Assembly: GCF_000003815.2 (NCBI RefSeq)
Contig: NC_049995.1
Span: 3,541,154-3,605,153, forward strand
Direction of reading: 5' to 3'
Source of the DNA: Branchiostoma floridae
Taxonomy: Eukaryota; Chordata; Leptocardii; Amphioxiformes; Branchiostomatidae
DNA length: 64,000 nt
The stretch's first letter is position 1. The number at the start of each line of letters is the position of its first letter. The translations under genes were made by a program, and so were the position numbers. This document shows positions 1 to 64,000 of the stretch, in pieces. The notes below the pieces were generated by a model that did no database searches, had not been told where the DNA came from, and saw nothing but the letters and a program-made list of their open reading frames with translations.

Positions 1-809
1 AGCACAGTAACTCCCAGGCTTAGTTTATTTACTTTTCCTTCGACTATAGCCAGTCATTTCTACAACACTTATAGTGGCTATCAGTTATGGTCCTGCATGA
101 GAGAAACGAATAACACAAACAACATGACACATCATATACAACCCCCTCCCCCCCACATACATTTTGACACATTTAAACACATAACATACATCCATTCCTG
201 CATCCATGCTCACTGACACTTGATGTTTGAGGCATCTGTTTCAAATTCGAAGTTTTGGCAAACAGCCCTCATCCTAGGGGACCAACTGTTGTCTTGGGTT
301 ACCACTGACCCAGTTTTTCCACAAGGAAATTTCATAAGAGGCCCAACCATCCTTTCTGTAGGCCTGACTGGAAGTCTAACCAAAGAGAACATAACTGTGT
401 TCATATATCAAAGAACTCTGGATGCTGGTTGTTCATTGATGTACACCCCTCCCCTGTGACCTAATGTGAAAAACAGTTGCCTTCTGTACCATGCCCCCAG
501 CAGCACCAGCAGCAGTTGTCGTTTACCCAGTTTTATCTTTAAAAATCCATTAGGCGCTAAACCCCCATTCATAGCCTTGGGGCCCAAAAAGGATCTCATG
601 AAAGTCTGCAGACTAGCCTGCTGGGCCCGGGGTTTTCCGTAAACCCCTGATTGGCTGGCATCCCGGTGTGTCAATAGCCATATCATCTCAAATGTTTCTT
701 GGGCCATTGACCCACTCAGTCTATATTTGCAAATGTTACATAATGGAAAATGAATGGAGCTTTGAGATTACTAACCTGAGAATGTTCTAATTAAACATTA
801 TCTTTGCAG
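1..809. other. Intron of gene A, no exon recognised
   Basis: This stretch precedes the last exon of gene A. I looked for the roughly 65-bp penultimate exon that the paralogues carry and found none, so it is read as intron. A C-rich run lies near 140. Several short open frames occur on both strands, but none resembles a protein. Confidence 0.5.
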
Positions 810-1057
810 CTTGGATTCCCGGGCCGGTCCTCTTCGGCTACATCATTGACCAGGCTTGCGTGTTGTGGCAAGAAGAGTGTGGGGTCGTGGGCGCCTGTGT
901 CGTTTACGACAGCGGCAAACTGGGCTTGTACCTGCTCGTTTCGTCGGTGTCCATCAGGCTGGTGTCCATGGCTCTGTACTTACTGGCATACTGCCTGTAC
1001 AAACCGGTGGCAGAAGAGAAGGCAAAGGCTACCCACGGAGATCAAACAATGATATAA
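810..1057 (+). CDS. Gene A: last exon of an OATP/SLCO transporter (partial gene)
   Basis: Only the 3'-terminal coding exon is inside the window. An acceptor (ctttgcag) precedes an exon that opens with two bases completing a split codon, then WIPGPVLFGYIIDQAC, an ECG..GACVVYD block and a hydrophobic final membrane segment. It ends DQTMI and a stop. The layout and entry phase match the last exons of the four complete or near-complete paralogues in this window. This part of an OATP is the last extracellular loop, TM12 and the cytoplasmic C terminus. The final residues T-M-I fit a class I PDZ-binding pattern (S/T-x-hydrophobic), a feature known in several OATPs; binding here is inferred. The gene runs opposite to its neighbours and is tail-to-tail with gene B. 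I found no earlier exon in bases 1-809, so the rest lies to the left of the window. Confidence 0.85.
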
Positions 1058-1067
1058 TCTTCAAGAA

Positions 1068-1343
1068 GTAGTTACTCAAGAAACTGGATATCGTTTTGGA
1101 AATGGTCGGACATTTCAAATACTACTACTATCCAGTAGTTTTCGTCAGTGAAACTGAAGAGATCTTGTAGGCTGATATGCAAAAGAGATCTAGTTGAAAA
1201 ACAGGTTTATCCTAACTATGAATCAAGATGCAATATCTATACCCTCTCTTAAGATCTCTTCATTTTCACTGACGAAACCCACTGGATAGTAGTTGAAACG
1301 TCTGACCGTTTCCAAAACCATATCCAGTTGCTTGAGTAACTAC
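1068..1343. repeat. Fold-back (inverted-repeat) element in the 3' flank of gene A
   Basis: Two arms of about 100 bp are imperfect reverse complements. The left arm (from 1068) begins gtagttactcaag and runs through a TCAGTGAAA-containing stretch to gatcttg. The right arm mirrors it and ends cttgagtaactac at 1343. The loop is about 80 bp. It starts 10 bp after the gene A stop codon, so it probably lies in the 3' untranslated region. A single-arm relative sits at 27288-27383 inside gene C, so this is a dispersed family. Confidence 0.75.
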
Positions 1344-1411
1344 GTTTCTCCGTATCATATTACCTGGATGTCTAGTTACCTTAACATCGACGTATAATCT
1401 TCATTTTTTTT

Positions 1412-1452
1412 CCTACCAACGTTTCGGTGTCTATCAGAGACCATCGTCAGGG
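1412..1452 (-). other. Hammerhead-ribozyme-like core in a probable Penelope-type remnant
   Basis: Read on the minus strand, CTGACGA (1450-1444) is followed by an imperfect stem of about 18 nt and then GAAAC (1425-1421). These match the conserved CUGANGA...GAAA strands of the hammerhead core. Hammerheads are known in Penelope-like retroelements. I cannot see a closed stem III or the cleavage triplet, so this may be only half a motif. A second, more degenerate copy is at 33920-33949. Confidence 0.4.
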
Positions 1453-2399
1453 TAGAATGGCTGGATCTACTTCTCACTGCTAGTATAGCCGTTGTAGGTG
1501 GCGCTGCGGTAGTGAGAATGTCGTAATAATATTTGGTTGTGTTGGAAAAACATCTATATGAGTATTCATGTCATACCTGCGACGTGAAAAAGTTCGATAC
1601 GGGTGTTCCGGACCGGGCCATAACTTCTGTATCGCACAGGTTCGAAAGGCGTATCACACAGCCTTCCTTCGAGTAAATCGAACCATTTCAAACGGGCCAA
1701 ATACGGCACGGTTGGCAATTCGAATACCTGATTCGGACGTTGGAACATTGCTGTTGCAACACTTTTTGTTCGAGGGCACCAAATTTGTTCAACTTCTGGC
1801 GCATTTCGCATCAAAACATGGGTTTTCTCAGGTGGGTATGACATAAATAAAACCGGTCCCAGCCCTCCCGCGGGTCGGGCTGATACCTCGGGTGATACGG
1901 AGTACACCGTGTTGTATTCTATATTAACCAACCTGATGAAAGTATTTACGAATGATGATTTTTTTGTTGAAATCGGTATAAATAATATACAATAACGAGG
2001 TATGATTATTGATATGTCATGTAGTGTTTAAGTTCATTGTATATCTTTTCTTTACTAACAAGGATTCGGGCAATAATTTTCAATAAAGTACTTAAGTAAT
2101 TATCGTTACTAAACGCATTATTTTACGTTTTGGAAATAGAATATCTGATTGAATTTTATTCTACATCTATTCTTCCGTCTATATGTAAGGTTTGTCTATG
2201 TATTATGTTTACAATTTTTGTGGTGTGTGCTTGTAGCTATTCGAATACGATAGAGTGACGGATCCGGAATGTAAGTGAGAAGATGGTGTCCCAACAAAGG
2301 TTAGACTGGTGGGAGTGACAGGGTGTTTAGTTCAAAGGTAGTAGAAATAGTCATTTGTTAAAACTAGTCATTTGTTAAAATCTGTTATATTTTATCTGA

Positions 2400-2498
2400 C
2401 CCTTAACTCCCTCATGACCTCAATGAAAAGCGGCCTGTTGGCCGATTTCAGCTTCTCATTAATAAATAAAGGTTCAAACAAACAAACAAACAAACTTA
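2400..2498 (+). repeat. 3' end of a non-LTR-like element with (CAAA)n tail
   Basis: The segment ends with aataaataaag followed by a run of caaa/aaac units. This is the form of a retroposed 3' end, with a polyadenylation-like signal and a simple tail. A similar aataaacaaacaaac end occurs at 25738-25763. The family is not identified. Confidence 0.45.
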
Positions 2499-3687
2499 CA
2501 TTTTAGGTCATGGGGCCAATGAAGTAGGCTACCTTGGAGGTATTGTATTTGATCCGTCTGCTTTTAGCAATTCTGTATTATTTCCAGCTAGTTTATTTTG
2601 TTACTGTTGGTGTTGTGAATTTCATCTTAGATATTGTGAATGAAATGGGAATTTGAATAAAAATTGAAACATAACAATATATGGTGGTTTTATCCCCTGA
2701 TTTATTCGCCTTACATTTTAGATACATTAATTGGTTAAATGATGCAATACATTATGGCAGCCATTTCAAATCATACAGTGGTTAACATTAATACGAAAGA
2801 CCGTTTTACAGTAAAAAAATATCTTGATGATTTCTAACCTTGTTAGGAGCAACTCTTCAATATGCCTCACTTTTCCTGATTTCATTAGATTTACGTAATT
2901 ACCCAGAATATCGTTTTCCCCTGAATCATATATAATCTTAAGTAATAGGTTATAACAGGTTGATATACCCTTTAAACAATCACACCTTATACTTTACGGT
3001 AGCCTACAAAGACAAGATTCGTCGTACAGGCCAACAGTTGTCTTTGTGGGCCACCGTCAAACGTAGCTTACGACACCAAGCGTGAAAGGCATCGTTATCT
3101 TTACTATTGAAGGATATATCCTATATGTTAGTCGAATATCTACAGAAATGTCAGGTTCAATGGCCTATAGTTACATTTTATCGGAAATGATATGTTTAAG
3201 GATATGATAAGCTTAAGAGCATATGAATTGCAGCCAAGGTGATGAATTGTAGCCAAGGTTTGGAGCGTATTTGAGATTGACAATTTACAACTATCCTGTA
3301 ATGTTTATATGCACTTTGGCTTGGCCTTTTCAATTAGTCAGACTTTAAACTAAATGTTTTATATATGATAGTATATAGAATATATATCTTATAGTATATA
3401 GGATATATTTTGTACTCCTATTGGAGATTGCATAGTTTCACATATCAACGATCAATAAACAAGCATCTCACTAGCATATATATATATTCCTGACGCATCA
3501 GTTTGAAAAATTACACTTGAGCTTTGTAAATGGCGTTAGATGCTACCCCTAGTAAAACAACAAGCGTAAACATACATGCGTATATGCTTGTATCAAACAT
3601 GTAGCTATGGTTCAAAAGTTGTTATTGTGTATAAAGTTGTTCATTTCAAATTGAAAATTTAGAATCAATATGCGAGAAGAAAAACAA

Positions 3688-3693
3688 TTTTAA
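3688..3693 (-). promoter_or_regulatory. Candidate poly(A) signal of gene B
   Basis: ATTAAA on the minus strand lies about 75 bases downstream of the gene B stop codon. It is the closest recognised variant of the polyadenylation hexamer. It was not checked against transcripts. Confidence 0.35.
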
Positions 3694-3768
3694 TGCGAAA
3701 CAACTCAGTGGAAAAATGCAATCAAAACACTGGTTCGACGTCATCAAATGACACTTATGTCAAGCTAC

Positions 3769-4037
3769 TCAAGCTTTAACTTCTTTTTCTAGTTTTAGAC
3801 CATTTTTCTCTTCATCATTTTCGGGTCCGTCTTCAGGTGTTGGTTTGCACACTAAGTAAGACAGGAAACATAAAGCCACGCCCACAGTTCTTAGCCCAAA
3901 TCCCAGCCCAAACACGAACAGGCCCACTTTTCGGCTGTCGTAAACTAGACAGGCACCCCGTTGGCCACAGGACGTCTGCCACTGTAGGCACGCGTTGTCC
4001 ATGGCGCGGCCGTAAACAATGGGTCCGGGAATCATAC
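3769..4037 (-). CDS. Gene B terminal coding exon
   Basis: It begins after a cag acceptor with two bases completing a glycine codon split from the 65-bp penultimate exon, giving GMIPGPIVYG. It then carries DNACLQWQTSCGQRGACLVYD, the final hydrophobic segment and a short charged tail ending EVKA. It is the direct counterpart of the exons at 810-1057 and 20397-20665. The cysteine-bearing loop matches gene C almost residue for residue. Confidence 0.9.
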
Positions 4038-7000
4038 CTGTAAAGTGTCGTGAAAACACTCGGTCAAAACATCGTCATGCCTGTTTTCGTAAACGACGTT
4101 GAATCAATTATTTTCTTATTGAAAGATGTGCTGTCTGACATCGAAAATTTGGAGGTTTGTACTAACGTTAACAGTCACTGTAGGAAGAAAATTGGTAGTA
4201 ACTGTGTACATGCGTGGCTGATGAACCTCTTCAACAATTATTTTCTTAATATCAACGACAGATCATTCGAAGATATCAATTGGCGCAAACGTGAGTTTGT
4301 AGCTTTCATCATCTTGCACATATAAAACATGGCTTCATTGCAGTGGTATGTACCAAGTGCTGCATTTTCTCATAGACAAATATTAGGGGCAATAAAACCT
4401 GATGACGTCATCCATATGACCCCCAAAAATCAGATTTAGAATTCTTTCATGCCCATCTATCAATGTTCGTTGCGGCTCCATTCTTTCGTAATTCATTAAT
4501 GATAAAAAATTAGCCAATTTAAATTTAAATTTGCCAATTTAGCCGACTAAATATCTTAAAAGAGAGTTTGAAACTTCGTTTAGGAGTTACTTACCAAGGA
4601 TTCGCATGAGTGTCCACTGCATCCCAAGTCCAAACGAACGTAGCTTTGGCGGGACAAGCCTGCATTGGAAAACAAATAAATGAAACCACATTACATAAAA
4701 AGCCGCTTTAGCCATTCAATGAAACTATGGCACTAACAAGGGGGAGATGTGAACGTCATAAAAAGCCATATCACATTTCCAACTGCACATGCGGAGTGTG
4801 ATGTATTGTGGTCTACTATTACAGTTTAAAACCCTAACTTGTAAACCATCACATGCTAGCCACTGGATATTGTTGGTACAGTCAGGGAACGACCTTACCT
4901 ATAATCCCTTCAATGTAAGGTGGCTTATCTATATTTATCAAGCACATTTTATTCAACTTTGCACCCTAGCCTATGCAGCAAATCTACCAGGCGTTGTATC
5001 AAATCTAAAGGGGATTTTTTTCAAGTTTATGGTTACGTCTTTCAATTACAATTTTAAAATTAGAGAGAATTGTTTATTTCTATAATTACCTCAATGTCAC
5101 CGCCGTAAAGGGCGGTCCGGCGGTTGAACCGATGAAGCCCATGACAAACAGGGAGACAAAGAACACGGGCAGGACGTAAGATTCACACTTCCTCGCGCAT
5201 GCGCCTTGGGCAGCAAATGACGTCACGTCTGTAGTGAAGTTGCTCTGCATCCCACCGGCTGGTATACAGCTGCAGTCGGAGTAAATCTGATGGACAAAAA
5301 AGAACAAACATTTAAACAAACAAACAAGTACAATGTTATCCATGACACTGCAATCTTACCTATATTATCAGTTTGGCAAGAAAACATTCATTGGGCAAGA
5401 ACGATTGAGCACTTTTTAAGATCAATAGCTAAACAAGAGACAAGTTGATAGAATGTTACCAATCGATGATAAATGAAACGTTTGAAAATATTTCAAGATA
5501 TGCTAATTAATTAAATGATTAAAGTATAGATAATTCAGCTAAATTTAAAAGCCTTCGCCACTTCTTTAACCAATCAATATGGCGGACTATGAATGACGTA
5601 ATACTCACGTGACTGTAAATTGATATACAACAGCGCGTACTCACCATGGTACCATGGTAGTATACTAGTAGTTAAAAGCGGTACAGACAAGTGGAAATCG
5701 CTTACTGGCGAATGGATATTGAACTTTGACCTAGACCACAATGTATCACGACAGCACATCCTCACCATGAACCTTGATATGGATTGAAACAATGAGAACT
5801 CACCATGGTGGTATAGTTCAAAGCGGTACAGCCGGCATGGCAGGGAGACTGGTACTGCACACCGTTCTCTCCGCACACCGGGTCGTGCAGACTGTCTGCG
5901 CAGGCGCAGGAGCTAGAGCAGGCCATGCTGGAGAAACAAGATGGCGGTAAGGTTAGCAAACTTAGTTAGCGGCACGTGTTCACGTGTTAATAAGATCACG
6001 TGTCCGTAACTATCACGTGCACGAGTTTATTTTTTGAAGTGATTGGACTTCACTATTGATCCAGAAGAGACGACATTGGTCGTTGAAAATTTGATCTTTG
6101 TGTACTTTTGTGCTAAAAGAAAGTTTAGGTTTGTACTAATGATTACTATACCAACACAGACGAGCTTCCATATGATCGATTATAATGATTGTTCATCATA
6201 TTATCTCATCAAGGATTGCACCTGTTAGAGGAAACTAAGTCGTCACAAATGTACACCCCTTTACATTCATATGTCTGTATATTAGTTTAGTTATTTTTCA
6301 CAGTTTTGAAAAGCGTACATATGCATTGTGGTCCCAAATCATAGTCTAAGGCCGGGTGTGCCTAAATACCACAAACTACCACAAACGACTCGGAAATACC
6401 ACAAACGACCACAAACGACTCTAATATGCAGTGTATATGGGTCAAAGACCTTGTTCGGCGCTCTGGAGACATTTAGAGTCGTTTGTGGTCGTTTGTGGTA
6501 TTTCCGAGTCGTTTGTGGTATTTAGGCAGACCGTCTAAGGCCCCTTGCTGTGCTTTATCTCCTCCGACCACAACATACCACAACTGCACATGTGCACATG
6601 GCCACTATATTTCAGCCTGAAAATCAACTTACCAACGATTACCATAATCAATCCAAAAACAAATAACCAAGAAACCGTTGTATATTTGGAAGTCTCTTTG
6701 TACCATACAAATGGTTTGTAGCTCACCTGTTAACGTTGTCTATGCTGACATAAGCCTTGTGCGGCTCTGGACAGTGCATCAGGAACACAAACGCTGGTAG
6801 GCTTGAGACCACGAAGCTGACGAAAACATACAGCAACAGCCTCTTACTGTTCACTCCAATCTTCTTACTGATGAACCCGCCAAGCAAGGAGCCAAGCGCC
6901 GCTCCGGGGACCATGGACAACCCTACAAGTGAATATCGATAAATCATATAGTTTTGCACTAATCACCTCCGTGTTCACCTAATAGTTTTTCTTTTTTGCA

Positions 7001-10000
7001 CTGTGTATGAACATGTATGCGGTCACAACATCAGCTATACCTATCTCGGATTGTTGATAAGAATTGAAGAACTTTAAAAACGTTATGCCCAAAGTCCATT
7101 ACCGTATATTGTCAAGCTCTTGAACAGCAGTAAATAACTTTTATTTAGCATCTATGTGTAATGATTATTGTATCTTATAATGTTGTAAATTGGCAACAAA
7201 TGTGTATAAGTTGATTGATGTATTTTACCTGTAGTGTTTGTAAAAAGAAAACTTTGTAATTGTGAATCTTACAATTCAGCCTTTTGGCTGCCAGGAGTTT
7301 TTAATCAATAAACCAGTCTATAAGAATCATTTGAGAAGATGGCGCACGTGTAGGGCACTTACCAAAGTACGTAGAGGATGACATGACGGAAAGGCCGAAA
7401 AGCAGCTCGCACACTTTTGGTGCGAAGGCGAAAAGTCCCATATATGCCAAGGCGTCGATGGACACTGAAACAACAAGAAACATCATCATTCAGATTGAAT
7501 CATTCTTTAATGTATGTTAAAATTGCGCTATATTGTACAGATGAGCGTTGTGTAGCACAGGGCTAGCTATCTAGAGGTCATGGCAATGGTTCCTTTTGCT
7601 ATACGTTTTCTGTGAGGTTCAAAACAAATTCCTACATCCACCTAAAATGCTGTAATATTTGAAAAAACAAATAATGGATTGCATTGATCTAGATGATAAC
7701 AGATCCACGATTGGGTATTTTTAGCATTGCATATACAACCATAGAAATAGCTAAGAATAATATCTACAAATTTGTGTCGTTCTGATCAAATTTGAAAAGG
7801 AAATCTTATTATATATATTAATATATATATAAGGTCAAAGAAGTCTCTTACCTCCGAGGGTGAGTAGAGAAAAGGAGTAACTCTTGATAAGATCCATGAT
7901 AGATCTTAGAAGGTCCTTTAAGCCCTCTACGGTCCTTCCCTTGGAGCAGACGCCTCCTTCGTCTTCTTCGGCCTTGATCAAGTCAGCTTTTGTCGGCAGC
8001 TCCTCTTCTTCTTCTTCCAACTCCTCAGAACCTAAAAGCATATTCAAGTAAAATTTAGAAATGAGTACCACTAACGACCTGACAGTATTAGTTATTAGTT
8101 ATTGAGTGGCCCCACTACCCTCTCTTCGCAGCCTAGCCAGGGACTGAATTGCGAGGAGATTACGATAGGCGGGGCTAATTCGCATGGGTCTGAAGCTAGC
8201 TGCCATTCGGCGCCACTCAGGTAACCTCAATACGATATTAATTGTCCCAGGTCCGGCCACAGGACTGTGAGGTTTGAACCACTCACACCGGGAAGGACCC
8301 CCTCTTTTTTTGATAAATGGGGTGGGATCTTTAACAATTTAACGTCCTATACGAGGTAGGGCCCTAACCGAAGCTAACTCAATATTCATCTGAGTGAAGT
8401 GATGAAAATCGTGTTAAGTGCCTTTCCCAAGGGCACAACATGGTGAAAAATCAGCGGTTTCGAACCCGTGACTACTGTGTGGATGTAGCCCAGAGTCGTC
8501 AAATCATACTTCATTCACCCGAGAGCCATCCCTCCTTGTCTACAACATTGAACCAAGGCCAAAGCAAGCTTCCAATTCTTCAAGTATCTAACAACATCAC
8601 TAAGACAGAGAATCCGCCTAACACATTGTCATTTTGCAATATTCACACAACTGATCAGGGCGGTAACAGGTTGCTTCGCAACAATGTCAGTTCGCAACAG
8701 TCAGTTCGCAACAAGGCAAGTCTTTTCGCAACAAGGTGCAAATAGTTTCGCAACATTTGAATGCAATTAATCTTGATAGCCTAATATTGTTAGAAATCGT
8801 ATTCCTAACATAATTATACTCCTTCCGCATAAAAATCTTACCGGATGCGAAAGACAACCCCGGTGGCCGCGGGCAGAGGAACATGGTGGCCGCATGGACC
8901 TGACAGCCCGCTGATTTTCATACGCTGGGCGGTAGAGTTTCATACGCGTGCACAGGTACGAGTATGATTATGTTAGGAATATGATTTCTAACACTATTAG
9001 GCTATCAACTTTAAGATGAATAACATTCAAATGTTGCGAAACGACTCGTACTTTGTTGCGAAAAGACTTGCCTTGTTGCGAACTGACTGTTGCGAACTGA
9101 CTGTTGCGAACTGACATTGTTGCGAACTGACATTGTTGCGAACTGACATTGTTGCGAACTGACATTGTTGCGAACTGACATTGTTGCGAACTGACATTGT
9201 TGCGAAACAACCTGTAACCATCAGGACGCTCAACAAGGCAAACAAACACGCCAATTTGTAACCAACAATACATGTTTTTCGTGCGTAAGAAAGGTTGACC
9301 TCAGCATAACCAACAATTTATAATGCACAAAAATAAGTTATTGTGTGTAGTTAGACCAAATCGCACATACCTGGCAGCTTCTTCGGAAAAGCCAATAGTG
9401 GAATTGCGACGAGGATAGCCAGAACACCCAATACAGGGAACCCAAGCCACCAGTTTCCTACCCACCGTGGGTCCCAGGGCGTAAGCCCGGCCCTGAAATA
9501 AATGAAATGGAACCGAATGAACAAAAAAAAAATCTTTAACATCATAAGCACATGTTAACATTAAAGAAATGTGCGCTGCTTAGGCCTAGGCTAACGTTAC
9601 ATTTTAAACTGGGGTCCTGCCGGGCTGTTTGTTGAAACGAAAGTATAGACATGTTTACGTAAAATTATACACAAATAATGCCCACGACTATTCTCTTTAG
9701 ATCTTGTATAGTTTAGTGTCTTTTTTTGTACTTTTCGTTCTCGAAAGCTGGCCGGATGGGCCCTGGTCAGTGAGTGAGAGTCGGGGAGACGGGGAGAGTT
9801 AGTTAGTTAGGCCACGTTGATTTGATTATATGGATGACATCCGCGCTCGCACCAATTTTCGGCCATTTCCAAAAAAAAAAAAAAAGTTTTCGACCACACA
9901 ATAAATTGTGCAAAGCAGCTGTAAAATGAGCACAAATATTCCGTAGATTGAAAAAAAAGTATCAGAAAACAGATAACTAATGCCATATATAGAATGTCAA

Positions 10001-10529
10001 AATGAATCTAAAGTCAAAGAATAAGATGTGAAAGGACGGAAAGAAGAAAAAAATCTATTGTTGGTTGGGGGAGGTACCAGTACAGAAAATTCAGGTCCAG
10101 AGGATCATGGTATACCATACTATGTGTGTTTAGTCCTATGTTCAACCTTCCTGGCCACTTTGATTTCATACTGAAGGCAACTTTTTTTTTTTGGCCAAAC
10201 TTTTTTTTTATTCGCTCGCTCGCATCAGTTTTGGAGTTCCCGGAGGACGTCATCCATATAATCAAATCAACATGGCCTTACTTGGAATCCGTGAAACCAA
10301 CGTACGTCTGACGACACACATAAAAAAGATAACCATGATTTTACATCCTGACATCTGCTCGATGGAAAAATTGACTTACGAATATCCATCCTCGCTGGGC
10401 CACTCCACATACAGGCTCAGGAGTTGGCCGATCACAAGAAAGCCGATAGTTGGGCCAACACAGGCTACTGTGTACAGGACAGCTGTGGAATGGGACAAAA
10501 CATGGTACGTTCAAGACTTTAGATATTTC

Positions 10530-10563
<34 letters not shown>

Positions 10564-13500
10564 GGATGGATAAATATATAGAAATTAGGTAGATAATAGA
10601 TGGATATCGCTAGATAGATAGCTAGATGGATGGACATGTAGCTAGATACAAGTGTGATTGAGTGAATGAGTGGTCGAAGGAGAGTTACTGAATGCGTGAG
10701 TGAGTGAGTGAGTCATTAAAAGAATGAATTAAATGAAGAGGTACAGGGCAACGGTGATATAGGACAAAGAAACCTATTCCACTTGGGGGCGACCTCGCTG
10801 TAATCAATGTGCATACAGCCTACACTTTAACAGACCGCATAACGAATTCCATACATATGTATAAGAAACGAGTCTTAATGCGCTTGTTGTCTTTTCTGTC
10901 ACATTTTCACATTTCACATTATATGATATTCCAATCATAGACCCTGGGACTACACACTTCCTATTTGTAGCGATGTCGCAGAGCGATGGTTATCTGGTAG
11001 GATCTTACTGTCTCTGTCACATTTGGCGAAAATCGATCGGAGGACGATTCTGCGGCAATCGCCTGAGCCTTATAATGATAACTTTATTGCACAACAATTT
11101 TTCAAGATTAAAAGTTTGGATTACATATGTGGCAGGGATGGTTATCAGGTGAAAAATACGCGCAACCCTCTGTTTGTCCCGATCTTCCATCGATACGCCC
11201 GAAGATCGTGGATAATGTGACAGGTTTATTAGGAACACGACTTACCAACATAAAGTCCAGAAACCTTCTTCTTGACGTTCTCGTCCAGATAGGCGACCCC
11301 CACAGTGAACATGGGGCCTCCACACAGGCACAGGAAGAACTGAGCCACCACGAACACGTACAGGTAGTTGCTCAGGTTGCTGTAGCTGTAAAAATATTCA
11401 GAGGAACTACCGTCAAAACTTTCCAAGACGATACAGTGCAATCAATGCAGAAAATTGTTTCAGAAGAAACATATGAATGTTATTCCTGAACACAGGTATA
11501 TTAGAAGCCAATAGATCAGAAATTCTGGCCTCCCGCTTCCATAAAAGGTACGCGTTCCCCATTCATTCATTGATGATTATAAGTATGAACAATGCTGGTT
11601 TATGTCAACCGACCTTTGGGTGGATCCTCCACATTGTTCAGGAGAGCTGCCATTGGTCGAGGATTGGCACAGAGTGTTGGGCATCGTCGATGACGTCATG
11701 TTCATGACGTAACTTCCACCAGGTGCTTTGTACGGTCCTAGTAAGTAAGATATCACGGACTTAAACATTTATTCTACACAGTACACCAAATAACGGATAT
11801 CGGAATACACCTTTCTCACGCGGCGGCCATGATAGATCTAAAACGAGTTCAATGCGGCAAACAAAAGACTGTCCATCATAATTAGAAGTCAATGATAACC
11901 TGCGAATTAGGAAAGCGACCAATAAGTGAATGGATGCAAACCCGTCAAAAATTTTCATTATTATGTTTTTGTTTTGCATCTCCCACGGGACTATGAGATC
12001 AGTGTACACTACTCTAAATTGCTACATCTTTCAGTGCATAACACTACTTGTAATATTTATTATTCCATCTTGTATTATAAAAATTGTGTGGTTTGGGGGA
12101 AAACTAAATGGGACCTGATTTTAGAAATAAGTTTTGTCTGTTTGCCTCATTGACCTCATCTTCGATCTATCATGGCCGCCGCGTGAGAAAGATGTATTAC
12201 ACAGCAGAAATGCTATTGTTGTAAGGTGAGAACATTTTGGTCATGTTGAATAGAAAAATAATATTTCAGACGAGTCCAATAGTAAGAACGTGCTTACTTA
12301 CTATTTGTTACCAACACAATTTTTAGAATGTTGTCATCTTCCAGATAAAAGGAAACCACCCAAATTGTCAAGCATTGATTTAAATACAATCCATAAATAG
12401 TTATTGATGGAGTTCAAGATAATTTAAAGGCGCCCAGAGCAGTTTTTGAGTCTTTTGAAATTTAATTTTCAAGACATTTTTACACACAGTAAGGTTAAAT
12501 AACACTATCTCATTGCATATCGACATTTATTGAGCAAAGATGAGACGTCGTTGGGTGGTGAGAACTTATTGAAAATCTGAGCGCTACACGTGCCATTATT
12601 TCAAATTTTCGGAACGCACGCGAACATGACAAATGAATCCCGAACGCTTCCGGAAATGTCGTCACTAGTTCGAATAAAGTTTCGATTTGCGAACGGGCGA
12701 ATCAGATTCAATTCGCTCGATGACCTCATGCGTTCGAAAATCTCCGAAAAGTACCGACGGGAAACCGTCAGTGGCTCGATCCTGTGCTGATTTATTGTAG
12801 GATATAATAAATCAAAGGGGTCCGTTTGCGGCATGTTTGTGCGTCCTTTTAAACGCTGAAAGTACGAAATAATGACACAAATGTGGTAGAATGGTGAAGT
12901 AAATGTCAATATCGTACCGATTGTCTCATCCAGAATATCCCCAATTTTAATGCACTAAAAACTGCTCTGGGCGCCTTTAACGAATTATAACTCAATCAGC
13001 GCCATGTTGGGTCAGCTGGTAAAGAGGTCAGCTGATCGGTGCAGGTACAAAGGTCAAACGTGGCATGACAGCAAAACGTGACTACGTAGTGATACAATTA
13101 TGATATAGACGAACCTTGTTCTAACATCGTGCCTTTACTCTCGTTGTTTTAAAAAAACGATAGATATCATTACTGTTAACATTTTGATTTTAAGTTATCG
13201 TTGCACAAAACTCTAAACGATGGCAGTACAGTTACGCTGCATTAGTTACGTTACTGTGCGGTCAATCTGTACCTAATTTGAACGGGATGGCGCTAAAAAG
13301 GCATTTTTGAGGATGGGCATGGGCTGCTGGCATTGTTTCTTCGCGCTGTTGGTTGACTATTAAAATCCTCAATCAACGTACCAGAGCGAGATTCGGGCCT
13401 AACTGCAAACGGTAAGGCTTTTCTCATTTTTTGAGTGTGTTTGATGCTGTTATGCTGTGTGGGATGGGGAGGGGGGCTTCGAATGATCGTGCACAGTTTT

Positions 13501-16022
13501 CTCTATTTGCCCGATCTGCTTGCAGAAATGATGTATGCTCAACATGATTCTGTTACTAGTATTTTTGCCGAGTTAAATGGGCTACACCTGAAACACGCTG
13601 CGCCTCAGGCTTTTTGTTTCATGTTAGTCACATCAATGACCCGAATGTTTTCCCTCGTCTACATTAGATAAACGCAATTTGGTAGCAAATAATTATGTCA
13701 CGGCAGGCTTCTAAGAGCTTTTCGTGCAAATTATTCAGCCTTTTACTAGGTAATTAAGAAATAAAACAAAGTCCAAAATAGAATTTTCTAAGATTACCTG
13801 TCCAGTAGTGTGGAGATGCAAACAGAAAGGCACCAATCCCGAACATTAAGACTCCAATGCCGATCAACTTGCCCTTAAAAAGTGAATGCGAAATGACATT
13901 AGGAACACAGACAGACATAGAAAGCTATGCTGCAGTACCATGAAAAGTCGCTAGGAAGTCCAGTAATACATATAGTTTTTTTTTTTTGCTGACAGCTTTG
14001 TACTCGCCAAATTCTATATAAAATATCCATTGACAACTTAAATAGTTATGCTATCCACCCTCAAACAAACTTGCAAACAAACAGATGAGCAACGCTGAAA
14101 TTCATTAACAAAGGACACGTAACCGTCTTTTTGATGGTAACTATACAAAGTAGTGAAATTTTCGTTGTTGCAATACACAGTTGTCCCCTAAAGTGTTGCT
14201 AAGCTTTCTATATATCCAAAAGACAAATCCTGAAAATGTCTAGATTTGGACACACAGTAAGTAATGTATCAGTCTAGCTGTGCTGAAGAACAGAACTCAG
14301 TTTTAACATTCCTCATGATCTCCTAATGGCTTGGTACAACTAACATGGCGGACAGTAAAAAATACATCACAATCACGTGACTACAGACAACCAATAGGGG
14401 CCAACCTTATGAGCCTTCCCGCCGATGTGCGTGATGATTGGCACCGTGATGAGCGCGAAGATCTGTGAGGAGCTGATAATGAAGCCACTCTGAGAACTCG
14501 ACATCTCGAATCGTTTCTCCAAGGTAGACACGATGCCGGGGATAAACGCAAAAGTTGTGCACTATGGAAAAGAGTTTGCAGTACTTATAGTTACCGAATG
14601 GTGGCGCTGTTGTACGTTTTCTGGTTTGATACTGGGAAAAGGAAATAATGATGAAGCCGCTCTGAGAGTTGGACATCTCAAACCGTTTCTCCAAGGTAGA
14701 CACGATGCCGGGGATGAACGCAAAAGTTGTGCACTACGGAAAACAAGACAATGCAGTACTTATAACCACCAAAAGGCGGCGCTATTGTACGTTTTAGTGG
14801 TTTGATGCTGGTAAAAGGGATTGATGATGAAGCCGCTCTGAGAGCTCGACATCTCGAATCGTTTCTCCAAGGTAGACACGATACCGGGAATGAACGCAAA
14901 AGTTGTGCACTACGGAAAACAAGAGAACGCAATATTTGTAACCACCAAAGGCACTGTTGTAAGTAACTTGTTTGATACAGGTGCTAGCTATAGGTAAAAG
15001 GGATTGATGATGAAGCCACTCTGAGAACTGGACATCTCGAACCGTTTCTCCAGGGTCGACACGATGCCGGGGATAAACGCAAAAGTTGTGCACTACGGAA
15101 AACAAGACAATGCAGTACTTATAACCACCAAAAGGCGGCGCTATTGTACGTTTTAGTGGTTTGATGCTGGTAAAAGGGATTGATGATGAAGCCGCTCTGA
15201 GAGCTCGACATCTCGAATCGTTTCTCCAAGGTAGACACGATGCCAGGGATAAACGCAAAAGTTGTGCACTACGGAAAACAAGAGAACGCAATATCTGTAG
15301 CCACCAAAAGGCGGCGCTGTTATGTTGTAGGTAACTAGTTTGATACAGGTGCTAGCTATAGGTAAAAGGGATCGATGATGAAGCCGCTCTGGGAACTCGA
15401 CATCTCGAATCGTTTCTCCAGGGTAGACACGATGCCGGGGATAAACGCAAAAGTTGTGCACTACGGAAAACAAGAGATTGTGCTACTTATGTAGTTATAG
15501 TACCAAATGGTGTCGTAGTTTTTACTCGTTTGATACTGGGAAAAGGGGATTGATGATGAAGCCACTCTGAGAATTCGACATCTCGAATCGTTTCTCCGGG
15601 GTCGACACGATACCGGGGATGAAAGCAAAAGTTGTGCACTACGGAAAACAAGTTCTTATTTTTACCAAAAGGCGGCGCTGTTGTAAGTTTCACTTGTTTG
15701 ATACTGTGGAAAGGGATTGTAAGATTGTGAGGTGTCTTTTGCAGTATTTTCAAGGATTTTTGACTATCACAATAAATAGACTACTCACATCCACATAGGC
15801 AGCGATACTCATGAAAAACAGCAGCCATCTTGAAGTGTTGAAGAACTGTAGGAAGTCAGGCGTGAAGCCGAACCAGCCGAACCGAAGACTTCCCTGCTTC
15901 TCCTTCAGAACTTGGTCCGTAGTCTGGAAGGGCTCGTATCGAGGCGTGGTGTCGAGCAGCGGCCGGGCTGTCTGATTTAGCGCCGCCTGGCGAAGATCTG
16001 GTAAACTGCTGAACATTGACAT
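3769..16022 (-). CDS. Gene B: OATP/SLCO solute carrier, complete, 14 coding exons, 695 aa
   Basis: Predicted plasma-membrane organic anion transporter of about twelve membrane segments. Coding exons in transcript order: 15789-16022, 14406-14561, 13798-13873, 11614-11737, 11246-11385, 10380-10482, 9371-9492, 7852-8031, 7363-7464, 6727-6922, 5804-5927, 5090-5286, 4595-4659, 3769-4037. All have consensus or near-consensus splice sites and the phases sum to 2088 nt, so the frame is intact. The length fits the family (roughly 640-720 aa). Seen: N terminus MSMFSSLPDLRQ, FGWFGFTPDFL before TM1, signature DPRWVGNWW (A of the usual GAWW replaced by N), an acidic run of glutamates in the intracellular loop, a Kazal-like domain with C-x3-C-x-C-x8-C-x10-C-x3-C, and the last membrane segment. 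Intron 1 holds an exon-derived tandem array. Start choice: the ATG follows an acceptor (tttttccag), and the same MSMFSSLPDLRQ start recurs in gene C. Substrate unknown. Confidence 0.9.
5639..5690 (-). repeat. Degenerate duplicate of the 3' end of the gene B Kazal exon
   Basis: On + the segment reads actcaccatggta...gtatac...aaaagcggtacag, echoing 5799-5833 (actcaccatggtggtata...caaagcggtacag). It is therefore a partial copy of the exon end plus its donor. It lies about 150 bp further into the intron and lacks the cysteine codons. Confidence 0.5.
5699..5803 (-). other. Intron block conserved between genes B and C
   Basis: These 105 bp match 22054-22157 in gene C at roughly 90% by eye, with the same start, donor and spacing. 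The neighbouring introns are not alignable. The similarity continues into the 3' half of the Kazal exon. A recent gene-conversion tract is the simplest reading. Confidence 0.75.
5804..5927 (-). CDS. Gene B Kazal-like extracellular loop exon
   Basis: It encodes MACSSSCACADSLHDPVCGE followed by a QSPCHAGC block. This is the Kazal-type module that defines extracellular loop 5 of OATPs and is needed for surface expression in studied members. The exon ends in phase 0 at ATG|GTGAGT. The next exon opens with the IYSDCSC pair of cysteines that completes the loop. The 3' half and the following 105 bp of intron closely match gene C. Confidence 0.92.
5973..6140 (+). repeat. E-box-rich dispersed repeat, copy 1
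   Basis: Four CACGTG hexamers lie at 5973, 5981, 5997 and 6014. They are followed by sequence (gtgattgg, attgatccagaag, tggtcgtt, aaatttgat, gtgttgaaagaaag-like) that is also present in the same orientation at 59089-59270 in gene E. The shared block lies in an intron in both cases, so it is a dispersed element and not coding. Confidence 0.6.
6344..6542. mobile_element. MITE with 10-bp target-site duplication
   Basis: The element spans 6354-6532 (179 bp) and is flanked on both sides by gtctaaggcc. The termini are inverted: ggGTGTGCCTAAATACCACAAAC-type sequence at the left, its complement at the right. The arms contain repeated accacaaacg motifs and would fold into one long hairpin. No coding capacity, so it is non-autonomous. 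It lies in an intron of gene B. The superfamily is not assignable. Confidence 0.8.
7140..7325 (+). repeat. Retroelement-like 3' end in a gene B intron
   Basis: A low-complexity stretch with acaattcagccttttggctg and then aatcaataaacc has the look of a non-LTR retrotransposon 3' end. Identification is by style only; no reverse transcriptase is present. Confidence 0.3.
8100..8485 (-). repeat. SINE-like repeat, copy 1
   Basis: On the minus strand the element has a tRNA B-box-like ggttcgaaacc and, just downstream, cttgggaaaggcacttaac. The second motif recurs at 37950-37975 (-) and, in modified form, at 48765-48790 (+), so it is a dispersed family core. A good B box suggests derivation from a tRNA. 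It lies in a gene B intron. Confidence 0.6.
8654..9227. mobile_element. Fold-back element with terminal minisatellites
   Basis: Inverted termini (ggtaacaggttg... at 8662 and ...caacctgtaacc ending 9219) enclose arrays of a 15-16-bp unit, TTGCGAACTGACATTG. There are only a few units at the left and about ten at 9070-9205. The flanks atcagggc and atcaggac are an imperfect 8-bp target-site duplication. Inner arms (gttagaaatc/gatttctaac) are also inverted. The core, 8830-8950, is GC-rich and noncoding. It lies in a gene B intron. Confidence 0.75.
9371..9492 (-). CDS. Gene B exon with the OATP signature
   Basis: It encodes AGLTPWDPRWVGNWWLGFPV and then a membrane segment ending FPKKLPG. The family consensus at the extracellular edge of TM6 is D-x-R-W-I/V-G-A-W-W-x-G-F/L. 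Here, and in gene C, asparagine replaces the alanine. In genes D and E the signature and the preceding segment sit on a single 219-bp exon, whereas here an intron separates them. Confidence 0.9.
10530..10628. repeat. GATA microsatellite
   Basis: A run of tagatagatagata units decays into gatggatgga and related variants. It lies in the intron between gene B exons 10380-10482 and 11246-11385. Confidence 0.9.
11806..12196. mobile_element. MITE with TA target-site duplication
   Basis: Inverted termini of about 33 bp, with the shared core tttctcacgcggcggccatg. The left starts after TA at 11806-11807 and the right ends before TA at 12195-12196. A TA duplication fits the Tc1/mariner type. The 387-bp interior is AT-rich without a transposase. 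It lies in a gene B intron. Confidence 0.75.
12424..12980. mobile_element. MITE with TTAA target-site duplication
   Basis: Termini AGGCGCCCAGAGCAGTTTTT (12428) and the reverse complement (ending 12976) are each bounded by TTAA. TTAA duplications are typical of piggyBac-type elements. The 549-bp interior has no convincing transposase; the longest minus-strand frame (about 100 codons) resembles nothing I know. It lies in a gene B intron. Confidence 0.8.
14406..14561 (-). CDS. Gene B coding exon 2, the only complete copy of a locally amplified exon
   Basis: This phase 0-0 exon of 52 codons encodes CTTFAFIPGIVSTLEKRFEM and then a segment ending HIGGKAHK, covering TM1 to the loop before TM3 in OATP topology. 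Gene C has the same exon at 27038-27196 (53 codons). Six partial copies of its 5' part lie upstream in the transcript (14649-15638). This is the last acceptor the spliceosome would meet and the only one joined to a donor in frame. Confidence 0.88.
14477..15720 (-). repeat. Tandem array of exon-derived units (six truncated copies of exon 2)
   Basis: A unit of 172-192 bp repeats from exon 2 outward. The shared gaagcc marker occurs at 14481, 14653, 14829, 15012, 15188, 15380 and 15558. Each extra unit carries an acceptor (ccgtag), then about 85 nt matching the 5' part of exon 2, then intron-like sequence with an AAAGGCGGCGC-type block. None has the 3' half or the donor. Units at 14829 and 15188 are almost identical, and units at 15012 and 15380 share a private stretch (aggtgctagctataggtaaa). 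That implies two-unit duplications on top of single-unit ones. Confidence 0.9.
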
Positions 16023-16024
16023 GG
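15789..16024 (-). CDS. Gene B first coding exon
   Basis: The ATG lies two bases after an acceptor (tttttccag), so the 5' leader is on a separate upstream exon. It encodes the cytoplasmic N terminus, LLDTTPRYEPF and RFGWFGFTPDFLQFFNTSRW, and the start of TM1. It ends in phase 0 at GTGGAT|GTGAGT. Gene C has the same exon at 27643-27876, also 234 coding bases. Confidence 0.9.
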
Positions 16025-17820
16025 CTGGAAAAAATGGACGAGAGTACTGTAAGTCTTTACATGTTCGTCGCTGTGCTTTTATTTTCACAGTCTAAAATCG
16101 CGCTCCTAGCGGCCGGCCTTACCATTGCCACCACCTAGTAGGGGGTCATTAACCCCAGCCAGCGAGAGATTGTGTAAACACAGGCTATGGTAATTCTATG
16201 ACGCTGCGAACATGCATCTAGTGCATCACTACTGTACTTAAGAATACTATTGGTACAATTACAGATTTAAAACAACGCGAAAAACTCTTCCCTCCACTAT
16301 CGTGAAATTGGACCCACTCTAAAATAAACGAATTTACGGTATTTCAAATGTCTGACCTTGAAAATCCAATCCGTTCATTTTTTTTTTCAGAAAACGAAGT
16401 AAATCATTACGTACAATTCGTTCGATTCGATGTTCGATTCGACTTAGTTTCATGAACACAAGATAAGAAAGCCACTGGAGAGGGAGGTGGCTATCGTCAG
16501 CAAGATTTGAATCACGAAAGCTAGTAACAGCAGTAGAACAAATTCGAATCTTGCATTCTTTACATAGGCTTAGGTGGTTATACCGGTTGTGCGTTAAACA
16601 TGTAGAAAATCCTTGTGCACTCAACCTGAGATAAGAAAACATCGAACCAGAATAAATTACAACAAAAGATTGGCTGTGAATGCCAAAATGCTCGTCAAGT
16701 ATTTCAAAACTCTTCGGTGGAAAACGTGGGAGGAAAAGATAAAAGAAGTCGTCATAACTTAAACATGTCCACCGTCGTCGTACTGTTTTGCTTTGCTCAA
16801 TTTCACCGATTTTAGGAACATGTAGCTCATAATATGCTATTTCGATTCTTACGAAAGAGAGTAAGATATTGAATTTGTTTAACATACAATGGCAAAGAGA
16901 ACTAAGCGTGAGAGGAATACTGATTAATTCTGCCCTAGTCCTGTAAATATCTACATGTCCAAATAACGTTTTAAAAGCAGGTAAGAAGTTTTCTAACTGA
17001 ATAAACAACAACTAAAGTTCACTGCCCTGAAGACATTTAACAAACAAAACAATGACTACATGAGGTCTTTCCACAGCTGTGCACACGGACTGCTTGTTTA
17101 CCCGTCTTTCAAGGTATGTCACAAATCATGTGTCATAGGTTTAAAGCCCAGTGTGTTAACAACACACCACATGGCGGTCATTTTATCTAGAATCTCACCC
17201 GAATCTGTCACTTATGAATTCATATTAGTCTAAAACAGTTTTAACTGAGGAAATCTGATGAAAAAACGATGTGATTCATATAGGAGCTAACTAATAACAC
17301 TTTCTGTGACAAATTTACACAAATTGTGCGTTCAACGGTTTAAAGCAAGAATGCATGGCAAGGAAAAATTGCGATTTAGGACCACAATGATCATGACTCG
17401 TTTTTCTTAATAGCAAAAGTAAATGTTTAACAACAGTTAACGGCTCAGGAAACGTACCCCAAACAATTGAATTATGACCAGGCAATTATGATATTAAAGT
17501 ATTGTGAAATGATACGCACCAATGTGCATTGAACAAAAGTATATATCTCTGTGACATAAAACAAAGAGAGCATTTTTAAAATCACCACCTATACATCTAT
17601 CGCCATTGTGAAAGATAATCCCTATTCGATGACCTATAATCACTGGATCCCTAAACAAGACAACTTTTACTTTTAGTACGTTTACTACCAGTAAAGTGGA
17701 TGCAATGAAGGGTAACTTACATGTTTGGCTATCACAAAATGTATATTCTAACCATGAAAATACTCATAATCCTATAAGAAATCACGTACGATAAAGAAGT
17801 GAGTGTAAGAGAGACCTTAC

Positions 17821-17910
17821 CTTGAACACCTGTGCAAAGACTACTGTAGGTTTTACCTTGGGCCCGGGCACGCACTCTTGTAGGTAGAGAATACACGGGT
17901 CAGCAGTTGA
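17821..17910 (-). other. Putative 5' untranslated exon of gene B
   Basis: A strong donor (CAAG|GTAAGG) lies about 1.8 kb upstream of the first coding exon. The sequence before it, ACAGGTGTTCAAG, resembles the end of the equivalent gene C exon, ACAGGTGTATAAG at 29205. The similarity supports a shared untranslated first exon. The upstream limit (transcription start) cannot be read and 17910 is nominal. Confidence 0.5.
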
Positions 17911-20396
17911 GGTCAACGTCCTGTTGGGCGCATCTTTTTTGGACGTGACATCATATCTTAGTCATCGAATACATCAATTAAAACTTTGGATGTTATTTTC
18001 TTTCCTGAGTCGGCCAATAATGATAAGGCCACAGCAAGTAGATTTTATGGATGGCATCAGCGCGCGCATTAATTTTTGCCTGATTTCAGAAAAAAATAAC
18101 AAGATTTTTTTCTTCTGCAGGGATGGTCAACGTGAAGATAAAGTACCAAAATGAGCAAATGTGTTGTGTTGTAGCCTAATAATTGTACTTGTAGAAGTGA
18201 CACTTGCGAGGTAGCCAGGACTGTAGTTGAAGAAATGCAACTTATTGGATCGTTGTAAAAGTGACACCAACATGGAAGCTATGAGTGTGGTTACCAACTT
18301 TGTTGGTGATGCCAGTCTACCACACTAGTGTCACTTTTACCACACCAGTACATGTCTTAGATACACAAATAAATTTCTTGTTGGCTCTGATACCACCTTT
18401 TGTCCCTTTAATTCTTTTACATCAGTCATCACAGCTTTATGGTGCCTATTTTTGAAAATGTAGCCATCATGTGTTTTTTTCACCCATCTTGTTTTTTTTC
18501 GCCCTATCGAACTATTTTGGCAGTCTGCAGAGGATGTCATCCATAAAATTTACTTGCTGTGGTCTAAATACATACATCGTATTGCTACCGCAAGAATGGT
18601 TGTTTAAAAGTCAGTGACCTTTTAGTAACTTTTCCTCTTGAGCGCACACATGTCAGTGTGCGATATCAATCACAATGGTTCTCCATTTCTGGCCCGGAGC
18701 ATCTTTAACTCAAAGGACCCCTTGTTGTATGAAAGGGCTCGAAATTCATTGTTTGTACCGTACATTATATACAAACGTGTGTGTCCTCGATCACGGTGCT
18801 TCAAAGTTCTGCTCTTGGTGTCTTTATTATGGTTCCTTATTTTGGACGACAGGGCTCGAAACTCACTGTCTCTATCGTATACGATATATAATTCATGACA
18901 ACACGATTATTCGTCTTCAATGTATGAATATTATATTAATGTCTTATATGATTGTTTCAATTATCGAACGGCAAGCACCGCAGTTGAAAAAAAAACTCTT
19001 ATTTCCTTCTATCGTGAAACTAAGTCCCGCGAAAATAAGAGACCCAACATTGTGTTTGTTAAAATGTAATGTCTTTTCGAGCATGTAGACACAGAGTCAC
19101 AAAGAGACTGAGGTATGTATACCAGTTTTAGACTAGAGTAGACACCTTTGAAATTGTTTCTTATTCTTTATCTGAATCTCTCATGTTACCTGCAATTAGC
19201 CCAGGGCAAGAATTTGCAACAAACTTTATATATAAGGCTCTGATCTCGTTATCCCAAACCAAAGATAGATAAGCATATTACTAATAAGTACAATGTAGTA
19301 TGAACAGGTCATCTACCACGAACAACCTCTGTTTTCAAAATAAAGAACATTTAGTTGTCAAACATTAGAGGACCAGCTATATACACATTCTATACATAAA
19401 CAATCATTTGTTACGTACAAATATCTCCTTCTTACCGGAAAAAAATTATTAAGACATCAAGTGTTGATTAGTTCAAGCACACCTCTAGTTGTAACACCAA
19501 ATAAAACATATGTCGTATTATGGCCAAATAAAAACAACAACAACGTAAAGATTGATACACAGTTATGCATCTATATACAGATTGCTAACTGAGTTCTATG
19601 AAGGTCTTTAAAGACAAAACGTGCATGAGGAATACTACATGAAGATCTGGAATAGGGTATCCTTAGACTATCAATAAAAATGTGAGAAGAAAGAGGGTTC
19701 AATAGTTACACTAATTCAACGATATGCATTTCATCTGAAACCTTAAATGTCCCTTAACTATCATATTTCACATGTAAAGCAAAAGTAGTCCATTGTTTAT
19801 AATATACATATATCATGTTCAAGATATGGCATGATTATTAAATATACTGTAAAGTCAATATTTTTTGTTCCTGCATTTATCCTGTCAAATAAACAGTTAA
19901 AATGCGAATCATACAACGATTACGTTATCAGAAAGTTACTGAATACGTAAATAAGGTTGAATACTGCAATTTGGAATCGTTTGATAATTGAATAAAGTTG
20001 CATCCAACTATTGCTTTCGCTTACTGATTCGAGTTATATTTGAATAAGCGCGAAAAATCATTTAACAGTCTAATATTCTAGATTACAAAGGAACACACGG
20101 ATCATAGAACAGAACTTCTGTTACTTCTAATCTAGTGGGAGGGTGCCACAAGCTATCTGCTACGTTTGATATCCACAGAGCCACATGTTGGAAATCTGCA
20201 TAATGTTGCGTCGTAGAAAAGTCTATTAATTGCTTGGCAAATACTTCTGTAGTATCATAGTCAAAACTTTTGGTAAGGCCATTTTTTGTGTTGTCAACTG
20301 CACCTTTAGTCTCTCTCTCTCTTTTTCCCTCTCTCTTTCTCCCTCTCTTTTTCCCTCTCTCTCTTTCTCCCTCTTTCTCTCTCTCCCTCCGTTAGT
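17911..20396. other. Intergenic region between gene B and gene C, no gene seen
   Basis: This region should contain the gene B promoter and the 3' end of gene C. It is AT-rich. A near-duplicate pair of about 75-bp segments (18727-18790 and 18853-18905, each with agggctcgaa and a gtacg/atacg-tata motif) is present. No coding exon of the SLCO family, or of anything else, was found. Confidence 0.6.
20309..20390. repeat. Pyrimidine (CTCT/TTCC) tract in the gene C 3' flank
   Basis: An almost pure C/T run on +, GA-rich on the transcribed minus strand, starts a few bases beyond the gene C stop codon. The stop itself lies in AAATAAAC, so a canonical AATAAA overlaps the termination codon immediately before this tract. 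Confidence 0.85.
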
Positions 20397-23285
20397 TTAT
20401 TTCACATCACCATTGGTGAGTTTAACATCATCTGCGTTATCATATTTCTCTTCTTCAATAGCAGCATTCGGCTTGTATACCAGATAGGCGAGAGAAATGA
20501 AAGTTGCACCCACAATTCTCAGCCCGAGAGCGAGACCGAACACGAACAGGCCCACTTTGCGGCTGTCGTAAACTAGACAGGCGCCTCGTTGGCCACAGGA
20601 TGTCTGCCACTGTGCGCATGCGTTGTCCATGGCGTACCCGTATATCATGGGTCCCGGGATGGTGCCTGAAAAAAAAAACAATGATAAGAAAGAACAGTTG
20701 GAATTTTCTCCTGGACTTATAACACATGATTTCTTTTAAAAAACAAACAGTTCATTCATTTAGAAGTTATACAGAATCTGTATATTTTACCGTATTTACA
20801 ACCATCCAAAAACAAGCATTATACAGAACAAAATAGGCGCAAGATTACATTAATTTCAAGTTGGTGATTTGAATGCCATTATCACATAACTCTTGAAATC
20901 TGTCGTAGCTATTAGAAAGACCAAAAGTAAATTCAACTAAGGAATCGTTGACATTGAAAAACAGCCAGGTACAAGCTATAATAAAACCAGTTTCCAAACA
21001 AGCACAAGAACTGATTACAATAATTATAACTGCTTTTTTATAAGGGTGAAAAAATCTGTAACATACCGATGATTCGGACCATACACCTTTGCATCCCTAG
21101 TCCAAAGGATCTTTGCTTGGGGGGAACAAGCCTGCCGAAAGAAACAAAGACGTAGTAGTTACACTGAAGAGCAATTTCCATACCATGCATAGAAATGATG
21201 CTTACTCTAAACAAAGCATCGAACCATGCAAGCCCCTAGTATCAGCATGTTGCTACGTTAAGAGTGTTAGTCGTTATTGTCCTTGGGGTGACAAACATGA
21301 AAGATAATCAACATAGGCCTAAAGAAACACCAAGTCTGCTGGAATAAATTTATTTTTAAGATATGCTTCAGATTGGGTTTTCTCGTACCTTAAAAGCTAG
21401 GAAAATGGTCATTTTGTATGAAAACAACTTACCTAAGAATAGCAGCCATATAGGAAGGTGCCGCGAAGGCCCCCAACATTCCCATCAAGAACAGAGTAGA
21501 GAAGAACAGGGGCACTCTGTAGGCTTCACAGTCACGCGCGCATGCGCCGTGGGTAGCCAATGACGTCACACCTGAAGTGACGTAAGCAGTAGAATTTTGC
21601 TGCATCCGGGAACTTGTGATGCAGCTACAGTTTGAGTAGACCTGGAGAGGAACATAAACATTCTATGTGGAGGCAAAGATATATAAATGGGTGAAATTGT
21701 CTTTCACAGCAACATGTGACCTTCATACGACATAATTGCGAGGTTGCGGCTGCCTTCGTTACAGAATTCCTCAAGTACAAAAAGTAGCAAAATTACTACG
21801 ACTCACAGTGCTTGAACATGAGGAATTGAACAATGCTGTAAAATAGGGCATCTTACAGTTCCATGTGCGCATGTGCAGTCAAGATGCATTATGGTCTAGG
21901 TCATAGCACAATATTTGCTACGTAAACAAATTTCTCGCCTTTTTTTGACGTTTGTATCAACACGAAATATGATTAATGTTAAACGTAAGATGAAAGGAAG
22001 ACAGAAAGTGTAGTCTTTCGTTAGGTCTTTTCATGACAAAACGTTGGGAAACTGCTTAGTAGCGAATTGATATTGAACTTTGACATAGACCACAATGCAC
22101 CACGACAGCACATCCTCACCATGAACCTTGATATGGATTGAAACCATAAAAACTCACCATGGTTGTATGGTTCAAAGCGGTACAGCCGGCATGGCAGGGA
22201 GACTGGTACTCCATACCGTTTTCACCACACACCGGGTTATACAGATTGTCTGCGCAGGCGCAGGAGTCGGCGCAAGTCATACTAAAAAACGTTATCAGCA
22301 CGTTAGCATAACGGTGGGCAAACGGAGAATGTTACATGGTCAGTGTGCTACTTGTAGACATTTCATGATAACTTTAAATTTGTGCTTAAAGTGCACTTAG
22401 AATTATAGCCATAAACATTTTGTGACTGCAGTTACCTCTTGCATCTCATTCTTAAAATAAAAAAGCATGCACTCCTGAGGCGTTGGCAAAAAAAAAAAAC
22501 AGCATAAAACATCAGCTGGAAAAAACAGCAACATACTTGTTGTTTAGCTGTCCGTAAGCCTTCGGTGGATCTTTGCAGTACATCAGATAAACACAAATTC
22601 CCATTCCTGATATTGTGTACATGATGAGGATGAACCGAAGCAGTTTTTTGCAGTCTACTCCGATTTTCTTGCTAATCCAACCGCCCACCAAGGAACCGAT
22701 CGCAAAGCCGGGGATCATGGATAACCCTGTAAAGAAACATAGTTATTAGTTTGTATGTTTTTGGCGACGCGTCAGTGGCGGAGGCATCTTTGTAGGTACT
22801 CATGAACATGGCTGGTGCCGCCATGTTGGACGGATCCAAAATGGCGACGGGAAAGTTGACACGCATATATAGCACTACTACTTTTAAAAAAACAACTACT
22901 AGTACATATCTACTTAAAAACAACTGCTAGTATATATTTACTTCAGAATTCTATTGGATATCAGATTATTTACAAGTAATTATTATAATTTAAAGACTGA
23001 CATCAAGAAAATACCAAAGGATGCTTACCAAAGTACAATGCCGATGACGTCACAGGAATGCCAAACAATATCTGGCAAACTTTTGGTGCAAAGGCGAACA
23101 TGCCAGAGCTGGACATATTGTCGAAAGAAACTATAACATAAAAATGTGAAAATGAGATAATGTAAAAATAAAAATGAGTTTTATGAAGTTCATACGCATT
23201 CTATTCATTTACGTATGATAAAAGCTTTCTTTCTTATCTGATCCAACAGAAAAACTACAGCACTAAAGATGTGGAAAGGCTACAT

Positions 23286-23330
<45 letters not shown>

Positions 23331-26300
23331 TACATACATACATACATACGTACACACATAATATATACATACATACATACAAAGTCACATACAAAACACA
23401 AACTCGGGCAAACAAGGCGATATCAACACTTCGCTTCTTTGTGGACGTTAAGGGTGGACCAACATATAATATGGAAGTTTAAAATTTAGTTTTGCACTTC
23501 AATTGTAGTTGACCAGACGAAGATCACTGCACTTCTGTTTACATATATTTACCTCCGAGAGTCAGCAGTACATAAGAATAAGACCTTGCAAGGTCCAGCA
23601 GCGACTTCAGCAGGTCTTCCAGGGCTCCTCGGATCCTCTCAATGATCGACTGGATTTGAGCTTCTTCGTCGGCCTTCGTGACGTCACTCTCGGCCGCTTT
23701 CGTAGGCAGCTGTGCCTCGTCGTCATGCAACTCTTCGGAGCCTTTCGGAAAAATCACAAAATACACATAGTGAGAGAAAGAGGAATCCAAGTAAATGAAA
23801 TAGAGGGAGCAAAGGTCTTCACACCAAGGATTAGGCAGAAACTGTAAACGAAAGTTGAAGGAATAACTAAAGATTAAATGACAAGGGCTAATATGATTAT
23901 AGAAACATGTCTTTGTAGACGCTGATGACAAAGATGACTGAGCAAATGGTTACTTTTTCGTTATTCTTAGAGATATGAACATGAAACATGGCATATTAAG
24001 TTATATTTGCGAACGCTAAACCTTACGAAAAGGTCACATTTGTGTTTTCGTTGCCTTTAGTAAATCTTTCTCCACATTTAAAGGCGTTATACGTATCTCT
24101 AAAACTGTCCTGTTTTGTACTGGGGATATTCCTTTTTTTTCATAGACTTCGAGGATCCTACAGTCATGTAATACAGCTTACCTGGTAGCTTGCGCGGGAA
24201 CCCAAAGAGTGGAATGGCGACCAGGATGCCGAGTGTACCCAGTACAGGGAAGCCGAACCACCAGTTCCCGATCCATCGTGGATCCCATGGCGTCAAACCG
24301 GCCCTGGGTTCAATCAAAGATGTAAGAAATCAATGCACTTCCTGTCACTCTATGTAAATGTGACTAGTATACGAAAAATATAGCTGCAAAAACATAATGA
24401 ATAGGTAGACCAAACACAATAACCCCCGTGTATTAGTAGTATAATTATTCATCGACCCCATGGCATATGTCTGATAGACGACTATTTCTACTAACTCTGA
24501 ACGCTACTTCCTGTCGCTCCTGCAAGTCTGATGGTTACACCATCGTCCAACACACTTCCTTCCCTCTCTACTGACAGTATATTCAATCAACTACACCACA
24601 CAAGAGCATAAACATCGAGACACACTGAAACATATCGTTTGTACACAAAGGCAATCAATCAATCAATCAATTAGTTAAAAAATGATGGAATCGATGGATT
24701 AAAGAAGGCATATCCCATATTTTGTAGTTACAAATACAAATTCACTTTGCTAAAATGTTCTTATTGTTACATGTCTAATCATTATTACTTACGAGTATCC
24801 ATCCTCGATTGGCCACTCCACATACAGACTGAGAAGCTGCCCGATCAGGACGTACCCGATAGTTGGACCAATGCACACAATTGTGAACATTATAGCTGGA
24901 AATGTAAACAAACACAATATGATTGTGAAATAATTTCATGACTAAGCTATCCCTGTTGTTCAAGATGCAGGAGAGGTAATAAAGTTACGGGGGATGATCC
25001 ATTAGTGTGAAATCATCTTCCAGCCAGGGACCTAATTTCGAAAATTTCATTAAAGGGATTGAATTGTACACTTGCAATTGAGAAAAGTTGCACAAAATAA
25101 ATTAGATTTGCATTGTGACATTCCGAAGGCCCACAACCACAATATCGCAAGCAAATCCTACGCAATTTGTCGTTGTGGGGCTTCGTACAACTTACCCACG
25201 TAGAGGCCAGAAACTTTCTTCTTGACGTTCTCGTCCATGTAGGCGATCCCTACGGTAAACAGGGAACCTCCGCACTGACTTAGGAAGAACTGAGCAACCA
25301 CGAACACGTACAGGTAGTTACTGAGTGCGCTGAAGCTGTAAAAAGATATCAAAGAATTATCATGAATGCTAGATTCCATTTGATTTCATTGATCACACAT
25401 TTTCTTTTTTGTATTACTATAACATATGACTGTGTTAGTACTAGTTACTTCTCCTTTTTATTGATTCACTGATCATACCTCTTTTGTTGTATTATTATAA
25501 CATATGATTGTGTTAGTTACTTATGTTTGTTATTTATTGATTTCACTGATCGTACATCTTTTGTATTATTATAACATGTGCAGTTCTTTCTTTGTTAATT
25601 ATTATTCCATTGATCATACATTTTGTATAAGCATAGAGGAGGAGGGCACAGCATAAACCGTTAAGGTTTTTCCCTCCTCCTGCACCTTTTATATTTTATT
25701 CTCTTCTGTATCTATTATCATTTTGTATGTGCAAACTGAATAAACAAACAAACAAACAAACATTTCAACGATATCCATAGGCTGTACCAAAACAGAAAGA
25801 CAACTTCCAGGATATGAAAGTGAACTTGATAGACACATGTCCATAACTGGGTGAAGATCAGGACCTTATTTGCATAATTAAGTTATAAATTCCATAATTC
25901 CAGTGTTTTCTAAAATGATTGACTTACTGACTTGACTTTCCATGACATCATCATGATAGCACATATGTAATCAATGACAGGTGGAACACATAGATAGCAA
26001 GTAAGGAGCTAATGGTCTTAATTAATACGAAAAAGTTGCAATCTCTATCAGTGGTAAATGATGAGAATTTGACACGTGACTCGTGTAAGCAGGTTGCGCG
26101 TGTATTTCCCCGTGCATGGATTACCTAAATGTGATTTGCATTATAGGCAATGAACTGTTGTAACATTTCTAAATGCTCTAAACGTGTTAGGGAGGCACTG
26201 CGCTATTTGTTAAATGTTCAATAATACAAATGTGTAATCACTGACCTTTCGGTAGTTTCGGTGGTGCATTGTTCAGTTGAACTGCCATTGTTGGAGGACT

Positions 26301-27876
26301 GATGGCACATCGTGTTGGTCTGCTGGGAAGAGGTCACGTTTGTTGCGTAACTGCCGGGTGCTTCGTAACGTCCTGGTAAGAAAAACACAAAATCATATCC
26401 ATAGGGTCACATGATAAGTTAAGACTCAGTGGGTCAGTATTGCTGAAGAAGACCAAATGATTGGTTGGTCTGACCAAAATGATTGGTTGGTCTACATTTC
26501 GATAAGTGTTGGTAATTTGCAAATTGCAAAACCTTAATATTTTTTCTGTTCTTTTTCTTGAACAAAAACTTTGATAACTTTTTACAACGAAAAGTCTGCA
26601 TAGAACACATTTGTTATATCTAACTCAGTGTAGATACTGCCACTGAATTACCTGTTAAGAAGTGCGGCGAGGCGAACAGGAAACAACCAACCCCATACAG
26701 CAGCGTTACCGCTCCAAGCCACTTCCCCTGGAAAAAAAGGGAATGAAATGGAATGATTTACTCATGATACCGCATTTAAAACAATCAGGATGGCCAGATA
26801 CAGGTAATTGTGCAACATGTTGAATAGGACTACTGAGACCTTGTTGACACCAAGACTTGCGGTGTGCCTGTTTTAGTTGGCGTGACAGGAAGTGGAATTC
26901 AGAGGTGGTAGAATAAGTCGTTCGTTGGACATGAAATTCCAGACTAAAGGAATTATCGAACAAGACATCAGTTCAACAGGACGTATGACAAACTAAATAT
27001 TTGTCGAAGAATCATACCATGTTCTAACAACTCCTACCTTATGCGTTTTGCCGGCGATGTGTGTTACGAATGGCATCGTGACAAGGGCAAAGATCTGGTA
27101 GGAACTGACGATGAAGCCACTCTTGGAGCTGGACATCTCAAACCGTCTCTCCAATGTAGATATGATCCCAGGAATGAATCCGTAAGTTGACGTGCACTGA
27201 CGGAAAATGAGGAATAAGACGCAACGATTACTTTAATACATCGATAAAGGTTAGACATCTAGGTATGTATTAAGATACGCCAAAAACCAGTAACTCAAGC
27301 AACTTGATATGATTTTGAAACGGTCAGACGTTTTAGAGAGCATTCACTATCTTTTGTCAGTGACACTAAATATTCTAAGGTTCAGTTGTATGACAAAGTA
27401 ATAAAAAGTCAGGCATGCAGTTAAAAAGACAAATAGGGTAAATATGTCATTTTTTTTATATCTGTACATTTACATTATTCTATAACTATCGGATGACCAT
27501 AGCCTAGCTTATAGCCATATTTGCTAGATTTGTGAGTATACACCCGCCATTTTGAATCTGTCGCCATTTTGAATCTGCCGCCATTTTGATTCTGAGCCAC
27601 CTTGCGGGGGACGCCTAAAGTTACAATGACGAGTCTCCTTACCTCAAGGGCACCAGTAAGACCCACGAAAAAGAGCAGCCATCTTGAAGTGTTGAAGACT
27701 TGAAGGAAATCAGGTTTAAAGCCGAACCAGCCGAATCGAAAGTTTTTCTCCTTCTCCTTCTGGATTTGCGCCGTTGTGTTGAAAGGCTCGTACCGAGGGG
27801 TTGTGTCGAGCAGGGGGCGGCCATTTTGGTGATGGGCCAGCTGGCGAAGGTCGGGTAAACTGCTGAACATGGACAT
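20397..27876 (-). CDS. Gene C: OATP/SLCO solute carrier, complete, 14 coding exons, 702 aa
   Basis: Closest paralogue of gene B, with every intron at the same place. Coding exons in transcript order: 27643-27876, 27038-27196, 26652-26727, 26246-26372, 25196-25335, 24793-24895, 24182-24303, 23553-23741, 23029-23130, 22537-22726, 22158-22281, 21433-21641, 21067-21131, 20397-20665. Phases sum to 2109 nt and the frame is intact. Seen: start MSMFSSLPDLRQ, FGWFGFKPDFL, signature DPRWIGNWW, an intracellular loop with mixed acidic and basic residues (GSEELHDDEAQLPTK), a Kazal-like domain with the standard spacing, and a last segment with DNACAQWQTSC. Like gene B, it is predicted to carry amphipathic anions across the plasma membrane; substrate unknown. 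An upstream untranslated exon is likely at 29205. A dinucleotide-repeat intron lies near 23.3 kb. Confidence 0.9.
22158..22281 (-). CDS. Gene C Kazal-like extracellular loop exon
   Basis: It encodes MTCADSCACADNLYNPVCGE followed by QSPCHAGCTALNHTTM. Cysteine spacing C-x3-C-x-C-x8-C-x10-C-x3-C is the same as in genes B, D and E. The exon has 124 bp and ends phase 0, as in gene B. Its 3' half is nearly identical to gene B at the nucleotide level while the 5' half has diverged. Confidence 0.92.
23287..23385. repeat. CA microsatellite grading into CATA
   Basis: Alternating cacaca for about 40 bp is followed by catacatacata units. It lies in the intron between gene C exons 23029-23130 and 23553-23741. 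Confidence 0.9.
24182..24303 (-). CDS. Gene C exon with the OATP signature
   Basis: It encodes AGLTPWDPRWIGNWWFGFPV and a hydrophobic stretch ending FPRKLPG. It has the same length, phase and GNWW variant as gene B, so the A-to-N change predates the B/C duplication or was homogenised between them. Confidence 0.9.
25625..25763 (+). repeat. Retroelement-like 3' end with (AAAC)n tail
   Basis: The segment agaggaggagggcacagc...ttccctcctcctgcac forms a short hairpin. It is followed by gtgcaaactgaataaac and an aaac run. This resembles the tail at 2400-2498. It lies in a gene C intron. Confidence 0.45.
27288..27383 (+). repeat. Single arm of the 1068-1343 fold-back family
   Basis: The sequence cagtaactcaagcaacttga...aacggtcagacgttt...gtcagtgaca matches one arm of the element next to gene A. 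The second arm is missing. It lies in intron 1 of gene C. Confidence 0.65.
27643..27876 (-). CDS. Gene C first coding exon
   Basis: The ATG follows directly on an acceptor (ttttccatag), so the leader is on another exon. It encodes MSMFSSLPDLRQ, LLDTTPRYEPF, FGWFGFKPDFL and the start of TM1. It ends GCCCTTGAG|GTAAGG in phase 0. The length equals that of the gene B exon. Confidence 0.9.
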
Positions 27877-29204
27877 CTATGGAAAAGCGGTCGAAGAGTG
27901 AGATTTTACGTCAAATCAGGGCACAGACATCACACTTTGGTTTCCAAAGAGTTCTTTGTTTCTTCTTCTACCTCTATATAATACAAGAAAAAAGGCCTCA
28001 CGGCACATCGTATACTGGGGGAGTGCAGCTGATGTGGTAAGTGGTGGGGCACGAAAAAATAAGACATAAACGAACGAAAAAGTGCGTAAAATGAACTGAA
28101 CTGTGGAACTACAGTATGTACAACTGCCATGCCTCGGCTTACAATATGGTGATTGTCAGCAAGCTCTTTACACATGAATCCAATGTACTATTAATTTAAA
28201 AGTTTGAGTTCTGATCAATGTTGACATAGATTTATTTTTCATCGATTGGTGGGCAATGGATGCTTTGTAGGAATCGCTAATGATGTAAAAGCGCTACTAC
28301 ATTTCGTTGCAGACAAAATGTAATAGCATATGGGTAAGCTAAGGGAAATGAGTAACGCCTTGTTCTTGTTCTTCTTCTTCTCGGTTCAGCACTCCTGCTA
28401 TACTCTTTGCCAACGTCATTTCGCAACTCGATACCGTAAACAGAGGCGAAGCATAAACAATGCGAAGTAAGTGAAGAATTCTCCAAGTTGATGAAACAAT
28501 AGCTAGTCTATACTCCGCATTTACTTGTGTGCTGACCACGGTTACACCAACTGGCTGCCAATCATTAATTTTAGATACAGAAAGTTCCTAACAACAAGAT
28601 GAAAAGTGGATCGTATGAGATATTCAAAGGTGATACAATCGGTCTTTAAACCACAGCGCGCGGTAACATTCGTCGCGTTGCAGACAGTCGTACGATGTTA
28701 ATCTCGCTTGATTTTCAAGCACGCTGTGACTGAACTAACCCCCGAATACGTTATAAGACAGTCTTTTCCCAAACAACACAGCTGAATTTTGTTCAACACT
28801 TGCAAGCATATTCCAAGAATTCATTCAGTTGACGATCGTAAGACGACCTTACCACAATGGTGACTTAGATGACGATCTTTACAAAAATGTTTGATTAAAA
28901 TGCTACCTTGCTTCGATGCGCATCCCCTCCAAAATGATCTTATATATCCACTGATAACTTGTCCGTCGTTCGGCCGACGAAATCAACAAACAGCAAGACA
29001 TCGACAAAATCTTGGTAATACATTTCAACTATTGCATCATTGTGTTTTCCAGCATCTTTTAAATGAAAAAAAGGCAAAGATTGAAATATCGAGTAGGGTT
29101 TTTTTTTTCGAGATAAGAATATAATTAGATATTAGAATATGTCTCTTTCTACTTAGAGATAAAATTATAGATTAGTCTAATAGAATTTCTAGAATGGTTC
29201 CTAC

Positions 29205-29300
29205 CTTATACACCTGTTGTCAGCCGGACGGTAGAACAGAAAAGTGAGGTTGTGTGTCGGCACGGTCGCCTTTGGGCAAGGTGTATTTGCATCTGGGCCT
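29205..29300 (-). other. Putative 5' untranslated exon of gene C
   Basis: A donor (AAG|GTAGGA) ends a stretch ACAGGTGTATAAG similar to the end of the proposed gene B leader exon. It lies 1.3 kb upstream of the first coding exon. The upstream limit is nominal. Transcript data are needed to fix the start site. Confidence 0.45.
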
Positions 29301-29796
29301 TTCGCCAAGGGCACCTCTTCATTTGTGATTGACACAGCCCTCCTCTTGTGCAACGCTCAGCACAAACGTGTTACTACGTAGGTATCATGTGTAGCGCGAT
29401 GTGAGAATCTCGAAATATCTGTCGAGTTCATTTTTAAATGTCTCGTTTATTGTAAAACCAAATGAAACTTGTTCAGTTAAATTTTAAATCAAGTAATATT
29501 TTATGCTCTCAACGATTGGTGTAAATATGCTACTGTAAAAGAATAATTATGCTAAACAAAGTTTAATATAGACAATATCTTAAGAAGCATAGTTGATTTT
29601 AAATAACAGCAAGTAGATAAAAGATATAATGTTGTAATGTAGTAAGGCTGTCAATGACAGTCAACCTGATTGTATGTTCCAGTGCAATTCAGTGCATGTG
29701 TTTGCGTGCAATGCGACACTGTAAAACTTTGTGTGTGAAATAATAAACAAAATCATCAGCATCGTCATCATCTCCATGTAAAATGGAGGTACGGTG

Positions 29797-29828
29797 TGTC
29801 TGTCTGACTGTCTGTCTGTCTGTCTGTA
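29797..29828. repeat. TCTG microsatellite
   Basis: About eight tetranucleotide units with one interruption, in the intergenic region upstream of gene C. Confidence 0.85.
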
Positions 29829-32215
29829 AGATACCATGATAATAAGGGTAGATCCTTTTTAAATTTTACTCCAAAAAAACTTAAGCTTCAGAAATAAATT
29901 GCATTTGTACATATACATTTGTAACGCACTTAAATCTGTCTTTCTAGTCTTCGAATCATCCTTTAAATAAACATTCATTAAAATGATCAATAAGAACGCT
30001 AAATGTGTATGAAAAGTCACCAACAATAGAACTATTTTTGATAAATTAAATCCCTCCTGTTAAAGGGCCCTGACTTTTTGTTGACCTTTCTCCTCTTGCA
30101 GGGATCCCACTAATAGGCTATTTGTCATCCTTGGTTTGAAGTTGCGCCTAAGGCATCTTTAGACACTCGTTGCATCATTGGTTGCACACGCGACTTCGCC
30201 ACCTTTTGACTACTCTTACTCGATGGCGACGTTGTAGGTGGTCGTACGATTGTGTCATTGTGATGTTATGAATTTTCAATCAGGCTGTGATAGAACTAAC
30301 CAGTGATAAGGATCTAAGACAGCATATTTCGTAATAAGGCAGAAAAAATTCGTACAAATGTGCACGATCATCCCTGGATCGATTCGCGATCGTACGACTA
30401 TCGTACGACGCATGTTACGGGATCGTAAAGGTGCGGTTAACAGGTTGCATGCATTCTTGTCTCCTTGTGCGATTTTAAGCAAAGATTATGGTCTAATCTG
30501 CCGTTGACAAGGTTTTACAACAAGGTCCTTTCGTCATCATGAGACAGTTTGATTTTATAGGACACATGTACACTCACGAGGTCTCAAGACTTTCCTGAGG
30601 TTCTGTCCTACATCTGTTGTAAGGAAATTGTCAGTTTGTTATAGACTGGCAAACATTATTCTCACAAAGACCCTCAACTACAAGTCTATTCTTTGTTAAC
30701 TTTTGTAACTGCATTACATCACTGAATAGCACGTTTTGTTTGGCAGGTAGGTTCTCTATTAAATCTTAAGAAATGCGATGTAAAATTCATTTCAACCGAG
30801 ATGCCACAGTATATACTAACAAACGTTTTGCAAAAACATAATTTAACATCTGTCAATCAAGCTATCAGTTACGACAGATCCACTTCTGTTTGACCATAAG
30901 TGGGGTGAAGTCAACGCCAAATCCTTCTGGTCGCTGCTGTTTTCAGAAGCCAGTTTGCAGAGAATAAATTTTGAAAAAGCTTTCGACCACGAAACCGTTA
31001 TTGGTAACTGCTGACAGATAGGTGGCTATTCAAAACAACATGCAGTAGGTGCGTTAATAAGACTATATAAAAGAATAAACAGTGACATGGAGACATCGTT
31101 GTCATGTTGTCATGTTTGTAATGCCCACTTTTAATACAAAATGTTGATTGCACTGATCTTGCTTGGTTGGGGAGGGGGCGTTTTAGAACGTAGAGTTGTG
31201 ATATGTATTTAGAAAACAGCACAAAAGCGTTCTCAATATTTTGTATGACGATTCGCTGCCCTTTCCTTGACTTATTTGTAAAACCACAATTGACAGCCCG
31301 TGTCAGTACGGGTCATGTACCCTTTTAAGACTTCAGGATCTGCCTAGGGCTTCTTCAAACAAATCACACTCATTTTACCTGGGCTCAAAACAGAACCAAT
31401 CTTACAGTGCGGCTCTACACTCGTTTGTGGGTGATGTTTACATATATTCCTACACTGTGCATGTATAAAGTATGCGAGGGCAGTAGTAGTTGACAGTAAT
31501 ACGTGTCCTGTTTGCTTCTAGTACTACAGATGCACATGCTCGGTCCCTCTTCGGGGCGTGCGTTGGCATATCCCACCTGTGATGTAAGGCATTTTGACAT
31601 GTTCAGTACCCTCCGGCTAAGGCACTTACCGACAGAGACGGACCATTGTCCCTTTTAGTAAGGCACCTGTGGAGCTTTAGGCGTTTTCCCACGAACACGA
31701 ATGCTGGCAAGAGTCCATTTTTGGTCACAAATATGCTGACTTCTGGCCTATGATTGAACTGTGTGGTAGCTTGAGCTGTCAGGTGTACTATTAGTGGTCA
31801 TTTGAGGAGCGCAAGGCGCTTGCTGTATGATATAAGAAGTAAAATATGCTGTATATTTTATATGATACTTTTGTATGAAATATTCACTAAAGGTATCAGA
31901 ATGGTGCATAGAAATGACATCTTTAGGGAGTCATACTTTTCGCTACCATTTGTTCAAATCGCTAGTTATTTTCAATTTAACCATTATGTGATTCGCGTAG
32001 AGGTATCATGGAAAAGAAAGTCTATAGTCTACTTAGAATTCGTATAAATTTTGCATCAAAATGTTTTTTATTCTTTAAATTAAGGTTGAAATCTCAGTTG
32101 CAGACTTTTAAAGTTTACTTCTTTAATGAGAACAGATTCACCTCTGATCGTCATACAAATAGAAGAGGTTGCTTCTACTATGCAACACCTGTATGTCTTG
32201 AGTAACGCAAACAAA

Positions 32216-32596
32216 CGCCACTCTAGCCTCCTTCACCGGCCTCTCTGGGAAGCTTGGCGATTTTTTTTTTCGGGGAGTAGGTCGATTCGCGATTTTTAAC
32301 CGGGAATATCATGCCGGTAAAGGAATATATGCCGGGAAAGGAATATGCACCGGAAAGCTTGTACGGGCTAGGCGAAATNNNNNNNNNNNNNNNNNNNNNN
32401 NNNNNNNNNNNNNNNNNNNNNNNNNNNNNNNNNNNNNNNNNNNNNNNNNNNNNNNNNNNNNNNNNNNNNNNNNNNNNNTGCATATTCCTTTCCCGGCATA
32501 ATATTCCCGGTTAAAAATCGCGAATCGACCTACCCCCCCGGAAAAAAAAGATCGCCAAGCTTCCCAGAGAGGCCGGTGAAGGAGGCTACGCCACTC
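32216..32596. mobile_element. hAT-like MITE with perfect 8-bp target-site duplication (contains gap)
   Basis: Perfect direct repeats cgccactc at 32216-32223 and 32589-32596 bracket an element (32224-32588) with inverted ends TAGCCTCCTTCACCGGCCTC. Each arm is about 125 bp. A 100-N gap replaces the middle. An 8-bp duplication with TAG-type termini fits the hAT superfamily. The hairpin structure probably caused the assembly gap. Confidence 0.85.
32379..32478. other. Assembly gap (100 N)
   Basis: A nominal-size gap inside the inverted-repeat element above; true length unknown. Confidence 0.99.
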
Positions 32597-33797
32597 AAGC
32601 ACTGCACATAATATGCAGTTGCATGTCTCAACTTAATATATGCAGGGTATGGTACCAATCACTGACTGTAGTTTGCGGTCATCTGTTTTTTATTTGTCCA
32701 AAAACAAAAAACGTACGTCATTAAGAAAACAACGCACTGAAGGTCAGATTTAAACGTCAAACAAATAGGGTCTAAGCTGTCATTTGTCTTTGACACGTGC
32801 CCAACCATTTTTGTGGTCAATGTTTTTACTTCAACCGATAGGATGTTGACCTTTGCTTTTTCGGGCTCACGAAATATGGGTGGTCGCTTCTTAGCTGGTA
32901 CCGATGCTGAGTTTACATTCATTAACTTCAAAATGTTCTAGATGTATTGAAACGTGCGTTTCCATGCTAATTATATCCTTCCAATAGTCACTTTAAAGGA
33001 CTATCGCTTCTTTTGAAGTCGGCGAAGGCACGATCACAGTACAAGCTTTTCACTTCAGTTTAGATTGATTGTGGTGATACTGTTTTGATATCCTGTGGAC
33101 ATATATGGAGAAATGAAACCCTTAACAGAAGTGCATTTTGTTGTATTTTATTTCACCATAGAGAGAAGTTTCACAAAATAGTGTTTTGCATAGACCGATA
33201 AATTTCTCGGATATTATAATATACATGTGTACATAAAAGTTATAACAGTATAACTCTAAGGGTTTATTTGTGTATCATTTTGTAAGTATAGACCCACATA
33301 TGAACAAACATACCGACCGATATGTCATATCGTCTGATTTACATAACGTCCTTCCGTTACATAGCAAATATATGCACCTTGTTTTTGTTTATACGAAGTA
33401 GAACAATAACATGTTTAAAGAAAAACGTTATAATATTCAAATTCTATGATGCATCTTTTTCTTTCACATCGTTTGGACCCAAATAATTCATGCTAGATCC
33501 GCTATGTCTTACCTACACCATGTACATATTGAATACAACTTTTCTGTATTTTTAAATAACTTCATCCGAAAATTTTGAAGACCTGTCATTATTCAACATA
33601 ATAAAAGTGTTTTCACTTACTCTTGGTTAGGTCATTTAAGGCTGGAATCTATTAATAAAGCATAGAAATATTGTACATTTTCTACTTCTCGGGTAATTTT
33701 TCTAGACCAAGTTCGACACACAAAGAAATGTGCTCAGATCTGTTTATTACACCCATATAGAAAAGTTATTCATCCATTATCTGTGTAAAAGAAAAGA

Positions 33798-34370
33798 TAG
33801 GCCCTACGTACAGACCATTTATTATCAAAGGCTTATCGTATTATAATAATCGTATTACAAGATTCCTTATTGGACATAAGCGTTTTCTTTTACACAACCA
33901 GTTCTTCTCACCTGCTGACGTTTTGATGTCTGTCAGACATCTTCCTCAGCTTCTAACAGGAGTTCTGGCTTCTGCTTCTCGCCGCTATTTGTAGCCGATG
34001 TCAATGGCGCTTTCGCCAAAAGAAAACTCTTATGTCCTATGATCTACCAACCTGATAGAAATATTTTCGCAAGATTCCTTATTGCTTTGACCTGGATATT
34101 GCTCTTACATACTGGATGCTGTTGCATTTTTCCTTCATGTTGCAGAAGTCAAAGACACTACAACCGTCCTTGCGTGCCACAAAATAAGAGATAGGCCCTA
34201 CGTAAAGACCATCCATCATAATTAAAGGCTTTAATATCGTATTACAAGATTCCTTAATGCTTTTGACATGGGTCATGGATATTGGTTTAACATACAGGAT
34301 GCTGTTGCATTTTTCTTTCATTTTGCACAAGTCAAAGACACAACAACAAGCCTTGCGTTCCACGCTTGAA
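33798..34370. repeat. Partial tandem copies of a roughly 185-bp repeat, one interrupted
   Basis: The phrases gataggccctacgta, aaggctt...cgtattacaagattcctta and gcatttttc-ttcatttgca recur at 33798-33872, 34067-34250 and 34250-34370. Between the first and second copies lies an insert of about 200 bp that starts ggacataagcgttttctttt and ends with its near complement (aaaagaaaactcttatgtcc) around 34018. The insert contains the second hammerhead-like motif. Confidence 0.6.
33916..33950 (-). other. Hammerhead-ribozyme-like core, degenerate copy
   Basis: On the minus strand CTGAGGA (33949-33943) is followed by a perfect 7-bp stem with a 3-nt loop (gatgtct-gac-agacatc, 33941-33925) and AAAACG. The hammerhead consensus needs GAAA at the last site, so G12 has become A and activity is not expected. 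It has the same architecture as 1412-1452. Confidence 0.4.
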
Positions 34371-34398
34371 AACTGAAGTGCTTACCACTTGAGCAAAC

Positions 34399-34838
34399 TC
34401 AGATATGATGGTCGTCATGGTGTTTCTTCCACAGTCCCGTGCGCATGTCTTCAGTGTCCCTCGGCATCATGGGCTTGTCCGTGTCACCAATCACGTCCAG
34501 GGAATGCCGGGAAGCGTTCAGGGAATGCCGGGAAGCCCGCAGGGAATGATGGGATGCGGTGAGTGACCCCATGGACACGGCAAGCTCTCCCAGTGTAACG
34601 CCATCTTTCTTTGGCGGCTCATTCGCTTCTTTTTCTTCTTGCTTCTTGAATCGGTAGGCAGCGCAGAGTACCAGGATAAGGCTCATCACACGGAGAACGA
34701 GTTGTCCGCCGATGAAGACGTAACGGTTCAGCGGAAGGTCGTAGAGGAGGCAGGAGCCTCGTTTGCCGCAGACGGAGGACCACAGCGTGCAGGTCGCGTC
34801 GATCATGGCGCCGAAATACACAGGAGACGGGATAAAAC
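34399..34838 (-). CDS. Gene D terminal coding exon with histidine/serine-repeat tail
   Basis: It opens GFIPSPVYFGAMIDATC, then CGKRGSCLLYD and the final membrane segment. The cytoplasmic tail is about 95 residues and includes SMGSL and three heptads, ASHHSLR, ASRHSLN and ASRHSLD. These are encoded by a 21-bp DNA repeat (34500-34563). It ends HHDDHHI. Gene E shares the SMGSLAAS motif after the same segment, which supports D and E as sister genes. Confidence 0.88.
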
Positions 34839-37800
34839 CTGTGACAAGACATGTCAAATAGATAGAATTATTGGAAATACAGAGTGAACGCAAATAGCCT
34901 TAATCATTAGCCAGAGGCCATCCTTCCCTGGGCATTTCGTTCCTAATCTCTGGTACACCCTCAGATTGGTGGGGATACAAGGGGGACGTCTCCCCCTTGC
35001 CTCACTGCTACTCCTGCCTCACTCCTAAGCTGTTTTTCTTGCCTCTCTCCTTTGTATAATTCTAGAATATCATCCACCTACCCAGCCAGAGCCGAAAGTG
35101 CGTCGTATACGACCTTTTAGTTAGTTGTGTCTCAGATCTGCTTTTTTAGGCTTGGTTGTTCACTTTTGGTGACGTGGACACTAACCATCATGTCAGCCAA
35201 TCAGAGAATTGCCCAACAGTTTTCTTTAGGTTGAGCATCGATTTGCAAATAAGGGAGCTCAATGGTATTTGTGACTAAGACGTTCAACGTACACAGCGAT
35301 CAAAGAGGTGCGACAATCCTTTCTGCGCCCAAACTTGTTCTTGATCAAATCTGTCTGATCCGAGGGAAGATGCAACCACCACAATGCCGAATACTGACTG
35401 AATGCATGGAGCAATGCATTGTACAATAACATTGCTTACTTACATTAATTTTCACTTAATTTTTGTATAGGTCCATTGTACTTACCAAGAAGCCTCAACA
35501 TCAGCTGTTGGACACCGAATCCGAAAGACTTGGTTTCAGGCGTCAGAGCTCTGCAATGGACAAACAAGGTATTCACGGTGAGTGTCTCACTTGTGTTGAA
35601 ACAGAGCTCAAATTGTATAACTGCAATATCAGTATGAAATATTGTTAAAAGAACAGTTGGTTGGAGGGTTGTATGTGCTTCTATGTGTAAGTGTATGATA
35701 GTTATAGTTTGAGCAAAGATGTTTTACTCTAATTGTTTAATCCCTAACCATTTGACTTGCTGTATCAAATTAGTGTTTCCAGTATCTAAAATCCTTGTCC
35801 TGCTTTAACCAAGGAGCTTTATCCTTGCTTTAACCACTTACCGGAGTGTCCCTATGATCACCGGAATGAATCCAAACGATCTCGTCAAGGCTGTTATAAA
35901 GAAGATGCCGACAAAGACCGGCCACTTCCCACAAGGTGGTCGACACGGCTTTGATATCGCGAAGTTCATGGCTCCACCATTCGTATTGTCTTCCTCCATG
36001 GCATCTGTTGGTTGTGGATTATACATGGTGGAAGTATCTGCTATACCGTCTTGTCGTGTTGTGGGGTTGGACGAGGTAGTTGTTGAGTCGTTGGCATCTC
36101 GTTTTTGTCTACCCGGGACAGAGGTTCCCGGCATACCTTGCGTCCACATACATCCACAGTTCGAGAAATTCTGCAGTAATATGAAATGAGATGGAAAATG
36201 TTAGAATGTGGCTGTTTGGCATATCCGTGTATGAAAGAGACCCTTTATGCAGTAAGGGTCCGTTTATTTTATTGTTTACGTATACGTACAAGATAACGAC
36301 AGGCAAATCTTATCTTTATGTTGCAAGGTACTTTCCTTTCCTTTATTAATTCAACAACAGATATACACAACATCATTACCATTACGTACCCATCATTACA
36401 AACTAAGTGTCTGTACAGATTGTGTGCTAAGTCGACGTAGTCTTGAATGTGTATGGTTGTTGAGTGTAAAGTTTATTGATTCAAATTCCTAGCAGGACCC
36501 AGTGTTATGGTCTTAGGTAGGGTATCTATTCGTTATCCTCCCTTGATTTAGGTGAAAATGGGTGCATATTATAGTAAATAAAACTAAAGCCAGAGATCAC
36601 AAGTTTGAGGAAAGCCACACTTCGAGCACAATAAAAAAACACCATACAAAAAAATTAGGGTCTTGCACAGCTTGTACCTATTGTGCAAAACTGGAGTGTT
36701 GCACCTAAAGGTGACTCACTGACTATAGGAAACTTACCGAGAAGCTGAATCTGCCGGGCCCCCGGATGATCTGTTCCTCGGTGCACCCTGCGTGGCAGCC
36801 CGAGAAGTAGGTGACGCCGTCCGGTCCGCAGACAGGCTTGTACTTATCCAGGGGACAGTTGCAGTCAGAGTTGCAAGATGAGATCAAGCTGATGCCTTGA
36901 AGCGTTGTCGGTTCGTTTGGATTATTCGGGCTAAAAGAAGAACATCGATCGACAATAAGCAAACGTTTTAATACAGTTTAATGATAATTTTCTGTGTATC
37001 AAGTTACATCAACTGTATCATTAGTTTTAATAAACAATATACTATGTGTAACATGATCTAAACTCTCTATCTTTTGTATGGAAGAACTTGTTATCTTTTT
37101 CTTGGTATAGGAATAAAAACGTTAACTTAACATGATGTTAATTAAAAGAAGCAAACAGCTTGTGATCAGCTAATTCCTAAGATCAGCTAAACCCAACTCT
37201 CGTGAGAGGATAGCCAGAATGAGACCACGCGAGAGTTGCATCGTTGAGGATCATGGGGATTTGTCCCATATTTGAGAACATACTTGTATCCATATGGGAC
37301 CGTCACGCCTGCCATAGGAGACTGCGGACAGGTGATGAACCTGAGGGGGACNNNNNNNNNNNNNNNNNNNNNNNNNNNNNNNNNNNNNNNNNNNNNNNNN
37401 NNNNNNNNNNNNNNNNNNNNNNNNNNNNNNNNNNNNNNNNNNNNNNNNNNNGAGGTACATGCAGCTTTCGGGGAAAGTTTCATCTTCTGAATGACGATTC
37501 CAGATCCAAGGATCCCGAGTACAGAGGATGGCAGGGATATCATACATGAAAGTTGTACACACACAATAAATGCAAATGGCGATAATGGCCCCGAATTATA
37601 TTTAAAAATTCATGCTACAGCTTTCATACGATATTTCTATTTTATGTGCTATTAATTCTTAGTAAAATATTGCATCGGTTCTTGACTTTTTTTACAATGC
37701 AATGTAGGTTAAATGTCTTCATCTTTGTTTTTAGACAGATAAAGACAATGTGGCCCTGCACTCAAGTTAGTAACTTATTTTAACAGTACCACATACAAAG

Positions 37801-39041
37801 TACAGACAGAAGGTAAAGATAGTCCTAAGTTCTATATACTTTTTGAGGCTGTATTAAAGGGTATGATATTGGAATGCGAAGCCTTTCACCACCTTTTACC
37901 TTCACAATCGAAGTTAGGTACTCATTTTTACACTTTAGTAGAGCGAGGAAAGTCATGTTAAGTGCCTTTTCTAAGGGCACAAGATCGGTGATATAATATT
38001 TCACTTTGTTTTTAGGACGAAGGACAGGGTAAAATCACGTAGCTAAAGCATCCGCTGCAACAAAGAGGTGCCTCACCTAGAACAAAGTTGGCCTTGGATT
38101 TGGGGATGCCAAACTGCATTTCCAGGTACTTGGGCATGAAGGAGAAGGCCCCGATGCCGGACACGGAGCAGACGGCCGTCATGGCCAGCAGCATGAACGT
38201 CCAGTTGGTCAGGATCGTCTTCAGGCTCTTAACCATCTCTGGAATGAATGGAGTAATGAGGGAATGAATATCAAATGAATGAAGAATGAACAAATGAACA
38301 AATGAATGAATGAATGAATGACTTCAATGAGAAAAAATTAGAAAAAATGAATGAATAAACGAATGACTTCAATGGCAGGTTCTTGCCACTAAAAGGCTAT
38401 CTAATTTTTGTTGGACAGTTCACTCCCAAACCAAGCATGTTATTCCAGTCAAGAACCATGATAGGCGAAAAGCCTTCAATCAAATATATGGTCTAACCAA
38501 TCATAGATGAAACATTACAAACCACGTGATGCCTCATGACAAAAACACGTGATATATCATGATGTAAACACGTGATGCATCATGATGTAGCCACGTGATC
38601 AATCATGAGTCACGTGTTATCCCACTAACCTTTGATTTGCTCCAGCAGCCCCCTGGCGGGATCCAGAAGCGGCTTTTTACCGCCGTCCATCCCCATCCCG
38701 GGGATCATCCTCTTCTTAGCGTTCAGAACCGCGGTCTCGTCTTCTTCTGGCGGCGCCTTTAGCTCTGCAGTGAGAAAAAGTTTCCTTAGAATTAGTTGCT
38801 TTAAAAAGGAATGAATGATACGCAATGCTACCAGACCTCTTCTCCATCTATTGGAGAGTTTTACACCTGCGCAGTTTTTTAGACCGATCTGTAAATAGTT
38901 GCAACTTTGGAGTTCTGCATTTGCACTGTAAAATACAAATGCACACACACACACACACATACGCACGCGCGCACACACAATATGCACACACACACAAACA
39001 GCTATACACACATACATACACACACAGGCGCGCGCGCGCAA

Positions 39042-39074
<33 letters not shown>

Positions 39075-42000
39075 TGCACGCACACACACACAGACACACA
39101 CAACACACGCACACACGCTCACACATACAACACACACACACCTCAGTTAGAAGTATATAAAATCCTTACTGTAAGGAAACAGGAACAGGGGCAGCGCCGC
39201 AAAGATGAGGAGCGCCCCTCCGATGAAGTACCCTAGCCACCACGCGCCCACCCACAGCGGGTTGTCCTGGCTCAGTCCGAAGGTTCGAGGGTCGATGTTC
39301 TTGTCGAAGTCCACGTAGAACTGGACTGTGTAGGCGCTCAGGATGAAGCCGAGGGGTGGACCGAGACCAAACACGATGTAAGAAGTCCCTAAGAGAAAAC
39401 AGAATGGGAAAAGCACATTCAAAACTATTCCATAGTTTCAAGACTCCCGGGTTTAGTTTTCATCACGAAAGAGCAGAAATATTCATTTTTAGGTAAAGTT
39501 AACAGACTAAATTTTTTGACAGATTAACTACAGCGCTCTATGTTGATTACTAGATGTATGTGTACCATAATTGTTCAAACTACATTGGGAACTCAACCAG
39601 ATATAAGAAATAGCTTAAAATGCTAGAAAATCGCACAGGGGTTAAAAATTGAGATGCCAAATCTGGTGTTTAAAAAAAACACTAAATTGCGTAAATTTTA
39701 GAATGACAATCTTGGTGCCTTTAAATAGATTTGCAGAATTTTTAAGCCTACATGCCACTGCACTATACGACATTTGAAATAAATTGCTTTTACGATGGAA
39801 ACATATTTACCGATGTAAAGGGGTGCACTGCTCTTCATCACGTGATCGTCCAGGTAGGTCGTTCCCAGAGCCATGATGGGTGTGGAGCCAACCCCCATAA
39901 TTATCTGGGGAGAGAGCACAGTGTGGCTTGTTATTGGGTGGCAAAAGAAGGCAACAAACTGTGAAAAATGCCGAATCCTGTAACTTTAGTCTGTGGTAAA
40001 ATTTAGTTCGTCTAAAATCTGTATCTGTATCTGTATATAGCCGGTATAACCGCCGTTTGGCGTAACACACCACAAATGTGACCTATTCTACCCCCACCAG
40101 AGGCAATGGCATTATGCAAAATGATATAATACAAAATTGAAATTGCCACAAACTGGGATCCCCCCCCCCCACACACACACGCATATCCATGGGAGAAAGC
40201 TACCATTTTGATGGCCATGCCTTGTGGAGTAAAGAAGATACTAGTATCATATGCGCGAAGTTCTACAGTGACAAGGGGTACCATTCCATGGTCATGCAAG
40301 GATGCTTGCTGCATTTCTGATGTTCCTGGGCTATATAGGATAGAAATAAAGCCACGAAGCAACACTCAGCGATGACGTTGATACAATGGGAATCAGCCTC
40401 CGGGCATAAGTTTTGCAATAAAGGTAATCACTAACCTGCGCAAACACCAGTAGCGCGTACCAGCCGCCCTTATTAGTGGACTCGGTCGCTTCCTCAGCGT
40501 TACAAGTGTCATCCCTAGTTTGATTGGCAAGACACACACCCTACATGAAAATAACGAAACAATTTCATTAACCACGCAACGGCAATTAGTTCTTGTTAAC
40601 AAGGATATACAAGATCACGTGTTAGCCATGTCTTCGTTTGATGGTAGCTTCTTTATGTTTTGATGTTATGGTACCGTTTCCTTCAGGCATTGTTGTATAG
40701 CTTTTATTTCAGGCATATTTTTACATCTTCGATTATTCCGTTGCGTTTCAATGCGAATTCTACGCTTTATCTGTTATGTATATATACATGTATGTTTGCG
40801 CTGTATACGCTGTTTATCTTATTGATCGAACCCTGGTAGACGAAATAGGGCTAAAAGGTATCGGAATAAAGGAATAAAGGAAAGCCTAATCTACGTGTTC
40901 GTTGGTTAGCTACAATCTCTCAATCTCCTTTACGTTGCAATGAATCTAAAAAAAGGCGGTCGCCGCCATTTTTGAATGCGCATTGCATTTAGGGAAATTG
41001 CAGACAAGATGGCGGCATCCCTGAAGTCATGACTATAAAATCAGTGACGTGCTTACTATAGATTTTATCTGAGTGGCGTTCTGCACACTTTCCGTGTCCA
41101 CCTCGTACGCAGGGGTGACGAAATGTGGCATCCCAGACAGGAAACTCCCCACAGCTACAAGTAAGACTCCTATGCCTGTTGTAGCAAACATACAAACGTG
41201 TGAACTTCAAACTTGATACACGTAGCGTATAGAGATCAACTGCACTGTAGAGTTACATGTATGACAACAATATAGGTTTTGCTGCATGTAAGATAAGATA
41301 TGTGCCTCTGGGGTCACTGATATTCAAAGATTCCCTTCAACCTTTCTCTATGCATTACAGNNNNNNNNNNNNNNNNNNNNNNNNNNNNNNNNNNNNNNNN
41401 NNNNNNNNNNNNNNNNNNNNNNNNNNNNNNNNNNNNNNNNNNNNNNNNNNNNNNNNNNNNNNNNNNNNNNNNNNNNNNNNNNNNNNNNNNNNNNNNNNNN
41501 NNNNNNNNNNNNNNNNNNNNNNNNNNNNNNNNNNNNNNNNNNNNNNNNNNNNNNNNNNNNNNNNNNNNNNNNNNNNNNNNNNNNNNNNNNNNNNNNNNNN
41601 NNNNNNNNNNNNNNNNNNNNNNNNNNNNNNNNNNNNNNNNNNNNNNNNNNNNNNNNNNNNNNNNNNNNNNNNNNNNNNNNNNNNNNNNNNNNNNNNTGTT
41701 GACTCCCATTTTTCCTCCGTAGTAGGTGACAAACAGGACAGTCAGGGTACTCCCAATGTCAGCAGCGCTGGCGATGGTGCCCAGGTCCTTACTCTGTAGT
41801 CCAAACCTGAAACATGAAAAAGAAAAGAATAGGTGTAATTTAGAGGCATCATTCAGTCTAAGACCCTTTCTATCTCCAGCAGTGACGTCAGGAAGACACC
41901 ACTTTTGAAGGAGGGGGTCATAAGTATAAGAAAGTCTATGTCGTCCCCCGTCTCCCCGTCATAGAATTTCTGATACTTATGACCCCCTCCTGCAAAAGCG

Positions 42001-42488
42001 GTGTCTTCTTGACGTCACTGCTGGAGATAGAAANNNNNNNNNNNNNNNNNNNNNNNNNNNNNNNNNNNNNNNNNNNNNNNNNNNNNNNNNNNNNNNNNNN
42101 NNNNNNNNNNNNNNNNNNNNNNNNNNNNNNNNNCCGACAATTTAGGGGTTAAGTTTTACAGTGTTGGAAGGAACGTTTGGCAATTTTTCTATAATGTATT
42201 CCACCAACACAGATGAACTTTCATGCTAAATCTCAATCCTTTTCCCGACCTCTTCTCAAGACTTGTGAGGATCCCAATGAGATACGCGCCGACAAGGATG
42301 TTGGAGAAGATCGTGATGCACCAGAACACCGCGAAGACCTTGGAGTTGGCTAGACGGGCTGCCCACCGTGGCTTGCAGGGGCCGATCCCGCACAGGATCT
42401 CTTCATCATCATCATCCTCCAGCTTGTGTGCGATGACGTCAGGATGTGAGGTGGGTGGCCCTGAGCCGTTCACATTCCCGTTAGCCAT
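34399..42488 (-). CDS. Gene D: OATP/SLCO solute carrier, 13 visible coding exons, broken by gaps
   Basis: Predicted plasma-membrane organic anion transporter of the D/E subtype. Exons in transcript order: 42250-42488, 41697-41806 (runs into a gap), 41057-41169, 40436-40540, 39811-39904, 39170-39388, 38630-38764, 38077-38238, 37284-37545 (contains a gap), 36738-36930, 35842-36170, 35486-35550, 34399-34838. Phases agree wherever both sides are visible. Seen: start MANGNVNGSG, acidic DDDDEE before TM1, signature PLWVGAWWLGYF, PPEEDETAV loop, Kazal-like domain, FSNCGC pair, last segment with MIDATCTLWSSVC, and a tail with three ASxHSLx units. One acceptor (near 37546) lacks AG. Whether the gene is functional depends on the two gaps and that site. 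Confidence 0.85.
36738..36930 (-). CDS. Gene D Kazal-like extracellular loop exon
   Basis: It encodes SSCNSDCNCPLDKYKPVCGP followed by GVTYFSGCHAGC. Cysteine spacing is identical to genes B and C. The exon is longer than in B/C (193 against 124 bp) because it carries a proline/asparagine-rich lead-in, PNNPNEPTT. It ends phase 0. Confidence 0.92.
37284..37545 (-). CDS. Gene D exon interrupted by a gap, acceptor without AG
   Basis: By alignment to gene E exon 57611-57809, the exon encodes ISLPSSVLGILGSGIVI at its start and FITCPQSPMAGVTVPYGY at its end. Visible sequence is 68 + 94 bp, about 37 short of gene E, so the nominal 100-N gap probably stands for fewer bases. At the expected 5' edge the minus strand reads tttcat|GTATGATA, with AT where AG is required. 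No AG occurs in about 50 bases before it. Confidence 0.7.
37352..37451. other. Assembly gap (100 N) inside a gene D exon
   Basis: It interrupts the exon at 37284-37545. Comparison with gene E suggests about 37 coding bases are missing. Confidence 0.99.
37860..37990 (-). repeat. SINE-like repeat, copy 2
   Basis: The minus strand has cttagaaaaggcacttaaca, the same core as at 8400-8440 and 48760-48800. No B box is visible in this copy. It lies in a gene D intron. Confidence 0.5.
38523..38616. repeat. Minisatellite of CACGTG E-boxes in a gene D intron
   Basis: Five CACGTG hexamers occur at 38523, 38546, 38569, 38592 and 38611, spaced 23, 23, 23 and 19 bp, inside a tandem unit close to aaacacgtgatgcatcatgatgt. 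CACGTG is bound by bHLH factors of the Myc/USF/TFE type. It begins 14 bp downstream of a splice donor. Regulatory use is inferred; the repeat could also be passive. Confidence 0.75.
38940..39142. repeat. CA-rich microsatellite
   Basis: About 200 bp of mostly ca/cg alternation with cgcgcg interruptions. It lies in the intron just before (transcript sense: after) the 39170-39388 exon of gene D. Confidence 0.9.
39170..39388 (-). CDS. Gene D exon with the OATP signature
   Basis: It encodes GTSYIVFGLGPPLGFIL, VDFDKNIDPRTFG and NPLWVGAWWLGYFIG, and then a hydrophobic segment ending FLFPY. The GAWW core is the standard family form. The exon combines what is split over two exons (103 and 122 bp) in genes B and C. 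Confidence 0.9.
40010..40065 (-). repeat. Dispersed repeat family, short copy
   Basis: On the minus strand gttacgccaaacggcggt is followed by tataccggctatatacagatacagat. The same string recurs at 44770-44806 and 57550-57592 on +. Confidence 0.6.
41361..41696. other. Assembly gap (336 N) at a gene D exon edge
   Basis: It removes the 3' part of the exon starting at 41806 and part of the next intron. The gene E counterpart suggests about 15-20 coding bases are missing. Confidence 0.99.
41867..42033. mobile_element. Fold-back element cut by a gap
   Basis: Two 61-bp arms, near-perfect reverse complements (tttctatctccagcagtgac at each outer end), enclose a loop of about 43 bp. The right arm runs straight into the gap at 42034, so the outer boundary and any target duplication are unknown. 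It lies in intron 1 of gene D. Confidence 0.8.
42034..42133. other. Assembly gap (100 N)
   Basis: It lies in intron 1 of gene D, directly next to the fold-back element. Confidence 0.99.
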
Positions 42489-42501
42489 GCTTGGTGTGAG
42501 C
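42250..42501 (-). CDS. Gene D first coding exon
   Basis: The ATG at 42488 follows a likely acceptor (gttgacag) by 13 bases. It encodes MANGNVNGSGPPTSHPD, DDDDEE, CKPRW and TM1, ending LEKR with a split codon at AGAG|GTCGGG, a weak donor. In gene E an intron separates CKPR from W, whereas here the coding is continuous. That shows intron gain or loss between the sister genes. Confidence 0.82.
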
Positions 42502-42867
42502 CTGTCAACGACAAAACGTTCAAATGTCAAAATACATAATGACGGTCTGCATGGGTGGTCTTGGCAACTCTTGACGATGAATTCAAGAGGTACAGATACG
42601 CTTAACGGGTCCTTAACGGTTACGTCAGGAAGCCTGGTAACGCCGGTAAGATTCATAATCTTTATTTTTCTTGGAAGCGCAATGTAGGGGAGGAAATGCA
42701 ACAATCCCAACATTCCTTGCAATACACGTTCCATAACACATTAGAAATGATGAGGACATTTCGGAAAACGAGTCAACTACGTTTGCTTTGAGCCTATCAA
42801 CGTCCAGATGTTAAAATGCAAAATCTTATTTTCTTGGTAGCATTGTTACTTGGTAACTTGGTAACAA

Positions 42868-43085
42868 GTTAAAGTTAAAGTTAAAGTTGAAGTTGCCCGT
42901 GCATCTATAACAGATGCTCAGTGGTAGTTCCCATCTCCATTTCTGTAGCCATTGGGCCACACATTTGTGCAAGCCACTACAGCAGAGGGCTAGTCCGCTG
43001 GTAGTGATGTGCTTCCATACTCTTCCTCATTAGTGCTGAATGCAAGGCAAACACTCTACCCAATCGGCCATTGCACCGGTTTGGC
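42868..43085 (-). repeat. tRNA-derived SINE-like element with (AACTTT)n tail
   Basis: On the minus strand the 5' part reads ggccgattgggtagagtg, close to a tRNA A box. The 3' end carries aactttaactttaactt. Together these indicate a retroposed SINE. The B box is not clear. Confidence 0.5.
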
Positions 43086-43574
43086 GGCACAAGGCATAGG
43101 AGGAAATTCCAGCATTCCTTGTAACACACATTCCATAACACATGAGAAATGAAGAAGACATGTTGGAAAACGATTCTATCACGTTTTCATCGCTCAACTA
43201 TCAGATCTAAAATTCCTGCCCCTTGCCAAACTCACCAGTTTTCGTTCAGGCAAACGGAGGCAAAGTTTTGAGGCCTTATAGGTGCTCACATTCGAATCGA
43301 TTTCGAATGCATGCATGCTGCAATGGCGTGATATGACCATCGGTTCTTTGCTGTCTTAAAATGACTTGCAACCACTAGACCTCAAAGACGACAATACTCC
43401 TGAGACGCATACCAAGATCATAGAGCTTCTTCTTTATCTGACATTCTATCACTAGTACTGGGACAACGCGTCGCCCAGGGTTCCGTGTCATGGCATATCT
43501 ATAAGGTTAGCCCAACATCCTCAGGGACTTTTAACCATTTTCCTTCAACATGGATGCATTCCTATTAACTTTGC

Positions 43575-43740
43575 TAGAAGGTTATATTTTGAGCGTGTTT
43601 GTCTGTCTGTGTGTCAACAGTGCAACATAACTTTCAAGTAGCCTTGGATGGATCCTGATGATATTTGGTAGGTGGGTAGCGGTGAGGAAAACATAGGTCA
43701 AGTTCAAGAAGTTGAACCTGTGAATACTAGTATAGTTTAG
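43575..43740 (+). repeat. Probable dispersed repeat
   Basis: It contains gtgtttgtctgtctgtgtgt and then ggatggatcctgatgatatt and aggtcaagttcaagaagttg. The composition is of the type seen in high-copy repeats of marine invertebrates. There is only one copy in this window, so the call is by style. Confidence 0.3.
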
Positions 43741-44687
43741 ACTTTGTAGTCTCACTAGTAGAGATATCACACCCTAGTAGATTGTACTTAGAATCACTAG
43801 GAGATGTATCCTATTCACCCTGACCTGTACTTAGCTTGTTCGACAGCAAAAATGTACAATAAGAATTAAAGGTCTCCATTCATTAATGGGCGATTTTTGT
43901 ATCTCGTGTTTTGAAACTGCTGTGATTGTTACGTGGTAGATAGCCCTTGTTCTTCAATCTTTTATTCATTTGGTTATTGATTTGTAGTATGTTATCAAAA
44001 TTCATTTTATTGCATTATCTTTTAATCGTTATTGATGAATCATATACTATTATTTGCACTCTATTGAACAATATATCAGATTATTTTTGCAAAGCCTATG
44101 TTCTTATCTATCTGAGAATTATTTCATTAGTATATTTTGATTGGTGTCTGTTGAATTCACAGAAAGATGGCACAGCACGTGCTTTATAAAGCTCATCATG
44201 CACATTTTGTAGACTTCAATACTTCGCAGTTTATATATGTGTACACAAAGAAACAAACAAAAGAAGTTCTACTTATGAAAGGCTCTTATGCCATTATTTT
44301 GTATGCAAAGAGTTACGCAAGACCTTTGCATGTTGTGTAACTTTGGATGTTACACAAGGGGAGCGAACTCTTTTTTTCACATGTCGGAACTGACCTGGAA
44401 CACTTTTGCTCCAGGCTATGTGGCAGCCATATTATTCCCTATAATTATAACGAGATCTTATCAGCTTGGACAGTTCCAGGTAGTTATTTACATGCGCTGC
44501 CGACGGGCAATCCTTATATAAGTATGCCAGACCAAGTGCTATATCCGATTGTTTCATTTGATACCATTGTGTAACAGCGCGATCTCTTTCGCCATACGAT
44601 CATCCTATACTACGGTTGCAAACTGAGGACATTCTTTCGATGGCCGTGCATACATGTACTTCGCACAAAACTTTACTTTCCTGTGAC

Positions 44688-44806
44688 GAAAAGGTGTGAC
44701 AAGTCGTTCAGTGTAATAGCTGCTGCCGATCCGCGTGCCTGTGAATTGGGTTACGCGTATAGGTCGGTACGCGTGCGGTTATACCGGCTATAGATACAGA
44801 TTCAGA
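44688..44806 (+). repeat. Dispersed repeat family, copy 2
   Basis: It shares ggtgtgacaagtcgttcagt, then tgctgccg, a gttacgc block and ggttataccggctatag...gatacagatt with 57470-57595. Near-full-length copies in the same orientation indicate a mobile or amplified unit of about 120 bp. Confidence 0.65.
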
Positions 44807-45325
44807 AGGTTGTCTTGGATCCTTCTCAGCAATTAGTTCTGTCACTGTCTGCTTGGCAATTCCACGTGCATTAAAGGGCAAGCTGGTTATTTTTGAACGT
44901 TCCGTATACGATTTTCATAGACCCATAAGCCCAAGCATTAACAATACTTTTTTAAAGTGGCTACCTGTCTACTTATACCGTTTTCACCAAGCTCCTACTA
45001 CAGATACGCTTGACTGTGTTGTTTCTTTTTCTTCTTATAATGCTTGAGGAAGGTTAAAGACAAAAGTATGACGTTTTTCAATAATCAAAGTTTCAGTTCA
45101 GCTGCGAAATAGAACGTACGTTCTATAACCCGAGGCAAAACATGTGTTAAGCCATGTTTTTAGTCCTATTGGCACTTTGTGAACAAGCTTATATACTTTA
45201 TATGTCACCGATCGAAGATAAACAACGATATATCAAATTAGCGAATGTTCCTAGTTCCATGCTAATTTCTTAAATGAGACACGACCATAAGATTTCGTTT
45301 ATGAAGTCTGTGAAACGAAACATTC

Positions 45326-45355
45326 TTGTTGTTCTTGTTGTTGTTGTTGTTGTTG
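45326..45355. repeat. GTT microsatellite
   Basis: About nine trinucleotide units with one interruption. Confidence 0.85.
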
Positions 45356-45840
45356 AGAAGGATTGGCACCAATTAAATGACACCCTCATTATAGCTGCAC
45401 TATAATTAAATCCAAATACAATTTGTTGAAAATGCTTTAAATGCTTACGTTAATGTGATCCATTCGTCGCTAGTTCTTTTTGCTAATTTTGCCCGTGCCG
45501 AAACTATCACGGCTGCAATGTACCAGAAATATGATACAGGGGTAGAACTTCGTGCATTTACAAGGAGACTAATATTTTCTAGAGCATACATTCTTCAAAT
45601 GCCGTTACCATTTATCCCTCAATACAAAGTTTGGTAGCATCTAGAAAAAATCTATGTCCATAATTTCAATCTATAGGATACGACCAAAGGGGCGCTACCT
45701 TTGTAGGTGTCACAGTAAACATTGGGATTCGGGGTAATCGCGGATTATTCAAGGACATATATATTGGAAACGGAGTCTTTCCTATGGCAGTTTGGAATCG
45801 GGATATTTCTGGGACGGTCTGTGATTCTACAACATATTGA

Positions 45841-45874
45841 GTTAGGGTTAGGGTTAGGGTTAGGGTTAGGGTTA
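45841..45874 (+). repeat. Interstitial telomere-like (GTTAGG)n run
   Basis: Nearly six uninterrupted copies of the vertebrate/deuterostome telomere hexamer, preceded by a G-run-poor flank. It is too short for a chromosome end and sits between genes. Confidence 0.9.
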
Positions 45875-46783
45875 GTAGAGTTAGGTTTACCCCAACTCTG
45901 ACACAACCTGTACTAACACAATAGTCTATTGACTTAGGACAGATCTCAATCGCAATCAGATACAAATAAACTCTAGCTTGTCATAGGACAGATTGTGAGC
46001 ACAAAAGTCAAGTAGATTATCTGATTGTCCTAGGACAAATCTCAGTCCCAATCCGCCCTAGGAGAGACCCCCATTACAATATATTCTAGGACGTTCCGCG
46101 ATTGCCCCAAATCCCAATCGCTACTGTGCCAATAGACAACAACAAAGGAGGCGTGGACATTCCGTTTGACTTCAGAAAGCATTTAAGTAGGATCAAAAAA
46201 CTGAATAAAGGCGGGCGATTCGGAGATTAGCAAAAGCCACTGCATCTGTTATTCGCAGATTGCTATAGTGGAAACGCTGATCTCATTATTTACACCTGTC
46301 CACTAACCAACATGTGTTAAGACAACAACAAGACTTTTCCTCGGACCAAGGTCATTTGAAGAAGGGAAAGACTGTCAACAAAACAGCTTAAAGAATGCAA
46401 ACACACGTAACCTGTTTTTTTTTTTAAATTCAAGAAACTGTAATCTTTAATAGTTGGTACAGTTCACATTTTAACAGTTAAATACTGTACCGTTTAAATT
46501 GATGGGAAGTGAAGACTTCATGATTACAGAAGTTCATTATTTACACATCTCTGCACACAAAAACAACAGACGAAGAAATCTGTTTTAATATCTGTTAAAA
46601 AACTATTTTTTAACCTAGCGTACTGAAGATTTTGTCATGATTTTGGACAAAAATATCTTCATCTTATGGGGATTGACGGACTGCTCTAAAATCTAATAAA
46701 TAGACATCGTCGTAGCTACATGCACGGAACTTTAAAAAAACTCATACACATTGTAGAACTCGACTTGATGATCAAGCACTAAC

Positions 46784-46877
46784 GTATTAGTTGGCAATGC
46801 CCTTTCTGGCAGACTTAGATACGAATGCACGTATGAGTTGGCAATGTCCTTTCTGGCAGACTTAGATACGAATGCAC
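46784..46877. repeat. 47-bp tandem duplication
   Basis: Two adjacent copies of gtat-agttggcaatg-cctttctggcagacttagatacg-type sequence with only a few mismatches. Their closeness suggests a recent event. Confidence 0.85.
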
Positions 46878-48401
46878 AAGCATTGCTTGATTGTATGCCT
46901 TGTCAATCCGCTTAACCAAGCCAATGATTCGAAATTACAACTGTGGAGTCAAGAGCTTTTTCTACATCAATTATTGCAGAAAAATAAGCCCGAAAGTCCT
47001 TGAAGACTGAAAGAGTTGTGGGCTATATATGTCATATAGAAGTTAGGTGAGACAGGATGATAGTTTGCGCTCTCGTAATAAAGAAAAGAAGACACAGGTA
47101 GCTCACCTGTATTTCTGACTTGTCTGCCTCGTGTTGTTTCTCACAGACGAGTGGCACAAAATACTAAGTGGAGCTCACTGTTCAACCTGCTCTGCCGCCT
47201 TATTAGCATATCTTGTTACGTCAGACAAGATTTAAATATTCCGGTCGACCGATTATCACTGGTTGTAACGACCTAGTCTAGACGCCCGGGCCAGCAAAGG
47301 TGACTTAAAAGGCCGGTAAACTATTATTACGATGCTAAACTGTGTCACACTTCAATTTCACAGACTCATGTTTGTCATGTGTGTCATGAAAGTTGCAGTT
47401 TAGTTAAAGCGACTGAATTTTTCACAAAAAAATGTCTGCATGTGTTATTTTTTTTTCGTGATTAGAATGTCTTGTTTTGCTTTGATTTTTTTTTAGGGCC
47501 CAGTTACATGTGTCGCGTCAATTGATTGGGATTGGGATTTTTGTGCATATGTTCAGCTGGAAAAATGTGACTGTCTTGTTATAAAAAAAAAGTATTAGAT
47601 CCTTGTCGATGGTTGGTCCTCTCTAAGCCAGAGTTATAGCCTGTCATAGTGAACACCACATAAAAATGAAAGACCTACGACGAAGAAGACTGCGCCATAA
47701 CAGACATTCTGTACTCGTTTTGTTGTCCGACATCAAAAACACTATCGGCTACAATAAACTCAACAAACTCAATAAACTAAACTCTACAAATGTGGGGAAA
47801 TCGTCATAAAGTTTCATTTTCGCTTGTCAGTGTATGGAAGGAAAACCGACCTTTCAAAAAGAGATTTGCAGCGATAAAGCGATGTTCACCGTTTTCCGCC
47901 ATTTTGCTTACATTAATGCTTTGGCGATTGTTTATTAATCTAAAAATTTGCAAGTTCAGGCGAAAAATTGCGCTGAATGCAATTGGTGCCACTTTGCAAA
48001 CACCAGGCGCAACTTGGCGCAGTCTAATGAGATACCCTCTTTACTTGACCGCACGTACTTTCCGTATGACCTCTCATTGACGCTAAGTACAGTACATAGT
48101 TCTACCTCACGTCCCACCTCCCACGACGGTGGCACACACCAACACTGGCGTTCTTTGTTTACGGCGGAATTTCTGCAGTGTCATCCTGATCAGCACCTGG
48201 CACCACCACTGTCACTTTACCCGCGAGCGTGACATAGACAACGTTCAACCCAGTGGAATGATGCGTGCATCGCTGTGTCATCCTTACGGGCATTGACCCT
48301 TTAATTAGAGTTACCTTTTAAATCTCTAACCCACGTGTTGTAGGACTGATTTGGTCATATCAAAAATCAACTCTCATTTTTCCACCACGTGCCACAATAG
48401 A

Positions 48402-48500
48402 TAGATAGATAGATGGTTTATTGCGCAACAATTGCATCAGTGACAATGTATGCCTATATAACAAAAGGTACAGACTTATACTACACATGAAAACATTACT
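48402..48500 (-). repeat. LINE-like 3' end with (ATCT)n tail
   Basis: The minus strand reads ttgttgcgcaataaaccatc followed by tatctatctat, a poly(A)-signal-like end with a short simple tail. A similar ttgtgcaataaagttatcat end is at 11070-11100 (-). Confidence 0.45.
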
Positions 48501-48694
48501 AGATAGAGGTACTTCTTAAGATTGTCTTGAACACCCAAATATCTGAAGTGTCTATATAACAGGATTACTGATGCTGTATTGGTATATCTCTTTAAGGCAC
48601 TTAAAACGACATTTTGTGGTGCTATTACGGCATCCGATGGAATTATTTAGAGACTTAGTGTAACTTCATTTTGTACTTAGAAGCAATTGTTATT

Positions 48695-48905
48695 AATAAT
48701 GCGGGCTTGTTTGGTCCCGAAGCCAGAGTTCCTGGGTTGTAATCCTGTCATATTACAGAACTTGTGCTCTTGAGAATGGCACTTGACATGACTTTTCTTG
48801 TTCCACACAGATGTTAAAAGGGGTACATGATTTAGGTTGGGGAGATTAAAAGAGGAGGGGGTGGGCTCCACCTTCCAATAATGTGCCCCAGACACAACAA
48901 TGTTT
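48695..48905 (+). repeat. SINE-like repeat, copy 3
   Basis: It contains cagagttcctgggttgtaat, a decayed tRNA B box, then cttgagaatggcacttgaca and ttccacacagatgttaaaag. The order matches the copy at 8100-8485 read on minus. The family is most likely tRNA-derived. Confidence 0.55.
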
Positions 48906-49325
48906 AACAACTCACTGTCCCTATAAATATATAGCTACGGCATCAAAAGGACCATAGGACTACCAGTACCTATTTAAGCTATACTGATTAAGCCATGATT
49001 GCTCCGGAGTTTGTTTAATGATATGCGAGCCAATACTTCCAAAGCAGATAAAAAGGATAATATTCTTTGTTGTAATGACTTCATTGTAAACATAACAAAA
49101 TATACTTCTAAAGCATGTTTTGTGCTAATTCATCGAAATTCTTCATCAAATATGGTACTGTGATCAAAAATGATATAAAAGTTTTACATGGTGTTATGAC
49201 TGCTTTAAAACAGAATTATAATTATATCTACTGTGTGGGTGATGTCTGTGATAAAGCAAGATAACAACCCTTATAATATCATTGAATTATGTATCTTAGC
49301 AGGTATTTTCGGTAACAGGTATTCT

Positions 49326-50960
49326 ACGTTTGTTGACCTATGCTTTACATTTTGTAGTTACATCATCTAAAATCTGGACGTACCAATTGTCTTCGCGAAA
49401 TTAGTTTTGTAACATCTTTTGTGAGTAGCGTTGACCCTACGTTTGTTGACCTATGTTTTACCTCTTTGTAGTTACATCACCTAAAATCTGGATGTACCAA
49501 ATATATTCGCGAAATTAGTTTTGTAACCAATCTTTTGTGAGTAGCGTTGACCCTACTTTTGTTGACCTATGTTTTACCTCTTTGTAGTTACATCACCTAA
49601 AATCTGGATGTACCAAATATATTCGCGAAATTAGTTTTGTAACAAATCTTTTGTGAGTAGTGCTGACCCTACGTTTCTTGACCTACGCTTTACCCCTCCG
49701 TAGTTATATCACCTTTAGAAAATCTGCATTGATGTACTAAACATCTTCGCGAAAGTAGTTTTGTAACCAACCTTTTGTGAGTAGTCTTGTCCATACGTTT
49801 GTTCACCTATGTTTTACCACAGTCTGTGTAGTTACATCATCTAAAATCTGGATGTACCAAATATCTTCGCAAAAGTTAGTTTTACAACCAATCTATGGAT
49901 GGCTTTCTAATGGTGAATAGTGTTGACCCAACGTTGTTGACCTATGCTTTACCTCTGTGTAGTTACATCAGCTGAAATATGGATGTAACAAATATCTTCG
50001 CAAAAGTATTTTTCAACCAAAGTTGGGTTTCTTGTAGTGACCATACGTTTGTTGACCTATGCTTTACCCCTCCGTAGTTATTACATCACATAAAATCTGC
50101 ATGGATGTACCAAATATCTTGGCGAAAGTAGTTTTGTAACCAATCGTTTGTGAGTAGTCTTGTCCATACGTTTGTTGACCCATACTTTACCCCTCCGTAG
50201 TTATTACATCACCTAAAATCTGCATGGATGTACCAAATATCTTCGCTAAAGTAGTTTTGTAACCAGACTATTGTGAGTCGTCTTGACTCTACGTTTGTTG
50301 ACTTATGCTTTACCCCTCCGTAGTTGTATCACCTAAAATCTGCATGGATGTAACAAATATCTTCGCAGAAGTATTTTTCAACCAAAGTTGGCTTTCTTGT
50401 TGTGACCATACGTTTGTTGACCTATGCTTTACACCTCCGTAGTTATATCACCTAAACTCTGTATGTACCAAATATCTTCTCAAAAGTAGCTTTGTAACCA
50501 ATCTAGTGTGAGTCTTCTTGTCCATACGTTTGTTCACCTATGGTTTACCTCTGTGTAGTTATATCCCCTAAACTCTGGATGTACCAAATATCTTCGCAAA
50601 AATATTTTTGTAACCAGTCTATTGTGAGAAGTCTTGTCAATACGATTATTGACCTATGTTTTACCTCTGTGTAGTTACATCACCTAAAATCTGCATGGAT
50701 GTACCAAATATCTTCGCAAAAGTATTTTTCAACCAAAGTTGGGTTTCTGTAGTGAGCATACGTTTGTTGACCTATGCTTTACCCCTCCGTAGTTACATCA
50801 CCTAAAATATGCATGGATGTACCAAATATCTTCGCGAAAGTAGTTTTGTAACTTAACTTTTGTGAGTAGTGTTGACCCTACGTTTGTTGACCTGTGTTTC
50901 ACCTCTGTGTTGTTACATCACCTATAGAATGTGGATGTACCCATGCGCACGTGTAGTGTA
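49326..50960 (+). repeat. Minisatellite, about 14 units of roughly 119 bp
   Basis: Units start near 49326, 49438, 49551, 49670, 49793, 49931, 50045, 50166, 50289, 50407, 50524, 50640, 50758 and 50877. Each has acgtttgttgacctatg, gtagttacatcacctaaaat, a gatgtaccaaatatcttcgc phrase and gttttgtaaccaatc-like ends. Units differ by small indels; a subset carries an extra tgcatg and another ends in aaccaaagttggg. No frame stays open through them. Confidence 0.9.
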
Positions 50961-52420
50961 CAATGGTGACCCGAACCGTATGCCTCCCAGTCAAACACAG
51001 CCAACTGTAGCAGAACGACCCTCCGAACTATATCGTGTAAGCATGTTAGAGAGTCTTGGACACGCATAAGATGTTGACGAAGAATGCACTCAGACTGTAA
51101 TCTTACACGTGTGTCCTTGATATTTTGGGTTCGACCTTTTCGCCGTCTTCTGTTGATTAGGGGGAAGGCGGTGAATGAATGTGTACTCGTTGGCTCTACT
51201 CGTGTGTACAGAGTTTCTAGTCGCTAGAGGAATTCCTCGCCACAGTAAAGAAAAGAAAACTAAAGTGTTTGGTACCACGTCACCGTCATCGAAACTAGCC
51301 AATCAACAACTTCATCGACTCAAAGTTAAACTTTATAAAAAGGAATTAGATAAGTTCATCGAAGTAAGCGCCGGAATATTGATATTACCGGTATACCATG
51401 GTCCATCATGGTCCATCAGGAGACTACCCCACCTGTCACCAATTTTTAGAAGTCATTCACTTTTGACCTCTAAGTGACGTGTGTCATCCCAGAGTCTACC
51501 TTACTTCACCACTGTCTTGTCATGCATATCAGATGACCACTAGCGAATGTAGGTGGAAATACAAGCTCGGACATATAAATAAGGACCAGAAGGGATAGGG
51601 GCATGCCGATACGAATTTCTTAGGCCACCAGTTCACGTATTTTTCCCTAAGACTCCTCTAATAAGGATTTTGTAAAGTTTGCTCTGTTTTATACACCAAG
51701 TCGTGTATAAGAATGTTTAAAGAGAAATGACAACAGCCATTCATTGACATCTAGAGGCAATTCAGCGTTAAATGAATTTATTTAGATCGATACTTATGAG
51801 CTTCTCATAAAATCTAATATGGAAGGTATAACAGCTCACTAAGAATTATTCTAATTCATAAACAATCATCCTAGAATATATAGATAGATATGCGATCCTT
51901 ACTTAAAACTATCATAATTCAGAGGGAATGATATTGATATATATTAGAACGTAATCTTTAGAACTATGGTTGAAGACAGTTACGACATAAGTAACGTTAA
52001 ATTACATTGAAATAATGCCGCAAGTAGTTTTAAGAGCAGGTATGTTAAAATGGTGAAACCTAATAGTTACCTTATTTTGAACGCCCGTCCAGTTCTAGTC
52101 CCAGAGTATTAAACTGAGGTGAAGGACAGAATGCCAGTAGACGCTATATGAACTGAGGTTTCAAATAAAAAAAAGATTACTTTTTTTTACTCAATGGTCA
52201 CCACGTAACAAGGCCATGAAGGCCACTTATCAGATATGTGATATAGCGATCCAAGCAGTAAATGATATCCATTAACCAATAGTAGACAACGATCTTTATG
52301 CAGGGAGTATTAGCAATATCAATATATATCTATGTCAATAATAGGTAAATACATCAAACTATAGATTTAAAGTTATCAATGATTTATAGATTACTAGAAT
52401 ATCCCTAAAGACTTAAAGCT

Positions 52421-52541
52421 ACTATATTCTATAGATAGATAGACTATACTCTATAGATAGATAGACTATATTCTATAGATAGATAGACTATACTCTATAG
52501 ATAGATAGACTATATTCTATAGATAGATAGACTATATTCTA
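52421..52541. repeat. 22-bp tandem repeat
   Basis: About five and a half copies of actatattctatagatagatag, with alternating t/c at one position, lie 0.4 kb beyond the gene E stop codon. Confidence 0.85.
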
Positions 52542-52927
52542 TGAATTAAAAATAACTTAATATTCGGGACTGAACAGACAGTAGCCTACTTTTTAAGACT
52601 GATAAATAGATAGATAATGGGATTAAAATGTTATCATATTCAACAACCAAAATTGTTAGCGCTTAATGTTAACGTTACACAGATTACTGCATTTTACTAG
52701 TACTATAGAATCAAATGTACGTATTGTTTTATTGTTTTTCAAGTCAAACTCTTCAGTGCCAATTCGTATCTTTAACAATTCTATGGCTTAAAATTTGAAT
52801 TTAAGTTTAGATCAACTTCAAGGTAATACTCTTTAGGGAATGATGATAAATATAGATCAATTTAACAACTAGGTTATTACATACATGTATTTCTATCCGT
52901 TGCAATTCTTCTTATCTACGAACTCCT

Positions 52928-54456
52928 TCAGACAAAACGCATTTTGTCGCTATTTTCTTCATTTTCTTCACTTACGGTTTGCTGCCCTTCGGCAACCTCA
53001 TCATCAGCAGACTCATCTATTTCGTCTGAGTTCACTTCATCATGTTGGTTTTCATCCGGAATGGTGGAGTGATCCGGGTGGACTTCGGCCTCCACAACTT
53101 CCGTCGGTTTGACAGCATTTTGCGGACTTCCTGTATCGGCTTTGCTGGACCCTGGATCCGATACTGCTGCTGGAGCCTGCATCTCTTGGTTGTCGTCATC
53201 TTGAGGATCTCCGTCGACTGCCCGCGTGACTTGGTCATCTGCAAGCTGCAGCATTTCCTCTACAGCATTTGCTTCGTCGTTAGCTTCATTAGCTGGTTGC
53301 TCTTCATGATCATCACTTGTTGAAGTTTCTTGAAAGTTAGTAACCGTTTGGGAGCTTTCGGGTTCCACGTGCTCTTCAAGGCTGGAGGTATTTCTTGACA
53401 TGTTGTCAGGCGTGTCGTCATTTACAGCACTCGTCTCGTCGCTGGTTCCATTACCATTGGCCAATTGCTTTTCGTGACCTGTTTGGATCTCTTGAGGGTG
53501 GCTATCTTTCTGGGAGGTTTCATGTTCCGCATTCTCTTTCATACTGGCGGTATTTGTTGAAATGTTGTTTGGGTTGCCGTCTTGGACTTTTGGAGATGCG
53601 TTTTCGTTTGCGGGTAGTTGTTCATCAGTCTTCGGAGCATCCGAATTTGAGGTTTCAACTTCTGCACGCTCTTCCTTGATAGTAGCATTTGTTGACTGGT
53701 TCTTTGGAGTTGCGTTTTCGTTTTGAGATAGTTTTTCGTCAGTCACCAGAGCATCAGAACGGGACGTTTCACGTTCTGCAATATCTTCCATGCTGAAGGT
53801 ATTTGGTGACGGGTTGTTTGGATTGTCGTCTTGAACCACAGTGACTGGAGTTTCGCTTTGTGGTGGTTGATACTCCTTGATGTCGGATGTATCTGCAGAA
53901 AGGTTGTTTGGATTGCCGTCTTTGACTACTTGGGTTGCATTTTCGTTTTGAGGTACCGGTGGCTGTTCATCGGTCTTCAGGGCGTCCGTATATGCTGGTG
54001 GGTCGACATTCGGTTGGGGGGTGTTCGGATTTTCGCCACAGGCTACTGGGGTTACAACAGTTACTTCAGATTGCTGAGACACTTTGGTGGGTTGTTCCGA
54101 GTCTCTCGCAACGTTGTTGTCTGAAGCTTTATGCGAGGTGCTTTGGATCACACCAACCATCCTCAGCGATGACATTGATGCTGCGAGTGACCCCATGGAT
54201 GTTGCGATGTCTCTGGTCGTGAGTCCACCGACTTTGCTCTTCGGATCGCTCCTCTCGCGTCGCCGAAACATCCAGGCAGCGAATAGCGTCATGACGATCT
54301 GCACGGCCTGGATGCCCTGCAATAGCCCGAAGAAGCTGGTTCGTAACTTGCCGAGGTCGTAGAGAAGACAGGCGCCCGTGGAGCCACAGATGGAGGACCA
54401 GAGCGCGCACGTGCTGTCGATCATAGCTCCGAAGTAGATCCCTCCAGGGATAAAGC
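52928..54456 (-). CDS. Gene E terminal exon with about 420-residue acidic tail
   Basis: It opens GFIPGGIYFGAMIDSTC, then CGSTGACLLYDLGK, the final membrane segment and a RRRERSD stop-transfer cluster. SMGSLAASMSSL follows, as in gene D. The rest is low-complexity and rich in Asp, Glu, Asn, Ser, Thr and Gln, with loose repeats such as DGNPNN, SDAPKTDEQLP and NENA. No domain is recognised. It ends SDKMRFV. Usual OATP tails are a few dozen residues. Synonymous and length variation between the loose repeats argues for an old, selected coding sequence and not readthrough. Confidence 0.88.
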
Positions 54457-57400
54457 CTGCGCGGAAGGTAGAAACATATGATTATATGAATATATGACAA
54501 ATAAACCAATAAAACAAAAACAATGATTCATGATCTGGGACAGACAACAACTAAACGCAACATAGTTAACTTATCTTTCTCCTCTACAAACGTCTCAACA
54601 ACTGTCTGCTGTCTTAACTGATCGCTACAAAAGGGCAACTTTACTTTTCACTGATAGGAGACAAACACGTTGTCGAATCGTCTGTAGACAAGAAAAATCA
54701 TGGTTTGTATCCATGAAAAGTATGTAAAATTGATGTCAACCCGATAAAATAATTGATTGACATTTGGTTGTAAAAAGTAACAAGTTTATATCACACATTC
54801 TGTTTTACTAAATATCTCATGTATACTCATAGCGCGTATGTTGCTTTACATGAACTTACCCAAGAGTCTCATCATTAACACAGCCACTCCCATCCCGAAT
54901 GATTTGGTCTCAGGTGTAAGGGACCTATTGGGAGAAACAGCAAAAAGAATGTTGTTACAATGCTAAAACGTTGTCTTTTACAACAAACATGGTGGCGATC
55001 CCTAATTACGGTCACGAAGACACAAAAATCAATTTACATTTTCACAAGTGAAAACAAGCTAAAGTGTATCTTTTACTAGTAGCCTTGACTGAAATTAAAA
55101 TAATTAAAATCATTACACGATCGATTGAAACATAATTCAGATACCACCGTATATTAACCATGCATGCGCGGACATTGCAGAAATACCTCTGGCCTGAATG
55201 CGTCGCCAAAAACGTACCTTAAAGTCGCAAGTAGCAAGGGAACCAATGCAGAGCTGGCGAGAAGAACGTAAGCGGCGAAAGCAGGAACGAAGCCAGTCAT
55301 TAGCTTTTTGCAGTTCTGCGGGCACGGGACTCCAATTGCGAAGCTGGGCATCTGTATTTGTGGCATTCTTTTAGGAGGGGGACCTGGTGGTTTTCCGGGA
55401 CCCTTGTCACCTGACGCTGGGTTGCTGTCTTCCGTTGGATTGCCACCTTGCGTTGGGTTGCCACCTTGCGTTGGATTACCATTTTGCGTTGGATTGCCAC
55501 CTTGCGTTGGATTGCCATTTTGCGTTGGGTTGCCACCTTGCGTTGGGTTGCCACCTTGCGTTGGGTTGCCACCTTGCGTTGGGTTGCCACCTTGCGTTGG
55601 GTTGCCACCTTGCGTTGGATTGCCATTTTGCGTTGGGTTGCCACCTTGCGTTGGGTTGCCACCTTGCGTTGGGTTGCCACTTTGCGTTGGGTTGCCACCT
55701 TGCGTTGGGTTACCACCTTGCGTTGGGTTGCCACCTTGCGTTGGATTGCCAGCTTGCGTTGGATTGCCATTTGGCGTTGGGTTGCCACCTTGCGTTGGGT
55801 TGCCACCTTGAGTTGGGTTGCCACTTTGCGTTGGGTTGCCACCTTGCGTTGGGTTGCCACCTTGCGTTGGGTTGCCACCTTGCGTTGGGTTGCTATCTGA
55901 CGTTGGAGTGTCACCTGGTCTTGGGTTGCCACCCTCTGTTGGGTTGCCACCTTGCGTTGGGTTGCCACCTTGCGTTGGGTTGTCACCTTGCGTTAGGTTG
56001 CCACCTGCTGTTGGGTTGCCACCTTGTGCTGGGTTACGACCTTGCGTTGGGTTGCCACCTTGCGTTGGGTTGCCACCTTGCGTTGGGTTGCCACCTTGCG
56101 CTGGGTTGCCACCTTGCGTCGGGTTGCCACCTTCCGTTGGGTTGCCACCTTGTGTTGGGTTGCCACCTTGCGTTGGGTTTCCACTTTGCGTTGGGTTTCC
56201 ACTTTGCGTTGTGTTTCCACCTTGCGTTGGATTGCCACCTTGCGTTGGATTGCCACCTTGCGTTGGGTTGCCACTTTGCTTTGGGTTCCCACCTTGCGTT
56301 GGATTGCCACCTGGTCTTGGGTTGCCACCTGGTATCTTTGCCCCATCCGGTTTTCCTGGTCTTCCAGCCTTTTCAGCAATCTTCATCAGAACTTCCAATG
56401 GCAGACTTGCAAGGCAGCTGCAACTCGAGAAGTTCTGTAGACAATGATGGGCAAAATACGTCTTTGAGAACATTTGTCTACAAATAAAAGAATAAAATGC
56501 ACCAAGCAATCTTGTGGCTATAAACGTTTAAGAAATTTACGGATGTTTCAAGGACTGTACTAAAAGAGCAAAAATTTATTAGAGTGCGGCATAAAGCGCT
56601 GTGTGTAAAGAAATTGTAATACAATTGTAGCAAACAAATGTAAGCCCTACATGTTTTAACAATTTATGCCTCTGTGGCCGATCGGTAATGCAACCCCACA
56701 GCATGGCCATCTGGATCCAATGCCATGGATCCATTGGCCTGAGTTCGATCCCAGGGTCGGCTGAACTCGGACATATTGTAAGGGACCGCATTCGTCTGTT
56801 TGAGGGAACGTAAAATGGGGTCCCGTGTTGGAGGAGGTGCCTCATTACTCATAAAAATACCTATTTGGCTACAACTATACACTATTTAAAGTCTAATACT
56901 TATCCAAGAAGAAGCTGCTCACCGATAGACGGATCCCCATCGGGTGCACGAAGGTCTGTTTGTCGGTGCAGCCTGCGTGGCAGCCCGAGAAGTAGGTAAC
57001 ACCGTCTATCCCGCACACCGGGCTGTACTTCTCCAGGCCGCAGCTACAGTCTGAGTTGCAGGGGGACAGCAGGGCGATGTCTCCGGCCGTGATGTTGGGG
57101 ACGTTCGGCATGTAGGGGCTGTGGTAACGACAGAAGGAATGGGGATGTGAATGGAATGCCAGAGACGGCGGAGGGTACCGACTTCGAAGCATGTCTGACT
57201 AGCTACCAGATCCACATGCCATAAACTCCAAGGTTATTTTTCTAAAGTTTGTCAAAAACATTACCTCTTCTAAAAGGAACAATGCATGGTCGTAACTTTT
57301 TCTCGCCTCGACATGTGAACATTGCCCATGGTGCATGATAATGGGTACCGTATGATAATGGATAGCACTGCGTTAGAAGGTTTGAATTCGTACGACGTGT

Positions 57401-60400
57401 TTGTTATCACCAAATAGGAGCATCTTCTCTGGATAGTTTTAAAGAACGCTTGCAGATAGATGTGTAAAAGCTAGGTGTGACAGGTCGTTCAGTGTAATAT
57501 TACCAACTGCTGCCGCGCGCCGCGTACCTGTGAAGCTGGACCGGTGTGTTACGGCGAAGGGCGGTCATACCGGCTATATTGCTAGAAATAGATACAGATA
57601 GAACAGTTACCTGTAACCGTATGGTATGGTGACCCCTGCCATGGGAGGTTGTGGACACTTGATGTAGTGTAAGGCGATACTGGGGATCAGGGACAGAGTG
57701 GTGTACATCGCTGCCAAGTACAGACTCTGGCGAGCTGTGAGCTTGAACTTCCTGATGACGAGTCCCGAGCCCAGAATACCAACAATGGTAGATGGTAGGA
57801 GAATAACAGCTGCAGAATAAAAAGAAAACTGACGCTACATCATTTTCAAAAAGTATAATATTTTTCAACGATTTTGGCTGATCAGAACTTAACAGAATAG
57901 TAAGGTTTTCATTCACAAGCAATACATATGTATAAAACACAGTCGACGTACGTTCCGGTGACTGATTTAATCACAAGACGTTTGGGACCGCATTGTAAAC
58001 AGCGACCCCTAGCTGCAGTTCAAAGTAGAATGAGTCAATATTGCCTTGAGAATGTCGAATGTGATTGTGAACATATTGCAGTGTATTGGTTGTGAATATT
58101 GTTATCCAATTATACATCTTTCGTTACTCTACTTTGCATCATCTTTCGCTGCTATACTTAACACAGATAAGGTGTTTTAAGCAAGTTTCTGGAAGACTGT
58201 TTTTCTTCTTTGGTGTGTTGGTATTAGGCAATATGCATACAGATCATATCTAAAATGACTTGTATCTTCATTACCGGCTGAGGAAATAGAAATACATTCG
58301 TTTACCGATCAGAAAGTTGGCCTGGACTTTGGGGATGCCAAACTGAGTCTCTATGTACTTGGGCGTGAATGACGATCCTCCCCAGGAGTTGATGTAAGCA
58401 ACGAGAGCGGTGGCGGAGCACAGGAACGTGGAGTTGGTGAGGATCACTTTTAGGCTAGACATCATTTCTGGATAAGAAAAAAAATCATAAAAATGAAATT
58501 CAATATGGAATGCATAAAGAAAACCTATCAATACAAAAAAATAGACAGACAGGCCAAAAACTGCACCTCCCCGTGCCTTTTTCACAGACCCCATACCCTG
58601 GAACGTCTTTTATGTAATATGATAAGGACTAGTTCTGCCGCCTCTGGACTTTACTTCCTCTTACTTCTGCTATTCTTACATTTGACATTTGCTATCGTTC
58701 CACTTGCTTCCTGTCACTCTATTGACGGACAGCATATTCAAATAACAAGGACAGAAGAAGGGTTATGATACCTTTCAGCTGCACCAAGAGACCACGAGTA
58801 GAGTCTATCACTGGCGGGCCGCCTTCCAGCTCGGTGATTGACAGCATTTGCGTCGTCTCTTCTGTGTCGTCATCGTCGTCACTCTTAATGTTTGATCGTG
58901 GTTTCTTCATGGCTATGGGGTTTGAAAGGCAACAAGTGCAATATACAGAGTTTGATAATGTCAATAGATAAAGAAATGCAGATGGAAGAAAGCATCAATT
59001 TCCATTTTAGATATCTCTTTTGTATGGAAGGTTTCATGTGTAGAAAAAACTCCTGGCACTTTTGACCATTTGCTGACGTCACGTATCCGCAAGATCACGT
59101 GTTACCAAAATCACATGTCTGTAACTCTCGCGAGTTTACGTTCTAAAGTGATTGGTCATCAGTATTGATCCGGAAGAAGGCGACAGTGGCCGTTGTGAAG
59201 GCGACAGTGGTCGTTAAAAATTTGATCCATGTTTACCCTTGTGTTGAAAGAAAGTCTAGTATTCTGTTGTGATTACTACCATCACATATGAGCTTCCATG
59301 AAAAATTAAAGATGTCTGTAAAGCACCAGACAACATACCAGGAGGGAAGAAGAAAACGATACAGGCCGTGACGAGCATGGCGGCTGCGGTGAGGAAGAAC
59401 CCCGTCCACCAAGCTCCCACCCACAGCGGGTTGTTAGGCGTCAGCCCTAGATACGAGGGGTCGATGCCCTTGTCCACGTCCACGTACATCTTGAGGAGGT
59501 AGGAGCTCATCAGCATCCCCACCGCTCCTCCGGCGACAAGGATGCTGTAGCCTATCCCTGAAAATGTCAAAACATAAAATATTACTTATTACCTCATTGA
59601 AACGGCAGAAACATTAACAAGATGATGGTGGCCACCTAACACGAATGATTAGAGGGGTGGGGGTATTGTTTTCGGTCTGTGTATCTTTTTGTTTGACTTT
59701 ATGTCTGCCCTTATTTATTTCAATGTGTAGAGTGACAGGATGCAAAGCGGAAGATGGACTGTGACTGGATATTGGAAGGTTGGGTTGGCTCGGGATCAAA
59801 GTTGGTCCCACAGATTGAAAGGAAAATGCATAGACGGAATGAGCCAGGATTCCACGAGGAATAAAACAGTAAATGTAGTGTATTCAATGGAAGTATGAAA
59901 TCTTGCCATGTCCAGACCTGTACTGTCCGTGTCTCAGAGACCTTGAACTTTGACATTTTACCCACAATGCACTGTACAGCGCATGCGCAGCTGGAACCAT
60001 AAACAGCCTGATATACAGGCAAGTGAACTCACCAAAGTACACAGCCGTGCTCTCCTTCCTCACGTGATCATCGATGTACGTCGTTCCCAGGGGAAACAGA
60101 GGAGCGGATCCCATTCCGAAAACGATCTGCAGTGATACGAGAGACCGCTAGGTTATATGAATTGGTTGTAATACGTTCATCATATGATTTACCCATAACC
60201 AGTATGGCTAAATTAAAATGGTTCTCGGCATGATTCTAACTAAACAATTTTCTCCCCGTCCCGATAATTTTTCTTTGATGCTTTGAGGGTTTTGGTGATC
60301 GTTCGAAATAAATTTACACATATAGCATAATATAATTTGGCACTATAATTTTTACCATAGCTATTACAAGTTTGTTGTTGTTGTCGGAGCAACGCGCCGA

Positions 60401-60743
60401 AATTGTAAATCATCAGTTCCCTTCTTCTAGGCATTTTACAATTATAAAGCAGAAATCATTAGTTTCCTCCTGCTGCAGTAGAATTTTTTGTTTAAAAATC
60501 AACAATAACACACCGTGACCAGTGAACAAGGTTAACAGTTGTTGTGGTACGTACCTGACCAATCAGAAGAAGCACAAACCAGCCGCCCTGTGCCGATACT
60601 GCTGCGGCCTGCTCAGCTGTACAGTCCGATCTCGTCTCGTTCACAAGACAGACGTCCTGGTAAATTTTAACAAGAAATGTACAGCTAAAGGACTGTGTGT
60701 ATCATATAATCACTATGAAACTTTTGCACAAACACAGGTACGT

Positions 60744-60805
<62 letters not shown>

Positions 60806-63260
60806 CCGTCTCCAAAAAATGGTATTCGATTTAAAAACGTATATGACATGAATACATAAAATTCATTTTCATTTTAATGTTCAAGCAGTCAAGAAAATAA
60901 ACAAAGAGGTGGTGATATGAAATGTAGCAATCTAGCAAAATTTGTTCGAAAAATTACAGCAACAGGTTTTAAGAAACAGATCGATGTAATCAAAACTCCA
61001 GGTATTATTTTATTATGTTAAGGATCAGTGACAGCACTATCAAGTGCCCGGTAGTAAAATAAAATGATTGACAGGTCGTACCTTTGGTGTCTGCATGCTC
61101 TGATTGGCTACGCTCTGAGGGTCGATGTCGTACGCAGGCGCAATGAAGTGAGGCAGGCCAGACAGGGCACACCCAACCGCCATGACTAGCAGACCCACTC
61201 CTGAATGTTACAAACAAATCAAAGTACTATTATTAGATAAAAGACCACAAAAATCACTAGTAATTTGAATAAATTACAGCACGAAACCTATCTTGTTATG
61301 TATGATCTAAATCTTCTACATACAACGACGCGGATATAAAGAATGCCAGATGCTTATGTACGAGGCAAATGTACCGCTAGTTCACTTTTATCCGCCGGGT
61401 AACCTATATCCGTTGGATTAAAAAACAGAGTATTTAGGGAAGTCGAATTGTGGTTTCAAATTGCAACATTTTCAATACAATGCAGTTTGAAACCACCGTC
61501 CGTCGACTTGATATCCCTAAATACCCTGTTTAAAAATACCTTGTTTTTAAACACAACGGATATAGGTTGCTCCGCGGATAAAGGCGAACTAGCGTTACAC
61601 GTGAAAAAGTAAAGTGACACGGATATACGCGAACACCACTGAATGAAACAGAAAGAAATATGAAAAATCCCACAGATGAAAAGGATCATCTACATGTATC
61701 ATAATTATTCCATGACAATTGTGGCAACCATGTGGTGTAGATTGGTTATACATAATAGGCTGTATAAGTACATGAGAGAAATGCTTATATAGACAATGAT
61801 ACTTCTTCCATGCGCATTACCTATTGTGTATTTCACTAGTACTTCAAATTACTCCATGTACAATAGTAGCTTAGATACTCTGTTGTTGACAAATGTATTA
61901 TTTGTTTTTTACTAATAAAGCCTTGAAAAAAAAAATCTTTTAAGAAAAGTTCTATCATAATGAAAGGTATAACCCTCACATTTAAAAACTTGCCAAAGAA
62001 AGAACGTCTATAGACTTTTGGAAAGGAGATAAAGTCGTACCTATGTATTTTGGCCTGCTTGCCCCGGGTTTGCCTCCATAGTAAGTGACGAACAGCACAG
62101 CCAGCAAACTCCCCGCGTCAGTGCCTGCCGCTAAGATGCCCAAATCACTGCTTTTCAGTTCAAACCTAGAGATATAAAACGTAATAGTTAGGTGACATAC
62201 GCAAGTTGGTATCTCACCGCACTTGGGACACCGGTGCGGCACTGCGGGGTTCGTTCACTGTGGCACTGTTGTGTTATTTTATTTTCGAATTTTATAGTAT
62301 AAGAGATAAAGAGACCTCTAACCTTTTCTCAAACAAACATATTTGATGTATTCTGCAACTAAATCTTCTATTCTTTTGATATTTCAACATCTAACTGTTC
62401 TTTCGCCCTGTCACAACTGTTAAAAACTCATTCTATCTGAGGATCTAATAGCAGTATTAGGTCCCTGAATGCATCAAAATAAAAGAAATAAAGAGGGCTC
62501 TAACCTTTTCTCGATGGTGGCCAGTACCCCGTTGAGGTAACCTCCCCCTCCGGCTGTGTTCAGCAGCAGCCCGATGCACCACACCACGGCAAACACCTTC
62601 GGGTTAGCCAGGAACGATGCCCACCTACGGAAAAACAATATTATATTCCGTCAGATACATTAATGACATCAAAACAAAACATACTCCCAAAGTCTAAAAC
62701 TAAATATAGTATCATTTTCTCGTTTGAAGAGATTAATGATTAAATGTCCATGATGATTTTCAATATCTATTGCTTTTCGATTAAGAAACATGAGTTTGAA
62801 AATATTCATTGTCGCTAGACTTAAAAATAGTACATTCTGAAAGTAGAGGTGTATATATAGGCCATCATAAATGAATGAGTACTACTAGTATTCAGCCTTC
62901 GATGTAAATCAAACGAAATAGACTAATTGAACTAATTTGAAACCATGTAGGACTTGAAAAAATGAAATACAGGCAAATCAAAGGAAGAAAATTTGAACTT
63001 TATATAAACCATATTCTCCAGGACCTGAAGAATACCACATTTTCTTACCTTGGTTTGCAACACAAAACCCCACACCTCACGTCCTCCCCTTCCTCGATCT
63101 CTACTACTTCCACATCCGGGACAGGGCTGCTCAGGGCTTCTGCGGCTGCGCTGTGTGCCGCGTGACTCGTGACGTCATCAGTAGGACCCGGATGATAATG
63201 GTGGACGATGCGGGGAACATTCCGATCGCCACCTCTGACCCATAGTTTTTCACTCTCCAT
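52928..63260 (-). CDS. Gene E: giant OATP/SLCO solute carrier, 14 coding exons, 1499 aa
   Basis: Exons in transcript order: 63049-63260, 62505-62624, 62041-62165, 61082-61200, 60555-60656, 60033-60126, 59339-59557, 58772-58912, 58306-58467, 57611-57809, 56923-57118, 55218-56434, 54860-54924, 52928-54456. Phases sum to 4500 nt and the frame is intact. The transporter core is normal: TM1 after CKPRW, signature NPLWVGAWWTGFF, an acidic DDDDD loop, Kazal-like domain near residues 515-550, last segment with MIDSTCALWSSIC. Two additions double the length. About 50 PTQGGN hexapeptides lie between the Kazal cysteines and TM10 (about residues 590-895), and an acidic Asn/Ser/Thr/Glu-rich tail occupies roughly the last 420 residues. 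The repeat is extracellular and the tail cytoplasmic by family topology. Start choice: first ATG after an in-frame TGA in the same exon. Confidence 0.88.
55218..56434 (-). CDS. Gene E exon carrying the PTQGGN repeat domain and TM10
   Basis: The 1217-bp exon opens NFSSCSC, the last cysteines of the Kazal-bearing loop. AGRPGKPDGAK is followed by about 50 hexapeptides, and then DKGPGKPPGPPPKR, GVPCPQNC and a membrane segment ending LLLATLR. The homologous gene D exon is 329 bp, so the array adds about 300 residues between two cysteine pairs. The reading frame is free of stops across the array. The composition (Gly, Asn, Pro, Gln, Thr) suggests a flexible, hydrophilic extracellular brush. Confidence 0.9.
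55425..56332 (-). repeat. 18-bp coding minisatellite (about 50 units)
   Basis: The + strand unit is ttgccaccttgcgttggg, translating on minus as PTQGGN. Most units are identical or differ by one base. Variants N for G (NPTQNGN), S for G and E for Q recur. The edges are more diverged (PRPGGN, PTSDSN, PTEDSN), as expected if the centre is the youngest part. Copy number is probably polymorphic. Confidence 0.93.
56668..56870 (+). repeat. tRNA-derived SINE-like element
   Basis: It has tggccgatcggtaatgc, an A-box-like string, and gagttcgatccc, a good B box, about 65 bp apart. It then runs into ggtcggctgaactcgg. The two boxes in order mark an RNA polymerase III promoter of tRNA origin. It lies in a gene E intron. 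It is not an intact tRNA, since no acceptor stem is visible. Confidence 0.6.
56923..57118 (-). CDS. Gene E Kazal-like extracellular loop exon
   Basis: It encodes SPCNSDCSCGLEKYSPVCGI followed by GVTYFSGCHAGC. The spacing is the same as in genes B, C and D. The lead-in PYMPNVPNITAGD carries one N-glycosylation sequon (NIT). It ends phase 0 just before the repeat exon. Confidence 0.92.
57470..57595 (+). repeat. Dispersed repeat family, copy 3
   Basis: It matches 44688-44806 from ggtgtgacaggtcgttcagt to tataccggctata...gatacagat. It lies in the intron between gene E exons 56923-57118 and 57611-57809. Confidence 0.65.
59089..59275 (+). repeat. E-box dispersed repeat, copy 2
   Basis: It aligns to 5985-6140: gatcacgtgt, tctgtaactc, agtgattggtc, attgatccggaag, gtggtcgtt and aaaatttgatcc occur in the same order. 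One CACGTG remains and another has become CACATG. It lies in the intron after the signature exon of gene E. Confidence 0.6.
59339..59557 (-). CDS. Gene E exon with the OATP signature
   Basis: It encodes GIGYSILVAGGAVGMLM, VDVDKGIDPSYLG and NPLWVGAWWTGFF, and then a hydrophobic segment ending FFFPP. Length and both phases equal the gene D exon. The standard GAWW core is kept. Confidence 0.9.
60749..60801. repeat. CA microsatellite
   Basis: A pure run of about 26 CA units, in the intron upstream (transcript sense) of the 60555-60656 exon of gene E. Confidence 0.92.
61375..61594. mobile_element. Fold-back element in a gene E intron
   Basis: Inverted ends cgctagttc...tttatccgc...cctatatccgttg occur at left, with their reverse complements at right. 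The inner arms share gtatttaggga and gtggtttcaaa-tgca. A 20-bp segment on the right (aaataccttgtttttaaac) has no partner on the left. No target duplication is clear. Confidence 0.7.
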
Positions 63261-63312
63261 GGCGTGTTTGCGCACTCGGGTATCTCTTCAAGACACCTCT
63301 CGTACAAACTCT
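63049..63312 (-). CDS. Gene E first coding exon
   Basis: An acceptor (tgctctacag) at 63313-63322 precedes 52 untranslated bases with an in-frame TGA, then ATG at 63260. It encodes MESEKLWVRGGDRNVPR, an acidic EVVEIEEGED stretch and CCKPR with a split codon at CAAG|GTAAG. A further untranslated exon must lie upstream, probably outside the window. Confidence 0.82.
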
Positions 63313-64000
63313 CTGTAGAGCAAACAAGCAATTCTTGAGTTATTCTTTGTCAAATTCTGAAACAAAATTGAAATTTGTAGTTCCAAAATGTCTAGGGAGC
63401 AAAAATCTACGCGCATTACTTTTCCTCACAAAAGCTTTCTGCCAAACACAAACCGTGACCATAGCATGTCCAGGACACGAGATACGTACAAAAACCCCAT
63501 GTTTTTCTGCAGTACCATATCAAGCCGCTATAATTAAAACATAAACAAGGCTTTATAATGACCTACCCAGATACCAAATATCGAAACATTCTATCCAAGT
63601 AGTCATTACAATACCTCCGTTTCAAAGACCTCTTATCTTATTTATTATTACCTCTTATTTATACTGAATGTATATATGCAGAATAACAGCTAGAGTTAAC
63701 TCAGCGACAAGCACCTGGGTATGTGATACCGTTAACACAACTTCGGAGTGCACTTATGAAAAACCGTGAGAATGTTATGTTACGGACCTAATAAAAGAGA
63801 GCTTTGTCTCATGAATAACTACAAAATCATACAGAATGACCACAAAAAAATTTCAGATGAGCTACGTGTTTCATAAACTTTCTAGTTTTGCATTAGAATG
63901 ATTAAATCTTTTTTGAGAGCAACGGTTTCTCAGCTGTGTATAGCCTGTCGTTAACGGATAACTTTGGAACCCCCCCCCTTTTCATATGCACTCATGGGAA
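63313..64000. other. Upstream flank or 5' intron of gene E
   Basis: AT-rich, with a C-run near 63970. No exon or promoter motif can be supported. The acceptor before the first coding exon implies that this is intron. Confidence 0.5.

Follow-up and report, generated by a model that had tools for sequence, protein, structure and literature searches.

Host gene and anatomy of the array

The window, a 64,000-nucleotide stretch of the Branchiostoma floridae genome, contains on its minus strand a gene that, judged from its sequence, is an OATP/SLCO transporter. When eight segments of this gene were searched against Pfam, exon 2 and three other segments matched PF03137 above the curated cut-off, the probable exon 3 matched below it (E 9e-5), one segment gave a Kazal match only, and exon 1 and one other segment gave no match. 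A PDB search with exons 1-2 found SLCO2A1 at E 2.3e-4. Rfam (gathering thresholds) and ARAGORN returned zero matches within the window. A GFP family search, intended as an independent amphioxus marker, also gave 0 matches, an outcome that is uninformative for this search. Exon 1 is an open frame with a Met start, and its donor is the top scorer among the 100 GT sites of the region under a donor matrix. Its start, MSMFSSLPDLRQ, is the same in the paralogue at 27876; the paralogue at 27196 is one codon longer. We infer the end of exon 1 at 15789 and the limits of exon 2 from reading frame and OATP homology. Between these two exons lie six partial copies of exon 2, designated U1-U6:

15789..16022, minus strand: exon 1, OATP-like gene; 78-codon open frame ending in phase 0; donor GAT/GTGAGT
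15552..15717, minus strand: unit U1; 79-nt intron part, acceptor at 15638, 87-nt exon half
15374..15551, minus strand: unit U2; 91-nt intron part, acceptor at 15460, exon half
15182..15373, minus strand: unit U3; 105-nt intron part, acceptor at 15268, exon half
15006..15181, minus strand: unit U4; 89-nt intron part, acceptor at 15092, exon half
14823..15005, minus strand: unit U5; 96-nt intron part, acceptor at 14909, exon half
14647..14822, minus strand: unit U6; 89-nt intron part, acceptor at 14733, exon half
14562..14646, minus strand: intron part adjoining complete exon 2 upstream
14406-14561, minus strand: complete exon 2; 52 codons, donor AAG/GTTGGC, Pfam OATP PF03137 at E 4.8e-11
13798..13873, minus strand: probable exon 3 (GKLIGIGVLMFGIGAFLFASPHYWTG); ends approximate, boundaries predicted

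All seven acceptors named in an earlier, sequence-only reading of this DNA are present on the minus strand (15638, 15460, 15268, 15092, 14909, 14733 and 14561, each coordinate being the first exon base). Every one of them has an AG with a T-rich tract; TTTTCCGTAG precedes six acceptors and TTTTCCATAG precedes that at 14561. The spacings between them measure 178, 192, 176, 183, 176 and 172 bp, in agreement with the range of 172-192 bp given before, and the exon half of about 85 bases in each unit is real, its shared part measuring 87 bp. In U1 the intron part extends to about 15717. Each unit spans the exon-intron boundary, as placed by homology and frame, and each of the six, although individually distinct, carries the same novel junction between mid-exon and intron; the complete exon sits at the downstream edge of the array. 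The 29-residue peptide encoded by U2, U3, U4 and U5 is identical to that of exon 2, while U1 differs from exon 2 by two amino-acid changes and U6, whose intron part is that of U4, by one.

Tandem Repeats Finder reports two periods over 14474-15652, 176 x 6.6 (score 1384) and 359 x 3.3 (score 1580), and with these scores the array is not due to chance. An identical run of 166 nt at lag 359 and another of 50 nt at lag 368 bear out the suggested two-unit duplication. Together, the periods and the identical runs support the proposal of a tandem array that has grown from an exon boundary, with units that, as read from the sequence, multiplied both singly and in pairs. The alternative frame said to stay open through several units is indeed open from stop to stop (14797-15351 and 15156-15482), but it is not the exon frame. 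By its anatomy, the array is an amphioxus "mirage", a minisatellite lying across an exon-intron boundary (PMC3087553, PMC3902484).

Codon-level constraint in the half-exons

The six half-exons, none of which is part of an exon, look protein-constrained, which is a new finding. Among the seven copies, 14 of 17 variable columns fall at codon position 3 (p 4.7e-5), in a test that draws on one 87-bp segment and hence on few sites. For U2-U6 alone, tallied by eye, the count is 12 of 14 (p 8e-5). Over the 21 pairs of exon halves, mean dS is 0.31 (0.20-0.49 pairwise), mean dN is 0.013 and there are zero indels; the intron parts diverge by up to 0.28 and contain indels. Of seven singleton changes found in units, one is protein-altering, with P 0.002 under a neutral model. 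In an approximate, pairwise comparison, neutral drift would have placed about 56 amino-acid replacements on the branches leading to the units, versus about 3.5 seen relative to exon 2. Neutral decay of the extra copies, which the sequence-only reading had named as part of an outcome that would refute it, was tested in its sequence part, and the units do not look neutral.

As a control, we scanned 17 Tandem Repeats Finder rows (period at least 70, copies at least 2.4) from the window and loci L002-L026, omitting L001, which repeats the window. The array scored p 1.9e-5 (0/60 shuffles) when read with period 176 and p 0.0014 (3/60 shuffles) with period 359. Eight of the other 15 rows, including the satellite at 49325, had no scorable window, and none of the seven that could be scored (p 0.26, 0.22, 0.13, 0.12, 0.051, 0.028 and 0.009) matches the array's p. 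The two control rows that are lowest by shuffles (0/60 and 2/60) represent a single array at L021, with periods that are multiples of 84 bp, which may be coding.

A second mirage of this genome was available for comparison. Of nine globin loci, one carries a tandem array (158 x 4.2) that combines the end of an intron with the start of an exon; its exon, at C18:7180855, has three extra units spaced 154-158 bp apart. Matched by published description, this array fits haplotype 2 of the BflGb6 mirage. A similar codon bias is present (8 of 11 variable columns, p 0.009), weaker than in the OATP array. Its distal unit contains a frameshift, and two units do not differ at all in their exon part.

Splicing signals of the units

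Under the donor matrix, the best donor scores -1.7 or -1.8 in each of U1-U5 and 0.8 in U6; the donor of exon 2 itself is also weak, at 0.3. In U1-U5 the exon frame ends 34-49 codons past the acceptor, and in U2 and U4 it is open for 34 codons only, with a stop five codons beyond the junction. That of U6 runs for 108 codons and enters exon 2 out of frame. A donor and a kept phase in every copy, as would be expected of tandem alternative exons, were not found in the units. Given the poor donors and the closing frames, ordinary exon use is unlikely, and in-frame use of the units through weak donors is unsupported. The six extra acceptors are most likely ignored in splicing by exon definition, because no good donor lies downstream of the units while exon 2 has one; this step is weakened by the low score of the exon 2 donor. 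No evidence was found for the idea that the extra acceptors act as decoys, which would leave the codon-position-specific conservation unexplained.

Signs of exchange between the copies

The four-gamete test is violated by 26 of the 36 informative pairs of columns, which implies recombination among the copies. U4 and U6 have 0 differences in 89 positions of their intron parts and 8 in 87 of their exon halves. We simulated several modes of exchange, with N counted in chromosomes. The observed pattern was approached only when homologous chromosomes exchanged units frequently by any-to-any conversion and selection acted on nothing but the complete exon. The dN/dS ratio under this mode was 0.053 at theta 0.04 and cN 400, 0.013 at theta 0.04 and cN 1000, and 0.025 (dS 0.27) at theta 0.08 and cN 1000, where a fraction of 0.79 of 28 samples had dS of at least 0.2 and a ratio of at most 0.06. 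Given an Ne of 1.7 million (PMC12862219), a cN of 400-1000 works out at about 1-3 exchanges every 10,000 generations for each array. At the published synonymous diversity of 0.0397, simulated dS is 0.16-0.17 where the ratio is low, about half of the observed 0.31; theta near 0.08 is needed. Neighbour-only conversion (ratio 0.26 at cN 200), pure unequal crossing-over (ratio never below 0.37), exchange within one chromosome and master-copy conversion (dS 0.034) did not fit, and early simulations with 100 chromosomes gave ratios of at least 0.43. With neighbour-only conversion, pure unequal crossing-over and the 100-chromosome runs all missing the low ratio, only one exchange regime fits, which counts against the conversion model.

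Proposed mechanism and alternatives

Under our preferred interpretation, to which we give a probability of about 0.55, this intron 1 mirage of an OATP/SLCO gene has half-exons that interchromosomal conversion with exon 2 keeps protein-like. As the sequence shows, the founding duplication joined a point 87 bp into exon 2 to a site that lies some 80 bp before the exon 2 acceptor. As suggested by dN/dS, the recombination pattern and the simulations, the half-exons would be under selection because units and exon 2 are often swapped by gene conversion between homologous chromosomes. With frequent swapping, any unit may become the coding exon, and units with changed amino acids would be removed. The remaining synonymous differences would represent diversity pooled from a very large population. 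With somewhat less confidence we extend this to mirages as a class, which could be a live coding reservoir in which frequent allelic exchange, in the germ line and perhaps in the soma too, imposes codon selection on intronic DNA and makes neighbouring exons synonymously hyperdiverse.

We consider it rather unlikely that the array was assembled recently from several highly diverged functional exon 2 alleles, or from an admixed lineage, leaving the units too little time for decay and with synonymous differences that are old and allelic. The 166-nt identical block shows recent growth and amphioxus heterozygosity is extreme, at 3.2-4.2% (PMC12862219), but a dS of 0.20-0.49 and an intron divergence of up to 0.28 exceed the published synonymous diversity (0.0397) many times over, and the master-copy model falls to a dS of 0.034. 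A paralogous source of the units was rejected: nothing near-identical was found by a search prone to overlook common words, the two other matches being 75% and 71%. There is a small chance that the half-exons are truly used, single units being placed in the transcript by a splicing route or by somatic DNA excision and selected directly. Strong codon constraint in U2-U5, an exon 2 donor that is itself weak and the Adh3 mirage, for which instability in the soma is reported (cited in PMC3087553), are consistent with such use; the donor scores of the units, the early stops of U2 and U4 and the regular splicing suggested by RT-PCR of BflGb6 (PMC3087553) argue against it.

A view of the units as ordinary minisatellite copies of exon 2 that have decayed neutrally since their origin, with a third-position pattern due to chance, would accord with their position outside exons and with reports that other mirages leave splicing undisturbed (PMC3087553). 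The codon-position bias, the shortfall of amino-acid changes and a best p of just 0.009 among the seven scorable control rows make this highly improbable. It is likewise very doubtful that collapsed or stacked haplotypes created the array in the assembly, even though haplotype 1 of the BflGb6 mirage appears aberrantly assembled in the genome draft (PMC3087553): the novel junction occurs in all six individually different units, that BflGb6 haplotype, reconstructed from trace reads, has six units (PMC3087553), and re-sequencing backed tandem duplications in lancelet PGBD5 (PMC3902484). The copy number of the array in the assembly may still be inexact.

One would not expect non-exonic copies to have a dN/dS near 0.04. 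Should this constraint come from exchange with the working exon, such arrays would allow inter-allelic conversion to be measured, would offer a route by which one exon turns synonymously hyperdiverse, and would mean that a dN/dS below 1 is no proof of translation. If exchange fails as the explanation, the copies must serve in some way not yet seen. Should the reservoir reading be true, amphioxus mirages genome-wide would amount to a class of non-exonic sequence on which selection acts by rotation.

Comparison with known systems

Tandem mutually exclusive and cassette exon arrays also contain repeated acceptor-plus-coding segments under codon constraint. The present array differs from them in its lack of good donors and of a common open phase.

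The view that no description existed for this family does not hold, since amphioxus mirages, including a globin case, share its anatomy (PMC3087553). In the reports cited here, mirages are unstable repeats that spare splicing and are possible seeds of new introns (PMC3087553); the suggestion that the array is a source of new exons resembles this intron-gain hypothesis. The tandem duplications of lancelet PGBD5 have shorter units, and their 108-bp repeat is merely triplicated (PMC3902484). In B. floridae and B. lanceolatum, the Adh3 mirages are likewise unstable minisatellites at an exon-intron boundary that leave splicing undisturbed, but with units of 10-72 bp, unlike those described here (cited in PMC3087553). 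The BflGb6 mirage, although it lies in a globin rather than an OATP gene, joins the 3' end of an intron to the 5' part of exon 2, as here, in units of 150-160 bp, of which its two haplotypes contain 3 or 6 (PMC3087553). Many of its units have splice signals and a complete exon adjoins them, again as here, and concerted evolution within BflGb6 mirage clusters has been reported (PMC3087553). The main text of that report does not describe coding constraint in BflGb6, and this constraint is stronger in the OATP array.

Anatomy of the array and its gene

The array lies in intron 1 of an OATP/SLCO transporter gene on the minus strand of the window, which spans C17:3541154-3605153. When eight segments of this gene were submitted to Pfam, exon 2 and three other segments matched PF03137 above the cut-off, exon 3 matched it below the cut-off, one segment matched Kazal, and neither exon 1 nor one other segment gave any Pfam match. 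The exons flanking the array are as follows (window coordinates; slash, exon-intron boundary).

Exon 1: 15789-16022, minus strand, ending GAT/GTGAGT, phase 0
Exon 2: 14406-14561, minus strand, starting after TTTTCCATAG and ending AAG/GTTGGC

Six extra units, from U1 nearest exon 1 to U6 nearest exon 2, lie between these exons at a spacing of 172-192 bp, and each comprises 79-105 nt of the intron 3' end, then the acceptor, then a copy of the opening 87 nt of exon 2. TRF reports periods of both 176 bp and 359 bp, and an identical run of 166 nt occurs at a lag of 359, indicating growth by single-unit and two-unit steps, as the sequence-only reading had proposed.

Three OATP-like genes probably lie consecutively on the minus strand (3772-62650), and a genome search returned at least 113 OATP exon matches, many of them on C17, the contig of the window, and C3. 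Exon 2 of the adjacent paralogue (27038-27196) is one codon longer close to its start; upstream of it TRF lists just a 17-bp x 3 repeat (27544-27594), with no array built of exon-edge units. A 114-bp x 2.1 repeat (53589-53822) lies inside a 517-codon open frame, at the start of which is the third gene's C-terminal OATP segment, and is therefore probably a 38-residue coding repeat. A 16-bp x 8.6 array with 97% matches (9073-9206), adjoined by smaller relatives of 14-22 bp (8675-8755 and 9032-9082), is apparently in an intron of the OATP gene.

Other repeats were also seen. An 18-bp unit present 50.7 times (55418-56330) lies inside a 457-codon open frame with GGNPTQ-type repeats, where other frames are open over long stretches too. 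No open frame crosses a 116-bp x 13.5 satellite (49325-50941), whose units are too indel-rich for a codon scan. A run of N at about 32378-32480, some 34 codons wide, adjoins GGAATATCATGCCGGGAAA-type repeats. At another locus of the genome (L021:5826-6926, local coordinates), an array with periods of 84, 168 and 252 bp has a weak third-position bias, reached by 0/60 shuffles in one row and 2/60 in another, and may be coding.

Codon-level constraint in the units

We compared the seven 87-nt exon parts (U1-U6 and exon 2) codon by codon. They contain 17 variable columns and no indels, and 14 of the 17 are third codon positions (binomial p = 4.7e-5). The peptides of U2, U3, U4 and U5 match the exon-2 peptide exactly over 29 residues, while U6 has one amino-acid change and U1 has two. 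Mean dS over the 21 pairs of exon parts is 0.311 and mean dN is 0.0127 (Nei-Gojobori), a dN/dS ratio of 0.041. Differences among the intron parts range from 0 to 0.28, and gaps occur in 20 of the 21 pairs. With columns counted by eye, third positions make up 12/14 variable columns when U1 and exon 2 are left out (p = 8e-5), and 1 of 7 singleton changes in the units is protein-altering (P = 0.002 under neutrality). A rough branch calculation, built on pairwise values with no tree, gives about 56 amino-acid changes expected from neutral drift on the six unit branches versus about 3.5 observed. We see no cause for the third-position pattern except translation, whether of the present copies or of their ancestors.

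Use of the units as exons

Donors were scored with a splice-donor matrix. The best GT scores -1.7 or -1.8 in each of U1-U5 and 0.8 in U6, compared with 4.1 for the exon 1 donor and 0.3 for that of exon 2, which is thus also weak. The exon frame shuts 34-49 codons on in U1-U5, U2 and U4 have a stop codon five codons beyond the junction, and the U6 frame continues out of frame across exon 2. In-frame use of the units as cassette exons is therefore not supported. Skipping of the extra acceptors, which is most likely, would be best explained by exon definition, an established feature of splicing.

Probable exchange between units

All four combinations occur in 26 of the 36 pairs formed by nine parsimony-informative columns, and U4 and U6 (14647-15181) have identical intron parts (0/89 differences) with exon halves that differ at 8/87 positions. 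Given these observations, the units are either mosaics or the product of recurrent mutation at the sites. The U4/U6 pattern looks as if exon halves alone were exchanged. Paralogues are unlikely sequence donors, since a search with the array DNA found only two relatives elsewhere in the 513-Mb genome, at 75% and 71%.

We then ran population simulations of arrays in which amino-acid changes were lethal in the last unit and nowhere else, varying the exchange rate cN, where N is the number of chromosomes. First simulations, with 100 chromosomes and mutation scaled high relative to exchange, gave ratios of at least 0.43. With no or rare exchange (cN 0-0.5) the ratio was 0.91-1.01. Within-chromosome exchange gave 0.35-0.80 at cN of at least 10, and a dS of 0.006-0.06 at cN of at least 50; unequal crossing-over gave 0.37-0.77 between homologues and 0.68-0.69 between sisters; and neighbour-unit conversion across different chromosomes gave 0.26 at cN 200. 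With the complete exon as sole conversion source the ratio was 0.044, but dS was 0.034. Conversion between any units across chromosomes gave 0.18-0.20 at cN 50-100 (200 chromosomes), 0.069 at cN 200, 0.065 (theta, the simulated diversity, 0.04) or 0.106 (theta 0.08) at cN 300, 0.053 at cN 400, and 0.013 and 0.025 at cN 1000, the latter with a dS of 0.27. Thus one regime fits, that of frequent any-unit conversion across chromosomes.

PMC12862219 gives an Ne of 1.7 million. At the corresponding 3.4 million chromosomes and cN 400-1000, each array would undergo about 1-3 exchanges every 10,000 generations. Such a rate is modest for a minisatellite. At the synonymous diversity of 0.0397 published in PMC12862219, any-unit conversion yields a simulated dS of just 0.16-0.17 versus the observed 0.31, an approach to which requires a diversity of about 0.08. 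The authors of PMC12862219 state that the sampled population underwent some laboratory inbreeding, so wild diversity may be higher. The simulations predict that the start of exon 2 is itself hyperdiverse between individuals.

Comparison with published amphioxus mirages

The sequence-only reading knew of no description for this family. That statement does not hold: amphioxus mirages, minisatellites across exon-intron boundaries, are described in PMC3087553 and PMC3902484, and a matching globin array is present in the same genome. In PMC3087553, the name is taken from the Adh3 case, RT-PCR suggests that mirages leave regular splicing undisturbed, and concerted evolution inside mirage clusters is reported; PMC3902484 adds a PGBD5 case and cites troponin C. 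Codon-level constraint in mirages was not found in the literature searched, which covered the main text of PMC3087553. We put the probability that the OATP array belongs to the mirage class, as a new member, at about 0.9; the whole statement, mirage plus exchange mechanism, we favour only slightly over its negation.

One published mirage, that of globin, served as a second test case. A genome search with globin exons gave nine matches at nine loci, one of which (L035, at C18:7180855) has a mirage-like array.

Globin mirage: L035:954-1601 (local coordinates), 158-bp x 4.2 array with units of intron end and exon start, extending into the globin exon

This array has three extra units, spaced 154, 158 and 158 bp. 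Its agreement with the published globin mirage makes B. floridae the very probable source of the genome; a search for GFP family members, itself uninformative on this point, returned no match. Third positions account for 8/11 of the variable columns that precede a 1-nt deletion carried by the most distal unit (p = 0.009), for 10/15 with later columns included (p = 0.0085), and for 4/4 columns in 84 nt among the three copies nearest the exon (p = 0.012), two of these copies being identical in the exon part. The most distal unit also carries two amino-acid changes before its deletion. The globin bias thus has the same direction as that of the OATP array but is weaker, and the unit most remote from the exon has decayed. 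Compared with the published description, the L035 array fits haplotype 2 of BflGb6, the globin gene with the published mirage.
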